Origin: Paenibacillus hemerocallicola
GTDB lineage: Bacteria; Bacillota; Bacilli; Paenibacillales; NBRC-103111
Assembly: GCF_006265175.1 (NCBI RefSeq)
Contig: NZ_VDCQ01000019.1
Location: forward strand, 1-64,000
Length of the DNA stretch: 64,000 bases
Direction of reading: 5' to 3'
In this document: piece after piece, positions 1 to 64,000 of the stretch
How the letters are laid out: each line of letters opens with the position of its first letter
How positions within the stretch are numbered: position 1 is the stretch's first letter
Notes under the pieces: generated by a model
Database searches by the model: none
What the model was told of the DNA's origin: nothing
Seen by the model: only the letters and a program-made list of their open reading frames with translations
Program-made: the position numbers and the translations under genes

Positions 1-510
1 GTGCCTGTAACGCCAGTCGGCCCCGTAACGCCCTGAATGCCTTGAACGCCAGCCGGTCCGATATCGCCCGTGGCGCCTGTAACGCCTGTCGGCCCCGTAA
101 CGCCCTGAATGCCTTGAGCGCCAGCCGGTCCGATATCGCCCGTAGCGCCGGTTGGTCCTGTAATGCCCTGAATGCCTTGAGCGCCCGTAGCCCCAGTAAC
201 GCCTTGGTTGCCCTGAGCGCCAGTCGCTCCGGTATTGCCGGTATCGCCCGTAGCGCCGGTAATGCCTTGGATGCCTTGAGCTCCAGTCGGCCCAGTTTCG
301 CCCTGGATGCCTTGAGCGCCGACTGCTCCCGTTTCGCCTTTAGGCCCTATGGGACCGGTATCGCCCGTTTCGCCGCGGGAACCGGACCACCCGGATTCGC
401 CCTTCTCGCCTTTTTCTCCCTTTTCGCCTTTTTCACCGTTATCGCCCTTCGGCCCTGCAGGTCCTGCCGGCCCCGCCGCACCCTGAGGTCCTACAGGACC
501 TTGCTCGCCA
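1..510 (-). repeat. Collagen-coding tandem repeat DNA
   Basis: The DNA coding the Gly-X-Y tract is a nested tandem array. The element cgccctgaatgccttga recurs at about 29, 101 and 164, giving periods of 72 and 63 bp, all multiples of the 9-bp triplet-of-codons unit. The array is prone to slippage and assembly collapse, so the true copy number may vary between strains. Confidence 0.85.
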
Positions 511-1442
511 CGAACGACTTCCTGCGGCTTCGCGGCGGTTGTCGAACCCGGCAGCTCGACCAAATAAGCGACGCCGTCTTTATGTACGACCGAGATGAGT
601 TGTCCGACCGCAAGCGCGGCGGATTCCAGCTTCTGCGAAGAATTTTTGTCGAAGTATTGGGTTTCGGCGGACAGGATGAAAGTTTCCGCGGACGAGCCTA
701 TCGCAACCGAAACGGAATTGCCGGCGACCGAAGTGACGACGCCGCTCGTTACCGCATTGGACAAATTCGCGGGCACCGCCGAGCTTCCGTTCGTCAAGTA
801 AGGGAGCGCATTGCTGAGCATGGCGGCCATCTGCGCGCGAGTGACCAGTTCTTTCGGCTTGAACGTGTTGTCGCTGAAGCCTTCGACGATTTTCAGATCG
901 ACGGCGGCGTTAATATATCCGCGCAAGGAAGGGGTGCTTTGGCCAAAATCGGTAAAGGAGCTTGACGTGCCGGCGAGCCGGTCGGCATCGGCCTGGCGAT
1001 CGATAATGCGAATGATCAGCTTCGTGGTCCATTCGCGGCTGGCAGGTTGTTGTCCCCACTGGCCTGCGCCCGAGCCATTCTCCTCCTGAGCGTTCAACAG
1101 CCCTTCCTTCAGCGCCAAAGACACGTAAGGCTTGGCCCAGTCGTCGGAAGCGAGCGGCGGGTTGGCCGACGCTTCCGACGAAACCTTGTCCTCCAGACTG
1201 AGCAGCCGGATCGCCATCAGAATCGATTCCTGATGGGTTACGTTGCTGTTCGGATTAAAGAGGCCGGCGTTATCGCCGACGATAATGTCCATCAGTGCGA
1301 GCTTGGCGATGTACTTCTGAGCCCACGGTGCCGCTTCGGCGTCCTTGAATGTCGCGCTCGCGGCCGATGCGATCTGGGTCGCCGGACTCAGTGTAGCGAG
1401 CACTGCCATGGCAACGGATGATTTTCGTATAAATGGTTGCAT
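1..1442 (-). CDS. SLH-domain, collagen-like cell-surface protein (3' part beyond window)
   Basis: Translating the minus strand from the ATG at 1442-1440, after a strong AGGAGG, gives about 480 residues without a stop up to the window edge. A signal peptide is followed by three S-layer-homology repeats at about residues 27-80, 88-150 and 160-215 (the third contains FTDFG, GYINAA and GFSDNTFKP), a linker domain at about 220-300, then from about 310 an uninterrupted Gly-X-Y collagen tract rich in GPTG, GATG and GIQG triplets. SLH repeats bind pyruvylated secondary cell-wall polymer, so the protein is expected on the cell surface with a protruding collagen-like stalk. GXT triplets resemble exosporium BclA-type proteins, but the SLH domains argue for wall anchoring. 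The C-terminus, which would hold any head domain, is not visible. Confidence 0.88.
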
Positions 1443-1762
1443 AAGGTCCTCCTCATAAATAAATCGTAAACGTTGTTGCTGCGGTATAAAGCCGGACGGA
1501 CAATCGGGGAGCCGGATGAAGGATAATCCGCGTATTCCCCCTTAGTTGAACGGAGAGGCATGAGGTGCTGCTGCGGCTACGACAGCCTTATAGTATCACA
1601 GGGGAAAGAGGTGATATCATTAACAATAGTTCAAATTTCCCCTTTTCGAATAAGAAGGCGATAATTGAAAGTATTGGAATATAGAATAAGAGAATCGAGA
1701 ATTTATTGCGATAAATGATCGGTTTTAATTGTTTTGTCGGAATACGATTATTAATTTACTCC

Positions 1763-1899
1763 TTGACAAAAATAATTTATGATATGAATTGTTTTGTATA
1801 TAGGTACAAGGATTTGTTTTTAGGGAAGAAGCATTAACATTACATCAATTTTTTTTGACATCGTGCATCGCTTTTTTGTTGTAAATAATCGATTATAAT
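1763..1899 (+). promoter_or_regulatory. AT-rich promoter region ahead of the glycosyltransferase
   Basis: The 499-bp gap 1443-1941 holds no gene. It is much more AT-rich than its surroundings and carries TTGACA at 1763-1768 and 1855-1860 and a perfect TATAAT at 1894-1899. None of these pairs has ideal 17-bp spacing, so the exact promoter is uncertain. The same gap must also hold the promoter of the minus-strand SLH gene. Confidence 0.35.
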
Positions 1900-1941
1900 C
1901 TAGTAGAGGCATCAATTTGGCAGCTTGGAGCGTGATCTGGC

Positions 1942-3768
1942 ATGAGAACCGACATTATAGTGTTTGCACAGCATTTCGAAGCTTTGCAGGAATGTTTATT
2001 CAACATAAGACTTTCGACTCAGTCTTCTTACCGTCTGATTGTAGTGGCAGAGGAAGGCGCCAACTCTATCAAGGAATGGTTGGAGCAAAACAGCAATGTC
2101 GTCCCGGTTGTCGGCAAAGACGGGATCGGGGTGGCGGCGGCATACAATCTGGGGGAGCGGGTCGCGGATACGGATCATGTCGTATTTATGCGCGACTACA
2201 TATACGTGACCGACGGGTGGCTGGAGCGTCTGAACGGCTGCATGGAGCGCAATGGGCGGGCAGCGATGGTCGGCCCGGTCAGCAGCGGCGTCAGCGGCAT
2301 GCAAAATGCCGACTTTCCAAGCGATAATCCGGCGGTCACCGAGCATTTCTCCGAAAGCCTCGGGGTCATGCGGGCCAATGAAAGCAAGCGGGTCCCCCGA
2401 TTGCTAAGCCATCTCGTCATGATTCGCAAAAGCGTGTTCGACGAGTTGGGCGGTTTCGACGAGCGATTCGAGCCGGAATCTTACGAAGACGACGATATGT
2501 GCTACCGTGCGCTGATGTCCGGTTACGAGATGTATGTGGCGAAGGACTGCTTCGTCCGGTATGAGCGGAAATTCGGACCGTACGCCGACGATCCGACCTG
2601 GTACCAGCGTCACATTCAGGCTAACGGCCATAGGGCTCTAGCAAAATGGGGCTTCGACCTGCCGGCCGCGCTCTATGCCTGGAGGCAGCCGATCACGATC
2701 AGCTTGTGCATGATCGTCAAGAACGAGGAGCAGACGTTGGCCCAATGCCTGTCGAGCGTAGAGGGAATCGCGGACGAGATCGTCATCGTGGACACCGGCT
2801 CGAGCGACAGAACGAAGGAAATTGCCGGACGGTTTACCGACCGCATCTACGATTTCGAATGGATCGACGATTTTGCCGCGGCGAGAAATTTCGCCTTCGG
2901 GCAGGCTAAGATGGATTACATGTTATGGATGGATGCGGACGATTCCTTCCTGCCCGCGGACGCGGACAAATTCCGCGAGCTGAAAAAGTCGCTGCAGTGG
3001 GATACGGACGCGGTCTCCATGGTATATAACCTGTCGTTCGACGAATACGGCAACGTGACGTCCAGTTTGCGCAGAAACCGGCTGGTGAAGCGCGAGAACG
3101 GATTCCGCTGGATCGGCGTCGTGCACGAATATCTTGCCGTTTACGGGAAGATCGAAAATGCGGACATTGGCGTAACGCACAACCGCCAGCATACGCAGAC
3201 TGATCGCAATTTGAACATTTATGCCAGAAAAGAAAAAGAGGGGGTGCCGTTCTCCTCGCGGGATTTGTATTATTACGCCAACGAGCTGTTCGATCATTCG
3301 ATGTGGGAAAAGTCCCTGCATTATTACGAACAGTTTCTCGACCGCAAGGACGGGTGGATCGAGGATGTGATCAACGCCTTCGGCCAGGCCGGCGATTGTC
3401 TGCACAAGCTGGACAAACGGCTGGAAGCGAAAGCGAAGGTGCTGCAATCGTTCGCCCATGCGCTGCCGCGTGCGGAGAACTGCTGCAGATTGGGCTACTA
3501 CCATATGGAGGAAGGCGATTATGCAGGCGCTGCGTTTTGGTACAAAACCGCCGCTTCGCTGGATAAGCCGGTCAGTGCCATGGCGCTTATGCGTCATGCG
3601 TGCTGGACCTGGCTGCCTCATCTGCAGCTATGCGTTTGCTACAACAAGCTGGGACGGAACGATTTGGCCAAGCATCACAATGAGATTGCCGGGACGTATT
3701 TGCCCGATGACGCCAGAATCCGGTCGAATAGAACTTATTTTGAAAGCTTGGAAGCTTCCCGCGAGTAG
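1942..3768 (+). CDS. Tandem family-2 glycosyltransferase with C-terminal TPR-like region
   Basis: A 608-residue protein. Residues 1-235 form a first GT-A (GT2-like) fold, with GGFDERF and EDDDMCYRA typical of sugar transferases, but the usual metal-binding loop reads FMRDY rather than NNDT. A second GT2 domain begins near 250 (SLCMIVKNEE, VDTGSSDRT) and has a clear metal-binding LWMDADD near 330. The remainder is helical and repeats (YYYANELFD, AGDCLHKL, GYYHMEEGDY), as in TPR arrays. It probably glycosylates a protein or cell-surface polymer in the cytosol; acceptor and sugar are unknown. The upstream SLH/collagen gene could supply a substrate, since bacterial collagen-like proteins are often glycosylated, but this is inference. 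The ATG at 1942 follows GGAG at 1927-1930. Confidence 0.82.
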   Translation: MRTDIIVFAQHFEALQECLFNIRLSTQSSYRLIVVAEEGANSIKEWLEQNSNVVPVVGKDGIGVAAAYNLGERVADTDHVVFMRDYIYVTDGWLERLNGCMERNGRAAMVGPVSSGVSGMQNADFPSDNPAVTEHFSESLGVMRANESKRVPRLLSHLVMIRKSVFDELGGFDERFEPESYEDDDMCYRALMSGYEMYVAKDCFVRYERKFGPYADDPTWYQRHIQANGHRALAKWGFDLPAALYAWRQPITISLCMIVKNEEQTLAQCLSSVEGIADEIVIVDTGSSDRTKEIAGRFTDRIYDFEWIDDFAAARNFAFGQAKMDYMLWMDADDSFLPADADKFRELKKSLQWDTDAVSMVYNLSFDEYGNVTSSLRRNRLVKRENGFRWIGVVHEYLAVYGKIENADIGVTHNRQHTQTDRNLNIYARKEKEGVPFSSRDLYYYANELFDHSMWEKSLHYYEQFLDRKDGWIEDVINAFGQAGDCLHKLDKRLEAKAKVLQSFAHALPRAENCCRLGYYHMEEGDYAGAAFWYKTAASLDKPVSAMALMRHACWTWLPHLQLCVCYNKLGRNDLAKHHNEIAGTYLPDDARIRSNRTYFESLEASRE

Positions 3769-3798
3769 CGGTGCCCCTTCCTGTCGCCTGATGAAAGA

Positions 3799-3826
3799 AA
3801 GCCGCTCCGTAAAGCGGTTTTTTTTC
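3799..3826 (+). terminator. Rho-independent terminator after the glycosyltransferase
   Basis: An 8-bp stem (aagccgct / agcggttt, one G-T pair) is followed by a run of eight T. Confidence 0.8.
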
Positions 3827-3982
3827 GTCGATGGGCGAAAAAATTTCTTCCCTTCCTCGAAGAAACACGTTTGTTGTTCAGAGAATGTTTAGACCGCTCG
3901 TTTATAATCAAAGATCAGAACCGTGCTATCGGACGAGCGGCGGGAGAACTGTCCGCGATAAAGGCAGTAAGGAGGGTGCGTA

Positions 3983-5113
3983 ATGAACGCCATCATAGTG
4001 GATGACGAGCAGCCTGCGATCGATGTGTTGAAAGTCATGCTCGAGCAGGACGGCAGAATCGAAGTGGCCGGAACGTTTCGCAAGCCGGCCGATGCGCTCG
4101 AAGCGATCGGAACGCTGAGGCCGGATGTCGCTTTCTTGGATATTCAAATGCCGCGAATGAACGGCTTGGAGCTGTCCGAGCGGTTGCTGGAGGTACACGA
4201 GGAACTGGAGATCGTATTCGTAACCGCCTACGATCGATTTGCGCTGGAAGCGTTCAGAGCGAACGCGTGCGACTATTTATTAAAGCCGGTAGTTGAAAGC
4301 GATCTGGGCAGGACGATTATGCGGCTGTACAAAAGAAAACGTCTCCCTCCGAAAGATGTGCAGCCCGGCAACGCTATCCGCGCTTACTGCTTCGGCGGTT
4401 TTACGCTGCTCGGGATGCCTCCCGAGGGTGTGGCTATCCCTTGGAGAACCGTCAAAATACAGGAACTGATGGCTTATTTGTTAATCCGGAAAGGGCAGCA
4501 AATCAGCAAGTGGGAAATGATCAACGATATATGGCCCGATTGCACGGAGGAGCAGGCTCATTCCCATTTGCATACGGCCGTATATCAGATCAGAAAGACG
4601 TTGAAGCTGTACGGCGTCAACGCCCGCATCGATTTTCGCAACGCCCACTACCGCCTGGAGGCGGACGGACTGTGGAGCGACCTGGAGCAGTTCATGAAGC
4701 TCTCCGAAGGGGACAAGGAAGTGTCGTCGGCCAATGCGGGAGCTTATGAGCAATGTCTGGAGCTGTATAAGGGCGAGCTGTTCGGCGCGTGGAGCTATCC
4801 GTGGAGCATCCGTCTGAGGGAAGCTTGCCGTCTGCGCTATGCCGTTATGACCAAGAGCCTGTGCGACTATTTGATCGGGTCCGGCCAGCACCAGACCGCC
4901 TTGCAGCGGATTCAGCTGCTGATAGACACTCAGCCTCTCGACGAGGAAGCCTACATGCTGTCGATGCGGATTTATAAGTCGTTAAATAACAGGACCGCCT
5001 TTATTTCGCAATACCAGAAGCTCGAGCGGCTGCTGCAGGCGGAGCTGGGAGTATTGCCGGAGGAAAAGGTAAGGCGTCTTTACGAGAGTTGGGCCGGTAT
5101 TATGACGGAATAG
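3983..5113 (+). CDS. Response regulator with SARP/BTAD output domain
   Basis: 376 residues. The receiver domain spans about 1-115 and has the acidic pair VDDE, phospho-acceptor Asp53 in FLDIQMP, Thr in FVTAYD and Lys in LLKPV, so it looks fully active. Residues about 130-225 form a winged-helix DNA-binding region, and about 230-376 resemble the bacterial transcriptional activator domain (BTAD) of SARP regulators, with ELYKGELFG and QLLIDTQPLDEEAY. The start has a strong AAGGAGG seven bases upstream. It sits 61 bp before the large hybrid kinase at 5175, its probable partner. Targets are unknown. Confidence 0.88.
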   Translation: MNAIIVDDEQPAIDVLKVMLEQDGRIEVAGTFRKPADALEAIGTLRPDVAFLDIQMPRMNGLELSERLLEVHEELEIVFVTAYDRFALEAFRANACDYLLKPVVESDLGRTIMRLYKRKRLPPKDVQPGNAIRAYCFGGFTLLGMPPEGVAIPWRTVKIQELMAYLLIRKGQQISKWEMINDIWPDCTEEQAHSHLHTAVYQIRKTLKLYGVNARIDFRNAHYRLEADGLWSDLEQFMKLSEGDKEVSSANAGAYEQCLELYKGELFGAWSYPWSIRLREACRLRYAVMTKSLCDYLIGSGQHQTALQRIQLLIDTQPLDEEAYMLSMRIYKSLNNRTAFISQYQKLERLLQAELGVLPEEKVRRLYESWAGIMTE

Positions 5114-5174
5114 GCACGCAGCCGGGGAGCTCCGAAATCCGGAGTAAATCAACGCCCTGCTGGAGGATATTCGG

Positions 5175-8100
5175 ATGTTTACAAAATCGTTACACGCGCA
5201 GGGCATTATATGTATTCTATCCGTTCTGATCATCGTTTCCTCCTTCGCCATTCCGATCTACAAGTCGTCCCATTCGTTCCGCCCGATTGCACAGGACGGC
5301 GTTGTCGATTTGGACGGATGGGATTGCCGGTCGGCGGATATCGTCAAGCTCGATGGGAGATGGTCGTTCTACTGGGGCGAGCTGCTTACGCCTGATGAGG
5401 TCGGCCGCGATCGGCCGCCCGTCTCCGGATATATGGAGGTGCCGGGAAATTGGGACGCCGTCAGCCTCGGAGGGACACGATTGCCGAAGGAAGGCTACGC
5501 GACATACAGGCTGAAGGTGCTGCTGCCCTGCGACGAAGGGACATTCGGGGTCAAAACGTCCAACATTCGCGCGTCCAACCGCATTTTCGTCAACGGCGAG
5601 CTGATCGGAGCAAGCGGCTCGCCTGCTTCTTCCGCCGATGCGATCGTACACCGGAACACGCCGTACGCCGCTTATTTCGAGCTGAAGGGAAACCGGGAAG
5701 CGGATATTCTCGTCCAGGTGGCAAGCTTCAAAAGCTATAACACGGGCATCGTGCATTCGATCTCGTTCGGCAACCAGCAAGCTGTCGCCGCGCTGAGCGA
5801 ATACAATGTCATGGTGGACGGCATGATCGCCGGAGGCTTCTTCCTCATCTTCCTATATTTCTTCTTCATGTACTTTCAGCGCTTGAGCAAGGAATTGCTC
5901 TACTTTGCCCTGTTCGCCTTGAGCAGCTTCGTCTTTACGATTACCCACTACGATAGGCTGTTGATGAAGCTTGTTCCGGGGCTGGAGATTATGCCGCAGC
6001 TTATTTTGGAGAACTTGTCGGCAATAGGCGTTATCGCTTTTTTCTCGAGGTATACGTATTATTTACTGCCCGGGCTGTTTGCCAAATCCGTATTGCGCCT
6101 GATCGATGCGGTCATGCTCGTCTACGTCGTCCTGATCGTGTTCACGCCGGCTACTTATTATGCGCCGTACATTTACTCGCTGATCCCGCTCTCGCTGTTC
6201 TGCCTTGGAGTCAACGGCTACTATTTGTGCAAAGCCGCGCTGCAGCGCACGAGAGGCTCGGTCTATTTGGCGCTGTCCACGCTATGTCTGGCCGTGCTGA
6301 TTTTGAATACGATGCTGAATACGCTTTGGAAGGTGGACGGTCACTTCTTTCTTCCGGTCGCCCAGCCTCTGCTCGTCGTCTCGCAGGCGCTGTACATGTC
6401 GCTTGCGTATACGACGGCGTTTCAGACGATTCAACGGCTCACGCAGAGATTGTCCGAGGTGGACAAGCTCAAGGACGAATTTCTGGCCCATACGTCGCAC
6501 GAGTTCAGAACGCCGCTGAACGGCATCATCAATATTTCGCAGTCGATTCTGGACGGAGCCAGAGGACGGCTGGATTCGGAGCTGAGAGAGGATTTGCGCC
6601 TGATGCGGGACGTCGGCAAACGTCTCTCCGCGCTTGTGCACGATATATTGGATTATTCGCGGATCAAGCACAGGGATTTGGCGCTTCATCCGGAGCATGT
6701 CGACCTGTTCATGATCGCGAACGTCGTGGTGGAGCTCCACGAATATCTCATCCGCAACAAATCGCTTCGGCTCATCAATAGAATTCCATCCAAAACGTTC
6801 TATGTGTATGCCGATGAAAACCGCCTCCATCAAATTATGCGGAATCTCGTGGACAATGCGATCAAATATACGGACCAAGGAAGCGTCGCGGTTGAAGCGG
6901 TGTACAACAGCGATGAAGTGTGGGTCAGTGTGGAGGACACGGGAAGGGGGATCCCCAGCGAACAATTCGAGCGCGTATTCCAATCCTACGAGCAGATCGA
7001 GCCGGATAGTCCGCGCATGCCGGGTGGCTTCGGCCTCGGGCTGTCCATTACGAAGCAACTGGTCGAGCTTCACGGCGGGAAAATATGGATACAATCCGAG
7101 ACGGGGAAAGGGACCAGGATGACTTTCTCCTTGCCTGCGAGCGTAAAGGAGCGCGAAGAATCGACCGGTGCGGCCGGCCCGTTTCCCGTACCGCCCCCCG
7201 TTCCCGTCCGTGATCCGTCGACATCCGAACCTGTCGGAAACGGGAGGAAGCCTCCGTATAAATTGCTTATCGTCGACGACGACTACAGCAATTTGCGCGT
7301 AATGCTCAATGTGCTCGCTTTGGAGCATTATGCGGCCGATGCCGTTTCCAGCGGCGAAGAAGCCGTCAAGCTTCTGGGTGGAGGCCACCGCTACGATATG
7401 TGCATAATTGACATCATGATGCCCGGGATGTCGGGTTACGATTTGTGCAGAGTTATCCGAAAATCTCATTCTTTGCTGGAGCTGCCCGTGTTACTTGTAA
7501 CGGCGGGCTCGCAGCAGGGCGATCTTGAGGCGGGTTTTGCAGCCGGAGCCAACGATTTTTTGCAGAAGCCGTATAATTTGATCGAGCTGAAAAGCAGGGT
7601 GCAGACGCTGATCGGACTGAAGCAGTCGGCGAGTCTTCTCGTCCAGAAGGAGATGGCCTTTCTGCAGGCCCAGATCAAGCCGCATTTCCTGTATAACGCG
7701 CTGAATACGATCCTGTCGTTCAGTCATAGCGATCATGCCAGCGCCCGCAAAGTATTGCGGGAATTCAGCAATTATTTGCGCTACAGCTTTGATTTCAAGG
7801 ACCATTCGGGCACCGTTCCGCTGCATAAAGAGGTATCGCTGCTGAAGTCGTACGTGGAAATCGAGAAGGCCAGGTTCGGCGGGCTGCTGAACGTACAGTT
7901 CAGCATCGATCCCGACGCTCTTCATTGCGAGGTCCCGTCACTGATGCTGCAGCCCCTCGTGGAAAATGCGATCCATCACGGCATCATGAAGAAGGAAGAC
8001 GGGGGCAACGTCATCGTAACCGTTCGCATGAGCGACGGACTTGATATGAAGATCGCCGACGACGGCATCGGCTTCCCCGTATCCGGTACTCCGTGGCAGG

Positions 8101-8261
8101 AGCTGAAGCCGCAGAACACCGGGGTAGGCTTGCAAAACATTCACAGAAGACTGCTTTCCATGTACGGGGTCGGACTTGATATCGCGAGCGAGCCGGACAA
8201 AGGCTCGACCGTAACGTTGCGTATTCCGTTCCCGGACAAGGAAACGCAGGCGGGCGAATAA
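5175..8261 (+). CDS. Hybrid sensor histidine kinase, 7TMR-DISM type, with two kinase cores
   Basis: 1028 residues. An extracellular jelly-roll-like domain (about 40-200) precedes roughly seven membrane helices (about 215-420), the layout of 7TMR-DISM receptors, whose sensor domain is thought to bind carbohydrates. A HisKA domain follows with His442 in HTSHEFRTPLNG, then an HATPase domain with FGLGLSITKQL, a receiver domain with phospho-acceptor Asp746 in IIDIMMPG, and a second kinase core of the LytS/YesM type with His837 in QIKPHFLYN and its own HATPase (LVENAIHHG). The start follows GGAGGATATTCGG. It lies directly downstream of the SARP regulator and is its likely cognate kinase. Two unrelated kinase chemistries in one chain is the notable feature. 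Confidence 0.88.
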   Translation: MFTKSLHAQGIICILSVLIIVSSFAIPIYKSSHSFRPIAQDGVVDLDGWDCRSADIVKLDGRWSFYWGELLTPDEVGRDRPPVSGYMEVPGNWDAVSLGGTRLPKEGYATYRLKVLLPCDEGTFGVKTSNIRASNRIFVNGELIGASGSPASSADAIVHRNTPYAAYFELKGNREADILVQVASFKSYNTGIVHSISFGNQQAVAALSEYNVMVDGMIAGGFFLIFLYFFFMYFQRLSKELLYFALFALSSFVFTITHYDRLLMKLVPGLEIMPQLILENLSAIGVIAFFSRYTYYLLPGLFAKSVLRLIDAVMLVYVVLIVFTPATYYAPYIYSLIPLSLFCLGVNGYYLCKAALQRTRGSVYLALSTLCLAVLILNTMLNTLWKVDGHFFLPVAQPLLVVSQALYMSLAYTTAFQTIQRLTQRLSEVDKLKDEFLAHTSHEFRTPLNGIINISQSILDGARGRLDSELREDLRLMRDVGKRLSALVHDILDYSRIKHRDLALHPEHVDLFMIANVVVELHEYLIRNKSLRLINRIPSKTFYVYADENRLHQIMRNLVDNAIKYTDQGSVAVEAVYNSDEVWVSVEDTGRGIPSEQFERVFQSYEQIEPDSPRMPGGFGLGLSITKQLVELHGGKIWIQSETGKGTRMTFSLPASVKEREESTGAAGPFPVPPPVPVRDPSTSEPVGNGRKPPYKLLIVDDDYSNLRVMLNVLALEHYAADAVSSGEEAVKLLGGGHRYDMCIIDIMMPGMSGYDLCRVIRKSHSLLELPVLLVTAGSQQGDLEAGFAAGANDFLQKPYNLIELKSRVQTLIGLKQSASLLVQKEMAFLQAQIKPHFLYNALNTILSFSHSDHASARKVLREFSNYLRYSFDFKDHSGTVPLHKEVSLLKSYVEIEKARFGGLLNVQFSIDPDALHCEVPSLMLQPLVENAIHHGIMKKEDGGNVIVTVRMSDGLDMKIADDGIGFPVSGTPWQELKPQNTGVGLQNIHRRLLSMYGVGLDIASEPDKGSTVTLRIPFPDKETQAGE

Positions 8262-8319
8262 CTTGCCCGCGCACGGATATATGCACTCGTATTCTCGTAT
8301 TAATGAAGAAAAGGAAGAA

Positions 8320-8346
8320 GGCAGCGACTCGGGCTGTCTTTTTTAC
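8320..8346 (+). terminator. Terminator after the hybrid kinase
   Basis: The stem ggcagc / gctgtc (one G-T pair) is followed by six T. Confidence 0.6.
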
Positions 8347-8472
8347 GTTTGACCCCGAAGAGGAAGCGGGGCGATGAACCGACTCGGCATACGCCCAGGT
8401 ACATTTCCTTCCCGGCGCTCATATTCTAAGATGTAGTCTTCATTACTACCGAGATAAAGGAAGCGAGTCAAC

Positions 8473-9288
8473 GTGCGTCAAGCGATCGCCATATTGGATT
8501 CCGGTGTAGGGGGACTTACGGTTGCCAAGGAAGTGATGAGGCAGCTGCCTCAGGAGGAAATCGTCTACTTCGGCGATACCGACCGGGCGCCGTACGGTCC
8601 GAGAGCCACGGATGAAGTGTTGGAATTTACGGAGCAAATCGTCAGTTACCTGCTGCACTTTAAACCGAAGATGATCATTATTGCATGCAATACCGCGACC
8701 GCCATAGCCCTTCAGCACATTCGTTCGTTGGTCGATATTCCGGTCGTAGGGGTCGTACAGCCAGGCGCCAGAGCGGCGATCAAGAAGACGAGGAACGGCT
8801 CCATCGGCGTGATCGGCACGGAAAACACGATTCGCAGCGGCGCTTACCAGCATGCGCTTCAGGCACTCAATCCGCATATTCGAGTCGTCGGATTGGCTTG
8901 TCCGAGGCTTGTACCGATTGTGGAAAGAAGGCTGTACCGTACGGATGAAGCGAAGGAGGCCGTGAGTCAGTCGCTGCAGCCGCTACTGAACACAACGATC
9001 GACAGTTTGATTCTCGGATGCACCCATTACCCGTTTCTGTCTTCGGCCATTGCCGAGGTGGTAGGGCCGCGCGTGTCGATGATCAGCTCGGCCGACGAGA
9101 CGGCCCGGGAAGTCAGCGCGATTTTGCATCATCGGGGACAACTGGCCCGATCGGGCAAAATACCGATTCACCGTTTTTTTTGCAGCGGAGACCCGAATAC
9201 GTTCCAAGCGATTGCCCAGGAATGGCTGGGGGAGCAAATTAAAGTATCGCCGGTATTTTGGCAGATGACCCGCTTGTCCGGGAACTGA
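8473..9288 (+). CDS. murI: Glutamate racemase
   Basis: 271 residues, the usual length. The enzyme interconverts L- and D-glutamate to supply D-Glu for peptidoglycan. The N-terminal DSGVGGLTV motif, the catalytic cysteine motifs ACNTATA and GCTHYPFL, and FGDTDRAPYG are all intact. Translation starts at a GTG preceded by AAGGAAG. It is monocistronic, with a strong hairpin just downstream. Confidence 0.97.
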   Translation: MRQAIAILDSGVGGLTVAKEVMRQLPQEEIVYFGDTDRAPYGPRATDEVLEFTEQIVSYLLHFKPKMIIIACNTATAIALQHIRSLVDIPVVGVVQPGARAAIKKTRNGSIGVIGTENTIRSGAYQHALQALNPHIRVVGLACPRLVPIVERRLYRTDEAKEAVSQSLQPLLNTTIDSLILGCTHYPFLSSAIAEVVGPRVSMISSADETAREVSAILHHRGQLARSGKIPIHRFFCSGDPNTFQAIAQEWLGEQIKVSPVFWQMTRLSGN

Positions 9289-9312
9289 TTCGCAAACGAT
9301 ACGACAGAGCGA

Positions 9313-9342
9313 GAAGGCGGAGCGAACGGACGCTCCGCCTTC
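9313..9342. terminator. Hairpin between convergent murI and the DUF3054 gene
   Basis: A perfect 12-bp stem (gaaggcggagcg / cgctccgccttc) with a 6-base loop lies between convergent genes and can serve both directions. The T-run is short. Confidence 0.75.
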
Positions 9343-9347
9343 TTCAA

Positions 9348-9731
9348 CTATTTTCCGGGAAAAGCCCTCCGGAAAAGCAAGGCGCATAGCGCGCGCCAAA
9401 CAATCATAAAGGAGGCAATTAAAGGGAACGCTACGACTGCGAACGTTCCGGTAGGGAGCCGCCCGAGCCATAGGGAACGGAGGACCAGACCGAGCGGGAC
9501 GGCCAGGCAGCACGTCAGGAGCGCATACAGCACCGCTTTGCCGACAGAGGAAACGGAGCTTGGCCGGTAAGTGCGGACGACCGCAAGAGCGATGACCCAA
9601 CCGAGCGCAAACGGGATAGCGGTTGGCAAGGCGGCGAGAAGCGAGAACGTCATATCGTGGTCCTGCCTGCCGAGCAAGACGAACAAAAACAGGACGAGCA
9701 AATCCCCGCCGACGAGGATGAGCAAAGGCAT
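9348..9731 (-). CDS. DUF3054 family membrane protein
   Basis: 127 residues with four hydrophobic segments, starting GDLLVLFLFVLLGRQDH, the characteristic opening of DUF3054 proteins. It is an integral membrane protein of unknown function. AAGGAG lies ten bases before the ATG. The gene converges with murI and diverges from the YkvA-like gene. Confidence 0.75.
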   Translation of the reverse strand: MPLLILVGGDLLVLFLFVLLGRQDHDMTFSLLAALPTAIPFALGWVIALAVVRTYRPSSVSSVGKAVLYALLTCCLAVPLGLVLRSLWLGRLPTGTFAVVAFPLIASFMIVWRALCALLFRRAFPGK

Positions 9732-9829
9732 TTGTAGCGATCTCCTTTTAATCGGCCGAACAGCCGGGTAATGAATAGTATCGGTGACGCTTTCCGCCGA
9801 TGAACGTTGCGGAAGAAGGAGGGGATCGT

Positions 9830-10069
9830 ATGATCCGCAGACTGCTGTCGTACAAGCATTGGAGCTCTGTGGTCGGCCGGGTAATCCGTCTGGTCGGTTC
9901 CAGGGGAATTCCGGTTAAGGAAAAGCTGCTCTTCGGCATACCGGTGCTGCTGTACTGGGTGCTTCCGGATGCGATTCCGTTTCTTCCGATAGACGATATC
10001 GCCGTTACGATGATCGCGATGAATTGGTTCGCGGCGCGCGCGGAGCGCAAGTACGGGCAGATCTCTTGA
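9830..10069 (+). CDS. YkvA-like (DUF1232) small membrane protein
   Basis: 79 residues from the ATG at 9830, which has AAGGAGGGG just upstream; an in-frame ATG at 9800 lacks a site. The segment VLPDAIPFLPIDDIAV resembles the P-x-D...P-x-x-x-x-DD core of DUF1232 proteins. One hydrophobic stretch suggests membrane association. Function is unknown. The stop lies only 9 bp from the stop of the convergent exporter gene. Confidence 0.6.
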   Translation: MIRRLLSYKHWSSVVGRVIRLVGSRGIPVKEKLLFGIPVLLYWVLPDAIPFLPIDDIAVTMIAMNWFAARAERKYGQIS

Positions 10070-10078
10070 CGGGTCGGC

Positions 10079-11176
10079 TCACAGCATATGCTTGTCGTAT
10101 TCTTCCTCGGGCAGCCGTATCCATTTGCGCAAATAGCCTTGATCATACAGCGCTTTGACCAAAATGATGAGCACCGGCGACAAGATGACGCCCGCTACGC
10201 CGAACAGCGACAACGAGACGATCATGAACGAAAGCATCGTAAAGGCGGAGACGCCCAGCGAATCGCCGGTTATTTTGGGCTCCAATATTTGCCGCGTGCC
10301 GACTACGACGACGAGCAGGACCGTCAGCCAGACGGCAAGCTTGATGTTGCCAACGACGAACAAGTAGATGATCCATGGGATAAATACGGTAGATACGCCG
10401 AGCAGCGGCAGTACGTCAAAAATGGCCGACAGCAGCGCGATCGAGAATGCGTTGCCCACTCCGAGCAGCAGGAGTGCGATGAAGACTAGCACGAAGGTTA
10501 GCGCTATGAGCTTCGATTGGGCTTTAATATAGGTCACGATGCCCTTCAGCACGTTTTCCTTCAGGAAAAAAAACGCGGTCTTGAACGTACGCGGCGTCTT
10601 GTCCGAGGCGAACCGTTTCCACGATTCCGACTCGATGCTCAAAAAATAGGCGAGGATGACGCCGATCGCAAAGTTGAACACGAACGACGATACCGAGGAG
10701 AGCATGCCGAACAATCCGCCCAAAACGGTTGTAGCGAATTTGGCCCCTTTATCGGTGACGATCGTCGAATATTCCTTCGCTTTGTCGAGCCAATCCGACG
10801 GGATCGCATCCAGCTTGGATTCCCAATACCACATATTGTTGAACAGCTGTTCCTGCAGTGTTTTGGCATAGACGGGAATTTTCTGGGTCAGCTGATAAAT
10901 TTGCGCCGTGAATATGGCCCCCGCCCCGATCAGAACGCCGAGAATAATCAAGATGAATACGAGCGTCGATATGGTGGTGGCCAGCGATTTCTTCATCCCT
11001 TTGCGGTTCAGGAACCGGGCGAACGGCTCGATGATCGCGAAGATGACCAACGCGAGAAAAATCGGCGTGGCGATCCGGTATAAGTAGCTGAAGGCAAGCA
11101 TGAACAAATAAATCGTCAACGCCATTAACCCGATGTCGAACACCGTCTTGTAATATTTTTTGTAAAACGTGAGCAT
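10079..11176 (-). CDS. AI-2E family transporter (YtvI/PerM type)
   Basis: 365 residues from the ATG at 11176, preceded by GAGGTGA; a longer frame to 11263 lacks a site. Seven to eight hydrophobic helices, an amphipathic central segment (TQKIPVYAKTLQEQL) and the C-terminal GVAGVILSPVLIILVKALYD are typical of the family (PF01594). Members include the AI-2 exporter TqsA and Na+/H+ antiporters, so the substrate cannot be assigned. Confidence 0.87.
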   Translation of the reverse strand: MLTFYKKYYKTVFDIGLMALTIYLFMLAFSYLYRIATPIFLALVIFAIIEPFARFLNRKGMKKSLATTISTLVFILIILGVLIGAGAIFTAQIYQLTQKIPVYAKTLQEQLFNNMWYWESKLDAIPSDWLDKAKEYSTIVTDKGAKFATTVLGGLFGMLSSVSSFVFNFAIGVILAYFLSIESESWKRFASDKTPRTFKTAFFFLKENVLKGIVTYIKAQSKLIALTFVLVFIALLLLGVGNAFSIALLSAIFDVLPLLGVSTVFIPWIIYLFVVGNIKLAVWLTVLLVVVVGTRQILEPKITGDSLGVSAFTMLSFMIVSLSLFGVAGVILSPVLIILVKALYDQGYLRKWIRLPEEEYDKHML

Positions 11177-11312
11177 TGCGTCACCTCGGACCAAGGATGG
11201 ATTCTCCCCACATTTTATCGGTTTGGGGATGGGAAGTCCACAAAAGTTAGACGATGCCGGCAAAACGTGGTATCATTTTGTAAATGACAAGTCAAACAAG
11301 GAGTGGAACCAT

Positions 11313-11615
11313 ATGAACGTAAAAATTACGAGAGCCGCGGCGAAGGTGCTGCTGAAAGAATTGGAGCAGGAAGAAAACAACGGGCTGAAGGTTCGGGTCA
11401 AAGTCGACTTTACCCACGGCAACCACGTTCATTACGCGCTCGGATTGGACGAGCCGTCCGAAGACGACATTGTAGTGACGACGGACAAAGGGATCGAGAT
11501 CGTGATGGAGAAAAACGAAGCGATGCTCGACGGCGTCAAGATCGACTATTTATATATGCCTAACGAAGGATTTGTCATTACGAACCCGAGCAAAGGGAAT
11601 ACCGGCGACCACTAA
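11313..11615 (+). CDS. HesB/IscA-fold protein lacking the Fe-S cysteines
   Basis: 100 residues from the ATG at 11313 behind AAGGAGTGG. The pattern VKITRAAAKVLLKEL...YALGLDEPSEDDIVV...DGVKIDYLY matches HesB-like (Fe-S biosynthesis fold) proteins. No cysteine is present anywhere, so the usual C-x(n)-CGC cluster ligands are missing and classical cluster assembly is unlikely. Such short HesB-like proteins are common in Bacilli and of unknown role. The DUF1450 gene follows 40 bp downstream. Confidence 0.72.
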   Translation: MNVKITRAAAKVLLKELEQEENNGLKVRVKVDFTHGNHVHYALGLDEPSEDDIVVTTDKGIEIVMEKNEAMLDGVKIDYLYMPNEGFVITNPSKGNTGDH

Positions 11616-11655
11616 ATCCGATTACTCCTGGGCCGAAAGAGGGAACTCGAAAGAC

Positions 11656-11880
11656 ATGGCCAACGACATACGCATTTGCGATAAATGCAAACATATGAAA
11701 ATCAAGACGGCGCTTTCGAAGCTGCAAAAGCTCGCCCCGGATACCGACATCAAGGTGGGCTGCAAATCGTATTGCGGTCCTTGCTCGAGGGCGGCTTTCA
11801 TATTCGTTAACGGGCGGTATATTACGGCGCCGACCGAAGACGAAGCGATCGAGAAAGCGCAAAAGTATATGAAGGCATAA
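11656..11880 (+). CDS. DUF1450 (YuzB-like) small cysteine-rich protein
   Basis: 74 residues with CDKCKHMK near the N-terminus and CKSYCGPCSRAAFIFVNG in the middle, the signature of DUF1450. The start ATG at 11656 has GAGGGA about 11 bases upstream. The cysteine pairs suggest a metal- or redox-binding site, but function is unknown. It probably shares a transcript with the HesB-like gene. Confidence 0.82.
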   Translation: MANDIRICDKCKHMKIKTALSKLQKLAPDTDIKVGCKSYCGPCSRAAFIFVNGRYITAPTEDEAIEKAQKYMKA

Positions 11881-11884
11881 AGCG

Positions 11885-11909
11885 AAGACGGCCCCATACG
11901 GGCCGTCTT
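11885..11909. terminator. Bidirectional hairpin terminator
   Basis: A 10-bp perfect stem (aagacggccc / gggccgtctt) with a 5-base loop and T-rich flanks lies between convergent genes. Confidence 0.85.
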
Positions 11910-11957
11910 TCTCTTTACAGCCGGACGAGCCGCCTACGTGCAGGCGGCTGCGGTTCG

Positions 11958-12179
11958 CTACCGTTTCGGCTTGCCCGGCCGTCTTCTGGCCGGCGGCTTG
12001 CTGCGCAGCTTTAGCAAATAGGCGCCGTTCAGCAGTCCGGCGATGCCTCCGAGGACAAGGACCGTTTGAATCCATACGTCGCTCCTTTGATAAATAAAGA
12101 CGAGCGCGGACGTTACGGCGAACGCTACGGCGATGACCAGTTCGACGATGACGAGAATAAGCATTCGGTTGCTGCGCAT
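11958..12179 (-). CDS. Small two-helix membrane protein
   Basis: 73 residues from the ATG at 12179, which follows AAGGAG at good spacing. There are two hydrophobic segments (MLILVIVELVIAVAFAV and WIQTVLVLGGIAGLLNGAYLL) and a strongly basic tail ending PARRRPGKPKR that should stay in the cytosol. I recognise no family and see no clue to function from neighbours. Confidence 0.6.
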   Translation of the reverse strand: MRSNRMLILVIVELVIAVAFAVTSALVFIYQRSDVWIQTVLVLGGIAGLLNGAYLLKLRSKPPARRRPGKPKR

Positions 12180-12325
12180 GAATCGGTCTCCTTTTAAGAT
12201 AGGTAGGTAGTCCTTCTCGGGCTCTTGTCCCCTTATCATATCAAATAACGGACGCGGTAGGATATATGAGACGACGGTTCCGTGTTATAGTGAAAAGAAA
12301 ACGGTTCGGGAGGAGAGTGTAACGA

Positions 12326-13465
12326 ATGGAAGCTGTAGTAGTCGCAGGGATCGTCCTGCTTATAACATTGCTGTTGATAGGCAACGCCTCGGGCAAGAAA
12401 AAACGGCCAGGGAGGACGGGAAATAGGGGAACGCGATCCGTGGGCTCGAGGCCGTCTCCGCAATTGCCGCCATACGAAACCGGCGTATTGCCGGATCGAT
12501 TGGGATTGCTGCCGGACGTTCCGTTGCATGGCACGGCCCGGCGGTTGGAGCGCGCTTTCGACGCCGGCTTCGGGTCGCAGCTGAAGCGTCGCGTGCTGGA
12601 TAAATATACGCGAATGACGGAAGCGGAATATGATTATAAGCTGCTGGAGCTGAAACGGTATTTGCTCATGAATGCGGTACTGAAAGGGGTTCCGATGTTC
12701 AGCCCCGAGGTGGACGACATTTGGCATGAAATGCTCATGTTCACCCGCGAGTACGAGCGGTTTTGCGAGGAATGGAACGGCAGAACGGTTCATCACGCAC
12801 CTCACGGGGAAGCGGAGCCGATGCCTGGCGAGCGGGCTTGGTTCGATTGGGTGTACAGCCAGTTGTTCGTAGCCACCCCATACAGCGGCCGGATATGGCG
12901 CGGATTTTTCCGCTACCCGCTCGATGCCGGGCTGCTGCAGTCGTTGGAGCGCGAAGCTCCGGAAACGATAGCCGAGAAAAGGTTCAGCGGGGCGTCGGCA
13001 CAGACGAATCCGGAGACGGAGCAGACGATAGCGCTGCTCATACGGAAAGCGAAGGAGCAAATTTCGCAATCGAAAACCGCTCCTGCCGCGAACGGAACCA
13101 TACCGGGGACGGGGAGTCCAAATGCACGCGAACGGTGGCAGGATCGGCCCGATTCTTCTTCGGCGTATTCGGGGACTGCCAACTTCGCGATGCTGGGCTC
13201 CGCGATGCTTCTGTTCTCGATGACCGATCCAACCGGCTACGAGCAGCAGATGGAGGCGATTATGCCCGAGGAAGAGAAGCGCAATCAGTCTTCGTGCGGC
13301 GGATCTTCCTGCTCGGGCGTAAGCGGAGACCGCCGCGATCCGGATTCCGGGGACGGAGGCGACACCGGAGGGAGCTCCGATGGAGGCAACTCGTCGGGCG
13401 ATTCCTCCTCATGCAGCTCCAGCTCTTCTTCTTGCTCGTCCGGCTGCGGGGGCGGAGGGGACTGA
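12326..13465 (+). CDS. GRDP-like membrane protein with Ser/Cys/Gly-rich tail
   Basis: 379 residues behind GGAGGAGAG. One N-terminal membrane helix (about 4-20) is followed by a basic linker and a core (about 75-210) with VDDIWHEMLMFTREYERFC and VHHAP, which resembles the V-D-x-I-W-H...Y..FC signature of glycine-rich-domain-like proteins (PF07173). A second hydrophobic stretch lies near 285-300. The last 60 residues are almost only Ser, Gly, Asp and Cys (SSCGGSSCSG, SSCSSGCGGGGD), with seven cysteines. The tail resembles the CGGGG tails of other bacterial membrane proteins. Function unknown; metal binding or surface display are possibilities only. Confidence 0.65.
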   Translation: MEAVVVAGIVLLITLLLIGNASGKKKRPGRTGNRGTRSVGSRPSPQLPPYETGVLPDRLGLLPDVPLHGTARRLERAFDAGFGSQLKRRVLDKYTRMTEAEYDYKLLELKRYLLMNAVLKGVPMFSPEVDDIWHEMLMFTREYERFCEEWNGRTVHHAPHGEAEPMPGERAWFDWVYSQLFVATPYSGRIWRGFFRYPLDAGLLQSLEREAPETIAEKRFSGASAQTNPETEQTIALLIRKAKEQISQSKTAPAANGTIPGTGSPNARERWQDRPDSSSAYSGTANFAMLGSAMLLFSMTDPTGYEQQMEAIMPEEEKRNQSSCGGSSCSGVSGDRRDPDSGDGGDTGGSSDGGNSSGDSSSCSSSSSSCSSGCGGGGD

Positions 13466-13571
13466 CCGCTCTTGTATGGCAAAGCGGCTATGGATGGATT
13501 AAAGGCGGTGTAGCCTTCTATATAGCAACAGGCATGAAGTCGGCGTCCCGATAATGGTTTGTTCCGACAAG

Positions 13572-13636
13572 AATGAACCCCGTTTTGCTAATGCTGAACT
13601 CAAGTTCGCCATTAGCAGGACGGGGTTCATTTTTTC
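13572..13636 (+). terminator. Long three-part hairpin terminator
   Basis: Nested inverted repeats aatgaaccccg / cggggttcatt, tgctaatg / cattagca and gaact / agttc form a hairpin of about 59 bases ending in six T. It lies 106 bp after the GRDP-like gene. Confidence 0.8.
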
Positions 13637-13651
13637 TCCGCAGGTGCCGGA

Positions 13652-13786
13652 CTAACCGGAGCGGGAAGCTGCGGCGGGAACGGAGGCCGATCCGGCCTCC
13701 TTCTCCTCGCCGCATCCCCCGATCAGCGCGAAGCCGAGGATGAGCAGCACGATGGCGTACGCATAGACGAACGCTTTGTTGGTCAC
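13652..13786 (-). CDS. 44-residue small lipoprotein
   Basis: Minus-strand translation from the GTG at 13786 gives 44 residues: a hydrophobic signal (YAIVLLILGFALI) ending in the lipobox IGGC, then the short polar tail GEEKEAGSASVPAAASRSG and a TAG stop. The start lies 6 bp after the FMN-reductase stop, so it is probably co-transcribed; the Shine-Dalgarno is weak (AAAGGGTG, inside the upstream stop). A mature peptide of about 20 residues tethered to the membrane is unusual but occurs in Bacilli. Function unknown. Confidence 0.55.
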   Translation of the reverse strand: MTNKAFVYAYAIVLLILGFALIGGCGEEKEAGSASVPAAASRSG

Positions 13787-13792
13787 CCCGGT

Positions 13793-14338
13793 CTACACCC
13801 TTTCGCGGGCCAAATCGATTTCTTCGATGAAACCGACCAGCGAATCGTGCAGCCGCTTGCGCGCTTCCTCCTCGATCGTGAGCTTGCCTTGATCGTCGCG
13901 GAGCACTTGGGAATCCACGATATATACGCCGGTTTGCAGACGGGTTGCTCCGAGAGCCGACAGGACGGGCTTGAGCGAGTAATCGATGGACAGAAGATGG
14001 GCGATCGTGCCGCCTATGGCGACGGGCAATATCGTTTTGCGTACGAGCGCCTTCTGCGGCAGCAGATCGAGGAACGTTTTCAGCAAGCCCGTGTAGGCCG
14101 CCTTATATACGGGCGTGGCGATTAGGACAGCGTCCGCTTGCTCCACCGATGCGATGCTCTTCAGCACCTCTGGGCTGTCGAAACGGGCGTGAACCAGATC
14201 GGCGGGAGGCAAGTCGCGGACTTGCAAACGTTCTACATAGGCGCCGGATGTTTCCAGCACATATTGGGCGTAATCGAGAATGCCGTTCAGACGGGAGGAC
14301 TCGGTCGGACTTCCGGAAATAATTACGATTTTGGACAT
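13793..14338 (-). CDS. ssuE: NADPH-dependent FMN reductase, SsuE type
   Basis: 181 residues from the ATG at 14338 (AGGTG upstream). The flavodoxin-like fold is indicated by SGSPTESSRLNGILDYA and ATPVYKAAYTGLLKTFLDLLPQ, typical of SsuE. The enzyme supplies reduced FMN to two-component alkanesulfonate monooxygenases. No ssuD or transport gene is next to it, but the upstream yezD gene and the shared sulfur-regulon element support a role in sulfur scavenging. Confidence 0.82.
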   Translation of the reverse strand: MSKIVIISGSPTESSRLNGILDYAQYVLETSGAYVERLQVRDLPPADLVHARFDSPEVLKSIASVEQADAVLIATPVYKAAYTGLLKTFLDLLPQKALVRKTILPVAIGGTIAHLLSIDYSLKPVLSALGATRLQTGVYIVDSQVLRDDQGKLTIEEEARKRLHDSLVGFIEEIDLARERV

Positions 14339-14405
14339 ATGGGACACCTGCTTTTCTTCAAAATGGTTGCATACCTCGTAAAAAATATTGGCGGACAAAC
14401 GCACG

Positions 14406-14460
14406 AAAAAGAGGCTTTCGCCTCCCGCTTCGATCATACGAATCGGGGTGCGAAAGCCTC
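14406..14460 (-). terminator. Minus-strand terminator between yezD and ssuE
   Basis: A perfect 10-bp inverted repeat (gaggctttcg / cgaaagcctc) with further inner pairing is followed on the minus strand by five T. It should end or attenuate transcripts from yezD before ssuE. Confidence 0.75.
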
Positions 14461-14476
14461 CGGCGGTCCGGTAGGC

Positions 14477-14680
14477 TTATCGGCTTTGCTGTTTCAGAGG
14501 CTCGGGACGGGAACGGCCCGGACTCGCGGAGTACGAATCGAACCGTTTCCGCTCCGTCCGTTCGATTTGCACGATTTTGCCGTCATGCACGATGATCTGC
14601 ACGTTGCCGTATTCCAACCCCTTCACGCTGCTCAATATGCGATCCGCCCAAACGTCATCCAATTGAACCGCATTGCCCAT
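14477..14680 (-). CDS. yezD: YezD family protein (DUF2292), copy 1
   Basis: 67 residues with VQLDDVWADRILSSVKGLEYG and VQIIVHDGKIVQIERTE, the DUF2292 signature. Its role is unknown, but the family recurs beside sulfur-assimilation genes. It is a close paralogue of the protein at 28637-28858; the core is nearly identical and the C-terminal tails differ. A TTGACA promoter and the shared sulfur element lie upstream. Confidence 0.85.
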   Translation of the reverse strand: MGNAVQLDDVWADRILSSVKGLEYGNVQIIVHDGKIVQIERTERKRFDSYSASPGRSRPEPLKQQSR

Positions 14681-14720
14681 CTTGCATTCCTCCGTTTCGA
14701 ATCGATCTTTATCAACTATT

Positions 14721-14782
14721 CCTATAAATATAGTTGGTTTATCTATGTGGGCATCTTATCATCGGCTGGCTGCGGCTGTCAA
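14721..14782 (-). promoter_or_regulatory. yezD promoter with CymR-like element
   Basis: On the minus strand TTGACA (14782-14777), an 18-bp spacer and TAAGAT (14758-14753) form a good sigma-A promoter. The palindromic element cctataaatatagttgg (plus-strand orientation, 14721-14737) lies 15 bp past the -10 box, overlapping or just after the expected start site, a position suited to a repressor. The same element occurs at 33141-33157 ahead of the sulfate importer. CymR or an equivalent is the likely factor, by inference. The rest of the 416-bp gap (14681-15096) shows no gene. Confidence 0.65.
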
Positions 14783-15057
14783 TCGTCTCCGGAGATGTTG
14801 TTGGAATGATTTAAAGATGGACCTGGCGGTTGGAAATATACGGTTTCCCCGCGTTTTTGCGATCCCGGCGGCCGGAGGCGCTCGGTCCTTTCGTTCAAAA
14901 TGACGGAAATTTGGCGAGCGTCCGCAGCCGGTTTTTCCGATGGTTGGAGCAAACGGGAATGCAACCGTCGAGGCTGACAATGCTCCATATTTCCGGATGC
15001 TTTCGTGTATATACTTTCCGCTTCTACGGACTTATGATCAAATACGTAAGCTAAAGA

Positions 15058-15071
15058 TGAAAGCGTTTTAG
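15058..15071 (+). promoter_or_regulatory. cre-like site ahead of the solute-binding gene
   Basis: tgaaagcgttttag matches the CcpA cre consensus TGWAANCGNTNWCA at 12 of 14 positions. It lies 25 bp before the lipoprotein start. Catabolite control of a sugar-uptake gene is plausible. Confidence 0.4.
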
Positions 15072-15096
15072 AAACCGATTACTGGGAGGTCGACTC

Positions 15097-16458
15097 ATGA
15101 AAAAACGCGTATGGACGAAAGGAAGAAAAGGCGCGAGCCTGCTGTTGTCCGTCTCGTTGCTGGCCGTCTTCGCGGCGGCATGCGGGGGGAATACGCCGCA
15201 GCAAGCGGATGGGCAAACGGGAGCGAGCGGGGGAGAGACGCCAAAGGAGCCGTCGAAGGAGCCGGTCACGCTCGTGTTTTATTCGAATAACGGCGGTACG
15301 GTCGAGGCGTTCGACCAGCGGTTCGGCGATGCGCTCCGCAAGAAGTTTCCGCATTACACGATCGAGTATATCCGCGCCGAGAAAGGAACGATGCTGCCCG
15401 ATCTCGTAGCTGCGGGGAAGAAATTCGATATATTTTTCGCTTCCATCGGCAACTATGAAAGCGCCCTGTTCGAGTACAAGCTGGAGAAGGATATGACTTC
15501 GCTGATCGCGAGCAAGCAAATCGACTTGAACCGGTTCGAGCCGTCGATCATCGAGGCGATGAAGCAAATTTCGGGAGGCAAAATGTACGGCCTGCCGGTG
15601 TTCAACAATGTGATGGTGACGTTCTACAACAAAACGATATTCGACAAGTTCGGCGTGACGTACCCGAAGGACGGCATGACTTGGGACGAAGCGCATGCGC
15701 TGGCGAAAAGACTGGACAAAAACGAAGGCGGTCGCCAATACGTGGGCCTGACGGTCAATCCGGGCAAAATCATCAGCCTGAACCCGTTCTCGATACAGGC
15801 TCTGGACACGAAGACGGGCAAGCCGACGATCAACTCGAACGACGGCTGGAAGAAGCTGTTCGACACGATGTTCGTCAAGCCGCTGCAGGATGCCGGCGTA
15901 CGCGAGGAAATGGCCCGGCAGAAAAAAATTCCCGACCACTACTCTTTCGTGCGCGAGCATAATTTGGCGATGTATGTATATTCGGCCGATCTCCCCGCCG
16001 TACTGCCGGCGGAAATGGAAAATGTCGATTGGGATATGGCGGCGATGCCGCATTACGCCGATCAGCCGCGTATCGGCTCTCAGGCGTATCCGAGCTACTT
16101 TGGCATTACGACCTTGACCCAACATCCGAACGAGGCGATGGAGGCGATCAAATATTTGACCTCGGACGAATATCAGCTGGACATGTCCAAATCGGGCAAC
16201 ATTCCGGTGCTCGGCAAGGAAAACATCCAGAAGGCGTACGGGACGGAAGCGAAATACAAGGATAAGCGCCTCTCGTCGGTATTCTACAACAAATCCGCCC
16301 CGATTCCCCTCAAGTCCGCGCTCGATCCGGCGATCGCGAACATTTACGCGAAGCAGGCGGCCGCTCAGATGGCGCTGACCTCGATCGATATGAACACCGC
16401 GTTCCGGGTGGTGGAGGAAGAGGCGTTGAAAACGATCCAGCAGGAGAACAGCAAGTAA
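15097..16458 (+). CDS. Extracellular solute-binding lipoprotein (sugar ABC type), orphan
   Basis: 453 residues with a lipoprotein signal (LLAVFAAACGG), then a family-1 sugar-binding fold (FDKFGVTYPKDGMTWDEA, YIRAEKGTMLPDLVAAG). GGGAGG lies upstream. Such proteins capture oligosaccharides for ABC import, but no permease is next to it; a permease elsewhere or a sensing role is required. The DUF4838 gene follows after 24 bp, then a pectate lyase, so pectin-derived sugars are a reasonable guess. It is paralogous to the orphan protein at 42970. Confidence 0.85.
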   Translation: MKKRVWTKGRKGASLLLSVSLLAVFAAACGGNTPQQADGQTGASGGETPKEPSKEPVTLVFYSNNGGTVEAFDQRFGDALRKKFPHYTIEYIRAEKGTMLPDLVAAGKKFDIFFASIGNYESALFEYKLEKDMTSLIASKQIDLNRFEPSIIEAMKQISGGKMYGLPVFNNVMVTFYNKTIFDKFGVTYPKDGMTWDEAHALAKRLDKNEGGRQYVGLTVNPGKIISLNPFSIQALDTKTGKPTINSNDGWKKLFDTMFVKPLQDAGVREEMARQKKIPDHYSFVREHNLAMYVYSADLPAVLPAEMENVDWDMAAMPHYADQPRIGSQAYPSYFGITTLTQHPNEAMEAIKYLTSDEYQLDMSKSGNIPVLGKENIQKAYGTEAKYKDKRLSSVFYNKSAPIPLKSALDPAIANIYAKQAAAQMALTSIDMNTAFRVVEEEALKTIQQENSK

Positions 16459-16482
16459 ACTCGCATTCGGGAGGTTGGGACA

Positions 16483-18354
16483 GTGACGAATAGCAACAGG
16501 GCGTATTATATGGCAAAAGAACGGGAAATTCGATGCCGCATCGTAAGCGCGGAAGACGGATTCGGCGCGGAGGCCGCTGACGAGTTCCGCAGGGCGGTCC
16601 GCAAATCGTGCGGAGCCGGGACGGAATCGGCTGCGGTGGAGGAACCGGAGGTTATTCCGCCGGACGGGGTGCAGGTTGTGTTCGTGCGGAACGGGGAATT
16701 GGAGCGGTACGGGGTCGCGTCCAAGCCGCTCCCGGAGGAAGGATATCGCATCGTGTCGACGGAAAACCGGCTTCTGTTCGCGGCCGATGCCGATTTGGCG
16801 CTGCTGTACGGGGCATGCGATTTTCTGGACCGGTATATGGGCGTACGCTGGCTGTGGCCGGGAGAGCTCGGCACGTTCGTGCCGAAGCGCGATACGTTCG
16901 TCCTGCCGGACATCGATACGATCGACCGTCCGCAGCTGGAGCACCGCCGCCTGCGCTCGGCGAAGAACACGCCCGAGGTGGCCCGCTGGAATGCGGCGCA
17001 CCGGATGGGCAACCGCTCGGTGTTCAAGTTCGGGCATGCATTTACGCATTGGTGGTCGCGCTACGGGCAAGACCGGCCGGATTACTTCGCCCATCCGCCG
17101 CAGGGAGAGCGGCAGGTGGAGGACGATCGGATCAAGCTGGACCTGAGCAACGAAGCGGTCGATGACGCGATCATCGCCGAATGGACAGAGGCCGGACGTC
17201 CGGACAATTGGAACGTGTCGCCGAACGACGGTATCGGCTTCTGCGTCAGTCCCGGCTGTCTGGCGATGGATGAGCCTCCGGATCCGGACGAGTCCGCCGT
17301 ATGGAAGGGGAGCGTCAATTTGACGCCGCGGTACGTGAAGTTCTGGAACCGGCTCATTCGCAAAATGCGCGCTCTTAACCCGAACGTGACGTTGTCCACC
17401 TATGCGTACAGCTGCTACAGGGAGCCTCCCGCTCCGCCTCTGCGGCTGGAGGACGGGATGATCGTAGGCATCGTCCATTCGTGGGAAGCTTACGACCAGT
17501 GGAAAGGCTGGCACGAGGCCGGGGCCAGGCTGTATTTGCGGCCGAACTGGTGGCATTACGGCGCCGCCGCGCCGCATCTGATGCTTCGCGCCACCGGAGC
17601 CTACTTCAAATTTGCTGCCGGGCACGGCATGCTGGGCTTCGATTTCGACAGCATTATGGGACATTGGGGAACGCAAGGGGCGAGCTATTACTTGATCGCC
17701 AGATTATCCGTAAGGCCGGAGCTATCGTTCGAAGAGGTGCTGGCGGAGTTTTGCTCGGCTTTCGGCGAGGCGGCGCCGGCGATACGCGAATACCTCGCCT
17801 ACTGGGAGACCTTCTCGGAAGAAGCGGCGTACAACGTCATCGCCCGCAAAGCCATTCCCGGCAGCGTCGAAGGGAAATTCGAACAGGTCGTCGCCCGATA
17901 CGATCTCCCGAGCGCTCCGACGAGCGCGGGTTGGTTCACGCTGCCCTATTTGCTGACGGACGACGTGCTGCAGCCGGCGAAGGCGATTCTGGACCGGGCG
18001 GAAACGATGCTCGCGGGCGGAGACGGCGCCGACGCGGAAGCGGCCGGCCGAATCGGATTTTTGCGGGACGGTTTGCGGCACGCGGAGCTTACCCGGGACG
18101 TCATCCGTTACGGATACGAGCCGTCGCGCCCTGCGGGTGCCACGTTGGAGCAATACGTCAAGCTTCGGAGCGAGCTGGACGAGCTGCGCGCGGAGCTGGA
18201 TGCGAGTAACGTCGTGTGGAAAGACTTTACCGACCTTCAGGAGTATAGACGGAACGTGCCGACCCACGAAGACCGCACGACCGGCTGGGAGCGCGGAGCG
18301 CCGTCGGAATTGTCCGGAAAGGAGGTGGATGATATTAACCGGGGACTTTTTTAA
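16483..18354 (+). CDS. DUF4838 domain protein, probable glycoside hydrolase-like
   Basis: 623 residues from a GTG at 16483 with GGAGG upstream. An N-terminal region like the non-catalytic domain of GH20/GH67 enzymes (YRIVSTENRLLFAADADLAL, YGACDFLDRYMGVRWLWPGE) precedes a DUF4838 body (about 200-450, containing FAHPPQGER, FCVSPGC, STYAYSCYREPP and GFDFDSIMGHWG). There is no signal peptide, so it acts in the cytosol unless exported unusually. DUF4838 proteins resemble alpha-glucuronidases and hexosaminidases, though activity is rarely shown. Its place between a sugar-binding protein and a pectate lyase supports processing of imported oligosaccharides. Confidence 0.75.
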   Translation: MTNSNRAYYMAKEREIRCRIVSAEDGFGAEAADEFRRAVRKSCGAGTESAAVEEPEVIPPDGVQVVFVRNGELERYGVASKPLPEEGYRIVSTENRLLFAADADLALLYGACDFLDRYMGVRWLWPGELGTFVPKRDTFVLPDIDTIDRPQLEHRRLRSAKNTPEVARWNAAHRMGNRSVFKFGHAFTHWWSRYGQDRPDYFAHPPQGERQVEDDRIKLDLSNEAVDDAIIAEWTEAGRPDNWNVSPNDGIGFCVSPGCLAMDEPPDPDESAVWKGSVNLTPRYVKFWNRLIRKMRALNPNVTLSTYAYSCYREPPAPPLRLEDGMIVGIVHSWEAYDQWKGWHEAGARLYLRPNWWHYGAAAPHLMLRATGAYFKFAAGHGMLGFDFDSIMGHWGTQGASYYLIARLSVRPELSFEEVLAEFCSAFGEAAPAIREYLAYWETFSEEAAYNVIARKAIPGSVEGKFEQVVARYDLPSAPTSAGWFTLPYLLTDDVLQPAKAILDRAETMLAGGDGADAEAAGRIGFLRDGLRHAELTRDVIRYGYEPSRPAGATLEQYVKLRSELDELRAELDASNVVWKDFTDLQEYRRNVPTHEDRTTGWERGAPSELSGKEVDDINRGLF

Positions 18355-18416
18355 ACCGGTAGTTTCCCGGTATTCGCAGGTAACCATACTTTCGACGGTA
18401 AAGGAAGGTGCGAATC

Positions 18417-21400
18417 ATGAAAGGGACATGGAAAAAAGCGGCTTGCACGGCGGCGGTTGCCCTCGGTGTGCTGGCGGGGGCTCTGCTGGCCCCGTCCGGC
18501 ACGGCGTTGGCGGACGACCCCATCCCGGCTTTCCCGGGAGCGGAGGGCTACGGCATGTACACGACCGGCGGACGCGGCGGAGCCGTCTACGAGGTGACGA
18601 ATCTGAACGACAGCGGACCGGGCTCGCTGCGCGATGCGGTCAGCGGCAGCAATCGGACGATCGTCTTCCGCGTAGGCGGAACGATCCAACTGAATTCGCT
18701 GCTGCCCGTCACCGGGTCCAACCTGACGATCGCGGGGCAAACGGCTCCGGGGGACGGCATCGCGGTGGTCGGTTATCCGATCCATATCCGGGCCGACAAC
18801 ATCATTATGCGCTACATGCGCTTCCGGCTCGGCGACGTCAACAATTACGAAGCCGATGCGGGCTTCGCCGGCGGCCGCAAAAATCTGGTCATCGACCATT
18901 GCACGTTTACGTGGGGGAACGACGAAGTATTATCGATGTACCCGAACGAGGACGTTACCGTCCAATGGTCGATCGTCGGAGAGGCGCTGGACAACTCCGT
19001 CAATCACGAGGGCAGACACGGACTCGGAGGCATATGGGGCAGCGGCGCCAGCTACCATCATAATTTGATCGTCCATAACCTGGACCGAAATCCCCGCTTC
19101 ATGACTTACCCGAATCCCCCTTTCCCTCCGGATCGGGTCATCGATTTCCGCAACAACGTCATCTACAATTGGAATCTGCACTCGATCACTTATGGACAAA
19201 ACTTGAATTTCAACGTCGTCAACAACTACCTCAAGTGGGGACCGGATACGCGGAGCGATAAGAAGGCCGTCATTCTGGCCGCCATCCGCGACTCGACTTA
19301 TTACCTGAACGGCAATTATGTCGACGGCTCGCCGACCGTCACGGCGGACAATTCGCTCGGCATTCTGTATCCGTCGGCGGGAGCGATCAATTTGACCGCA
19401 TCCGAGACGGAAATCCCCCGCACGGAAGGCTACCCGGAGACAACAATCACGACGCATACGGCAACGGACGCCTACGAGCTCGTGCTCTCCGGAGCCGGTG
19501 CAATATTGCCGAAGCGGGATTCGGCCGACGCGCGGACGATATCGGAGGTACGCAACCGGACGGGGCGCATTCTCGATTCGCAGCGGGAGGTCGGAGGCTA
19601 TCCGGTGCTGGCTTCGGGCACAGCTCACGTCGACACCGACCACGACGGCATGCCCGACTCGTGGGAGATCGCGAACTCTCTCGATCCGAACGACGCCTCC
19701 GATCGCAATAGCGATGCGGACAGCGACGGGTATACGAATCTGGAGGAATATCTGAACTCCATCGTCGGCAACGGCTCCAACAATCCGGTTGTTAGCATCA
19801 CGACCCCGGCGATGCATTCCCATCTGACGGCGGGCGGCAGCGTCACGATCGACGTGTACGCTTGGGACAGCGACGGCACGGTGCAGAAGGTGGAATTTTA
19901 TGCCGGCGACACGAAGCTGGGAGAAGATATGTCGAGTCCTTACTCGTATACTTGGACCGGCATTCCCGAAGGCGCGCATTATTTGACGGCACGCGCCGTC
20001 GACAACTCGGGAACGTCGACGACCTCGTCTTCTTTTCCGGTCTACATTGACTACACGGGCAGTATTTCGCCTTGGGAATCGCTTGATATCGGCACGGTCG
20101 GCATACCCGGGCACGCCGATTTGACCGGAGGGACGTTGACGGTCAAAAGCGCGGGATATATCCGAAATACCGGCGACGCATTTCAATATGTGTACCGTCC
20201 GCTCGGGGGCAACGGCGAGCTGATCGTGCGCGTCGATGCGATTACGCGCACGAATGAAGAGGCGAAGGCCGGCATCATGATCCGCGATTCGTTGACCTCG
20301 GACTCGAAGATGGCGATGGTCGGTCTAGACAACAACATGCAGCAGTACCGCCCGACCTTCTATGAACGGACGGCGAACGGGGTCCAATGGGTGACGGAGC
20401 AGGAAAGCTTTACGGTGCAGCTGCCGTATTGGCTGAAGCTGATCCGTTTCGGCGAGCGGGCGTCCGCCTACATATCCCAGGACGGGACGATATGGACGCT
20501 GGTCGGCGAGACGGAGTTCGGGGACGGGGACGCCTACATCGGCATCGTGTCCGATCCGGCCCAGGAGCCGCATGACCGGTTGAAATATAATACGTCCCGC
20601 TTCTCCGGCATACAGTTCAACGAGATTCCTGACGTTCCGGCAGCGCCTGCGGGGCTTGCCGTGTCCCGTTCCGTATACGACGTTCAATTGAGCTGGAATC
20701 CCGTCGCATACGCCGACGGTTATATCATCAAGCGCAGCTACACGAAAGGCGGACCGTACCACGAGATCGGCATTTCGTCGACAACCTCCTATACCGATAC
20801 GACGGCGCAGTCAGGAATCAATTATTTCTACGTCGTTCATGCGAGCAATACGTATGGCGAAAGCGTGTTTGCTTCGAATGAAGCGAATGGGGCGATTCTG
20901 GACAGCGATCCGCGTACCCATCTCGTCTACGAGGATTTCGAATACGCGACGCTCGCGACCCGGTCGCCGCCTTTGTTCCAGCCGAGGGAAACGACGTTGG
21001 CCAACTATTTGACCGTAGCGACTGTGCCTTCCGGCTCCAGCGGCAACGCCTCCGAGCAAACGCTGGAGCTGTACGACGCGAGCGCCGTCACGACGGAAGG
21101 CTCGTTCGCCTTCCCGGACCAGGGCGGCGTATTCACGGTGGAAGTCGATTTCATGGAGCCGGTCACGCTGAACCCGACGCGGGTATTCCGGCTGCTCACG
21201 TCCACGCGTTATTACGTGGAGCTGATGATGTACAAAGGCAACGGCTGCGGCGCCAATCCTTGCTTCTCGTACCGGGCGTCGGACGGCATCTACTACGCCT
21301 TGCCGAGCAATAACGGGTTTACCGCCAACGTCTGGTACAATATCCGCGCATCCGTCGACGTGCCGAACGAAGAAGTCACCTATTGGATAAACGGATTGCC

Positions 21401-21803
21401 GGCCGGAACGGTGCCGTTCTACAAGGCCGCCGGTTGGCCGAGCCCGGCCAGTCTCGCCAAGCTCGTCACCTTCTCGGACACGTCCAGGCAGTACAGCTAT
21501 TACTTGGATAACGTCAAGCTGATCGTGGACGGTCCGGATGTGCCGGCGCTTCAGGCGGAAGGCTCGGACGCTTCGGTACGGCTGGAATGGTCCGCGGTTG
21601 CCGGAGCGTCATCGTATAACGTGTATCGTCTGAATCCGGTTACGGGCCGATATGTTCCTGTCGCTCTGGGTGTGGCGGGCGGCGAATGTACCGATTCCGG
21701 CCTGACCAACGGCTCGATCTACACGTATGCGGTAGCCGCCGTTCATCCGTCGACCGGGGAAGGCGACTATTCGCAAGCGGCGGCGGCCGAGGCGGGAGCG
21801 TAA
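18417..21803 (+). CDS. Secreted multi-domain pectate lyase
   Basis: 1128 residues from the ATG at 18417, ideally spaced from AAGGAAGG; an upstream GTG at 18408 overlaps that site. A signal peptide ends near 32 (GTALADD). Residues about 35-390 form a right-handed beta-helix of the polysaccharide lyase 1 type (FPGAEGYG, SGPGSLRDAV, VIDHCTFTWGNDE). Next come a calcium-binding DTDHDGMPDSWE repeat (about 405-445), an Ig-like domain (about 460-540), a DUF1349-like jelly roll (about 545-740), a fibronectin III domain (about 745-835), a LamG-like domain (about 840-1045) and a second fibronectin-like domain. The enzyme should cleave pectate outside the cell, with the accessory domains aiding binding. 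Confidence 0.88.
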   Translation: MKGTWKKAACTAAVALGVLAGALLAPSGTALADDPIPAFPGAEGYGMYTTGGRGGAVYEVTNLNDSGPGSLRDAVSGSNRTIVFRVGGTIQLNSLLPVTGSNLTIAGQTAPGDGIAVVGYPIHIRADNIIMRYMRFRLGDVNNYEADAGFAGGRKNLVIDHCTFTWGNDEVLSMYPNEDVTVQWSIVGEALDNSVNHEGRHGLGGIWGSGASYHHNLIVHNLDRNPRFMTYPNPPFPPDRVIDFRNNVIYNWNLHSITYGQNLNFNVVNNYLKWGPDTRSDKKAVILAAIRDSTYYLNGNYVDGSPTVTADNSLGILYPSAGAINLTASETEIPRTEGYPETTITTHTATDAYELVLSGAGAILPKRDSADARTISEVRNRTGRILDSQREVGGYPVLASGTAHVDTDHDGMPDSWEIANSLDPNDASDRNSDADSDGYTNLEEYLNSIVGNGSNNPVVSITTPAMHSHLTAGGSVTIDVYAWDSDGTVQKVEFYAGDTKLGEDMSSPYSYTWTGIPEGAHYLTARAVDNSGTSTTSSSFPVYIDYTGSISPWESLDIGTVGIPGHADLTGGTLTVKSAGYIRNTGDAFQYVYRPLGGNGELIVRVDAITRTNEEAKAGIMIRDSLTSDSKMAMVGLDNNMQQYRPTFYERTANGVQWVTEQESFTVQLPYWLKLIRFGERASAYISQDGTIWTLVGETEFGDGDAYIGIVSDPAQEPHDRLKYNTSRFSGIQFNEIPDVPAAPAGLAVSRSVYDVQLSWNPVAYADGYIIKRSYTKGGPYHEIGISSTTSYTDTTAQSGINYFYVVHASNTYGESVFASNEANGAILDSDPRTHLVYEDFEYATLATRSPPLFQPRETTLANYLTVATVPSGSSGNASEQTLELYDASAVTTEGSFAFPDQGGVFTVEVDFMEPVTLNPTRVFRLLTSTRYYVELMMYKGNGCGANPCFSYRASDGIYYALPSNNGFTANVWYNIRASVDVPNEEVTYWINGLPAGTVPFYKAAGWPSPASLAKLVTFSDTSRQYSYYLDNVKLIVDGPDVPALQAEGSDASVRLEWSAVAGASSYNVYRLNPVTGRYVPVALGVAGGECTDSGLTNGSIYTYAVAAVHPSTGEGDYSQAAAAEAGA

Positions 21804-21856
21804 GAAATTCCCGTTGCGTGCTTGTCCCGACATACGGATCGGGTACGATCCAACCG

Positions 21857-21885
21857 ATACTCCGGCAGCTGTATCGCCGGAGTAT
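21857..21885 (+). terminator. Hairpin after the pectate lyase
   Basis: A perfect 10-bp stem (atactccggc / gccggagtat) with a 9-base loop; only a short T-run follows. Confidence 0.6.
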
Positions 21886-22038
21886 TTGGCGTCCGCACCC
21901 GCGAAGCGGCGAGACGATTCGATCGATCAATAATCCAGCTATTCCATACGTATTGTTTATATGAATCGCGCCCCATTCTTTCTATGATAATGACATGCAC
22001 CGTCACGGTATGCGGCATAAGCAGCTCAGGAGGAATGA

Positions 22039-23190
22039 ATGATGAATGAAGGCCCATCGTTGATCGACACCGACGTCCATAACGCGGTCGGCGATCTGAT
22101 CCCGTATTTGCCCAAAGCTTGGCATGCGCAATGGAAACGCTCGAGCGTCGGCATAGGCGGATTTTATACGTCCCCCGTCAGCGTCAGCCGATCCGACGCC
22201 GTTCCCGATCGGGGAGGCGCCCCCGGGGGAGACCCGGAGTTTATGATCAAGGACCATTTGGACCGGTACGGGATCGATTACGCGATCTTGACCGGCTCGA
22301 ACATATTGGCCATATCGCTGCATCCCGACCCGGATTATGCGAACGCGGTCGTCGCGGCTTGCAACGACTGCACGATCGAGACTTGGCTGAAGGTCACCCC
22401 GCGGTTCAAAGGCTCCGTCTTCGTCAACGCGTCGGATCCGGCCGAGGCGGCCACAGAAATAAGGCGCGTAGGCGGCCATCCCGACATGGTGCAGGTCATC
22501 CTCACAAGCGCGGCCAGAATGCCTTACGGGCAGCGGTTTTACCACCCGATATACGAGGCTGCGCAAGAAATGGGCCTTCCCGTCGCGATCCATCCCGGAG
22601 CCGAAGGCAGAGGCGTTTCCGGCGCGCCCACTCCGTCCGGATATCCGACGAGGTATATGGAGTGGCACAACATTTTGCCGATCAATTACATGGCGCATAT
22701 CAACAGCCTCGTATGCGAAGGAGTATTCGAGAAATTCCCGCGGCTTACGTTTGTCGCGATCGAAGGCGGAATCGCTTGGCTGCCCCATCTGATGTGGAGG
22801 ATGGACAAAAATTACAAAGGCTTGCGGGATTCCACGCCTTGGCTGAAGAGGCTGCCTTCCGAATATATCGTCGACCATGTGCGGCTGACGACGCAGCCGA
22901 TCGAGGAACCGAAAAATCCGGAGCATCTGGTGCAAATATTCCAGATGATCCAAGCGGAGAAAACGGTCATGTTTTCTTCGGATTATCCGCATTGGGATAA
23001 TGACAATCCGAGCCTCGCGCTCCCGCGAATGCCGAAATCGATGAAGCGGCGCATACTGGCCGGGACGGCGGCCGAATTGTACGGGCTGGACCGCAAGCCG
23101 GAGGAACGGCAGTCCGAAGACCGGCTGCGCGGGGAACCTATGGCGCCGGTTGCCGCGTTCCATGCGGCGGGCGGGGAGGAAGAGGAATGA
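22039..23190 (+). CDS. Amidohydrolase family protein (Amidohydro_2, ACMSD-like)
   Basis: 383 residues starting at one of two adjacent ATG codons (22039 or 22042) after AGGAGG. Candidate metal ligands are the N-terminal DTDVH, IHPGAEG near 195 and SSDYPHWD near 315, as in the ACMSD/amidohydrolase-2 superfamily of zinc decarboxylases and hydrolases. The Rieske protein overlaps its 3' end by 4 bp (ATGA), implying translational coupling and a shared pathway, probably degradation of an aromatic or plant-derived compound. The substrate cannot be told from sequence. Confidence 0.83.
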   Translation: MMNEGPSLIDTDVHNAVGDLIPYLPKAWHAQWKRSSVGIGGFYTSPVSVSRSDAVPDRGGAPGGDPEFMIKDHLDRYGIDYAILTGSNILAISLHPDPDYANAVVAACNDCTIETWLKVTPRFKGSVFVNASDPAEAATEIRRVGGHPDMVQVILTSAARMPYGQRFYHPIYEAAQEMGLPVAIHPGAEGRGVSGAPTPSGYPTRYMEWHNILPINYMAHINSLVCEGVFEKFPRLTFVAIEGGIAWLPHLMWRMDKNYKGLRDSTPWLKRLPSEYIVDHVRLTTQPIEEPKNPEHLVQIFQMIQAEKTVMFSSDYPHWDNDNPSLALPRMPKSMKRRILAGTAAELYGLDRKPEERQSEDRLRGEPMAPVAAFHAAGGEEEE

Positions 23191-23564
23191 AGCAGCGGCA
23201 TTATGCGGCCCGGACGGGCGATATTCCCGAGGGCGGGCGGAAGCTCGTCCAGATCAAGGGGATGGAAATCGGACTGTTCCGGGTAGGAGGCGAGCTGTAC
23301 GCCTGGCGCAACGTATGTCCTCACGCCGCGGCCCCGGTATGCCGGGGACCCGTATGCGGAACGAAGCTGCCATCCATGGTCTACGAATACAAGTACGGGA
23401 TGGAGGGGCAAATATTGCGCTGCCCGTGGCACGGTTGGGAATTCGATCTCAAGTCGGGCGAGCATCTGGTCGATCCCGCCGTCCGTCTGAGAGGCTTCGA
23501 CATCGAGGTGGAAGGCGAAGACGTATATGTCATGCTCTCGTCCGGAGAGAAACGCTCCGGATAG
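23187..23564 (+). CDS. Rieske [2Fe-2S] protein
   Basis: 125 residues with both Rieske boxes intact: CPHAAAPVC (Cys-x-His) and CPWHGWEFD (Cys-x-x-His). The intervening loop is longer than usual and holds extra cysteines (CRGPVCGTK). It has no membrane segment and is the size of a small soluble ferredoxin. It overlaps the amidohydrolase by 4 bp. No oxygenase alpha subunit is nearby, so it may donate electrons to a partner elsewhere or act directly with the amidohydrolase. Confidence 0.88.
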   Translation: MKQRHYAARTGDIPEGGRKLVQIKGMEIGLFRVGGELYAWRNVCPHAAAPVCRGPVCGTKLPSMVYEYKYGMEGQILRCPWHGWEFDLKSGEHLVDPAVRLRGFDIEVEGEDVYVMLSSGEKRSG

Positions 23565-23727
23565 ACGAAGCGTACGGGCGGTTATGGCATGGCCGCAACA
23601 AAAAGGTTGATTTCGGGCCCGTGGCCGGTACAATCAATAGTAGGCAGAGAGTATCGGCGTTCGCCCGGCGGCATGAGCAAGATCAGGAATGCGCTTGATC
23701 GGGCCGATCCGGGAGGGCGGCGGTGTA

Positions 23728-24561
23728 ATGAACTATGAGGTGCTCGAATCGTTTCAACCCGTTCTGACCAAAATTACGGAGCGGGACGAGTCCATGTGGC
23801 AACGGTACGATTATGATTTGCTCAGGGAAAGAACGGAAATACATTCCCTCGCCTATATATCCGACGGGGAGGGGCTATTGGAGCTGAACGGCGCCAGATT
23901 TGTCCTCAGAAAAGGCATACTGATGTACGTGCCGCCCGGAGTCCGGATGCGAATTACGACCGGCAAGGTCAACATGCTGCGTTATTTCTCCGTATTGTTC
24001 CATTACGGCGAGCTGCGTTGGGAAGGAGCGGACGGAGTATGGCAGGACACGACTCACGCCGCGCTCCCGCTGAACAGCGTATACTACGTTGAGGAATATC
24101 CGATCGTTCTGGACATTTACCGTCGGATGACGGAAATATGGGACGGCAAGAAGCCCGGGTACATGTGGCACTGTCGCATGGAATTCATGCAATTGCTGCA
24201 CCGGCTCATGAGATGGATGCTGGAGGATTCGCAGGAGGGGGTGCGCAGCGCCGCTTTGGTCGATTCGATCATCGTCTACTTGCGCGACCATCTGCACGAG
24301 CCGTTCGACCGTTCGGCCGTGGCCGCCAAGCTGGCGCTGTCGCCCGGCTATTTCTCCGTCCTGTTCAAAAAGTATACGGGCTGCACGCCGATCGAATACG
24401 TGACGAGGCTGCGCATCGACCGGGCGAAGCAGCTGTTGATGAACAGCGATATGCCGGTAGGACGCATAGCGGAGGAGGTCGGCTACGCCGATCCGCTTTA
24501 TTTCACGAGACTGTTTACACGCGAGACGGGAATTTCGCCGCGGGAGTTTCGCAAGCTGTAA
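23728..24561 (+). CDS. AraC family transcriptional regulator
   Basis: 277 residues from the ATG at 23728 with GGAGGG upstream. An N-terminal cupin-like ligand domain (about 15-160, with VPPGVRMRI) precedes two helix-turn-helix motifs (SAVAAKLALSPGYFSVLFKK, then EEVGYADPLYFTRLFT). It follows the amidohydrolase/Rieske pair and probably regulates this cluster. Confidence 0.88.
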   Translation: MNYEVLESFQPVLTKITERDESMWQRYDYDLLRERTEIHSLAYISDGEGLLELNGARFVLRKGILMYVPPGVRMRITTGKVNMLRYFSVLFHYGELRWEGADGVWQDTTHAALPLNSVYYVEEYPIVLDIYRRMTEIWDGKKPGYMWHCRMEFMQLLHRLMRWMLEDSQEGVRSAALVDSIIVYLRDHLHEPFDRSAVAAKLALSPGYFSVLFKKYTGCTPIEYVTRLRIDRAKQLLMNSDMPVGRIAEEVGYADPLYFTRLFTRETGISPREFRKL

Positions 24562-24604
24562 TCATACGAACATAAGCTCGAACGAAGGCGTGTTCAGGAG
24601 AAAT

Positions 24605-24650
24605 CAAGCCTCCTCTTCGCAAAAGGTGCGGGATGGAGGCTTGGTTTCTT
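24605..24650 (+). terminator. Hairpin terminator after the AraC gene
   Basis: The 9-bp stem caagcctcc / ggaggcttg encloses a smaller inner stem and is followed by a T-rich tract. Confidence 0.7.
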
Positions 24651-24885
24651 TATGTTTGGGCGGCTTTTCGCCAGTCCCGCGGGAGTGCGAATCCGCAAAT
24701 AGCGGAAATCGAGTACGTTGCGGACGCGAATTGCAGTGTAGACAGCGAAAGTAACGGAAGGCTATTCCTTTATTTCGCGGTGCATGCCCATTCTTCCCCC
24801 GCAAGCAAGAAGCAACGGAAGTCGGTTCCGTTATGTTCGGAACGGTCGCGGAAACGGGAGTTTAGCGGAAAAACGTTCAGCTAGT
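24650..24885. repeat. Noncoding region with degenerate palindromic repeats
   Basis: No convincing gene lies in 24562-25024. This part contains aacggaagtcggttccgtta (a palindrome), a related aacggaaggctattccttt, and repeated gcggaaa motifs. Such arrays look like decayed repetitive elements. The 83-codon frame across it has no ribosome binding site or family resemblance. Confidence 0.45.
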
Positions 24886-25024
24886 TTCTAGGGAGTGTAC
24901 TGTACCGGTTTCTCCAAATTGGCTTCGAAAAATCACGTATGCGGACCGGATTGTCGTATTTTTTTCGCAAAACGGCGGATATAGGTTACAATGGAACAAA
25001 GCGGTTTTAGCGAGGAGTGGCATA

Positions 25025-25504
25025 ATGGCCAAGGATGAAGTAATTTTGACGCAGGAGGGCTTCGATAAATTGGAGGCGGAGCTCGAAGAACTGAAGACGA
25101 CGAAGCGCAAGGAAACGGCCGAACGGTTGAAGGTGGCGATCAGCTACGGGGATCTGAAAGAAAATTCCGAATACCATTCGGCCAAGAACGATCAGTCGTT
25201 TATGGAAACCCGAATCAAGATTTTGGAGAATATGATCCGAAACGCTCAAATAGTCCAAGCAGAGAGCTTGGACAGTACGACGGTTCAAGTAGGTTCTACG
25301 GTTATTCTCCATGATATAGAGTTTTCCGAAAATGTGGAATACACGGTTGTAGGCCCTGCCGAGGCCGATGTGACGAATAATAAAATCTCTTACGAGAGCC
25401 CCTTGGGCAAAGAGCTGCTGGGAAAATCGACAGGCACCACGATCAGTGTTACCGCGCCTTCCGGATTAATCAAGTACGAGCTGCTAGAAATCAAAATCGT
25501 GTAA
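25025..25504 (+). CDS. greA: Transcription elongation factor GreA
   Basis: 159 residues, standard length. The N-terminal coiled coil carries the catalytic tip sequence YGDLKENSEYHSAK, whose acidic residues coordinate Mg in the RNA polymerase active site to cleave backtracked RNA; the C-terminal FKBP-like domain has SPLGKELLGKSTGT. GAGGAG precedes the ATG. It is monocistronic, with a terminator downstream. It may be a second, divergent paralogue since it stands outside the usual neighbourhood. Confidence 0.95.
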   Translation: MAKDEVILTQEGFDKLEAELEELKTTKRKETAERLKVAISYGDLKENSEYHSAKNDQSFMETRIKILENMIRNAQIVQAESLDSTTVQVGSTVILHDIEFSENVEYTVVGPAEADVTNNKISYESPLGKELLGKSTGTTISVTAPSGLIKYELLEIKIV

Positions 25505-25570
25505 TAACGTCATTATTCGCAAATTGCCGTGGATTCCGACGACATCGCTCCACGATAGTTCATACAAGCC

Positions 25571-25619
25571 AGCGGCAGTCGAGGACTATATGCGTCCCGG
25601 GCTGCCGCTGCGTTTTTTT
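25571..25619 (+). terminator. Terminator after greA
   Basis: An 8-bp stem (agcggcag / ctgccgct) with a large loop is followed by seven T. Confidence 0.75.
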
Positions 25620-25727
25620 CGTAAACCGGCCCGGAATATTCAAGTAAATCCAAACAGTCCTTACTTTCACGATAACGATAAGGGTAATATGAGATGAGAA
25701 TAATTGGATCGTCAGGAGGCTGAAAAC

Positions 25728-26240
25728 GTGCGTTTCGTCATTAGGGATGCCCATCTGGGAGACGCCCGATCGCTGATCGAGCTCAGAAAGCAATTGGACG
25801 ACATCCATGCGGAAGCTCGTCCCGATCTGTTTGCAAGCGGTTATTTTTACGATGAGAACGAGATCGTAACGCTGTTCGCCGCACAAAAATCGAAAATTAT
25901 CGTAGTGGGGGACGGGAGTTCGAGCCGCGTGCTCGCATACATGGTCCTGAACACGGAGAAGGCGCCGCAATCGCCGATTTTCAATTACCCGAGAACGTTC
26001 GTGTACATTAACGATTTATGCGTAAGCGAGGCGTACAGAGACCAAGGCATCGGAAAAGCATTGATGGAATATGCGATAGGCTACGCCAAAGAAATAGGGG
26101 CGCACACGCTGGAATTGAACGTGGCCGAATTCAACATGAAGGCGATCGGATTGTACGAATCGATGGGCTTGCGGACCCGAAACAGAAGAATGGAGCTGTT
26201 GCTGGCAGAAGAAGCCAGAGGACGGGACGGGGATGAATGA
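25728..26240 (+). CDS. GNAT family N-acetyltransferase
   Basis: 170 residues from the GTG at 25728, which has AGGAGG at 8-bp spacing; an in-frame TTG at 25704 lacks a site. The acetyl-CoA-binding motif YRDQGIGKALMEYA and the later ELNVAEFN...YESMGL are intact. It could acetylate a small molecule, antibiotic or protein; no substrate clue is visible. It overlaps the next gene by 8 bp. Confidence 0.88.
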   Translation: MRFVIRDAHLGDARSLIELRKQLDDIHAEARPDLFASGYFYDENEIVTLFAAQKSKIIVVGDGSSSRVLAYMVLNTEKAPQSPIFNYPRTFVYINDLCVSEAYRDQGIGKALMEYAIGYAKEIGAHTLELNVAEFNMKAIGLYESMGLRTRNRRMELLLAEEARGRDGDE

Positions 26241-27249
26241 ACGGAGCTATTTAGCCGATTGGCGGGCTGTCCTGGACAGGAGGGTCGTGGAAGTCGTCGA
26301 CTGCTACAGCAAGGTCGAAGGGGTCCGTGCGTTGATACTCGGAGGCAGCCTTGGGGGAGGGAAGCCCTGGCCCCTTTCCGATATCGACATCATTCCGATT
26401 TATGAGGATTGCGATCAGTCGACGGCAAACGAAACTATCCAAGAGCTTAGGGTACGGCTGATAGAGGGTTGGGAAAAGGAAGGCAGGCGGACTGCGCTCG
26501 ATGTCGGTACGCTTTATTTTCCGGCCGGACTGGCTTCGAAAATCGTCCAAGCCGAGCCTGCCTCCTTTGAGACGCTGCTGGACCAGCCTTCCGTCTATTA
26601 TTGCCTGGACAAGGCTTATGGGGGAAGGGCGCTATTCGATCCTCTCGGGATAGGCCGCGATTTGGTGAACTGGTTCAACCGGCATCGATTCGAGGACGGA
26701 ATGGTCGCGCTGCGTATGAACAAGCTGAAACGCCGTTTCGCGGAAACCGAGACGGTTCTGAGCCAATCGATTGCCGACGGCCGGCATTTGGAGGCGACTT
26801 TCCACCTGTACGAAGCGGTGGAACACCTGCGAACGTATTTGTTGGAAAGCTGGAGAGAACGGGATAATTCGTTCGCGCGGCTCGGGACGAGATTCGATAA
26901 GCTTGCCGCCGCCAAAAATGTGCAGCACGTGGCCGATAGGTTCAATCATTTGAAATCGCTGGACGATCGCTCCGTAATCGGCAGAATGGAATGCGCTACG
27001 GATTGGATTCGGGAACGGCACCGGCTCTCGCATAGGAGCAGAACAATGGTCGGGGAAGAAGTAACCGAAGTTCAAGACGCCCGCGACGTGCTGAGAGTGT
27101 TCGCGCGGTACGAGATGAGAAGCTTGATACGGGAGCGGGTCGGGGTGTGCCCGGATTGGTTGGGGGTCGTGACGCAAACGGAGGAGCTGCGGTTAAGGCA
27201 TCGACAACTCACGGAGCTTTGCCGCGAAGTGCTTGAAAGGAGTGATTAG
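26233..27249 (+). CDS. Pol-beta-type nucleotidyltransferase domain protein
   Basis: 338 residues. The N-terminal GGSLGGGKPWPLSDIDIIPIY matches the GS-x(n)-DxD active site of minimal and aminoglycoside-type nucleotidyltransferases. The remainder is helical, with HLYEAVEHLRTYLLESW similar to HEPN-like or KNTase helical domains. Translational overlap with the GNAT gene suggests joint expression; a drug-modifying pair is one possibility, since both folds occur among aminoglycoside-modifying enzymes, but the sequence does not prove it. Confidence 0.75.
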   Translation: MNERSYLADWRAVLDRRVVEVVDCYSKVEGVRALILGGSLGGGKPWPLSDIDIIPIYEDCDQSTANETIQELRVRLIEGWEKEGRRTALDVGTLYFPAGLASKIVQAEPASFETLLDQPSVYYCLDKAYGGRALFDPLGIGRDLVNWFNRHRFEDGMVALRMNKLKRRFAETETVLSQSIADGRHLEATFHLYEAVEHLRTYLLESWRERDNSFARLGTRFDKLAAAKNVQHVADRFNHLKSLDDRSVIGRMECATDWIRERHRLSHRSRTMVGEEVTEVQDARDVLRVFARYEMRSLIRERVGVCPDWLGVVTQTEELRLRHRQLTELCREVLERSD

Positions 27250-27260
27250 GAGGCGGCCGG

Positions 27261-28559
27261 TTGGTAAATAATACCCTTATACAAATCGGTAACGGGGGTA
27301 TTGCTTTGAACAGATGGATACGGAGAACGCTGCTTGTCCTGATTTTGTGCATAGCGACGAGCGGCGGCGCAGGGTATGCCGATACGAATCAAGCCTTGCA
27401 GGCGGCTTTTATCCGCAATGGCGATTTGTGGCTGAAGCTGGATGAAGCGGACGAGCTGTCCGTTACGAAGGACGGCAAAGCGACCGCCCCAAAATGGTCG
27501 CACGATGGCAAATTCGTAGCCTTTGCCGCCGGAGATCAAGCCAACGATATTTGGGTGTACAGTCTGGAGAGCAAGCAGCGGCTTCATGTATATAACGGCG
27601 CATCCCGCTATGAATGGGCTCCTGACAAGAACAGGCTGGCCTTTCAAACGGACGGGGTTCTGAGCTACGCGGATGTAAGCCCGGAGCGGGTCGAGCCGTT
27701 TAAAAACGTTTCTTCCGGAGTCGACAACTATTCCTGGCTGCCGAGCGGTACGGGCTTCCTGGCTTCCTCTGCCGCGCAGATGCTTCCGACCGGATGGACG
27801 AATGTCAAGCTGTACGTGATTCCGGCGGACGCCAATATGGACCCGGGCAAAGCCAAATTGCTGTTTACGCTTCCTTCCCAATCGAGAAGCTTTTTTGCCG
27901 TTGGCACAAGCGCGTTCAAATGGTCGACCGACGGAAAATGGATTTCGTTTCTGGCCATACCTACGGCTTCCTGGTCCGCGGACAGCAACACCCTTTGCGC
28001 GCTATCCTCGGATGGCAGGACGTTTCGGCAAGTGGGCGAGATGCTGCGCTACGACGAATGGTTCGGCTGGGCGCCCGGTCAAAGCATGCTTGCCTATATT
28101 GAAGGCATAGGCAGATTCGCGATCGAGAACAAGCAGGTAAGGGTCAAGGAATTTCCCGTTATCCAACGAGTCCCGTATACGCCGAAAGGATTTGTGGACA
28201 GGGATTTCACGTGGGACAGCGACCGGTACATTACCGTTGCCCGATCGAAGGAAAGCGAATGGGTGAACGATGCCTCTCTCAGACCTTTGCCGTCGCTGTA
28301 CCGGATCGATCTCCACCGCAACGAGCAGAAGCAATTGACGAGTCCGCCGGACCATTACGGCGATTTTTATCCGAATGACCTGGCTTCGGGCAAAAAGCTG
28401 GTCTGGCTCCGCTCCGACCGGGAGCGAGCCGATGCGTGGATGTCCAATGCCGACGGGACGGAGCCGGTGAAGCTGATTGCCGATATCGACGCCGCATCCT
28501 CGTATTACGACGCTTGGAGCTGGGGCTCCGTCATCGCGTGGTACAACCCGCGTCGTTAG
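27261..28559 (+). CDS. Secreted beta-propeller protein (TolB/WD40-like)
   Basis: 432 residues from a TTG at 27261 with an excellent AGGAGG; an internal TTG at 27306 would give a more typical signal peptide (MNRWIRRTLLVLILC). Repeated blades are seen as PKWSHDGKFVAFAAG, YEWAPDKNRLAFQTDG, FKWSTDGKWISFLA and SNADGTEPVKL. It is exported, probably outside the membrane, and likely binds a partner rather than catalyses. It follows the nucleotidyltransferase by 11 bp and may be in the same operon. Confidence 0.72.
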   Translation: MVNNTLIQIGNGGIALNRWIRRTLLVLILCIATSGGAGYADTNQALQAAFIRNGDLWLKLDEADELSVTKDGKATAPKWSHDGKFVAFAAGDQANDIWVYSLESKQRLHVYNGASRYEWAPDKNRLAFQTDGVLSYADVSPERVEPFKNVSSGVDNYSWLPSGTGFLASSAAQMLPTGWTNVKLYVIPADANMDPGKAKLLFTLPSQSRSFFAVGTSAFKWSTDGKWISFLAIPTASWSADSNTLCALSSDGRTFRQVGEMLRYDEWFGWAPGQSMLAYIEGIGRFAIENKQVRVKEFPVIQRVPYTPKGFVDRDFTWDSDRYITVARSKESEWVNDASLRPLPSLYRIDLHRNEQKQLTSPPDHYGDFYPNDLASGKKLVWLRSDRERADAWMSNADGTEPVKLIADIDAASSYYDAWSWGSVIAWYNPRR

Positions 28560-28573
28560 CGTGCTAACAAACG

Positions 28574-28630
28574 AACAAGCTCCCGCTGCCGTTATTCGAA
28601 TGAATAAACGGGGGCGGAAGCTTGTTTTGC
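28574..28630 (+). terminator. Hairpin terminator between convergent genes
   Basis: The outer stem aacaagct / agcttgtt and the inner stem ccgttattc / gaataaacgg form a long hairpin followed by four T. It separates the propeller gene from the convergent yezD. Confidence 0.7.
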
Positions 28631-28636
28631 CGTTTG

Positions 28637-28858
28637 CTAGCCTTTTTTCTTTTTCCATTGCGCCACCTGCGGATTGCCGTCCGTCCGGCTCGCGTTCTGG
28701 GGTTGGGGAGCGGAGTCGAACCGTTTCCGTTCGGTTCGTTCGATTTGCACGATTTTGCCGTCATGCACGATAATTTGCACACTGCCGTATTCCAAGCCGG
28801 CGACGCTGCTCAAAATCCGCTCCGCCCATATATCGTCCAATTGAACCGGAATGCTCAT
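28637..28858 (-). CDS. yezD: YezD family protein (DUF2292), copy 2
   Basis: 73 residues, with VQLDDIWAERILSSVAGLEYG and the same IVHDGKIVQIERTERKRFDS as copy 1 at 14477. AGGAGGG precedes the ATG. It is the last gene of the sulfate-import operon, supporting a role in sulfur metabolism. The C-terminal tail is basic (QWKKKKG) and differs from copy 1. Confidence 0.88.
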   Translation of the reverse strand: MSIPVQLDDIWAERILSSVAGLEYGSVQIIVHDGKIVQIERTERKRFDSAPQPQNASRTDGNPQVAQWKKKKG

Positions 28859-28988
28859 AACGGATCCCTCCTGTTTGTAAAATGCCGGGAAACAGCCGCA
28901 TCGCGGTCTGCGTTTTCTATGGATCCTTCCCCTGTGGCAAGCGGCGAGGGCCCGGGTTAGGGATTGCTCCTGCGCGAATGCGTACCGG

Positions 28989-30047
28989 TTATATGTTGTA
29001 CGGCATCGGATCGGTTTTCATGTTGTTCTCCGCGATGCGCGAATGCTTGTCGTTGAATACGTATAGGCGATGAATGAGCACGTTGACGCTGTCTCCGGCT
29101 TTGAGCGGATCTTTCTCCAGGGAACGATATGCCGATATCGTCTGGGAGCCGATCTGTACTTCGACCTGCCAGCTGTTTCCTCGGAAAAATACGTCGCGGA
29201 CGATGCCGGCTTCCGCCGCAAGCGGGGTAGGCAGCTCGCCGATTTTGCCGATCTCGACGAATTCCGGCCGGATAATCGCTTTGGTCCCGGGCAGTTCTTC
29301 CTCGAAGCCTTTCAGCCCGCCCGGGTTGTCCAACTGGCTCGATTCGCCGATAAAGCCGGCCACGAAGGGCGAGAGCGGGTTTTTGTAAATATCGATCGGG
29401 GAGCCTTTCTGCTCGAGGCGTCCGCCGCTCACGATCATGATTTCGTCGGCTACCTCCACCGCTTCCTCCTGATCGTGCGTCACGAAGATGGTCGTGATCC
29501 CGATTCGTTCGATCGTCGCTTTCAGCCAGGCGCGCAGCTCCTTGCGAACCTTGGCGTCGATGGCCGCGAAAGGCTCGTCGAGCAGGAGCAGATGAGGCTC
29601 CGGCGCGAGGGCGCGGGCGAAGGCGACGCGTTGGCGCTGGCCGCCGGACAATTGATTCGGGTACCGTTTATCCAGCCCCTTCAGCCCTGTCAGCTCGATG
29701 AGCTCCGTGACGCGGGCTTTTATTTCGCTCTTCGATCTTTTCTGGACCGTCAAGCCGAACGCTATATTGTCGTATACCGTCATATGGCGGAACAGAGCGT
29801 AGTTCTGAAATACGAAGCCGATTCCCCGCTGTTGCGCGGGAACGTCGTTGACCCGCTTGCCGTCGATGTAGATGTCGCCGGAATCCGGCGAGTCGAGTCC
29901 CGCCAGCATCCGCAAAATGGTCGTTTTGCCGCCTCCGCTAGGTCCGAGCAGACCGATCAGGCGTCCTTTTTCGATGCCGAAGCTGATATTGTCCGACGCG
30001 GCGTAGGTGCCGAACGTTTTGATCAAATTGTTCACTTCGATGTACAT
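28989..30047 (-). CDS. cysA: Sulfate/thiosulfate ABC transporter ATP-binding protein
   Basis: 352 residues from the ATG at 30047 behind AGGAGGG. It has Walker A GPSGGGKT, signature LSGGQRQR, Walker B LLLLDEPFAAID and the H-loop THDQEEA, plus a C-terminal TOBE-like regulatory domain. It hydrolyses ATP to drive sulfate uptake with CysT and CysW and the binding protein encoded upstream in the same minus-strand operon. Confidence 0.95.
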   Translation of the reverse strand: MYIEVNNLIKTFGTYAASDNISFGIEKGRLIGLLGPSGGGKTTILRMLAGLDSPDSGDIYIDGKRVNDVPAQQRGIGFVFQNYALFRHMTVYDNIAFGLTVQKRSKSEIKARVTELIELTGLKGLDKRYPNQLSGGQRQRVAFARALAPEPHLLLLDEPFAAIDAKVRKELRAWLKATIERIGITTIFVTHDQEEAVEVADEIMIVSGGRLEQKGSPIDIYKNPLSPFVAGFIGESSQLDNPGGLKGFEEELPGTKAIIRPEFVEIGKIGELPTPLAAEAGIVRDVFFRGNSWQVEVQIGSQTISAYRSLEKDPLKAGDSVNVLIHRLYVFNDKHSRIAENNMKTDPMPYNI

Positions 30048-30100
30048 TGCCCAGTTCCCTCCTGATTTTCCGGGGGCTCCCCCAAAAGTACTCGGAATAA

Positions 30101-30997
30101 TCACTTTTGGGAGATAGATTCCGTTTGTACGGTAGCCTGATGATGCTTCCATTCGACGACGCTTTTTACGACCAGCGTGACCAGCGCCAGCAGCACGAGC
30201 AACGAGGCGACTGCGAACGAGGCGGCGAATTGGTATTCGTTATACAAAATTTCCACGTGCAGCGGCATCGTGTTCGTTTCGCCGCGAATGTGACCGGAGA
30301 CGACGGAGACGGCTCCGAATTCGCCCATCGCCCGGGCGTTACACAAAATAACGCCGTACAGCAGTCCCCATTTGATATTGGGGAGCGTGACCCGCCAAAA
30401 GATGGTCCATCCGCTGGCGCCGAGACTGACGGCGGCTTCCTCTTCCTGGCTGCCCTGCGCCTGCATAAGCGGAATCAGCTCTCGGGCGACGAACGGGAAC
30501 GTGACGAAGACGGTGGCCAGCACGATGCCGGGCAGAGCGAAAATGATCGGAATGTCGTTCTCGATGAAAAACGGGCCGAACCAGCCTTGGGCGCCGAACA
30601 GCAGCACGAAAATCAAGCCGGAGATGACGGGCGAGATCGCGAACGGCAGATCGATCAGCGTAACGAGAAATTGCTTGCCGCGGAATTGAAATTTGGTGAT
30701 CGCCCAGGCCGCCGCAACGCCGAAAACCGTGTTGAGCGGGACTGCGATCGCCGCAGCCGTAAGCGTAAGCCGGATCGCGGACAGAGCTTCTTTCTCGACG
30801 ATGGCAGCGAAGAATACTTCGGCCCCTTTCCGGAAGGCTTGGGTGAATACCGTAATCAACGGCAGGATAAGCACCAATCCGATAAACAAAAGCGCGATTG
30901 CGATAAGCAGCCATTTGACCGCGGTCGTTTCGCTCGTGGCGGCCGTCCGGGGCTGGCTGGATGGCGATACGGTACGTGCGGCTACAGTTCCGGCCAT
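30101..30997 (-). CDS. cysW: Sulfate ABC transporter permease CysW
   Basis: 298 residues with six hydrophobic segments and the CysW permease loop [26 protein letters not shown], then [22 protein letters not shown] precedes the ATG. CysT ends 12 bp upstream. Confidence 0.95.
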
Positions 30998-31009
30998 GGA
31001 AATTCCCTC

Positions 31010-31891
31010 CTATGCGTTGATCGTACGGCGGCTTGCACGCCATTGCAGAAAGTTGATGACGAGCAGCAGAACGAACGAAATGATCAGCATGACGAGGGCT
31101 ATGGTCGTGGCGCCGACATAGTCGTACTGCTCCAGCTTGGTCCGGATGAGCAGCGGCGCAATTTCCGTTTTCATCGGCATGTTGCCGGAGATGAAGACGA
31201 CGGAGCCGTATTCGCCGATCGCCCGTGCGAAGGCAAGGGCGAAGCCGGTGAGCAGCGACGGCAGGATGGCGGGAAAGATGATGCTTCGGAACGTTCGCCA
31301 CCGGGAAGCGCCGAGGGAAGCGGCCGCTTCCTCGACGTCTTTCTCCAAATCCTCCAGCACCGGCTGGATCGTCCGGACGACGAACGGCAAGCCGATAAAC
31401 AGCAGAGCGATCGTAATGCCTAGCGGCGAGTAGGCGGTCTTGATGTCGTATTTGGCGAAAAAGCTGCCGAGCAGTCCGTTTTGCGAGTAAATCGCGGTCA
31501 AGGCTATGCCGGCTACGGCCGTAGGGAGGGCGAACGGCAGATCGACGAGTCCGTCGATAAACCGTTTGCCCGGAAATGAATAGCGAACCAGCACCCAAGC
31601 TACGATAAGTCCGAATACCGCATTGATGAGAGCGGCGGTCAACGACGTGCTCAAGCTGACCTGTATGGAGGCGACCACGCGGGGATCGGTGACCGTCTCC
31701 CAAAATTTGCTCCAGCTCTGCCCGGTCGATTTCACTACGATCCCGGCTAGCGGGAACAGCACGATCAAGCTCAAGTACAGAACGGTAAAACCCATCGACA
31801 AGCCGAATCCCGGCAGGACGGAACGTTTCTTTTTGGATTTCCGGAATCCCCGCGAGACTTCGCTTGGCGGGATCGTTTGGTTTGCTGCCAT
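31010..31891 (-). CDS. cysT: Sulfate ABC transporter permease CysT
   Basis: 293 residues with six hydrophobic segments and EEAAASLGASRWRTFRSI, then ARAIGEYGSVVFISGNMP, diagnostic of CysT/CysU. AGGAGTGA lies before the ATG. It pairs with CysW to form the membrane channel. Confidence 0.95.
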   Translation of the reverse strand: MAANQTIPPSEVSRGFRKSKKKRSVLPGFGLSMGFTVLYLSLIVLFPLAGIVVKSTGQSWSKFWETVTDPRVVASIQVSLSTSLTAALINAVFGLIVAWVLVRYSFPGKRFIDGLVDLPFALPTAVAGIALTAIYSQNGLLGSFFAKYDIKTAYSPLGITIALLFIGLPFVVRTIQPVLEDLEKDVEEAAASLGASRWRTFRSIIFPAILPSLLTGFALAFARAIGEYGSVVFISGNMPMKTEIAPLLIRTKLEQYDYVGATTIALVMLIISFVLLLVINFLQWRASRRTINA

Positions 31892-31961
31892 CGGCTCAGG
31901 TCACTCCTGTCACCTAATTGTATAAGAAATTAGGCTTAGCTAGTTTCTATAGTTTGGGACT

Positions 31962-33038
31962 CTACTTGGAAGGTTTATAAATTTGGTCGAAGGTGCCGCC
32001 GTCCGCGAAATGCGTCTTTTGCGCTTTTTGCCAGCCGCCGAAATCTTTGTCGATCGACAGCAGCTCGATTTTCGGGAATTGCTTCTCATGCTTTTTCGCC
32101 ACGGATTCCAGGCGAGGACGGTAAAAGTTTTTGGCGGCGATTTCTTGGCCTTCCTCGGAGTACAAGTATTCGAGATACGCTTGCGCGACTTCGCGGCTGC
32201 CTTTCTTGTCGGCCACTTTGTCGACGACGGTGACCGGCGGCTCCGCCAAAATGCTGAGCGACGGCACGACGATCTCGAATTTATCCGGACCGAACTCCTT
32301 CAAGGACAAGAACGCTTCATTTTCCCAAGCGAGCAGTACGTCGCCGATGCCGCGCTCGACGAAAGTGGTCGTCGATCCGCGTGCGCCGGAATCGAGCACC
32401 GGTACGTTTTTGAACAGCTTCGCAACGAAATCTTTTGCCGCATTCTCGTCATTGTTGTTATGCTTCAATGCGTAGCCCCATGCGGCCAAGTAATTCCAGC
32501 GCGCTCCGCCCGACGTTTTCGGATTCGGCGTAATGACGCTGACGCCCGTCTTGATCAGGTCGTTCCAGTCTTTGATGCCCTTCGGGTTGCCTTTCTTCAC
32601 CAGGAACACGATGGTGGAGGTGTAAGGCGAGCTGTTGTCCTTCAGACGCTTCTGCCAGTCGGCATTGATCAGGCCCTTCTCTTGAATCGCGTCGATATCG
32701 TAAGCGAGCGCGAGCGTGACTACGTCGGCTTGAATGCCGTCGATGACCGAGCGTCCTTGGCTGCCGGAGCCGCCGTGCGATTGTTTGACCGTTACTTTTT
32801 GATTGGCTTTGCCTTCCCAATATTTGGCGAATGCTTTGTTGTATTCTTCGTACAGCTCGCGGGTAGGGTCGTAAGAGACGTTCAGCAATTCGATCGGCGG
32901 CTTGGCGGCCGTCGCGGCCGGTGTCGAGGTTGCCGGCTTCTGGTCTCCGCCCGAAGCGGTGGTGTTCCCTCCTCCGCAAGCGGTAAGACCCACTAGCAGA
33001 ATGGCGGAAATGGCGGACAGCAGGATTGGTTTTTTCAT
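31962..33038 (-). CDS. sbp: Sulfate-binding lipoprotein
   Basis: 358 residues from the ATG at 33038, which follows AGGGAG; the longer open frame to 33203 runs through the promoter. A lipoprotein signal ([11 protein letters not shown]) precedes a sulfate-binding fold with [34 protein letters not shown] and [19 protein letters not shown]. It captures sulfate (or thiosulfate) outside the membrane. First gene of the operon, with the shared sulfur element in its leader. Confidence 0.95.
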
Positions 33039-33140
33039 CGTTTTCAAACTCCCTTTTTTTCTAAAATATAGTTTTGTTTGCAAGGCGGAAGTGTTCGATC
33101 TAGTTGCCCAAGTCTCCGGCTGTCCGGTTGACCGATTAAT

Positions 33141-33203
33141 CCTATAAATATAGTAGGTATTAATTATGGATGCAATCGTAACACCGCGGGAAATGGGTGT
33201 CAA
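33141..33203 (-). promoter_or_regulatory. Sulfate operon promoter with CymR-like element
   Basis: On the minus strand TTGACA (33203-33198), a 17-bp spacer and TACGAT (33180-33175) form a strong promoter. The element cctataaatatagtagg (33141-33157) lies 17 bp beyond the -10 box and differs from the yezD element at one base. The leader between it and the sbp start is about 100 bp. Confidence 0.7.
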
Positions 33204-33616
33204 TACGGCATGGAGATTATGTTATTTTGGAATTAAGTGCTTCGTCCATGGCGATCTGCCGCCCAAAATTCAGAGCGATTTCGAACGTTTCCCCTATGTT
33301 TGGCGAGAACTTTTGTTCATCATGAACTTTTTGGTTTTCCATAAGAAAAAGTAATAAATGGGACATGAGCGTTCGCCGTCGATGCGGGAAACGGAGTCCT
33401 CCGCCCTCTCCGCCAATGCACAGGTTACTCGATGTTTACAATATGCGATAGATGCGGCAACGGTGCTATGACGGCGGCATGACGCGCGAAAAGTAAAAAT
33501 ATTTTCATTTCGGTCAACGCAGACGCTTACGGGCGGTGAGGCCCGTTCGATAAAATGGAGAAGCGCAAAAGCCATAGGCCGCGCCAGCATGACATATCAA
33601 CGGGAGGTCGAACGGG
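33204..33616. other. Intergenic region between divergent sulfate and sugar operons
   Basis: No gene is supported. It holds a near-palindrome gttcatcatgaac at about 33315-33327 and a hairpin acgggc / gcccgt at about 33530-33547. The promoter of the sugar ABC operon should lie here, but I see no convincing boxes. Confidence 0.4.
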
Positions 33617-34552
33617 TTGCAGCAACAACCTAACGCGGCGACCGGAGCCAGACGGTCGACAGCACGCCGCAGCAAGCGACAATGGAAGGAAACGCTGACA
33701 GGCTATGTATTCATATCGCCGATGCTCCTCGGTGTCACGTTATTGACGATAGTGCCGATACTCGCCTCGTTCGCGCTCAGCTTTACGGAATGGAACTTTT
33801 TGCTCGGCTTCAAGCAGGTGAAGTTCGTCGGACTCGACAACTTCGAGCGGCTGTTCGCGGACGAAGCTTTCTGGAAATCGCTTAAAAACAACATCATCTT
33901 CATCCTCGTCGTGCCGATTACGCTCGCCGCGTCGCTCGCGCTGGCCATCCTGATCGATCGGTACGTCTATTTCAAGGATCTGTTCAAAGTCATTTACTTC
34001 ATGCCGTACATTTCCAGCGTCGTGGCCGTCGCCATCGTCTGGCAGGTGCTGTTCCATCCGTCGTACGGACCCGTCAACAACTTTCTCCGCTCGATCGGCA
34101 TCGCGGATCCGCCGAAATGGATCGCCGACCTCCATTTCGCGCTGCCGAGCGTCATGATGATTATGGTGTGGGTATCGATCGGCTATAACCTGATCATCTA
34201 CATGGCCGGTCTGCAGTCCATACCGAAAGACTACTACGAGGCGGCGGAAATCGACGGGGCCAAGTCGTGGCACAAATTCCGCTTCATCACGCTGCCGATG
34301 CTGTCGCCGACCACCTTCTTCCTGATGATTACCGGTATTATCGGGACATTTAAAGTGTTCGATCTCATTCAGGTGCTGACCAAGGGCGGACCTGCCGGGT
34401 CGACGTCGGTCGTCGTATTCCATCTGTACGAGACGGCGTTCGTCAACCTGAAGATGAGCTATGCGTCCACGATGGCATTGTTCCTGTTCGTCGCCATATT
34501 CGCGGTTACGCTCGTTCAATGGTGGGGCCAGCGCAAATGGGTGAATTACTAG
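33617..34552 (+). CDS. Sugar ABC transporter permease (MalF/UgpA-type)
   Basis: 311 residues from a TTG at 33617 with GGGAGG at 9-bp spacing. Six hydrophobic helices and the EAA loop EAAEIDGAKSWHKFRFITLPML are typical of carbohydrate-uptake family 1 permeases. It is the first gene of an operon with a second permease, a binding protein and a YesM/YesN system. Confidence 0.92.
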   Translation: MQQQPNAATGARRSTARRSKRQWKETLTGYVFISPMLLGVTLLTIVPILASFALSFTEWNFLLGFKQVKFVGLDNFERLFADEAFWKSLKNNIIFILVVPITLAASLALAILIDRYVYFKDLFKVIYFMPYISSVVAVAIVWQVLFHPSYGPVNNFLRSIGIADPPKWIADLHFALPSVMMIMVWVSIGYNLIIYMAGLQSIPKDYYEAAEIDGAKSWHKFRFITLPMLSPTTFFLMITGIIGTFKVFDLIQVLTKGGPAGSTSVVVFHLYETAFVNLKMSYASTMALFLFVAIFAVTLVQWWGQRKWVNY

Positions 34553-34565
34553 AAGGGAGAGGGCC

Positions 34566-35399
34566 ATGATCAGAGGTATAAACATTCGCAAGCTGCTCGC
34601 AACCGCATTGATGCTCGCGTTCGGTCTCGTATTCCTGCTCCCGTTCGCCTGGATGATTTCCTCCTCGATGAAGCCGGAGGCCGACGTGTTCCAATACCCG
34701 ATCCGGTGGATACCGGAGCATTTCCAGGCCGTGAAAAACTATACGGATGTCTGGGCCGGGCAATATCCGTTCTATCTCTATTATTTGAATTCGATCAAAG
34801 TGACGCTGATCACGACGTTCGTGTCCGTTCTCGTCTCGTGCATGGCCGCATACGCCTTCGCGAAAATCCGCTTCGCCGGCAGCGGGGCGTCGTTCATGAT
34901 CGTCCTGGCCACCTATATGATTCCGTCGCAGGCGATACTGGTCCCTCAGTTTATCCTGTTCCGCCAGCTCGGCTTGTTCGATACCCATCTCGGGCTCGTG
35001 CTGCTGAACTGCTTCAGCGTGCTCGGGACGTTCATGCTCCGGCAATTTTTCCTGGGCATCCACAGCGAGTATATGGAGGCGGCGAAAATCGACGGCGCGG
35101 GCCATTGGCGCACCTTTTTCCGCATCGGCATTCCGCTCGTGAAGCCGGCCATCGCCACCTACGCGATATTGCGGTTCATCTGGACGTGGAACGACTACCA
35201 GAACCCGCTCATATTCCTGAAAAGCCCGGATTTGTTCACGCTGCCGCTCGGCATCAAGAAATTCGCCGACGCTTACGGGGAGTTTTATTCGCTTATGATG
35301 GCCGCTTCCGTATCCGCGATCATCCCGCTCCTGATCATATTCATCGTCGGACAGAAGCAGGTCATCGAGGGCATATCGCTCGGCGGAGTGAAAGGGTAA
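34566..35399 (+). CDS. Sugar ABC transporter permease (MalG/UgpE-type)
   Basis: 277 residues, six hydrophobic helices, with the EAA loop EAAKIDGAGHWRTFFRIGIPL. AGAAGGGAG lies upstream and the preceding gene ends 13 bp away. It pairs with the first permease. No ATPase gene is in the operon; as in many Firmicutes, a shared MsmX-type ATPase encoded elsewhere probably energises it. Confidence 0.92.
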   Translation: MIRGINIRKLLATALMLAFGLVFLLPFAWMISSSMKPEADVFQYPIRWIPEHFQAVKNYTDVWAGQYPFYLYYLNSIKVTLITTFVSVLVSCMAAYAFAKIRFAGSGASFMIVLATYMIPSQAILVPQFILFRQLGLFDTHLGLVLLNCFSVLGTFMLRQFFLGIHSEYMEAAKIDGAGHWRTFFRIGIPLVKPAIATYAILRFIWTWNDYQNPLIFLKSPDLFTLPLGIKKFADAYGEFYSLMMAASVSAIIPLLIIFIVGQKQVIEGISLGGVKG

Positions 35400-35501
35400 A
35401 AATAATTCCAAACCGGTAAAACGAGTCGCCTTTCGCCGCGCGCAAGGCATGCTATGATGCATACAGAACGCCAATCGAGACGAAATACGGGGGGATACGG
35501 C

Positions 35502-36857
35502 ATGTGGAAAAAACAATGGACGGTCATGACGACAGTCATGCTCGCGGCGGGGGCGCTGGCGGCTTGCGGCAGCGATAGCGACGAGAAGAAGCCGGGGGCG
35601 ACGGGGAGCGGCGACGGAGCCAAGCCGAACGTTACGGTGCGTTTCCATGCGCAGAACGCAACATTCGATAAAACGATGATGGCTCCGGTCATCGCCAAAT
35701 TCGAGGAGAAAAATCCGGGCGTCAAAATCGATTTTGTCGGCATGACCGAGCCTACTTCCGACGAGGTGACGAAAAAAATCGACCTGCTTGCCGCTTCCGG
35801 AGAGCCGCTCGACGTCATCCTGCTGGCGGACGCCCGCAGCTACTCGCAGCGTGCGGCCAACGGCATGCTCGAGCCGCTCGACAAGTTCATCCAGAAGGAA
35901 GGCTTCAAATTCGAGGACGAATACAAGACGGATACGAAGTGGAACGGGAGCTATTACGCGCTGCCGGGCACGTTCAACCAATGGTTCGTCATCATGAACA
36001 AAAACCATCTCGATGAAGCCGGCTTGAAGGTGCCGACCGTGGAATGGACTTGGGACGACTATTTGGATTACGCGAAGAAGCTGACGAAGGGCGAAGGAGC
36101 CTCCAAGCGCTACGGCACCTATTACCACTCCTGGGCGGACTACTTCCTGCTCGGCATGTGGAACCAGCCGGGCAAAAACGACATCGTATGGACCGACGGC
36201 TCGCTCAATATGGATCATCCGGGCGTGCGCAAATCGCTCGAAATCCGTCAGCGTTCCGAGATCGCGGACAAGTCGGCGATTCCTTACGCGGACGCGCTTT
36301 CGCAAAAGATCGCCTATCGTCCGATTTATTTCAACCAAAGCGTCAGCATGATGGCGATCGGCTCCTGGATGATCGGGGAAGTCGGCGGCACCGACCAGTT
36401 CCCCGCTACGTTCAAGACCGTATTCGCTCCGATGCCGAGAAACAGCCAGTCGGACCCGGCCGGGCACGCGATGTCCTCCTCGAACTATTTGGCCATCGCC
36501 TCCACGTCGAAGCAGAAGGAAGCGGCTTACCAGTTTTTGCGCTTTTTCTCGACGGAAGGCTTGACGATGATGCAAAAGTATACGACGTCGTGGAAAAAGG
36601 AAGATACGAGCAAGCTGCTCGACGCGATTATCGGCGCGACGAAGACGCCGCAAAATGTCGACAAGGAATCGCTGCTCTACGTATTGAACAATACGAAGCC
36701 GGTGACGCTCCCGCCCGCCCTTCCCTATCAGGCGGAAGTTTACAAGCTGTACCAGGAGGAAGCCGAGAAAATGCTGCTCGGGCAGCAGGACATCGCCGCC
36801 TCGATTGCCGGCGCCAAGACGAAGCTCCAGAAGCTCGTCGATTCCAACAAAAAATAA
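35502..36857 (+). CDS. Extracellular sugar-binding lipoprotein
   Basis: 451 residues from the ATG at 35502, with GGGGGGA upstream; a longer frame from 35454 has no site. A lipoprotein signal (AAGALAACGSD) precedes a family-1 solute-binding fold (TKKIDLLAASGEPLDVILLA, YALPGTFNQWFV). It is placed after both permeases rather than before. The sugar is unknown. Confidence 0.9.
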   Translation: MWKKQWTVMTTVMLAAGALAACGSDSDEKKPGATGSGDGAKPNVTVRFHAQNATFDKTMMAPVIAKFEEKNPGVKIDFVGMTEPTSDEVTKKIDLLAASGEPLDVILLADARSYSQRAANGMLEPLDKFIQKEGFKFEDEYKTDTKWNGSYYALPGTFNQWFVIMNKNHLDEAGLKVPTVEWTWDDYLDYAKKLTKGEGASKRYGTYYHSWADYFLLGMWNQPGKNDIVWTDGSLNMDHPGVRKSLEIRQRSEIADKSAIPYADALSQKIAYRPIYFNQSVSMMAIGSWMIGEVGGTDQFPATFKTVFAPMPRNSQSDPAGHAMSSSNYLAIASTSKQKEAAYQFLRFFSTEGLTMMQKYTTSWKKEDTSKLLDAIIGATKTPQNVDKESLLYVLNNTKPVTLPPALPYQAEVYKLYQEEAEKMLLGQQDIAASIAGAKTKLQKLVDSNKK

Positions 36858-36869
36858 GCCAGCGAGCGA

Positions 36870-36891
36870 GGGAGCGGTCGATACCGCTCCC
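36870..36891 (+). terminator. Hairpin after the sugar-binding protein
   Basis: A perfect 9-bp stem (gggagcggt / accgctccc) with a 4-base loop and a weak T-run. It could reduce read-through into the two-component genes. Confidence 0.6.
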
Positions 36892-37069
36892 TTACCGGGC
36901 GTTTGCGGCGCCAGCCGGGTTCAGTCAGACATCGGCAACCCCGCGGGGATGGTAGTCGAGGTGCCGGAGCGGGATACTCCATCGCAAACGTTCCCGCACG
37001 GCTTTTACGCTTTTCCCGAACATTTGGTATACTGGTCATATACAAGTTTAAGCGGGAGTATGGTGCATC

Positions 37070-38884
37070 ATGATCGGCAAAGGACCGAAACGAATAGGGA
37101 AACAATCTCTCCGCAACAAGCTGCTGCTGTCCTCCATCCTCTGTTTGATCGTACCCGTTCTGTTCAACCTGTTCGCCACGCAGCACTTTACCAAGGACGC
37201 GCTCCAGGAGCAGGCGGCGGCGAATGCGGCCGATTCGCTGGACGTCGTCGACCGTTATGTGACCAATTTGGTCAACAAAATGATTTACGTGACGAACTAT
37301 TTGCAGTTCGATCCGGAAATATCGATGATCGTCTCGGAAAACTGGAACGCCTATAAGAACGGCAGTCCGATCGATGTCGTTTCCCAGGTGGCGAATGTCA
37401 AGAAGGTGGCGCAGAAGCTGGAAGCGATTTCGTTTCCGAACGAAAGAATGCATATGTCGATCGTGCTGCCGAACGGCACGTTTTATTCGAATTACCCGAC
37501 CTCCGAATATGACCCGCGTTCCTTCGGGGAACAGCCGTGGTTTCCCCAATTCGCCCGGATGAGCGGCTACGATGCGTATTGGATCGGGATACACCCGAAC
37601 TATTTGCAATACGACAAGGCGGAGAACCCGTATGTCATGACGATCGCCCGGGCGATCCGCGGTTTGTCGGGCGAGCCTCAGGCCTACATGATCGTCAGCT
37701 TGGGCGAAAGGCATGTCAGTCAAGTGTTCAGCTCCAATGTGTCGAAGCAGAACATTTTCCTCATCGACTCCGGCGGAACGGTGTTGTCCCAGCGGGAAGA
37801 GAGTCGGCTGGGCCGTCCGTTTCCGCATATGAAATTGCTGCCGCAGGAGGGGAAGGCGAACATGGCCGATATCGACGGGGAGGCGACGATGCTCGTCCGC
37901 AGCAAGCTGGCTTATGCCGATTGGCAGCTTATCGGCACGGTGCCCTACGACGAGGCTGTCGGCAAAATCACGATCGTCCAGCGCACGAATGTACTGGTTC
38001 AGATCGTGTCTTTCACCGCTTTTCTGGCCGTGCTCGTGACGCTTATCAGCCGGTTGACGAAGCCGATGATGCGACTCGCGCGCGTAGCCGCAGAGGTGGA
38101 ATCCGGACAGTTGAATGTTCGCTCGCACATCCGCGGCCCCGACGAGATCGGACGGCTAGGCCGTTCGTTCGACCAGATGCTCGATCGGATCGAAGCGATG
38201 ATCGGCCAAATCCGCGAGGAGCAGACGCTCAAGCGAAAGGCCGAGCTCGAAATGCTGCAGGCGCAAATCAACCCGCATTTTTTGTTCAACGTGCTCAATT
38301 CGATCCGGATGGGGATCATGATCAAGGGCGACAAGGACAGCGCCGCGCTCATCAGCTCGCTCGCGGCGCTGCTGCGGATGACGATCAATCGCAGCAACGA
38401 GTACATCGCGCTGAGGGAGGAAGTCGATACCGTCTTCCATTACGTCAAGCTGATGAATTTCCGGATGAACGAGTCGATCGTACTCGATGTCGCACTGTCG
38501 CCCGAGACGCTGCCCGTGCGGGTGCCGCGCTTCTTCATGCAGCCGCTTATCGAAAATGCGTTATTGCACGGTTTGGAGCAGGCCGGGGGGAAGATCCGGA
38601 TCATGGCATGGTTGTCCGGCTCATGGCTTCTCGTCCGGATCGAAGACGAAGGGACGGGCATGGACGAAGAGAGGCTGCGCACGCTTCTCGACAAGCTGGA
38701 CGGTACGGCCGTACCGGAACGAAGCGGCGCCGGGCTGACCGGAATCGGCGTCAAAAACGTCGTCGATCGGATGAAGCTGCTGTATGGGGCGGCGTTCACC
38801 GTCGACATCGACAGCTCGCCCGGACGTGGGACGCGGTTCACGCTGCATATACCGATTGAGCAAGGAGATGTATCCGATGCGTAA
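37070..38884 (+). CDS. yesM: Sensor histidine kinase, YesM type
   Basis: 604 residues. One membrane helix near 20-42, a dCache-like extracellular sensor (about 45-300), a second helix near 305-325, a HAMP linker, then the His-kinase core with His403 in QINPHFLFN and an HATPase domain (LIENALLHG, GIGVKNVVDRM). GGGAG lies 12 bases before the ATG. It overlaps the YesN gene by 8 bp. The pair probably senses the sugar carried by the upstream importer and activates its operon. Confidence 0.92.
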   Translation: MIGKGPKRIGKQSLRNKLLLSSILCLIVPVLFNLFATQHFTKDALQEQAAANAADSLDVVDRYVTNLVNKMIYVTNYLQFDPEISMIVSENWNAYKNGSPIDVVSQVANVKKVAQKLEAISFPNERMHMSIVLPNGTFYSNYPTSEYDPRSFGEQPWFPQFARMSGYDAYWIGIHPNYLQYDKAENPYVMTIARAIRGLSGEPQAYMIVSLGERHVSQVFSSNVSKQNIFLIDSGGTVLSQREESRLGRPFPHMKLLPQEGKANMADIDGEATMLVRSKLAYADWQLIGTVPYDEAVGKITIVQRTNVLVQIVSFTAFLAVLVTLISRLTKPMMRLARVAAEVESGQLNVRSHIRGPDEIGRLGRSFDQMLDRIEAMIGQIREEQTLKRKAELEMLQAQINPHFLFNVLNSIRMGIMIKGDKDSAALISSLAALLRMTINRSNEYIALREEVDTVFHYVKLMNFRMNESIVLDVALSPETLPVRVPRFFMQPLIENALLHGLEQAGGKIRIMAWLSGSWLLVRIEDEGTGMDEERLRTLLDKLDGTAVPERSGAGLTGIGVKNVVDRMKLLYGAAFTVDIDSSPGRGTRFTLHIPIEQGDVSDA

Positions 38885-40508
38885 TGTTATGCTAGTCGAC
38901 GACGACGTGCCCGTACTCGATTTTATGAAGCAGGCTATTGACTGGGAACAGTTGGGATTACGGCTCGTAGGCATGTTCGAAAACGGGGCGAAAGCATATG
39001 AGTACGCCGCCTCCGTGCAGGCTCCGGACATTTTGGTCACCGACATCGGCATGCCGCACATGAACGGTCTGCAGCTGATCGAGAAGGTCAAGGCTCTCAG
39101 ACCCGAGCTGTCGGTCGTCATATTGTCGTGTCACGACGAATTCAAATATGCGCAGCAAGCGATTAAGCTGGGCGTTGACGATTATATATTGAAAGAAACG
39201 ATAGAGCCGGAGATGTTGGGCGAATTGCTGAGGGGCATTGTCGCCCGGCTCGAGGGGCGGGAGGCGGCCGTCGTCCCGGGAGCGGGCGACCTGGCGGACA
39301 AGCTGCCGGACTCCGGACGCTCCATCGTCAAGGAGCGGTTTATCCGTTCCATGCTGTACAATCCGCTTTCCGCCCCGGAGGCATGGAAGGAGACCGCGTC
39401 CGAGTTCGGCATTCGGCTCGGCTCGGCGCCGTATTTGCCGGTCCTGCTCGTGATCGACCGTTTCTCCGAAGCGAGGGCGCGATTCGTATCCGAGGATAGC
39501 TGCATGTTCGCGGTGGAGAACGTCACGGACGAGCTGCTGGGCCGATATGGCGGCGATGCCGCATCGTTTCGGGTAGCGAACCGGGAATTGCTGCTATTGT
39601 TCGGAACGGGAACGGACGAGAGTGGGCGATCGGTCGGTCTGTACCGGGTAGAGCCGGCGCTTCGGCGCATTCGCGGCGCGCTCGGCAATTATTTGAAGCT
39701 GTCCGTCTCGTTTGTCGCCGGCGGCTCGTCCTCGGTTGATCCGCACCGCCTTCGCGACGAGATGAGGCGGCTTGCGGCGAGCGGCGAGCACAGGTTTTAT
39801 TTGCCGGAAGGCACGATCGGGGAGCTGGCGGAGCGCGAATTTTCACGGGACGATCTATTCGCCTATTATCCGGAGGCGCTGGAGACATTTCGACACGTCG
39901 TGCTCCGCCAGGAAGCGGAGCGGATCGAGCCCGTCGTTCGCCTCTGGGCGGACCGGATCCGGGAGCGCCGATTTGCCCCGGAGACGGTGAAGCAATGGTT
40001 CATGAAGCTGCTGCTCGATTTGCATATGAAGTTCATGACGATGGAGCGCGTTCCGTCCGCTTTCTCGCGCGAGGCGCTGCATCAGACATTTCTGGAGGCG
40101 GACCGGCTGGATCGGCTGGCGAGCATCGCCGCCGAGTACATGCGGGAGGCAGCGATGCGGATGAGCGCGATCTACGGACAGCCGAGGCGCGCGGAAATTT
40201 CCGAGGCGCAGCGATTCGTCGCGCTGAACGCGCACCGCAAAATATCGCTGGAGGAAGTCGCGGCCCACCTCCATTTGAACGCCAGCTATTTCAGCCGGCT
40301 GTTCAAAAAAGAAACGAACGAAACGTTCGTCGACTTCGTGACTCGGACGAAGATGGAGAAAGCGAAGGAGCTGCTCGACCTGTCCCGCTATACGGTGCAT
40401 GAAATCGCCGACCGGCTCGGGTATGACAACAAAAGCTACTTCGTCAAGCTGTTTAAAGCGCACAGCGGAATGAAGCCCGGAGAATATGCGGGAAAAGCTC
40501 GCGAATAG
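38877..40508 (+). CDS. yesN: Response regulator, YesN type with AraC output
   Basis: 543 residues from the ATG at 38877 with AAGGAG upstream. The receiver (about 1-120) has the acidic pair VDDD and Asp56 in VTDIGMPHMNG. A long middle region (about 130-430) is typical of the family. The C-terminal AraC-type helix-turn-helix domain (EEVAAHLHLNASYFSRLFKK, HEIADRLGYDNKSYFVKLFK) binds DNA. It is translationally coupled to the kinase. Confidence 0.93.
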   Translation: MRNVMLVDDDVPVLDFMKQAIDWEQLGLRLVGMFENGAKAYEYAASVQAPDILVTDIGMPHMNGLQLIEKVKALRPELSVVILSCHDEFKYAQQAIKLGVDDYILKETIEPEMLGELLRGIVARLEGREAAVVPGAGDLADKLPDSGRSIVKERFIRSMLYNPLSAPEAWKETASEFGIRLGSAPYLPVLLVIDRFSEARARFVSEDSCMFAVENVTDELLGRYGGDAASFRVANRELLLLFGTGTDESGRSVGLYRVEPALRRIRGALGNYLKLSVSFVAGGSSSVDPHRLRDEMRRLAASGEHRFYLPEGTIGELAEREFSRDDLFAYYPEALETFRHVVLRQEAERIEPVVRLWADRIRERRFAPETVKQWFMKLLLDLHMKFMTMERVPSAFSREALHQTFLEADRLDRLASIAAEYMREAAMRMSAIYGQPRRAEISEAQRFVALNAHRKISLEEVAAHLHLNASYFSRLFKKETNETFVDFVTRTKMEKAKELLDLSRYTVHEIADRLGYDNKSYFVKLFKAHSGMKPGEYAGKARE

Positions 40509-40659
40509 GGCTTGCGCCTGCTGCAGCTGGAGTGACTGGAGTACTGAGTAGCCGGATAGCGCAATGAGTAAGCAAATTTGGTTCATTGGCAAGTAAGGGC
40601 CTACCCTTTTCCAGTCAACCTGCTGCTCTGGACTGGAGCAGCTCGACAAGCTGCTGTCC

Positions 40660-40750
40660 GACATAACAACCTGACCCCGCAAAAGTGGGGCGTTTGCTCC
40701 GATGCTTACCAAGTACTTAGCGGGGACCCCGAATTTTATAAATTCTGTCA
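40660..40750 (+). repeat. Dispersed structured repeat, copy A
   Basis: The gap 40509-40809 holds no gene. This part contains accccgcaaa, ttgctccgatgctta, a later gcgggg and gggaccccgaa, then tttataaatt. The blocks recur in the same order on the minus strand at 60955-61038. ccccgc (40675-40680) and gcgggg (40720-40725) can pair, so the element may fold as RNA or DNA hairpin. Confidence 0.7.
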
Positions 40751-40809
40751 AAAAACCGCGATCGGGCATAATGCCCGTTGTCGCGGCGGCCACGCTGATT
40801 ACCGGCCGT

Positions 40810-41619
40810 TCAATGCGGATAAGCGCTGTCGTTCAAAACCCCGCACGGACCGCCGGCGGGATTGGCATCCAGCATCACTTCCGAGCCGTCGGCCCGAAAG
40901 AGCGGTCTGTAATGCGCGGCGATGCTGGCGGCGGAAGCATTCGCGTAGTGGCAGATGAACGCCCTGCGGAACCGGTCCTTCGTTTTGTTGCGGTAGGAGC
41001 CGTGGATCAGGTTGCCGTTGAAGAAGAGCACGTCCCCTTTGGCCATGACGGCCGGAACGACTTTACGGTCTTTGGGCGGCTTGACATAGTGGGTCGTAAA
41101 CGATTCGTTCTCGTCGGCTTTGTCCGGACAGACGATGTCGTAGCCGTTCGTCTTCGGCACGACCAGCAGACCGCCATTATCCTCGTCCGCGGCATCGACG
41201 GCCGTCCAGGCGGCGATGCAGTTGCCCGGTTCGACCCGCAAATAAAAATTGTCCTGATGCAGCGCTTGTCCCCGCGAGCCGGGCGGCTTGTAGTAGAACA
41301 TGCTTTGTGCGGCGAGCGGCTCTTCCTCGTACAAGTCCCGCAGTACGTCCAATACCGGCTTGTGAAGCATGTACGACTTCGCCGTTTCGTTGAACCGGTG
41401 CGGATGCATGACGCGCGGATACCGCTTCAGCGGGTCGGACGCGGCTGCGTTCAAATCCGGCATGAAATAGCCCGGTATCGTCCGATGGCTGATTTCTTCG
41501 AAAGTCCGCTCGATCTCCTTCAATTGCTCCGCCTCGAACAAGCCTTTGACGATCAGGAAGCCCTCGTTCTCGAACTGGCTCTTCTGATCTGCCGTTATGG
41601 CAGTCGGAATGCTGGTCAT
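40810..41619 (-). CDS. Phytanoyl-CoA dioxygenase (PhyH) family Fe(II)/2-oxoglutarate oxygenase
   Basis: 269 residues from the ATG at 41619 (GGGGGATA upstream). The iron-binding facial triad is visible: His121 and Asp123 in LHQDNFY, and distal His206 in NGNLIHGSYR, with a 2-oxoglutarate-binding Arg near 218-219. The family hydroxylates small molecules, including ectoine, secondary metabolites and alkyl chains; the substrate is unknown. It diverges from an AraC gene 228 bp away, its likely regulator. Confidence 0.88.
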   Translation of the reverse strand: MTSIPTAITADQKSQFENEGFLIVKGLFEAEQLKEIERTFEEISHRTIPGYFMPDLNAAASDPLKRYPRVMHPHRFNETAKSYMLHKPVLDVLRDLYEEEPLAAQSMFYYKPPGSRGQALHQDNFYLRVEPGNCIAAWTAVDAADEDNGGLLVVPKTNGYDIVCPDKADENESFTTHYVKPPKDRKVVPAVMAKGDVLFFNGNLIHGSYRNKTKDRFRRAFICHYANASAASIAAHYRPLFRADGSEVMLDANPAGGPCGVLNDSAYPH

Positions 41620-41847
41620 CGCGTTATCCCCCTTACATGCAAAAGATTGCTGCATTCAATACAATTCCATGATACTGCCGGCGTGCGGCCGCGGGTAGTC
41701 TCATTCGTGCCGAATACTCGCACGATCCTGCTATTTACGAATTGCTCCGCCCGGCGGATGATTGTCGTGCGGGAGCCGATACGATATGCTGGTGCCAACG
41801 GACATAATCGATTCTGTCCATTGGGCAGGGGAAAGGAGAGCATCCGG

Positions 41848-42669
41848 TTGGAAAAAGAGACGAACCGTCCCACAGCGAACAGCGCCTCGGCTTCCGGCGT
41901 CGTAATCGCCGGTCATTACAACGAGCCGGACACGTATGTGACCAAGCGCCCCGAAGGAATGGACGACTGGCTTATAACTTATACGCTGGGAGGTCACGGA
42001 TATTTCGTAACATCCGGCACTGTCAGCCGCTGCGGAGCGGGCGATATCACTCTGCTGAAGTCCGGGACCCCCCACCAATACGGAACGGAGAAAGGGGAGC
42101 GCTGGCATTTCGTCTGGGCCCATTTCTCGTCCCGCATGATGGAGACCGGGCTGTTGCCCGACAAGGAACTGATCGTTCACCGCGTGGAGAGCGATGCGGT
42201 GCGCAAGCGCGTGTACCGGGCTTTCAAGAGGGTCATATCCGATTTCGGCGAGCGGGGACCGTACTGGCACGAGCTGAGCGAGAATGCGCTGCGGGAAATA
42301 TTGCTGCTGCTGGCGAGAAGGATGAGCAAACAAACTGACCCCCGCATCGAGGAAACGCTTCGTCTGCTGTCGGAAGGGATGCGCGATACGGTGAGGATCG
42401 ACGCCTTGGCCAAAGCTGTCGGTCTGTCCCCTTCGAGACTATCCCATCTGTTCAAGGAAACGACCGGCCATTCGATCGTGGAGACGTTGAATCTGATGCG
42501 CGTTCGTCAGGCCGCCCTGCTGCTGAGGCATACGGACCGGAACGCCTCGGAGGCCGCCCTCGACGTCGGCTTCGCCAATTACAATCATTTTCTGAATCAA
42601 TTTCGCAAGCAATTCGGGGTAAATCCGAGTACGTTTCAGAAAAACGGGTATAGATCGAACCTTCAGTGA
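41848..42669 (+). CDS. AraC family transcriptional regulator
   Basis: 273 residues from a TTG at 41848 preceded by AAAGGAGAG. The N-terminal half is a cupin-like ligand domain (YTLGGHGYFV, LKSGTPHQYG) and the C-terminal half has two helix-turn-helix motifs (DALAKAVGLSPSRLSHLFKE, ALDVGFANYNHFLNQFRKQF). The reading frame stays open upstream to 40702, but that part is antisense to the dioxygenase and is not coding. It probably controls the divergent dioxygenase gene. Confidence 0.88.
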   Translation: MEKETNRPTANSASASGVVIAGHYNEPDTYVTKRPEGMDDWLITYTLGGHGYFVTSGTVSRCGAGDITLLKSGTPHQYGTEKGERWHFVWAHFSSRMMETGLLPDKELIVHRVESDAVRKRVYRAFKRVISDFGERGPYWHELSENALREILLLLARRMSKQTDPRIEETLRLLSEGMRDTVRIDALAKAVGLSPSRLSHLFKETTGHSIVETLNLMRVRQAALLLRHTDRNASEAALDVGFANYNHFLNQFRKQFGVNPSTFQKNGYRSNLQ

Positions 42670-42935
42670 CGGAACGGTCGGAGCTTCGAGTTGATCCTAT
42701 AGTCCATGGAGCTGGCCGCTATATCCATTCCTTCTTATGCCTCTTGATGGTAATTTAAGTATGCAGTGCAGTCGGGGGACCGGCTGTGGCGTTTTTGAAG
42801 AACTTTGTTCTCCAATGTAGAACGAATTGTGGGGCTTGGCAGAAGCAAAGAGAGGGAGCGATGCGATTCATCCAAACAGGCAAAGGGGATTAACCGGTTG
42901 ATTAAGCGTTTACTCATCACCGTCAGTCTTCATAT

Positions 42936-42949
42936 TGAAAGCGATTCAA
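42936..42949 (+). promoter_or_regulatory. cre-like site ahead of the second orphan solute-binding gene
   Basis: tgaaagcgattcaa matches the CcpA cre consensus at 12 of 14 positions and resembles the site at 15058. It lies 20 bp before the start codon. The rest of the 300-bp gap 42670-42969 shows no gene. Confidence 0.35.
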
Positions 42950-42969
42950 AAAGTATAGGGGGAATTCAT

Positions 42970-44286
42970 ATGCAAACGAAAAGGACCGCCATGTTGAGCA
43001 TGCTGGCAGTTGTTCTGCTGCTGACAGGTTGCGGAGGGCAGGGGAAAACCGCATCGGACACGACCGGGCAAGCTTCGCCGGAAAAGCAAAAGCAGGAGCC
43101 CGTCACGCTGAAATTTTATGCCAAGACGCCGATCGACGATTTCGAGAAATATATTAACCAATTCGTCAAAAAGAAATTTCCGCATGTCACCCTGCAGGTC
43201 GTCGAGAACAAGAAGGGCAGCGAAATTCAGGATTTGATCACGGCGAATGAAATTCCCGACATCATATGGGAAGGGCTTACGAACATGGGAGCGGCGCTGG
43301 CGGAGTACGATGTGCCCATGGATTTGACTCCTCTTGCCAAGAAATACGGATTTGATATGAACAAATACGACACGAAGCTGGTTGACAGCATCAAATCGTA
43401 CTCCTCCAAAGGTGAAATTTTATATATTCCATACAACGTTCTCGTGTTCGGCTTGCACTACAACAAGGACATCTTCGACAAGTTCGGCGTTTCTTACCCG
43501 AAGGATAATAGGACGTGGGAGGAAGTGACCGAGCTGGGCAAAAGGCTTACGCGCAAAGAGGGAGACCTGCAGTACATCGGTCTGCGGCCGCCGCTCGGCG
43601 TCAACCGGGTGCAAAGCCAGCTGAGCCTGTCCTATGTCGATGCCGGGGGGCAGAAGGCGGTGCTCGCCGCCGATGGTTGGAAGCGGCTGTTCGATACGTT
43701 CAAATCGATGAATGAATTTCCGAATGCCCCTGTTATCAAATCATTTTTCGACGCTCGGGATGAGTTTCTGAAAAAGCGTACCGTGGCCATGCTTCCTGAC
43801 ATATTGCAATTGCAAAATTCGGATATGGCGTTATTGGAAAAAGAAGGGCTGAAATGGGACTTCGTCACCTACCCGACCTTCAAGGATAAGCCGGGTGTCG
43901 GCGTAGGCGTATTTTCCGACGGCTTCGTCCTTCCGAAGGGGAGCAAGCATGCCGATCTGGCGTTTCAAATCGTCACCTTCCTGAGCACCGATCCGGACGT
44001 GCAGACGGAAGCGACCAAGAACGGAAGGATCACCGCCTTGAAAGACCCCAAGGTGCTTGAGCATGCTTTCGAGAATAATCCGGCCGCCAAAGGCAAAAAC
44101 GTGCAATCCGTTTTGACGCAAAAATATCCCGATCCGATCCGATCCTCTCCTTACAACGGCACGGGCAGCGGGATAATTAACGCGAAGCTGGTGGACTATG
44201 TAAATGGCAAGGCCGACGTCAACACGCTGCTCAAGCAGGCGGAAGAAGAGTTCGACAAGAAGATTGCCGAATTGAAATCCAAATAA
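42970..44286 (+). CDS. Extracellular solute-binding lipoprotein (sugar ABC type), orphan
   Basis: 438 residues from the ATG at 42970 behind AGGGGGA; the longer frame to 42805 includes the cre-like site. A lipoprotein signal (VVLLLTGCGGQ) precedes a binding fold with IFDKFGVSYPKDNRTWEEVTEL, closely like the orphan protein at 15097. No permease is adjacent. A beta-helix protein gene follows after 28 bp. Confidence 0.88.
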   Translation: MQTKRTAMLSMLAVVLLLTGCGGQGKTASDTTGQASPEKQKQEPVTLKFYAKTPIDDFEKYINQFVKKKFPHVTLQVVENKKGSEIQDLITANEIPDIIWEGLTNMGAALAEYDVPMDLTPLAKKYGFDMNKYDTKLVDSIKSYSSKGEILYIPYNVLVFGLHYNKDIFDKFGVSYPKDNRTWEEVTELGKRLTRKEGDLQYIGLRPPLGVNRVQSQLSLSYVDAGGQKAVLAADGWKRLFDTFKSMNEFPNAPVIKSFFDARDEFLKKRTVAMLPDILQLQNSDMALLEKEGLKWDFVTYPTFKDKPGVGVGVFSDGFVLPKGSKHADLAFQIVTFLSTDPDVQTEATKNGRITALKDPKVLEHAFENNPAAKGKNVQSVLTQKYPDPIRSSPYNGTGSGIINAKLVDYVNGKADVNTLLKQAEEEFDKKIAELKSK

Positions 44287-44314
44287 AGGTCAAGAAGGCG
44301 AGGAGGAAGGGCTC

Positions 44315-46360
44315 ATGGTCGATCTAAACGATTCGAACGAATCGATGTCCCGCAGGAAGATGCTTGCTTCGATGGGGGTCGCGGGTGCTGCGGTGCTGTT
44401 GTACGGGGCTTCGCCTGGGGTGGTTGAAGGCGTGGGGGGATCCGTTATGAACTCCGTCTACGGGAACGGTCAATTAGGCAATCTGTTCCGCGCCCGCGGC
44501 GTTTTCCGACCCCAAGTATCGATCAAGCATGAGTGGGACATTCTGGAATTTACCTCTGCTGACGGTTTAACGACAGGATACCGATGGGCCGGAGCCCTTC
44601 CGTACACGACGACGGCAAATAATCCTGCTGCAGACGGCGGCGTCGGCGATGCGGGCTGGGTGGCCGTTTACCAGATCGGGCTGGCTGCCGCGCTGGCCGA
44701 AAGCGGCGGCGTCGCCCTTGTTGGCGGCGCTAAGCCGAGTTGGCGCGTCGCCGATTCCGCAATGTGGCCCTCCGATCCGACGGCTGCGCTCAAGGCGGTG
44801 CTGGCAATGGCGTCGGCAACAGGCGGGCAGGTGCTGATTCCTGCCGGAACGTATTCGTTTACGGCGACCGGCGGAAACATTGAATTGCCGCCCAATGTAG
44901 TCGTTTCCGGCGAGGGAGTCGGGGTGACGAGTCTGGTTTGGAACGGCGCCGGGCATTTGTTTCGCTATTGGCGCAATTCGGCGACATGGAGCGGTGCGGT
45001 CGGCACCAGTCACGCGATTGCCGATATGTCCATTAACGGCGGGAGCAATCCGGATTCGATTGCCGTCGAGATTTCCGACACATACGGATTCAAGCTGCGC
45101 AACGTCAGCTTCTACGGGTTCACGGCCGGCGACGGTCTGGTCCTCCATTCCCGCAATTATTGGGTGGAGGGGACGACGCTGGAAAACGTTTCAATCAGCA
45201 ACTGCAAACGACATATCGTGTTTAAACGTCAACCGGGAACCGCCAGCATGGATTCGTTCGGGTATACGACGTTCCGCAACGTTTCGCTTAACGTTCGGGA
45301 CGACCAAATCGGAATTCTGGTTGGCGACGATGCGTATAACGACGCACAGCATGAGGTATATAATGCGATTCTTGAAGTAAACATCTGGAAAACGGGCAGC
45401 TCCATAGGCGTAGCTTTCGGCAAGAATGGCGCCATCCGGGATTCGAGCGGCATATTCCGCTGCGAGCAGCCGCCAGAGGGGCAATCGTTCACCGGTACTT
45501 TCATTCAAATTCAACATCCGGAAACGTCGGGATTTTTCAATTTCGACGGACCGGTCAGAACCTCTCATTTGAACCACGCCGAGAATTGGAAAAATACGTG
45601 GCGCGATCTGCGTTACCAGAAGCTGAGGGACATCGGCGAGCCCAAGCCCGGCGTGCAGAACTATGCGCAATGGTTCAGGGTATGCCGTATCGGAGAGGAT
45701 AAATCTTTATTCAGCGGCCGGGTGAGGATGGTTACGGATTACGGCAAGGCGTCTTACCGTTCCGCTTCCGCGGAATTTGCTTTCGGAGCACGGGGCAAAG
45801 AGGTTGGCGGGATGAAGCCGGTATTCACCGTGGATGGCGACGGGTTTAACGGAACAACCGACGCGTACGCGAAATTCGCCGTATATGCGGATGCGGAAGG
45901 CAAGCACTGGCTCTATTTCCGCCGCCCCAAATATACGAATTATTGCGTGTTTGAATACACGTACGACATGTACCCGCAGGGCACGTTCGAATATTGGGAC
46001 AAGACGGATTCGCCGGAATCCGAGCCTTCCCTGACGAAAGTTTGGGACTCCGTATCCTACCCGTCACAGGCATCCTACATCGGCGACGAGATCGTATTTA
46101 CGGGGCAAAGGGCGATCGCGACCGCAAACGGCGGAAACGCATCTTATCAAGTGGCCCATCAATTGGGAGTCGCTCCGGAATGGTACATGGCAACGGCATT
46201 ATCCGCCGACGCCAATTCCATAGGCATTTCATCCGTTACAGCCGATGCGGGTAATATTGTAATCGCATTCAAATCGGCAACTCCCGCCGGGACCGGGAAT
46301 ATCAGATTCGCGGTAGAGTGGGGGCGCAAGCAGTTCAATAACCGTTTTCGCCCGACATAA
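44315..46360 (+). CDS. Tat-exported right-handed beta-helix protein with tail-spike-like N-domain
   Basis: 681 residues. A twin-arginine signal (SRRKMLASMGVAGAAVLL) is followed at about 65-115 by GYRWAGALPYTTT...GGVGDAGWVAV, which resembles the particle-attachment domain common in phage tail-spikes and capsule depolymerases. Residues about 150-420 form a pectate-lyase-superfamily beta-helix (GGQVLIPAGTYSFTA, NVVVSGEGVGVTSLVW), and the rest is beta-rich. Export through Tat means it folds before secretion. It probably binds or cleaves a polysaccharide, perhaps the one captured by the upstream binding protein. Catalytic residues are not identifiable. Confidence 0.75.
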   Translation: MVDLNDSNESMSRRKMLASMGVAGAAVLLYGASPGVVEGVGGSVMNSVYGNGQLGNLFRARGVFRPQVSIKHEWDILEFTSADGLTTGYRWAGALPYTTTANNPAADGGVGDAGWVAVYQIGLAAALAESGGVALVGGAKPSWRVADSAMWPSDPTAALKAVLAMASATGGQVLIPAGTYSFTATGGNIELPPNVVVSGEGVGVTSLVWNGAGHLFRYWRNSATWSGAVGTSHAIADMSINGGSNPDSIAVEISDTYGFKLRNVSFYGFTAGDGLVLHSRNYWVEGTTLENVSISNCKRHIVFKRQPGTASMDSFGYTTFRNVSLNVRDDQIGILVGDDAYNDAQHEVYNAILEVNIWKTGSSIGVAFGKNGAIRDSSGIFRCEQPPEGQSFTGTFIQIQHPETSGFFNFDGPVRTSHLNHAENWKNTWRDLRYQKLRDIGEPKPGVQNYAQWFRVCRIGEDKSLFSGRVRMVTDYGKASYRSASAEFAFGARGKEVGGMKPVFTVDGDGFNGTTDAYAKFAVYADAEGKHWLYFRRPKYTNYCVFEYTYDMYPQGTFEYWDKTDSPESEPSLTKVWDSVSYPSQASYIGDEIVFTGQRAIATANGGNASYQVAHQLGVAPEWYMATALSADANSIGISSVTADAGNIVIAFKSATPAGTGNIRFAVEWGRKQFNNRFRPT

Positions 46361-46371
46361 AGCAATATCGT

Positions 46372-46389
46372 AGCCCGCTCCGGCGGGCT
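46372..46389. terminator. Hairpin between convergent genes
   Basis: The 7-bp stem agcccgc / gcgggct with a 4-base loop lies between the beta-helix gene and the convergent AraC gene. Confidence 0.55.
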
Positions 46390-46417
46390 TATTGAACGGT
46401 TGCGATACCGAATGCTA

Positions 46418-47272
46418 TTACGGATTTCTATACAGGTTCGGCGATATGCCTACATACTTTTTGAACAGGCGCGAGAAGTAAAAGACGTCCTTGTATCCGA
46501 GGCACGAGGCGATTTCCTTCAACGTTTTTTCCGTATTGAGCAGTATATTTTTCGCCTCCGCGATTTTTAATCGGTGGACGTACTCGTTTAAAGGATATCC
46601 TGTATATTTGCCTATGTTTCGTTTCAATGTGGAGAACGAAATGTGATGTCTCTCGCACAGCTTCTTGGCGTCAAAGGGGGAGTAGATGGACTCGGAGATG
46701 TCGTCCAATATTTTAATCGTGGCTTCGTTTCTGCCGCCGCCGGGAGAGGTCTGTGCGTTCATCATGAAATCGAACAACAACGATTCCAGCAACAGCGCCG
46801 CACGATCCGCATTGCCGGGAATACCGCTTTCCATCAGCATGAAAATCCGATCTATTTTGCTCATGAGGGCATCATCGCTCTTTGTCTGCTTCACCGTACC
46901 GGGTTCGAACATCCATGTATTCAACCATTCCTGAATCCGGGGGCCTTCGATCGTAAAAAAATATTCGTCCCAATAGCCGTTCGGCTCCGGCCCGAAGCAG
47001 AATGCGGCACCGGGATAAACCCAGAACAGGCTGTCTTTTTTTATGGGCAGCTTGTCGCGGTCATTCACCCGGTACGTCCCCGTTCCGTCCGTAATATAGC
47101 ATAGGGCCCATTTGTTGCCGAATATTGCTTTTTTCCTGTAGATCGTCCTGCCGGGCATATGTCCTACATCCAGAATCGTTAACGATTTCAGGTTTAATTT
47201 GCTTTTGTCCACTTTGAGGTCGACAACTCGGATCGGTTTCGTTCCGATACTATAGTCCATGAAGCGGGTCAT
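46418..47272 (-). CDS. AraC family transcriptional regulator
   Basis: 284 residues from the ATG at 47272 preceded by AAGGGGGA. The N-terminal ligand domain has WVYPGAAFCFGPEPNGYWDE, and the C-terminal helix-turn-helix region has CERHHISFSTLKRNIGKYTG and IASCLGYKDVFYFSRLFKKY. It lies convergent to the beta-helix gene and divergent from an orphan response regulator; it may regulate the binding-protein/beta-helix pair. Confidence 0.88.
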   Translation of the reverse strand: MTRFMDYSIGTKPIRVVDLKVDKSKLNLKSLTILDVGHMPGRTIYRKKAIFGNKWALCYITDGTGTYRVNDRDKLPIKKDSLFWVYPGAAFCFGPEPNGYWDEYFFTIEGPRIQEWLNTWMFEPGTVKQTKSDDALMSKIDRIFMLMESGIPGNADRAALLLESLLFDFMMNAQTSPGGGRNEATIKILDDISESIYSPFDAKKLCERHHISFSTLKRNIGKYTGYPLNEYVHRLKIAEAKNILLNTEKTLKEIASCLGYKDVFYFSRLFKKYVGISPNLYRNP

Positions 47273-47413
47273 CCCGGTTCCCCCTTTTTCGCGACGTCGG
47301 CGATAAGTCAAGTATAGCTCGTTCAGACGATGTCTCGCAATTTCAGAGAAATACCAGAATCGTCGTGTACACTAGAGCCGAGTGAAAGTCGAGACATTCG
47401 GGAGGAATCCGAG

Positions 47414-48151
47414 ATGGACGTCGCCGGGTATACGCCCGTGCTTCTAGTATCAGCCGACGATGCGGTCAAATCCCCGCTTCGCAGCCATTTTAAGGAGAAC
47501 AAGTTCGGACTTGTCGAAGAAAGCGATTATGTTCGGATACGGCATCAGCTCGAATCGGTAAAGCCGCATTTGGTGCTGCTGGACAATCAATTGCCCGGAA
47601 CCGACAGTCTGGAAGTATGCGAGCAAATTCGCAGCGTGTCCAATGTGCCGATCGTGGTGATCGGCAACCAGGGGGATGCGGAGGATGTCGTGCATGCCTT
47701 GAACTGCGGGTGCGACGATTATATTGCCAGACCGTTCAATTTGTACGAGGTAGTCGCCAGAGTAAAAGCCAAATTGAGAAGGGCGCCCTTGTATTTGGCC
47801 AAGGATGTCGCAGTATCCAATGCCGCGACCGAGCCGGAGAAGGATACGGGAATTCGTATCGATCCGAAAAAAAAGCTGGTTCACGTTAATGGGCGAAACG
47901 TACAGCTGACCGCCAAAGAGTATGAACTTCTGTTCGTTATGATCAATCGACCGGGAGAAGTGTTTTCGTCATCCGAGCTGTACGAATTGGTATGGAGAAG
48001 AGACAGCAACGGGGATTCGAGAACGGTGCTCGTGTGCATCTACAAATTGCGGCAAAAGCTGGAGCAGGATCCGGCGAATCCGAGGTACATTATAAGCGAA
48101 CGGGGCAGAGGCTATCATTTCCGGAGCGAGCGGGCCTGCGGGAAGCTTTGA
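47414..48151 (+). CDS. OmpR-type regulator with degenerate receiver domain
   Basis: 245 residues from the ATG at 47414 with GGGAGGA upstream. The receiver keeps the phospho-acceptor Asp57 (LLDNQLPGTD), but the acidic pair after strand 1 reads VSADD instead of VDDD, the conserved Thr/Ser strand reads VVIGNQ and the Lys is replaced (IARPF). The C-terminal winged helix is intact (LTAKEYELLFVMINRPGEVFS, ISERGRGYHF). No kinase is adjacent. It may act without phosphorylation as an atypical response regulator. Confidence 0.85.
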   Translation: MDVAGYTPVLLVSADDAVKSPLRSHFKENKFGLVEESDYVRIRHQLESVKPHLVLLDNQLPGTDSLEVCEQIRSVSNVPIVVIGNQGDAEDVVHALNCGCDDYIARPFNLYEVVARVKAKLRRAPLYLAKDVAVSNAATEPEKDTGIRIDPKKKLVHVNGRNVQLTAKEYELLFVMINRPGEVFSSSELYELVWRRDSNGDSRTVLVCIYKLRQKLEQDPANPRYIISERGRGYHFRSERACGKL

Positions 48152-48221
48152 CCGACCCGCTTCGAAAAAACGATTATAACGATTGTATCGGGAGTAATTC
48201 GGGACCGTTTGGAATATAATG

Positions 48222-48257
48222 GAGAGGGCTGCATCTGTTGTAGCCTTCTCTTTTTTT
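48222..48257 (+). terminator. Terminator after the orphan regulator
   Basis: The stem gagagggct / agccttctc (one mismatch or wobble) is followed by seven T. Confidence 0.75.
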
Positions 48258-48281
48258 AACAACTCGAAAGGATGATGTTAT

Positions 48282-48365
48282 ATGGTGATCCTAATGGTAC
48301 AAAGTGCCGCAGCCGGCAAATCGGATAAAGGAATCAAACATTCGGCGGGAGCAGCGTCCGCGTAA
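48282..48365 (+). CDS. Possible 27-residue leader peptide
   Basis: An ATG at 48282 with AAAGGATG seven bases upstream opens 27 codons ending in TAA, 53 bp before the RsgA gene. The peptide (MVILMVQSAAAGKSDKG and ten more residues) matches nothing I know. It may be a leader or chance. Confidence 0.25.
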   Translation: MVILMVQSAAAGKSDKGIKHSAGAASA

Positions 48366-48418
48366 GCGCAATCACGTGGCGGATGACGCTTCCCGCGATA
48401 TTTCGGGAGGAATCCGCA

Positions 48419-49483
48419 TTGAATATGGAAAAACTGGGCTGGAAGCCCGATATGGACGAGCAATTTCGCCGGATGGCCGAGCCGGGGGACGGTTACGGCC
48501 GGGTAGCGCTCGAGCATACGCATTTGTACCGGATCTATACGGAACGGGGAGACATGCTTGCCGAAGTGGCAGGTCGGCTAAGACATCAGGCACAAGGAAG
48601 AAACGATTACCCGGCGGTAGGGGACTGGGTGGTGATCGGTTACCGGGAAGCCGACAACCGGGCGATCATCCGTGCGGTTATGCCGAGGTTCAGCAAGTTT
48701 TCCCGGAAAATGGCCGGGCTCATTACCGACGAGCAGATCGTAGCCGCGAATGTCGATACGGTGTTTCTCGTAAATGCGCTCAACCAGGATTTTAATGTCC
48801 GCCGGTTGGAACGGTATTTGGTGCTGGCCTGGGAAAGCGGGGCGAACCCGGTCGTTCTGCTGACCAAAGCGGATTTATGCGGGGAGCAAGAAAGCAGGGA
48901 GCGGGCGGCCGCAGCGGAAGCCGTGGCGATCGGAGTCCCCGTCCACATAGTCAGCGCGGCATCCGGGGAAGGGCTGGAGCAGCTCTCGCCATACGTGGGA
49001 GAAGGGCAAACGGTCGCGCTGCTCGGTTCCTCGGGCGTAGGCAAATCGACGATCGTCAACGCCCTATACGGCCGTACGATCATGCAGGTGAGCGAGATCC
49101 GCGAAGGCGACGACAAGGGCCGCCATACGACGACGCACCGCGAGCTCGTGCCGCTGCCGGGAGGCGGCGTATTGATCGATACGCCGGGGATGCGGGAGCT
49201 GCAGCTGTGGCATGCCGACGAAGGGCTGGATCAAGGGTTCCGCGACATCGAGGAGTTGGCCTCCCGGTGCCGGTTCGGCGATTGCGGCCACCGTCGGGAA
49301 CCGGGCTGCGCCGTTCAGGAGGCGCTCGGCGGCGGCAAGCTTGCGGCCGAGCGCTACGACAGCTACCTGAAGCTGCAGCGGGAGCTCGCCCATTTGGCGC
49401 GGAAAGAAGACGCCGCGCTTCGCAGCAAAGAGAAGGAACGCTGGAAAAAGATCAACATGGACATGCGCAAAAACGGCAAGTAG
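48419..49483 (+). CDS. rsgA: Small ribosomal subunit-dependent GTPase A (RsgA/YloQ family)
   Basis: 354 residues from a TTG at 48419, eight bases after GGGAGG; an ATG two codons later is the alternative. An OB-fold N-terminus is followed by a circularly permuted GTPase with LLTKADL (G4), GSSGVGKST (G1), DTPGMREL (G3) and a C-terminal zinc site CRFGDCGHRREPGC. The family checks 30S subunit maturation. It stands away from the usual prpC/prkC/rpe neighbourhood, so it is likely a second paralogue, as many Paenibacillaceae carry. Confidence 0.9.
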   Translation: MNMEKLGWKPDMDEQFRRMAEPGDGYGRVALEHTHLYRIYTERGDMLAEVAGRLRHQAQGRNDYPAVGDWVVIGYREADNRAIIRAVMPRFSKFSRKMAGLITDEQIVAANVDTVFLVNALNQDFNVRRLERYLVLAWESGANPVVLLTKADLCGEQESRERAAAAEAVAIGVPVHIVSAASGEGLEQLSPYVGEGQTVALLGSSGVGKSTIVNALYGRTIMQVSEIREGDDKGRHTTTHRELVPLPGGGVLIDTPGMRELQLWHADEGLDQGFRDIEELASRCRFGDCGHRREPGCAVQEALGGGKLAAERYDSYLKLQRELAHLARKEDAALRSKEKERWKKINMDMRKNGK

Positions 49484-49547
49484 ACCCGATTCGCGCATCG
49501 TTCCGGCAAGAGCCCGTATGCATGTGCGGTCCGATCCGATTCCCGGA

Positions 49548-50912
49548 TCAGCCGCCCATGCGATGCGCTTGCGCTTCCGTGGCAACCTCCATCAGCTTCG
49601 CATAAAACGCATTGTCTTGCGGAGTTTTCCACTGCTGCATATAGATAAGCATCTGGTTAATGACCGTGTCGAACTCGATGACCGTGTTGTCCATGCCTCG
49701 CGCGACGAGCGCTTCGGCTTTTTCTTTCTGTTCCCTCGTAATTTTTTTGCTCGTGTAGAAGCTGTCGATATAGCGTTGTACGCCGGCCGGCCCGCCCTTG
49801 CGCGGATAAGCCAGCTTCGAGTTCAGCAGTCGGACCTGCTCTTTCGTAAAATCTTTCGGATCGAGCAATGCGAGGAGCGCATCCAGATCGCCGCGGCGCT
49901 TCTCCACCAAATTCATCACCTCGTCGACGGAGGCGTCCTTGTCGAAGGCGAAGAACAGCGCCGTATTGTCGAACTGCTCGGAGATCGACACATGGGTCAG
50001 CTCATGCGCAAGCGAGCCGAGGCGCTCCGAGGAGCCCCCGGGCGCGTTCATGTTATGATTGACGACGTATTTCTCGGCAATTCCCCGGTCTTTTTCTTTC
50101 TGATTCGTAAAACGGGCCCCGGGGGTGAGCGCTTCCAAATGAATCTGATCGGCGTTGCCGAGCGCTTCGGCCAATATTTGCTTCGTAATGTCGGGCGTAT
50201 CCGCATCGTTCATAATAGCCCGCAGCTGGTCCATTTCGTTCTGCAGCAATTCCTCCATCGCTCCGGGAACGGCGCGAATTTCGCCGATGCATTGGGAAAT
50301 TTCCGGATCGAGCGACATGTTGTTCAAGCCGGGAACATCCTCCTTCACTTCCACAAGGGCGTCCTGCCCTTCGCACAGCTTGGCGAATTTTTTCTTCGGA
50401 TCGGCTTCGGCCATCGCCTCGCTTAAGGGAGCGAGAACACGCCGCTCCTTGACGATCTGCTCCAGCAGCCGGTCTACCCCGGCGACGCGGTACGGGTGCG
50501 CTTTGGGATGGGCTTTATATTTGTTGCAAGCTTCGCGGATGACGTCCAACTGGGCGTTGCGTCCCGCAAAGTTGTTTTTCTCGATTTTGCCGTAGTTGGC
50601 CAAAGCTTTATCGACGCCTTTTATTTTCATGCGGAATCGGTTTTTTACTTTCGTTTCCGCCTTGAAGCTGCTCGCATCGATCAGCCTCTGCACGAAGGGC
50701 GCTTCCGTCCCGAGACGGCCCGGTTCCTCCCGCTTGCGCGAAATCGTATGCTCGATCATACGTCCGACGGCACGATTGCCCATCGTTTGTTGAGCCGTAT
50801 GCCAAGAGTCGAACGATCGCGCAGCGCTTATTGCGCTCCGGTCGCCTTCCCGTTGGGGAACTGCGGATGTACGGGCCGACGGGGCCGATTCCCGCTTCTT
50901 GTCCAGCTTCAT
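49548..50912 (-). CDS. Putative HELTH metallopeptidase with eCIS-cargo-like N-terminus
   Basis: 454 residues from the ATG at 50912 with GGGAGGGAG upstream. The N-terminal 80 residues are disordered and contain AQQTMGNRAVGRM (41-52) and later FVQR, the pattern seen at the start of DUF4157 proteins associated with extracellular contractile injection systems. A zinc-binding HELTH (303-307) follows SLA in the sequence LGSLAHELTHV, as in DUF4157. Regions between (80-290) and after are helical and unassigned. There is no signal peptide. No injection-system gene lies in the window. It diverges from the MORN gene with only 51 bp between the starts. A zinc peptidase or toxin-like effector is plausible, not proven. 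Confidence 0.6.
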   Translation of the reverse strand: MKLDKKRESAPSARTSAVPQREGDRSAISAARSFDSWHTAQQTMGNRAVGRMIEHTISRKREEPGRLGTEAPFVQRLIDASSFKAETKVKNRFRMKIKGVDKALANYGKIEKNNFAGRNAQLDVIREACNKYKAHPKAHPYRVAGVDRLLEQIVKERRVLAPLSEAMAEADPKKKFAKLCEGQDALVEVKEDVPGLNNMSLDPEISQCIGEIRAVPGAMEELLQNEMDQLRAIMNDADTPDITKQILAEALGNADQIHLEALTPGARFTNQKEKDRGIAEKYVVNHNMNAPGGSSERLGSLAHELTHVSISEQFDNTALFFAFDKDASVDEVMNLVEKRRGDLDALLALLDPKDFTKEQVRLLNSKLAYPRKGGPAGVQRYIDSFYTSKKITREQKEKAEALVARGMDNTVIEFDTVINQMLIYMQQWKTPQDNAFYAKLMEVATEAQAHRMGG

Positions 50913-50963
50913 AGTGTGTACTCCCTCCCGATATTCCTTATTATAACAAAGGAGAGAACTGCG

Positions 50964-51896
50964 ATGGAAGTCTCCCAATTCGGTTTCTTGCATAAGGAAC
51001 TACCCGGTCTGTACCGATTGGCGGCCCGTGCCGAGCGGACGTACGGGAGCAATCCTGCCGCCTCATTGGCCGATTTGAAGCAAGCGGGCAACTGGCTGAC
51101 GGCGAATATTTTGAAACGGGAGGAACGGTCCGTCGAAGAAAGGGAGTCTTTCGAGCTGCTGGCGGAATTGGAGCGATTGGAGCTGCTGAAGCCGGATTTC
51201 ATCACCGTTCTGAATCGGCTGGAGCTGACCGATTTGAGAGAAAGCGAGCTGTTTCTCGACGCCTTCGCCGTGAAGGAATTGTTGTACGGAATCTACGATC
51301 TGGCTTGCTGGTATTATACAACGTACGTTGACGATGGCTTCGTCCCGAAGCCGTTGTACGTCGCGCCTGCTGCCGGAAGAGGCGAGGTTGCGATAGCTGG
51401 AGGAGAAGAGCTCTTGCCGGGGCTGCCGGCTACAGTCGGTATCGACGACGCCTTCTATGATGCCGAATGGGGAGAAAGCGGCGCAAAAACAGCCGACGCG
51501 GTTATCCGGAAGGATGAGCGCGGAGGGACGTACATCGGCGCGACGCTTCAGCACTGGCGACACGGCAAAGGCGCTTATGTATGGAGCGACGGGACGAAAT
51601 ATGAGGGCGGCTGGTACCGGGACATGGAATACGGCAAAGGGGAGAAACGGTTTGCCAACGGCGACAGCTACTGCGGCGAGTGGAAGGAAGGCTGCTTTCA
51701 CGGACAGGGCATGTACAAATGGGCGGATGGAACTGTCTATGAGGGAGAATGGGACAATCATCTCGAGCATGGCCGCGGTCTGAAAACGTACCCGGACGGC
51801 ACCGTTCAGAACGGTTTTTGGTCCTACGGGGAATTTGTTTATACAGAGGACCGGCTTAACGGTCCCATGGTTCAACCCGGGCAAAGTGGGGTATGA
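50964..51896 (+). CDS. MORN-repeat protein
   Basis: 310 residues from the ATG at 50964 behind AAAGGAGAG. Residues about 1-135 are a helical domain (GLYRLAARAERTYGSNPAASL). Residues about 185-300 contain at least four MORN repeats (GKGAYVWSDGTKYEGGW, GKGEKRFANGDSYCGEW, GQGMYKWADGTVYEGEW, GRGLKTYPDGTVQNGFW), which usually bind lipids or proteins. No signal peptide or membrane helix. Sharing a 51-bp divergent promoter region with the HELTH protein suggests joint regulation. Confidence 0.82.
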   Translation: MEVSQFGFLHKELPGLYRLAARAERTYGSNPAASLADLKQAGNWLTANILKREERSVEERESFELLAELERLELLKPDFITVLNRLELTDLRESELFLDAFAVKELLYGIYDLACWYYTTYVDDGFVPKPLYVAPAAGRGEVAIAGGEELLPGLPATVGIDDAFYDAEWGESGAKTADAVIRKDERGGTYIGATLQHWRHGKGAYVWSDGTKYEGGWYRDMEYGKGEKRFANGDSYCGEWKEGCFHGQGMYKWADGTVYEGEWDNHLEHGRGLKTYPDGTVQNGFWSYGEFVYTEDRLNGPMVQPGQSGV

Positions 51897-51998
51897 ATAT
51901 AGTAGGACCGTGTGCGGAATGTGACGATTCTCACAGCTGCCGGGACAATCCGTTGCTACAATAGGACCAAATCCAATTCCCGATAAGAGGTGTCCGTC

Positions 51999-52442
51999 AT
52001 GCCATTTCAACATGTATTAGTCGCATACGACGGTTCGGCTCAAGCCCAATCGGCGCTTGACCGGGCCGCGGATCTTGTCCGTACGACGCCGGGTGCGCGT
52101 CTTACGATCGCCCATGTTTACCAGATTCCCAATTTTGTCGTAGGGGAAGCCATCGTCGTAGCTCCGGTGCGCATGGAGCTCGAAGAGCTGTCGGATTCGG
52201 AACGGCTGTTGGAGGAAGCGAAAGCCCGCACTCCCGGACTTCCGAACACGGCGTCGGCGCTGCTGCAGGGCGATCCGGCCCAGGCACTGCTGAGATATGC
52301 GGACGATCAGGACGCCGATCTGATCGTAATCGGCAGCAGAGGCTTCGGAACGCTGAAGGAACTGTTCCTGGGCAGCGTAAGCCATTATGTCGTGCAGCAC
52401 GCGGAAATTCCGGTACTCGTCATCAAGGCGCCCCACGAGTAG
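51999..52442 (+). CDS. Universal stress protein (UspA family)
   Basis: 147 residues from the ATG at 51999; AGAGGTG lies upstream. It opens with HVLVAYDGSAQAQSALDRA and has the ATP-binding GSRGFGTLKELFLGSVSHYV near the C-terminus, so it belongs to the ATP-binding subgroup. Role in stress survival, target unknown. Monocistronic by context. Confidence 0.93.
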   Translation: MPFQHVLVAYDGSAQAQSALDRAADLVRTTPGARLTIAHVYQIPNFVVGEAIVVAPVRMELEELSDSERLLEEAKARTPGLPNTASALLQGDPAQALLRYADDQDADLIVIGSRGFGTLKELFLGSVSHYVVQHAEIPVLVIKAPHE

Positions 52443-52625
52443 GCGCCAGCCGATATTCCCATAAAAGTTTGAGCCTACAGGACATTTGTACAGTCCGGGG
52501 CGACTGCAATCTCATATGGTAGATCGTGTGGTTGGAACCTCTTGCTGAAGCGGTTGCATCAGGACATCGGTTCCTCGGAGGATCTCAATCACCCGAATAT
52601 ATGGGAATTTTGGGGAGGACTGAAC

Positions 52626-52769
52626 ATGGGATTCGGAGTTGGCGGAGTTGGCGGAGTTGGCGGAATTGGCGGAGTTGGCGGTTGCGGAGTAGGAGGAGTG
52701 TTCACTTCTACTGGCGTCATTTTGGTGCTGTTCATCTTGTTGGTCATCGTTAGCCGCGCTTGGATCTAA
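52626..52769 (+). CDS. YjcZ-like small glycine-rich sporulation protein
   Basis: 47 residues from the ATG at 52626, eight bases after GGGGAGG. A Gly-Val repeat tract (GVGGVGGIGGVGG) precedes a single C-terminal membrane helix (VILVLFILLVIVSRAWI), the layout of YjcZ/SscA-type small proteins found in spores. A CATATGGTA at 52513-52521 fits the sigma-K -10 consensus, but the -35 spacing is poor. The coding DNA contains a 9-bp tandem repeat (ggcggagtt). Confidence 0.72.
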   Translation: MGFGVGGVGGVGGIGGVGGCGVGGVFTSTGVILVLFILLVIVSRAWI

Positions 52770-52791
52770 TTGCCAAGACATCACGGCCAAT

Positions 52792-52816
52792 AGAACCGGG
52801 CTAATCGCCCGGTTCT
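52792..52816 (+). terminator. Hairpin terminator after the YjcZ-like gene
   Basis: A perfect 10-bp stem (agaaccgggc / gcccggttct) with a 5-base loop; the T-run is short. Confidence 0.7.
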
Positions 52817-52977
52817 TCGTATGTAAATCGATATGCGTCGGTACGATGTCGCAATTCCGCATCGTAGAAAGTCGTCCCGTGTCAAAAAATAGGTATAAAG
52901 GAGGATGCAATGCGGAGTGCCCCTCCCTTATCCTTAGAATAAGGAATCGACACCACACACGCCAAAACTTCGAGAAC

Positions 52978-53080
52978 TTCACGATAACGGCAAACCCGGC
53001 GAAAGCCGGCGACGCAAAGCTAAAGGGGCTAAAGTCTTAGGTCGCGAGAAACGACGGACATGCCAGCCAGCTGCCGAACG
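52978..53080 (+). promoter_or_regulatory. Cyclic-di-GMP-I (GEMM) riboswitch aptamer
   Basis: The core blocks match the c-di-GMP-I aptamer in order: ggcaaacc, a helix capped by a gaaa tetraloop (ccggcgaaagccgg), the conserved gacgcaaagc, ggggctaaag, a variable hairpin, and the closing gccagccagctgccga that pairs back with the 5' cggc. A T-rich tract (53094-53105) lies about 14 bp downstream, with only a weak stem ahead of it, so the switching mechanism is unclear. The next gene starts about 100 bp downstream on the same strand. A cGAMP-responsive variant cannot be excluded by eye. Confidence 0.88.
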
Positions 53081-53178
53081 AAACGGATTGAAGTTTTTTT
53101 GTTTTGGGTATATAAGAACGGGGGAACAAACTGTCCTGTGCATATGGCCATTAAAAACAAAGAGCAAAGGAGTTGGGA

Positions 53179-53475
53179 ATGATGGACGGTGGGCTCAAAT
53201 GTGCGGAACACGGCTTTTACTTGAAATTGTGCGACGATTTTTTCGGGATGTACTACTCCTCGGAAGGGCCGAAGCTTTTCTTCAACCGGGATAAATACCG
53301 GTTGACCGATTCGAGATGGGACGTGGAGCTCGTCATCGGACGTAAAAACAATTTATTTATTTTTTATTGGCAGGGCGAAGTGAAAATTTCGTTCCGGTTC
53401 AGCAAAAACCAAGATTCGATCATTCAGCTGTACCGGCTGCTGCAGGAGCATGTCTCGTCCAAACGGCCCTCCTGA
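53179..53475 (+). CDS. Unrecognised 98-residue protein under riboswitch control
   Basis: 98 residues from the ATG at 53179 (a second ATG follows at once) behind AAAGGAG. There is no signal peptide or membrane helix. The pattern is beta-rich (FYLKLCDDFFGMYYSSEG, WDVELVIGRKNNLFIFYWQG, VKISFRFSKN) with a C-terminal helix (IIQLYRLLQEHV), perhaps a small PH-like or YcgR-unrelated fold, though I recognise no family. It is the only gene between the c-di-GMP riboswitch and a terminator, so it is the probable regulated target, linking it to motility, biofilm or sporulation decisions. Confidence 0.75.
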   Translation: MMDGGLKCAEHGFYLKLCDDFFGMYYSSEGPKLFFNRDKYRLTDSRWDVELVIGRKNNLFIFYWQGEVKISFRFSKNQDSIIQLYRLLQEHVSSKRPS

Positions 53476-53508
53476 CAAGCCGCATACATACATTCGCAAT
53501 CCCGGCCA

Positions 53509-53538
53509 CCTCGCATGCAAGCGTATGCGGGGCTTTTT
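53509..53538 (+). terminator. Terminator after the riboswitch-controlled gene
   Basis: A 9-bp stem (cctcgcatg / tatgcgggg, two G-T pairs) is followed by five T. Confidence 0.75.
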
Positions 53539-53550
53539 GCCGTCCGGCTC

Positions 53551-54666
53551 CTAGTGTTTGCGGGAAGCTTGTCCGCGTCTGCGGATGTTGCGGACGACCG
53601 TGCCCGTCAAAGCCAGCAGCAGCGGCACCGAGAAGCAGATCGCGATAAACGGCCAGACGACCGTCCAGCATTCGAACGCCTCCGACTCGGTCGGGAACAT
53701 CGTCACGGATAAGAAAAGGATCGCCACCGTGATCGGATAAATGAGCAGCCGGTCGTCTTTAAGGTTGAACAGCCTGGAGGCCGTCAAGTTCAGCACGAAC
53801 AGGCAGATCGATATTTTCATATACGAGCCGGCGATGAGCGTAATGCCCACGATCGATTCGATCCTTTCGAAAATGCCGGTAATTTCGATTACTCTGGCTA
53901 CCTCGTACAGCGAATATTTACGCTCGGCGGCCGACTTCCCGAACGTCATGATCGTACAGGCGATGACGATGCTGAAGACGAGCATATGGAAGACGAGCGC
54001 CCCGTATAAGGGCTTCGTCCACTTCTTTTTCGTATCCGTGCGCACAAAGCAAAATATGGAAGTAAACAGAAATATTTCGGAGTAGGGCCAGCCGTAAGTC
54101 AAATACGTGCCGTATGCGATCGGCTTCCACCCGTCGTTGAATTGTGGAAGCAGCGCTCCGGGGTCATAGTCGGGAATGGCGAACAGCAGCACGAACGCTA
54201 CCGTAACGATTACGATGAAAATCAGCAGCCCGAACATGCGTGCCATAACCTCGATACCTGCTCGTACCGTAAGAGCGGCAGCCACTAAAGTAAAGGCGTG
54301 GAAAATGTACATCGGCGTCTCTACCATCATCGAGCTGGTCAGAAAAAGTCCGAGCCCTTGCGTAATGTTGGCAGTCATCATAAACAACGAGAGCAGGAAG
54401 GGGACGATGACGAGTACTGTAAACCAGGCGCCGAACATGTCGCGAAAATATTGCACGAACACGATGGACGGGTGCTGTCTGTACAAATACAAAACGAGTG
54501 CGAGCATAAGCATGCCGCACAAGCCGGAAAGCAGCATCGACAACCAAGCTCCGTTATGGGCGGCTTGGATAACCGGGTTCGGAATGAAGACGATCGCCGA
54601 ACTCGTAATGAAGGATAGGAACAGCAGCGTTACTTGCTGCGGGCTTATCGTTGCCTTGTTGTTCAT
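53551..54666 (-). CDS. Spore germination receptor B subunit (GerAB/GerKB family)
   Basis: 371 residues from the ATG at 54666 with GGGGAGTG upstream; ten hydrophobic helices in the APC-transporter-like fold (SPQQVTLLFLSFITSSAIVF, SLYEVARVIEITGIFERIES). The B subunit binds the germinant in the spore inner membrane. It is the last gene of the operon A, C, small D-like, B on the minus strand. Confidence 0.92.
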   Translation of the reverse strand: MNNKATISPQQVTLLFLSFITSSAIVFIPNPVIQAAHNGAWLSMLLSGLCGMLMLALVLYLYRQHPSIVFVQYFRDMFGAWFTVLVIVPFLLSLFMMTANITQGLGLFLTSSMMVETPMYIFHAFTLVAAALTVRAGIEVMARMFGLLIFIVIVTVAFVLLFAIPDYDPGALLPQFNDGWKPIAYGTYLTYGWPYSEIFLFTSIFCFVRTDTKKKWTKPLYGALVFHMLVFSIVIACTIMTFGKSAAERKYSLYEVARVIEITGIFERIESIVGITLIAGSYMKISICLFVLNLTASRLFNLKDDRLLIYPITVAILFLSVTMFPTESEAFECWTVVWPFIAICFSVPLLLALTGTVVRNIRRRGQASRKH

Positions 54667-54697
54667 CGATTCACTCCCCTGCATCCGGCGGTGCGAT

Positions 54698-54937
54698 TTA
54701 CGACGGCTTGAACATCCGGATGATCGCTTTGGCGGGCCAGGCATAGATGGAATAAAGGATCGTATCCAGATTGGGCCACTGCTTCTGCAAAACGAAGAGA
54801 ATTCCCGCATATGCGGAAAGCGCCGTCAGCGCCCCGTATACGGCGAGTTCCTTCCGGCTGCTCCGTTTCAGGGCGGACGTATTCGAAGCAAACATCAGGG
54901 CGTATAGGACGATCGTGACCGTAAACCTGATGAGCAT
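54698..54937 (-). CDS. Small two-helix membrane protein, putative germination receptor D subunit
   Basis: 79 residues from the ATG at 54937, preceded by GGAGG. Two membrane helices (MLIRFTVTIVLYALMFA and AVYGALTALSAYAGILFVL) and a basic C-terminus match the size and layout of the D subunits encoded in many ger operons. It lies between the C and B genes. Assignment rests on context and topology. Confidence 0.6.
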   Translation of the reverse strand: MLIRFTVTIVLYALMFASNTSALKRSSRKELAVYGALTALSAYAGILFVLQKQWPNLDTILYSIYAWPAKAIIRMFKPS

Positions 54938-54966
54938 AGTAATCCTCCGCTTTCCGTACGGTCTTG

Positions 54967-56124
54967 TTATGGCTCGAAGGTCGATTTCCATCCCCCGAGA
55001 CCGGTATTCGAAATACGGACCTGGATGCGGTATTCGAACGGGAGCTGCGAGAACCGGTCATCCCAATCCTCTTTCCATGATTTCCACAACCGCGGGTGCT
55101 TTTTGTACAGGTCGTTTCCGATCTCCAGCACGTCGGCCTTCCGCTTTTGAAGCGATTGGATGAATTCGCGCATTTGCCGCTCGAGAGTCGCCTCGATTTT
55201 GCCTTGGAAAGCGACGTGGTCTTCCGGCTTCATCAGCGAAGAACAGACAAGCTCGCGGACAGTCCCGGAAACGTTCATATGTACCGTAACCGATAAGGCT
55301 TCCCGATCGATACGCGGGACCAGCTTCGTTTCCGTTGTCTGAACCTCGAACGATTCGGATTGATCTTCGTTCTTATCGCAAGGAATCGGAACGATTCCGC
55401 TCCTGAATTTGCTTAGAAGCATCAAGTAGGCATGCACCTGATCGGGAGCAAGCTTGCCGACCAACACTCCCTTTGTGATGAGAGCGCCGCCGGAAACGAC
55501 GGCATGCTTCGGTTCCTTTTGCTGGATGTAGACATAGGGCATAACCGCGGCCCCCGTCTCGGTGTTCAATTGGGATTGGAGCTCGAGCAGGTTCATCTCG
55601 ACCGATTTGCCGGAATATTGCGTGGCGGACTGTCCGGCCCCTTTAAACTGGCGGCTTATCGTTTTCTCGATGTACGGCTTTTCGTCCAAGTACGGACCGG
55701 CTTTGCCTTGGGTGATCAGGATCGGAGTCGTCAAGCGGGGCTCGTCGTCCCGATAGAAGAAGTCGAGAATGTCTCCGAGCGGCCTTTTTCTCGCCAAGTC
55801 TTCCCCGATCAGAATTGCCTGCATGTGGCTCCACTGCGCCTTGCGTCCGAGATGCACCGTCAAATCGCGCGCCGCGTCGAAAACCGAATATCCCGTAGTC
55901 CGTATGTTGAAGGAAGACGCTTTCTTCGGCGTGGCGGCGGTCGTTCCTTCGTTCGGCTTGTAAAATTGCGTCGTCAGCTCGAGCTTGCCGTCCGCCGTTT
56001 CATCTATCGCCGCTCCCAGAATGAAGCCTCGCTCGTTAAGCTCCATTCGGCTGCAGCCGGGAGCGGACATCGTCACGACGAGAACAGTTCCTAAGCTTAC
56101 CAAGCGAACGACGATTCCTCTCAA
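54967..56124 (-). CDS. Spore germination receptor C subunit lipoprotein (Ger(x)C)
   Basis: 385 residues from a TTG at 56124 with AAAGGAG upstream; an out-of-frame ATG lies between the site and the start. A signal with lipobox (APGCS) is followed by the conserved ELNERGFILGAAID opening of Ger(x)C proteins and a body with GVLVGKLAPDQVHAYLML. The lipoprotein sits on the outer face of the spore inner membrane as part of the receptor. Confidence 0.9.
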   Translation of the reverse strand: MRGIVVRLVSLGTVLVVTMSAPGCSRMELNERGFILGAAIDETADGKLELTTQFYKPNEGTTAATPKKASSFNIRTTGYSVFDAARDLTVHLGRKAQWSHMQAILIGEDLARKRPLGDILDFFYRDDEPRLTTPILITQGKAGPYLDEKPYIEKTISRQFKGAGQSATQYSGKSVEMNLLELQSQLNTETGAAVMPYVYIQQKEPKHAVVSGGALITKGVLVGKLAPDQVHAYLMLLSKFRSGIVPIPCDKNEDQSESFEVQTTETKLVPRIDREALSVTVHMNVSGTVRELVCSSLMKPEDHVAFQGKIEATLERQMREFIQSLQKRKADVLEIGNDLYKKHPRLWKSWKEDWDDRFSQLPFEYRIQVRISNTGLGGWKSTFEP

Positions 56125-56150
56125 GCGGCATGGCTCCTTTGACCGGGCGG

Positions 56151-57635
56151 TTAGTCCGGACGCGCGAATTTTCGTCTCTTCGATAAACGGAACCGCTCCT
56201 TAAGCGGGGCCCGCACGATGACATCGAACAGCTGCAGCGGCCGCAGCGGGGCGATCGGCGCCAAATAAGGCTGGCCTAGCGAGCGAAGGCAGGTCAAATG
56301 GAGCAGGATCAGGATGAAGCCGATCATCAAGCCGAACCCGCCCAAGAAAAACGCCATGATCATCAACGGAAAGCTCAAAATGCGCAATGCGATCGCAATT
56401 TCGTACTGGGGAATGGAGAAAGAAGCGATCCCCGTCAAAGCGACGACTACAACCATGATCGGCGAGGCGATTCCCGCCGAAATGGCCGCATCCCCGATAA
56501 TGAGAGCGCCGACGATGCTGACCGAAGAGCCGATCGGCCTCGGCAGGCGAATGCCCGCCTCGCGCAGCAGCTCGAAAAAAAACTGCATAAGGACCGCCTC
56601 GACGAACGCGGGAAACGGAATGCCTTCCCTCGTGTCAAGCATGGCCAAGAGCAGATTCGAAGGAATCAGCTCCGGGTGAAACGTGGACAGGGCAATGTAC
56701 AGGCTCGGCAGCGTGAGGGCGATGACGAACGCGATCACCCTTAGCCAGCGAACGAGCGTTGAAATGATCGTCCGCTGATAATAGTCCTCCGCCGACTGGA
56801 ACAGCTCCGTAAATTTGATTGGGCATATGAGGATCGTTCCGCTGCCTTCCATCATTATGACGATTTTGCCCTCCAAGAGAGAGCTGACCGCGACGTCCGG
56901 GCGTTCGGTAATCCGGTATTGGGGGAACGGGGAATACACGGCATCCTCGATAAGCTCGCGGATATACGTAACGTCCAACGCTTCCGTCCTGTCGATGACC
57001 GAGACGCGGCGCTTCAGCTCGGCCAGCAGCTCGGGCTGGACGACGTTTTGCAAATAGCCGAGCACGAATTTCTGTTTCGTATGCGTGCCGGTCTCGTACA
57101 TCTCGATTTTGAATTCCGGTGTCGATAGACGGACCCGCAATAGTCCGATATTCGTATGCAGATCCTCGATCGTTCCTTCGCGAGGTCCGCTGATGACCGC
57201 CTCGCTGCTCGGCTCGGTGACGGCTCGGCGTTCGATCGATAACGCATCGAAACCGAGCGCCTTGTTCCAGCCGTCGAACAACAGCACCATCCTGCCTTCG
57301 ACGACGGAGCGAACGGCCTGGCCGATCCCGTTCAACAGCTCGAACGGCTTGTAAGATGCGCCGCCGCGCTCGAAAAAGGCTGCGATCCGATCGACCGAGG
57401 CAATTTCCGTCTCCCCCGGCATTTCGCGGACCAAGTTGAGCAGGACGGATTTGACGATGCTGACGTCCGGCTGCCGGATCAGAGTCTCGCAATACACGAC
57501 TGCCATATCGTGGGATAACGAGTTTCCGTACCGATAAGGATGGACTACAATATCATGGCAAGCGGCGAATGCTTCATTCACGGCTCGAAGGTTGTCGGCA
57601 AGCTCGGCCGCAATCGGAATGTCAGTAGCGCTCAT
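56151..57635 (-). CDS. Spore germination receptor A subunit (GerAA/GerKA family)
   Basis: 494 residues with GGAGG eight bases before the ATG. A large N-terminal soluble domain (about 1-290) precedes about five membrane helices, with the family signatures FPAFVEAVLMQFFFELLREAGIRLPRPIG and GDAAISAGIASPIMVVVVALTGIASF. The A subunit oligomerises in the spore membrane and helps open ion release on germinant binding. First gene of the operon. Confidence 0.95.
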   Translation of the reverse strand: MSATDIPIAAELADNLRAVNEAFAACHDIVVHPYRYGNSLSHDMAVVYCETLIRQPDVSIVKSVLLNLVREMPGETEIASVDRIAAFFERGGASYKPFELLNGIGQAVRSVVEGRMVLLFDGWNKALGFDALSIERRAVTEPSSEAVISGPREGTIEDLHTNIGLLRVRLSTPEFKIEMYETGTHTKQKFVLGYLQNVVQPELLAELKRRVSVIDRTEALDVTYIRELIEDAVYSPFPQYRITERPDVAVSSLLEGKIVIMMEGSGTILICPIKFTELFQSAEDYYQRTIISTLVRWLRVIAFVIALTLPSLYIALSTFHPELIPSNLLLAMLDTREGIPFPAFVEAVLMQFFFELLREAGIRLPRPIGSSVSIVGALIIGDAAISAGIASPIMVVVVALTGIASFSIPQYEIAIALRILSFPLMIMAFFLGGFGLMIGFILILLHLTCLRSLGQPYLAPIAPLRPLQLFDVIVRAPLKERFRLSKRRKFARPD

Positions 57636-57687
57636 GGAATCAGCCTCCGATCTGTCGTCCGCCCCGAGTCGTCTTGCATTAGTAAGG

Positions 57688-57705
57688 TTTCCCTATTACG
57701 GGAAA
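57688..57705. promoter_or_regulatory. Palindrome upstream of the germination operon
   Basis: tttccc, six bases, gggaaa lies 53 bp before the operon start. On the minus strand it is flanked by GAATA and CTTACTA, loosely like sigma-G boxes but with a spacing of about 20 instead of 18. It could be an operator or part of a forespore promoter. Confidence 0.3.
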
Positions 57706-57757
57706 ATATTCGTTGCGGAGGGGCTGGAGGGAGCAGGAGGGAGAATGTGCGATATAA

Positions 57758-57819
57758 GGGGCCAGAGGGCGATGGGGGCATGAGGGGAATGGGGGGAGGA
57801 AGGGACAGGAGGGCCTGGG
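57758..57819 (+). other. G-quadruplex-prone G-run cluster
   Basis: Eight runs of three to six G (at 57758, 57767, 57774, 57784, 57791, 57802, 57811 and 57817) lie within 62 bp on the plus strand. The tract begins within 12 bp of the 3' end of the diguanylate cyclase gene and precedes the germination operon, whose transcript strand is the C-rich one. Confidence 0.6.
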
Positions 57820-57830
57820 ACGCGGAAAGG

Positions 57831-59396
57831 TCAGCCCCGGCGGTGAAGGCTGACCTTGTTGCGGCCATTGCGCTTGGATTCGTACAGAGCCGCATCGGCG
57901 TCCCGGAGGACCGATTCCAGCGAGTCGCCGCCGCCTGTCGCCGACAGGGCTGCGGCTGCGCCGAAGCTGGCCGTTACGGCGAGCGGGCCGCCGGTCGTCG
58001 GCATCGGAGCGGCTTCCAGCGCCGTCCGAATGCGTTCGGCGAGCGCCCCGGCATCCTCCAGAGCCGCGTTCGGCAAGACGATCACGAATTCTTCGCCGCC
58101 ATAGCGGGCGAAGAGCGCCCCGTGGGGGAGATGTTGACGGCAAACGGATACGACATGCACGATCAGCCGGTCGCCCGTGTCGTGTCCATACGTGTCGTTG
58201 ACGCGCTTGAAGCGGTCGATGTCGAACAAAATGAACGAGACGGGCTCGTTTCGGCTCCGCGCCTCATCCAGCATCTTTTTGCTCCGGTGCAGCAACTGCG
58301 CGCGATTGAATATGCCGGTCAGTCCGTCGTAGTATGCCTGCTGCTCGAGCTGCCGCTGCATCCGCTTCTGCTCCGTGACGTCGATCAGCATGAGCAGACT
58401 GCCCGCCCGCTCGCCGTTGCGGAGCCGGACCGCCGAGGAGCGGACCTGATAGTAGGAGATTTCGGCTTTCGCAGCCCACGTCAGCTCATCCTGCGTGCCG
58501 TCCGCCAGGAGGTCGATCGGGAATGCTTCTCCGGTCATTTGCGTCCACGCCTCATCCAGCTTGCGACCGATCATGGAAGCGTGAAGCGCGGGAATCATTC
58601 GGCCGACGGCCGCATTGTAATCGACGAGCCTCCCCGAAGCATCCAGCACGAGCACGCCTTCTCTCATGCTTTCAAAAAGGCGTTCCTTCGCGATTGGCAC
58701 GATCGTGAAGGTTCGCGTCGAGATGATCGCCCATATGTACATCGCCGATGTGAAGCACATGACGATCGGCACCGGATCGCTGCCCGCCGGCGTCGCGTTC
58801 ATCAAATACAGGAAGGCGGCGATCATCGGAACGAACTGTCCGGCGATCAGGGCGGTCAGCTGCAGCCGGTACGCTTCGTTCGTCCGGTTCCACTGCCGTA
58901 GCAGCAGAACAGCGCCCGCCAGCAGGCAGCCAAAGGTGTAAGCGCCGTGCACGATGTACCATTGTCCGGCTTCGATGTCGACGAGCGACGACGGTCCGGT
59001 TTCCCGGAAGAAGACGGATTTATAGAAGAGATGATGCCAATCGTTCGTAGCCACCAGGGCAAAAGAGAGGAACGGAATGACGAGCATCGCCGCAGCGGCT
59101 TTGCCTGACACCGGCCTCCCGGTATAGCGCAGCACGAGCAGCAGGCCCAGCACGGGGGCGAACGGCATGCCTGCGTACTCAACGGTTGTCCAGAATTTGA
59201 CCTCCCGCATCGTCTCGCTTGCCAGCTCGAAGGCGAAGCCGAATATGTAGACGGCCTGTGCGGCGGTATACAGCAAATAGATCCGGGAACCCGGCATTTC
59301 CGCTCTGCGGATGTAAGCATATATAAACAGGAACACGCTGAGCACGCCCGAGGTCGTGACGAGCGTAATGTACATTGTAAGTTGGGAATTCGTCAT
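57831..59396 (-). CDS. Membrane diguanylate cyclase (7TM-PAS-GGDEF)
   Basis: 521 residues from the ATG at 59396 (GAGGT upstream). An N-terminal region with seven to eight membrane helices resembles HisKA_7TM sensors (about 1-225), a PAS-like domain follows (VLVLDASGRLVDYNAAVGR, about 240-340), and the GGDEF domain ends the protein (about 350-520) with RYGGEEFVIV, the active-site loop in the GGEEF form. An inhibitory RxxD site is not evident at the usual place. It should make c-di-GMP from two GTP. Monocistronic. Confidence 0.92.
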   Translation of the reverse strand: MTNSQLTMYITLVTTSGVLSVFLFIYAYIRRAEMPGSRIYLLYTAAQAVYIFGFAFELASETMREVKFWTTVEYAGMPFAPVLGLLLVLRYTGRPVSGKAAAAMLVIPFLSFALVATNDWHHLFYKSVFFRETGPSSLVDIEAGQWYIVHGAYTFGCLLAGAVLLLRQWNRTNEAYRLQLTALIAGQFVPMIAAFLYLMNATPAGSDPVPIVMCFTSAMYIWAIISTRTFTIVPIAKERLFESMREGVLVLDASGRLVDYNAAVGRMIPALHASMIGRKLDEAWTQMTGEAFPIDLLADGTQDELTWAAKAEISYYQVRSSAVRLRNGERAGSLLMLIDVTEQKRMQRQLEQQAYYDGLTGIFNRAQLLHRSKKMLDEARSRNEPVSFILFDIDRFKRVNDTYGHDTGDRLIVHVVSVCRQHLPHGALFARYGGEEFVIVLPNAALEDAGALAERIRTALEAAPMPTTGGPLAVTASFGAAAALSATGGGDSLESVLRDADAALYESKRNGRNKVSLHRRG

Positions 59397-59541
59397 GGTT
59401 ATACCTCGTTGTCGAAGCAGGATGTAGGGAACGCCTGTCCATACCCCCATCGTACCATACCGAAAGTACGCGACGATATGGGATATTAGGGCCTGTTTGA
59501 CGCGAATGCGAACAGCTTCCGTTCCGGGCTCCTTTCCATGC

Positions 59542-59567
59542 AAAAAGACGGCCTAGCGCGGTCGTCT
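59542..59567 (-). terminator. Minus-strand terminator after the second HesB-like gene
   Basis: An 8-bp stem (agacggcc / ggtcgtct, one wobble) is followed on the minus strand by five T. Confidence 0.7.
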
Positions 59568-59615
59568 CTTTCTCAGCCCGCTCGGCCGTCCCTCTTAACG
59601 TTAAGTAAAGTTTTT

Positions 59616-59900
59616 TTATTTGTTGCCGGACAGCTGGAAAAAAATATCTTCGCCTTTCGCATCAAGCGTCAAATCCCGGTTCTCCAAAAACCACAGATCC
59701 GCTTCCTCCATGAAAAACGTCAGCTTGCCGGCTTCCGTCCGGATGCCGACATCGATCGGCTTGCCGCTCATAATGCCCAGCGCATAAGGGTCTTCCCCGC
59801 CTCCGGCATACCGCACGAAAACCCGGACATGGTCCCCTTCGCGAAATCCCCACTCTTTGGTAAAACAGTGAATCGCCGCATCGGTCACAATGAGTTTCAT
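59616..59900 (-). CDS. HesB/YneR-like protein
   Basis: 94 residues starting LIVTDAAIHCFTKEWG, with VRVFVRYAGGGEDPYALGI and FFMEEADLWF, matching the YneR subgroup of HesB-like proteins. Only one cysteine (residue 12) is present, so the Fe-S ligands of IscA are missing. GGGGAA lies upstream. Role unknown. Confidence 0.75.
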   Translation of the reverse strand: MKLIVTDAAIHCFTKEWGFREGDHVRVFVRYAGGGEDPYALGIMSGKPIDVGIRTEAGKLTFFMEEADLWFLENRDLTLDAKGEDIFFQLSGNK

Positions 59901-60106
59901 CGATATTCCCCATTTCGCGCTTTGCTTACATTATGGTAATACAACAGGCTCTTTGTCAAATGGCGAAGACCGACGAATGCGGCTCCGCGACACTGGCCAT
60001 GTATGTTTCTTTTACCCATTTAGTACCAATCGTATCACTCCCGCAAAACGGCGCGTCCCCGACGAACTGTATAAGGATACGAGTACAGCCGTGTGGAGGA
60101 CACCTT

Positions 60107-60895
60107 ATGAGAAAAAAATGGATCACGATCACCTTGTCCGGATTGACCGGACTTTCTTTCCTGACCAATATCGCTTTCGCTTCGGGCGTCGCCAAGGTGG
60201 AGCTGGATGTCGTTCCGTTCCGCTGGATGGTGGGAGGGAAAGCATTCAGCTCCGAGACGCCGTACAACGACGGTGAAACGACGCTTCCGTCGAGTCTGAA
60301 TTACAAAGGGACGACTTATGTGCCGATCCGCTTGGCCGCCCAATCGCTCGGCTATCGGGTGGAATGGAACGACAAGACGAAGACGGCGATCGTCTCCGCG
60401 GAGAACGAAGACGATCCGATGGCCGATCAGCCGGATTCCAACGGCAACTATCCGGGCTACAAGTTTGTGCCGGCGCAGGGAGACGCGCCAGCATGGGAAC
60501 GCAAGGCCGATTCGATTTTGACGCTGGGCATGACTTTTATCGGAACTCCGTATGATTTCGGCGCTTCCTTGGGCCAAACCGAAACGTTCGACTGCTCTTC
60601 GTTCCTGAACTACATCTTCGGGGAGAAAGGCATCAAGCTGCCGAGAAATTCCCGCCAGCAAAGCGAGGTCGGGACGGAAATCGGCCTGGACCAAATCCGC
60701 AAAGGGGATTTGCTGTTCTTCACGACGCCGAAGCGGAAGGATAAGAACGGGGTCGAGCGGATCGGGCACGTTTCCGTCTATTTGGGCGACAACAAAGTGC
60801 TGCATACATACCGGACAGGCATCGGCGTCATCGTATCGGAGCTGGACGAACGTTGGAAGGGAAGGCTCATCAAAGTGAAGCGGATCGTCTCCTAA
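60107..60895 (+). CDS. Secreted NlpC/P60 endopeptidase with copper-amine-oxidase-like N-domain
   Basis: 262 residues from the ATG at 60107 behind GGAGG. A signal peptide (LTNIAFASG) precedes a stalk-like copper amine oxidase N-terminal domain (about 45-100, TTYVPIRLAAQSLGYRVEW). The catalytic NlpC/P60 domain has Cys163 in FDCSSF, His221 in RIGHVSVY and His233 in VLHTYR. It probably cleaves stem peptides in peptidoglycan outside the membrane. Confidence 0.92.
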   Translation: MRKKWITITLSGLTGLSFLTNIAFASGVAKVELDVVPFRWMVGGKAFSSETPYNDGETTLPSSLNYKGTTYVPIRLAAQSLGYRVEWNDKTKTAIVSAENEDDPMADQPDSNGNYPGYKFVPAQGDAPAWERKADSILTLGMTFIGTPYDFGASLGQTETFDCSSFLNYIFGEKGIKLPRNSRQQSEVGTEIGLDQIRKGDLLFFTTPKRKDKNGVERIGHVSVYLGDNKVLHTYRTGIGVIVSELDERWKGRLIKVKRIVS

Positions 60896-60913
60896 CATCC
60901 GGCACCGGTGGCC

Positions 60914-60949
60914 AAGCCGATTCTCCACGAACGGAGAGTCGGCTTTTTT
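60914..60949 (+). terminator. Terminator after the NlpC/P60 gene
   Basis: A 13-bp near-perfect stem (aagccgattctcc / ggagagtcggctt) with a 6-base loop and six T. Confidence 0.92.
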
Positions 60950-60954
60950 GCAGT

Positions 60955-61038
60955 TTCATAATTTATAAAGTTTCGGGGTCCCGGCAAAGAACCCGGATAA
61001 GCATCGGAGCAAGGACACCGCTTTGCGGGGTTATGTTG
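60955..61038 (-). repeat. Dispersed structured repeat, copy B
   Basis: Read on the minus strand this contains accccgcaaag, ttgctccgatgctta and gggaccccgaa followed by a tttataaatt end, the same blocks in the same order as copy A at 40660-40750. Spacing between blocks is conserved within a few bases. Confidence 0.7.
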
Positions 61039-61125
61039 CGCGTTAAAATCCGCACGAATGTAACCGCATTCTATGGTAAAATGAAGGCGATAAGGAATTC
61101 CCGATACCGATTAGGAGGAGCCGCA

Positions 61126-62430
61126 ATGGAACAAGATCGGAAACGGCGCAACGCGTCGCTCGGCAAGAAGCTGCTGAGGCTGCATGCATGGAACGGTTGG
61201 CTCGTACTCGTACTGGCGATAACCGGGATCGTTCTGTTCATTCCGGCGCTCCGCGGGGAATTCAGCCTTGTCCGGGTAACCTTGAAGCAGGCGCATATTA
61301 TACTCGGTCTTATCTCGGCGCTCGTGGTGCTGCTGTACGTACCGGCCATGCGCAAGCATCTGAAGCAGCTTCGGGGAAAGCCGCGCCAGCAATGGAATTT
61401 GGCCATCGTGCTGGCGCTGCTGGCCGGATGGATCGGTTCCGGTCTCGTGCTGTGGCAGTTCCGGTCGCTGCCTCCCGCGCTGACGAACATGGCGCTGTGG
61501 GTTCACGACCTGCTTACATGGGTCGGCGTGCCTTACGCCGTTTTTCACGCGGTTACCCGCAGCCGTTGGCTGAGGGTAAAGCGTCCCGGGGCGAGGGCGA
61601 AGGAAGGCGGCCCGGCTTCGTCCGGCGAAGCGCTGCCCGCCGTACATGTGCGTATGCGAATCGGCCGGGTAAACGGGTGGCTTCGCGATACGATATACAC
61701 CCGGCGCGCATTCCTGACATGGTCGTTCGCCGGCATTTTGCTGCTGCTGATCGGACCCAAATTCTCGCGTTGGCTGTTCTCCGGCACCGGTATGGGCAAG
61801 GTGTCGCTGGAATCGGCGCTAGCCGACCCGAACCGGATGCTTCCTGCTCCGACTCCGCTGGCCGATTCTCTCAAGCCGATCGGCGGCGGGGGGAAGGGCG
61901 AATTCCGCATATATACGGTTGTCGAGATGCCCGAATTCGCCTCGGAATCGTGGAAGTTTTGGATAAGCGGGCTGGTCGACAAACGATTGGAGTGGAATTG
62001 GGAGCAATTTCTGCAAATTCCCCGCAAGGCGCAGGTGAGCGACTTCCACTGCGTTACAGGCTGGTCGGTGTACAGCACGACATGGGAAGGCATTCCGCTG
62101 AAGGAGCTGCTCGCCATGGCGGGTGTCCAAAGCAACGCGAAGTATGTCAAGTTTTATTCAGGAGACGGCGTGTATACGGACAGCTTGACGATGGAGCAGG
62201 CGAACCTCGATGACGTGATGGTAGCCGTATTGATGGATGGCAAGCCGATCGTTCGGGATTTGGGCGGGCCGGTTCGTCTGCTCGTGCCGAAAATGTATGC
62301 GTACAAATCGGTAAAATGGCTGCGCAACATCGAACTGATCGAACAGGAGCATATCGGCTTCTGGGGCCGCAACGGCTACGACCAGCATGCATGGGTACCG
62401 GGGCAGAAGCCGAAAAACTTGTCGCTGTAG
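61126..62430 (+). CDS. Molybdopterin-dependent oxidoreductase with N-terminal membrane domain
   Basis: 434 residues from the ATG at 61126 behind AGGAGGAG. The N-terminal 180 residues have four membrane helices like a cytochrome-b-type anchor, followed by another hydrophobic segment behind TRRAFLTW. The C-terminal half (about 270-430) is a sulfite-oxidase-fold molybdopterin domain with the Mo-ligating Cys309 in FHCVTGWSV and the motif GGPVRLLVPKMYAYKSVKW. It resembles YedY/MsrP-like enzymes, which act outside the membrane. The fusion to a helical anchor suggests electron transfer to the quinone pool; the substrate is unknown. Confidence 0.87.
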   Translation: MEQDRKRRNASLGKKLLRLHAWNGWLVLVLAITGIVLFIPALRGEFSLVRVTLKQAHIILGLISALVVLLYVPAMRKHLKQLRGKPRQQWNLAIVLALLAGWIGSGLVLWQFRSLPPALTNMALWVHDLLTWVGVPYAVFHAVTRSRWLRVKRPGARAKEGGPASSGEALPAVHVRMRIGRVNGWLRDTIYTRRAFLTWSFAGILLLLIGPKFSRWLFSGTGMGKVSLESALADPNRMLPAPTPLADSLKPIGGGGKGEFRIYTVVEMPEFASESWKFWISGLVDKRLEWNWEQFLQIPRKAQVSDFHCVTGWSVYSTTWEGIPLKELLAMAGVQSNAKYVKFYSGDGVYTDSLTMEQANLDDVMVAVLMDGKPIVRDLGGPVRLLVPKMYAYKSVKWLRNIELIEQEHIGFWGRNGYDQHAWVPGQKPKNLSL

Positions 62431-62551
62431 ACGCTTAACGCAAAGGCCGATCGGCATATCCTAAGCCGCTCCGCCCGTAATTGCACCCAACCACCACCGT
62501 CTCGACTGGGTGGCGTATTAGTCGATAGGCCGCCCGTCTTTGAAATTCGTT

Positions 62552-63370
62552 TCACACTTGGTGTATTTTTCTGAATTTGGCCGGAGTAACGTGCAGGTGC
62601 TTCATGAACAACCGATTCAAATAATAGCCGTTCTCGTAGCCGATGCATTCGGATATTTGCTCGAGCGTCAGATCGGTTTGCAGCAGCAGCGTTTTGGCTT
62701 TTTCCAGCCGGATCGAAGTGAGGTAGTGGATTGGCGTGACGCCGAAATGCGATTTGTACTTTTGGGTAAGGCGAACGGGGCTGATGCCGAGCTCTGCCGC
62801 GATGTCCTTCAGGTCGATTTTGCGGAACGCGTGCTGTTGAATCATCGAGCAAGCCTCTTCCATAAGCGGATCGAGGCGGCTGGCTTCCGTTACGCCGGAT
62901 GACCACGGCTCCGAGCCGCATTCCTCGCAATAGAGCAGCCATAAGTCCTGCACATAGTGATTTCGGAGCTTATTCTGACGCTCGAAATCGAGGATTTCCG
63001 CTTTTCTCATGTTCGCATAATTGACCGCGAGCCGGCTCGTGTTGGCGATGCTGATTTTCCCGACCGGAGGCGTGAAGTCCGGGTCCTGTCCGGGCTCGCT
63101 GCGATAGGTCCAGCGCAGACGCAGCACATAGAACGACAGCGGGGTAACGATAACGCGGCGAAAAGGCAGTCCCGGGGGGCAGAACACCAGATCCCCGAAC
63201 GCGGCCGTTCCTTTATTTTCATTCAATTCGTAGTAAAACGAACCGTTTTCGACGGCAAAGACGATCCACTCTTTATACGTATCCTCGTTTAGAAGAAACT
63301 TCTCTTTCCTTTCCCAGTAAGAAGAATGAATGACTTGGGGCAAGTTGTCGCACATGTTGCGTACGTTCAT
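62552..63370 (-). CDS. AraC family transcriptional regulator
   Basis: 272 residues with GGAGGG upstream of the ATG. The N-terminal cupin-like region has DLVFCPPGLPFRRV, and the C-terminal helix-turn-helix pair has DIAAELGISPVRLTQKYKSH and ISECIGYENGYYLNRLF. It is divergent from the lipL-like gene, 173 bp away. The regulated genes are not obvious. Confidence 0.88.
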   Translation of the reverse strand: MNVRNMCDNLPQVIHSSYWERKEKFLLNEDTYKEWIVFAVENGSFYYELNENKGTAAFGDLVFCPPGLPFRRVIVTPLSFYVLRLRWTYRSEPGQDPDFTPPVGKISIANTSRLAVNYANMRKAEILDFERQNKLRNHYVQDLWLLYCEECGSEPWSSGVTEASRLDPLMEEACSMIQQHAFRKIDLKDIAAELGISPVRLTQKYKSHFGVTPIHYLTSIRLEKAKTLLLQTDLTLEQISECIGYENGYYLNRLFMKHLHVTPAKFRKIHQV

Positions 63371-63472
63371 GGATGTATCCCTCCGTCCGCCTGCTTCCTT
63401 TAATTTTATACTATCTTACTGTATGAAGCGGTATTTTAATAGTTTCCATATGATTTCGAGTGCCGATGAAGT

Positions 63473-63501
63473 TTGAACAAAATCCGTTTTCGTGCTATTC
63501 T
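63473..63501 (+). promoter_or_regulatory. Promoter of the lipL-like gene
   Basis: TTGAAC (63473-63478), 17-bp spacer and TATTCT (63496-63501) lie 43 bp before the start codon. Confidence 0.6.
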
Positions 63502-63543
63502 CTAACTGGATTTCGTATAACGCTACAATAAGGAGATGAGGAT

Positions 63544-64000
63544 ATGAGCGGACGGATACCGTCTCCTTTCTACATTCAGGATTCGAGCGACAAGACGTTG
63601 GTCGGCGATATTTTATTCCCTTTCGCTTATGACGAGCTACTGTGCCAAAAGATCGGGGAAGGAGCTTCCCCGTTCGTCCACATTTGGAGGCACGAGAAGG
63701 CGATCGTGCTCGGCTTGCGGGACCGCCGTCTGCCTAACGTGGAGCATGCGATACGATGGCTGCATGTGCACGGCTACCAGGTAGGCGTGCGCAACTCGGG
63801 CGGGGCGGCGGTGTCGCTGGACCCGGGCATCGTCAACGTATCGATCGTAATGCCGAACCCGACCGGGAGACTGGAGTTCAAGGAAGATTTCGAGCTGATG
63901 TACGCGCTGATCCGGGAAAGCTTCGCCAAGCTTGGGCTGGACGCGGGCAAAGGGGAAGTGAAGGGCTCGTATTGCCCCGGCGAATATGACGTCAGCGTAA
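63544..64000 (+). CDS. lipL: LipL-type octanoyl-[GcvH]:protein N-octanoyltransferase (3' end beyond window)
   Basis: The first 152 codons from the ATG at 63544 (AAGGAG upstream) are in the window. The biotin/lipoate ligase fold is indicated by HIWRHEKAIVLGLRDRRLPN and VRNSGGAAV. Cys144 in SYCPGEYDVSV matches the catalytic cysteine of LipL, which moves octanoyl groups from GcvH to E2 subunits. An LplA-type ligase would lack this cysteine. Confidence 0.88.
   Translation, partial: MSGRIPSPFYIQDSSDKTLVGDILFPFAYDELLCQKIGEGASPFVHIWRHEKAIVLGLRDRRLPNVEHAIRWLHVHGYQVGVRNSGGAAVSLDPGIVNVSIVMPNPTGRLEFKEDFELMYALIRESFAKLGLDAGKGEVKGSYCPGEYDVSV

Follow-up and report, generated by a model that had tools for sequence, protein, structure and literature searches.

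Class I c-di-GMP riboswitches (c-di-GMP-I, or GEMM-I; Rfam RF01051 and RF03167) are the closest described relatives of the element analyzed here. In Clostridioides difficile, class I switches are described as off switches, with the exception of one gene, which rose via its promoter, and three of the repressed targets are hypothetical (PMC6200980). For the class I switch Bc1 of Bacillus thuringiensis, the published account is of an aptamer that binds c-di-GMP and a terminator, T1, that unfolds with c-di-GMP, with downstream genes reported as unresponsive (PMC11218506). Ligand selectivity has been assigned to position 20, where A marks recognition of cGAMP and an A20G change converts one switch to c-di-GMP (PMC6456294). 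In one survey, c-di-GMP riboswitches had the highest antisense tendency (PMC9943018).

Analogous to the C. difficile switches, the locus described here places a class I aptamer before a gene, with a different target and with the same off polarity, as we would predict it. The window, by which we mean the whole 64,000-nucleotide stretch of Paenibacillus hemerocallicola DNA that was analyzed, contains this aptamer ahead of a gene for a 98-residue protein (Table 1). Scanning the whole window with 4227 Rfam families (cmscan) returned RF01051 as the sole match above gathering, scoring 69.9 bits where 35 is required (E 1.2e-11) and covering model positions 1-87 of 87. A sequence-only reading of this DNA had recognized the aptamer and placed it correctly, except for a start at 52978, one base off the model start of 52979. 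The genome (9.65 Mb, 167 contigs) holds eight c-di-GMP-I aptamers; another of them (L005) precedes a 76-aa frame that matches nothing in Pfam. At the base that we take, from Vc2 numbering, to be the equivalent of position 20, the window has the G of the c-di-GMP form (in GGCAAA), as do 76 of 76 aptamers in the comparison set described below (75 by script, one by eye); the GEMM-Ib mark, A at this position, is absent from the window. Judged by sequence, the window RNA is an ordinary, well-made c-di-GMP-I riboswitch, whose ligand would be c-di-GMP. It shares with the class the full-length match, the position-20 G and a downstream T-run platform, and differs in that the terminator stem of the window's genus spans the aptamer from both flanks instead of forming a downstream hairpin.

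Table 1. Features of the riboswitch-gene unit in the window
Feature	Position	Strand	Basis
Promoter-upstream element, possible regulator site	52888..52907	+	own-genus form of ATAGTTC-N4-GAACTAT
Likely -10 element TATCCT	52929..52934	+	TATNCT conservation; start about 7 nt downstream inferred
Putative terminator stem 5′ arm AACTTCGA, closing around aptamer	52966..52973	+	pairs with 53088-53095
c-di-GMP-I (GEMM-I) riboswitch aptamer	52979..53078	+	RF01051, also recovered by genome-level aptamer search
Putative enclosing terminator 3′ arm TTGAAGTT and T-run	53088..53100	+	sequence, pairing counts
Ribosome-binding site AAAGGAG	53166..53172	+	sequence; 6 bases 5′ of ATG
98-aa protein, predicted PH-like, unnamed family	53179..53475	+	orthologues in 80/104 family f1 genomes, dN/dS, models
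Intrinsic terminator 3′ of gene	53509..53538	+	10-pair stem and T-run; hairpin 53509-53532

The 98-codon frame is open from its ATG start and, as the sequence-only reading had held, has a good ribosome-binding site and is the only gene before the next terminator. Since that terminator follows the gene and the next gene (53551-54810, a spore germination permease) lies convergently on the opposite strand, the aptamer has one evident target. Antisense action on this convergent neighbor was rejected, as the terminator intervenes and the neighbor is not recurrent in other genera. On the upstream side, the short frame at 52626-52769, rich in glycine and hydrophobic at one end, resembles a YjcZ-type sporulation peptide by eye; neither Pfam nor NCBIfam gave it a match at E up to 1.

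Conservation of the aptamer-gene pair in relatives, a check that the earlier reading had suggested, was borne out. Of the 83 genomes that carry a clear orthologue of the gene, 76 have an aptamer upstream of it on the same strand, and in 76 of 76 cases the family motif lies downstream on the strand of the aptamer. This count includes five aptamers (L132, L133, L136, L137, L141) listed under RF03167 at 55.4-57.6 bits, beneath its cut-off of 59 (E 2e-10 or better), and one (L023) that lies 496 nt upstream of its gene. Such recurrence argues that the pair is not due to chance, and dedicated aptamer control of the gene is well supported. The pairing is also good evidence that the dose of the protein follows c-di-GMP; it is not evidence of the protein's function, for which the sequence-only reading had suggested a specific effector of c-di-GMP physiology. 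At the seven other orthologues no aptamer was detected, in a re-search to E 0.05 for L016, L017, L018, L025 and L031 and at the gathering threshold for L043 and L045. By eye, the aptamers of L018, L043 and L045 are damaged yet recognizable, and L016 and L017 retain fragments and the terminator only; in L025 the aptamer is gone and an in-frame stop interrupts the gene. Aptamer loss is thus rare, and with the frame unbroken in six of these seven cases, the gene has outlived its aptamer there; the existence of such orthologues implies that the control is not indispensable. Within genus g7 (L046, L047, L049-L053, L043, L045), aptamers score 40-50 bits, those of L043 and L045 falling below the cut-off, and seem to be decaying with gene and terminator kept.

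The target of this riboswitch is a conserved protein family, and not the ‘small orphan’ that had been supposed. A profile of 28 orthologues detects it in 80 of the 104 family f1 genomes. Across the order the profile has matches in 102 of 392 genomes: 83 of these carry clear orthologues, at E 1.6e-13 or better, and the other 19 carry weak matches (E 5e-9 to 9e-6), which are members of a sister family. In a class-wide sample, two of 398 genomes were positive, namely the window's own genome and one sister-family genome of the same order; among the genomes sampled, the gene appears confined to its own order. Searches of plasmids gave no match, and 34 candidate stretches in viral contigs yielded zero relatives. 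Each genome with a clear orthologue has a single copy of it, and one genome (G100) also carries a weak, sister-type copy. The gene is carried by four named species with cultured strains, and the nearest named genome found was that of Paenibacillus mesophilus (family Paenibacillaceae; 97% protein identity). With dN/dS values of 0.03, 0.13, 0.16 and 0.17 for the window gene against four named species, coding is real and under purifying selection. Eleven residues (G30, P31, N36, L42, W47, D48, E50, G54, Y63, W64 and G66) are invariant in the alignment of 28 members.

Comparison with curated families placed the protein in none of them: nothing in Pfam, NCBIfam or PADLOC exceeded its cut-off, the best Pfam (E 0.06) and NCBIfam (E 0.069) matches of the window protein being far below theirs. 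The NCBIfam Omp28 lipoprotein model turns up for 13 of the 28 members, with E 0.0015 at best, and was dismissed as chance: the window protein reaches 12.3 bits where 150 is the cut-off, with 41 residues covered. Three PDB sequence matches at E about 1 were likewise rejected. Receptors of c-di-GMP of the PilZ type carry the motifs RxxxR and (D/N)xSxxG. The window's RDKYR is a chance likeness to the former that is not kept in the family, the latter was not seen by eye, and Pfam PilZ gave no match at E up to 1 for the protein or its family. The view that the protein lacks any family resemblance holds for these databases and for PDB sequences, and fails in that a sister family and a PH-like model were found, both described below. 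No title or abstract opening found in the literature on Paenibacillus, c-di-GMP and riboswitches describes the gene, and no publication naming it was found, judging from titles and listings. The main text of an RNA-seq study of P. riograndensis (PMC5670726) mentions neither c-di-GMP nor GEMM. The riboswitch target family is new.

Structure prediction, also proposed in the sequence-only reading, produced PH-like AlphaFold models for two members. The window protein is modeled as six strands and a helix (pLDDT 66.9), and the P. flagellatus orthologue, 80% identical, as seven strands and a C-terminal helix (pLDDT 72.6); each model was built from five sequences, and the other four models of each job had pLDDT 50-63. 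The PH superfold is a seven-stranded barrel capped by a C-terminal helix. The predicted fold is pleckstrin-homology-like, at moderate model confidence. Foldseek gave no match at E 0.001 or better for either model, and identity to PH superfold proteins (PH, PRU, FERM-C, the TFIIH p62/Tfb1 N-domain, and Shewanella 3hsa) is 5-18%. Unlike these, the 98-aa protein stands alone and is without a Pfam PH sequence match; no PH-type Pfam family appeared at E up to 1 among the 28 members.

The genomic context of the gene does not fix its function, as its neighbors are not recurrent. Comparing 21 orthologue loci with the window (22 in all), we found no gene adjacent to both the window copy and other-genera orthologues, save the riboswitch gene itself. 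If the family and a frame that overlaps the leader on the minus strand are set aside, a single gene of the window stretch recurs in another genus, 6.7 kb away and at one locus, and two congeners have a few genes in common with other genera, at distances of 3.9-8.3 kb; the germination permease is thus a local neighbor. A DHH-type gene, for which Pfam gives DHHA1 only and below cut-off, follows in 8 of the 22 loci (six within 0.6 kb), the window not among them. At 57831-59543 on the minus strand, 4.4 kb from the riboswitch gene, Pfam indicates a 7TM-PAS-GGDEF protein, possibly a diguanylate cyclase.

More informative neighbors come from the sister family A3 (family f10), which aligns with the 98-aa family at an hhalign probability of 98.9 over 68 columns. 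Its members are longer at both ends (about 143-167 aa) and, unlike the 98-aa family, sit within a two-component locus. Eighteen loci were fetched of 20 such matches (L073-L090). A receiver gene lies directly upstream of A3 in 15 of these (14 by pattern, one by eye), the one scanned carrying Pfam Response_reg, Trans_reg_C and BTAD, and a gene of more than 300 aa lies directly downstream in 12; these large genes include a histidine kinase (by eye) and one with collagen-binding and bacterial Ig domains. None of the 18 has an aptamer directly upstream of the A3 member. Four of the loci carry a c-di-GMP-I-GGC aptamer at a distance of up to about 2.4 kb, where it immediately precedes a member of one gene cluster; the cluster member that was scanned contains a transglutaminase core. 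Through these neighbors and nearby aptamers the superfamily has a loose link to surface adhesion and to c-di-GMP, and the position of A3 beside two-component regulators and some surface adhesins makes a role in a surface/motility switch plausible. A divergent A3 copy (L089:2898-3335) directly follows an Rhs-repeat-end-like gene by eye, as immunity genes do.

Expression platforms are unlike one another across genera, and most share a T-run. At least five T within 75 nt after the aptamer occur in 65 of 76 leaders, compared to 9.0% of shuffles and 11.8% of other same-locus windows. In eight leaders, which come from the genus of the window, from a sister genus and from one other-family genome (g1, g2, f7), the T-run belongs to a stem that encloses the aptamer, with 96.9% of cells paired versus 20.6-62.5% when slid, and zero pairs changed on both sides. 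When the 5′ flanks of individual leaders were shuffled, a pairing run of this kind arose with a probability of 0.001-0.11. An unconstrained fold of the window leader places this enclosing helix around an aptamer-like core, at a stability not above shuffles (z -0.04); the dinucleotide z-scores of -1.32 and -0.04 give no support for extra stability. In genus g21 the terminator lies downstream (87.0% paired and no covariation over all 30 leaders) and competes with an antiterminator formed from the aptamer 3′ flank and the terminator 5′ arm and loop. This antiterminator is 89.2% paired versus 12.2-64.3% when slid (30 leaders), with two pairs changed on both sides; its covariation score was attained in 44 of 500 shuffles. 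By appearance, the leaders of g7 and g12 (26 of 31 aligned) may hold a similar competition.

Upstream of the aptamer, a promoter block (52888-52934) consists of a palindrome, ATAGTTC-N4-GAACTAT, then 22 nt, then TATNCT, and a similar block is seen by eye at the same place upstream of other-genera orthologues. TATNCT is found 20-80 nt 5′ of the aptamer in 71 of 76 leaders versus 12.8% of shuffles. The pattern TAGTTCN4GAACTA-N(21-25)-TATNCT has nine matches in 9 of 12 genus g21 genomes, every one in a riboswitch-gene leader. In the 9.65 Mb genome of the window, the palindromic element has one exact site, the leader itself, and one further site at three mismatches, the same number as its reversed control. 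A looser search (up to two mismatches, five genomes) gave 13 sites, five of them the riboswitch-gene leader, and the palindrome alone, allowed one mismatch, occurred less often than its reversed control in each of 6 genomes; from these two results, no regulon was found for it.

There is a model that unites these observations and that we regard, as a whole, as somewhat probable. It treats the locus as a one-gene transcription unit found among relatives of Paenibacillus. The conserved promoter would start the RNA about 40 nt before the aptamer, and bound c-di-GMP would stabilize the closing helix. In the window's genus this helix would extend into AACUUCG/UGAAGUU and the U-run, so that the bound aptamer would itself be the terminator and the gene would be off. 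When c-di-GMP is low, RNA polymerase would read through to produce a small cytoplasmic PH-fold protein, most likely an adaptor that acts by protein-protein or membrane-surface contact and would be required while c-di-GMP is low, in motile or dispersing cells. For the polarity itself, off is probable, since both the enclosing stem and the use of the aptamer 3′ flank by the g21 antiterminator suggest that a folded aptamer may favor termination. The adaptor role is our best guess, and its placement in the low-c-di-GMP state draws on the off polarity and on the neighbors of the distant sister family only. Counting against the model are the weak covariation, the shuffle-level stability, the lack of a consistent rise in termination when folding of the aptamer is forced, the seven orthologues at which no aptamer was detected and the moderate confidence of the fold models. 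In equilibrium folding with a forced aptamer core, terminator probability went up in 15 and down in 21 of 59 leaders (17 of the 76 having been skipped for want of anchors or a T-run, and no terminator arising in one of the 59), and in the window leader it fell from 0.90 to 0.65. That fall in 21 leaders is what would be expected if c-di-GMP binding instead disrupted the terminator, with the protein serving the sessile, high-c-di-GMP state, an option also in keeping with the unfolding of the Bc1 terminator and with the surface adhesins in some sister-family loci. We consider an on switch possible, though rather unlikely: a folded aptamer should favor the T-run stem that encloses it, the g21 antiterminator takes up the aptamer 3′ flank, and the C. 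difficile class I switches are off switches.

Bc1 is also a fair warning as regards polarity and control in the window, as its binding of c-di-GMP comes with no reported response of the downstream genes (PMC11218506). By analogy, the aptamer could bind and scarcely control the gene, or its control could be fading, with the conserved promoter element as the real regulator. Conservation of the promoter region and the unbroken frames that persist where no aptamer was detected are compatible with this. Yet an idle element would not be expected to stay paired with its gene in so many genomes through genus-specific platforms, nor to have a T-run at terminator distance in 65 of 76 leaders, and we find this explanation doubtful. 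That the aptamer senses cGAMP is highly improbable; GEMM-Ib is a subclass of GEMM-I and the family score is silent on selectivity, but the selectivity nucleotide is G throughout, where cGAMP recognition goes with A20 (PMC6456294).

The favored model, with c-di-GMP switching the gene off, could be one part of an undescribed family-wide circuit, in which the aptamer is the loop of a terminator and a PH-fold adaptor, made when c-di-GMP falls, acts on a surface-adhesion two-component pathway; in this full form we hold it to be unlikely. The g7 loci offer a natural series for the loss of ligand control. Responses to c-di-GMP among relatives of Paenibacillus look little studied, and a single-copy gene that has kept its aptamer in 76 of 83 genomes, although the platform between them has changed, points strongly to a core output of this messenger.
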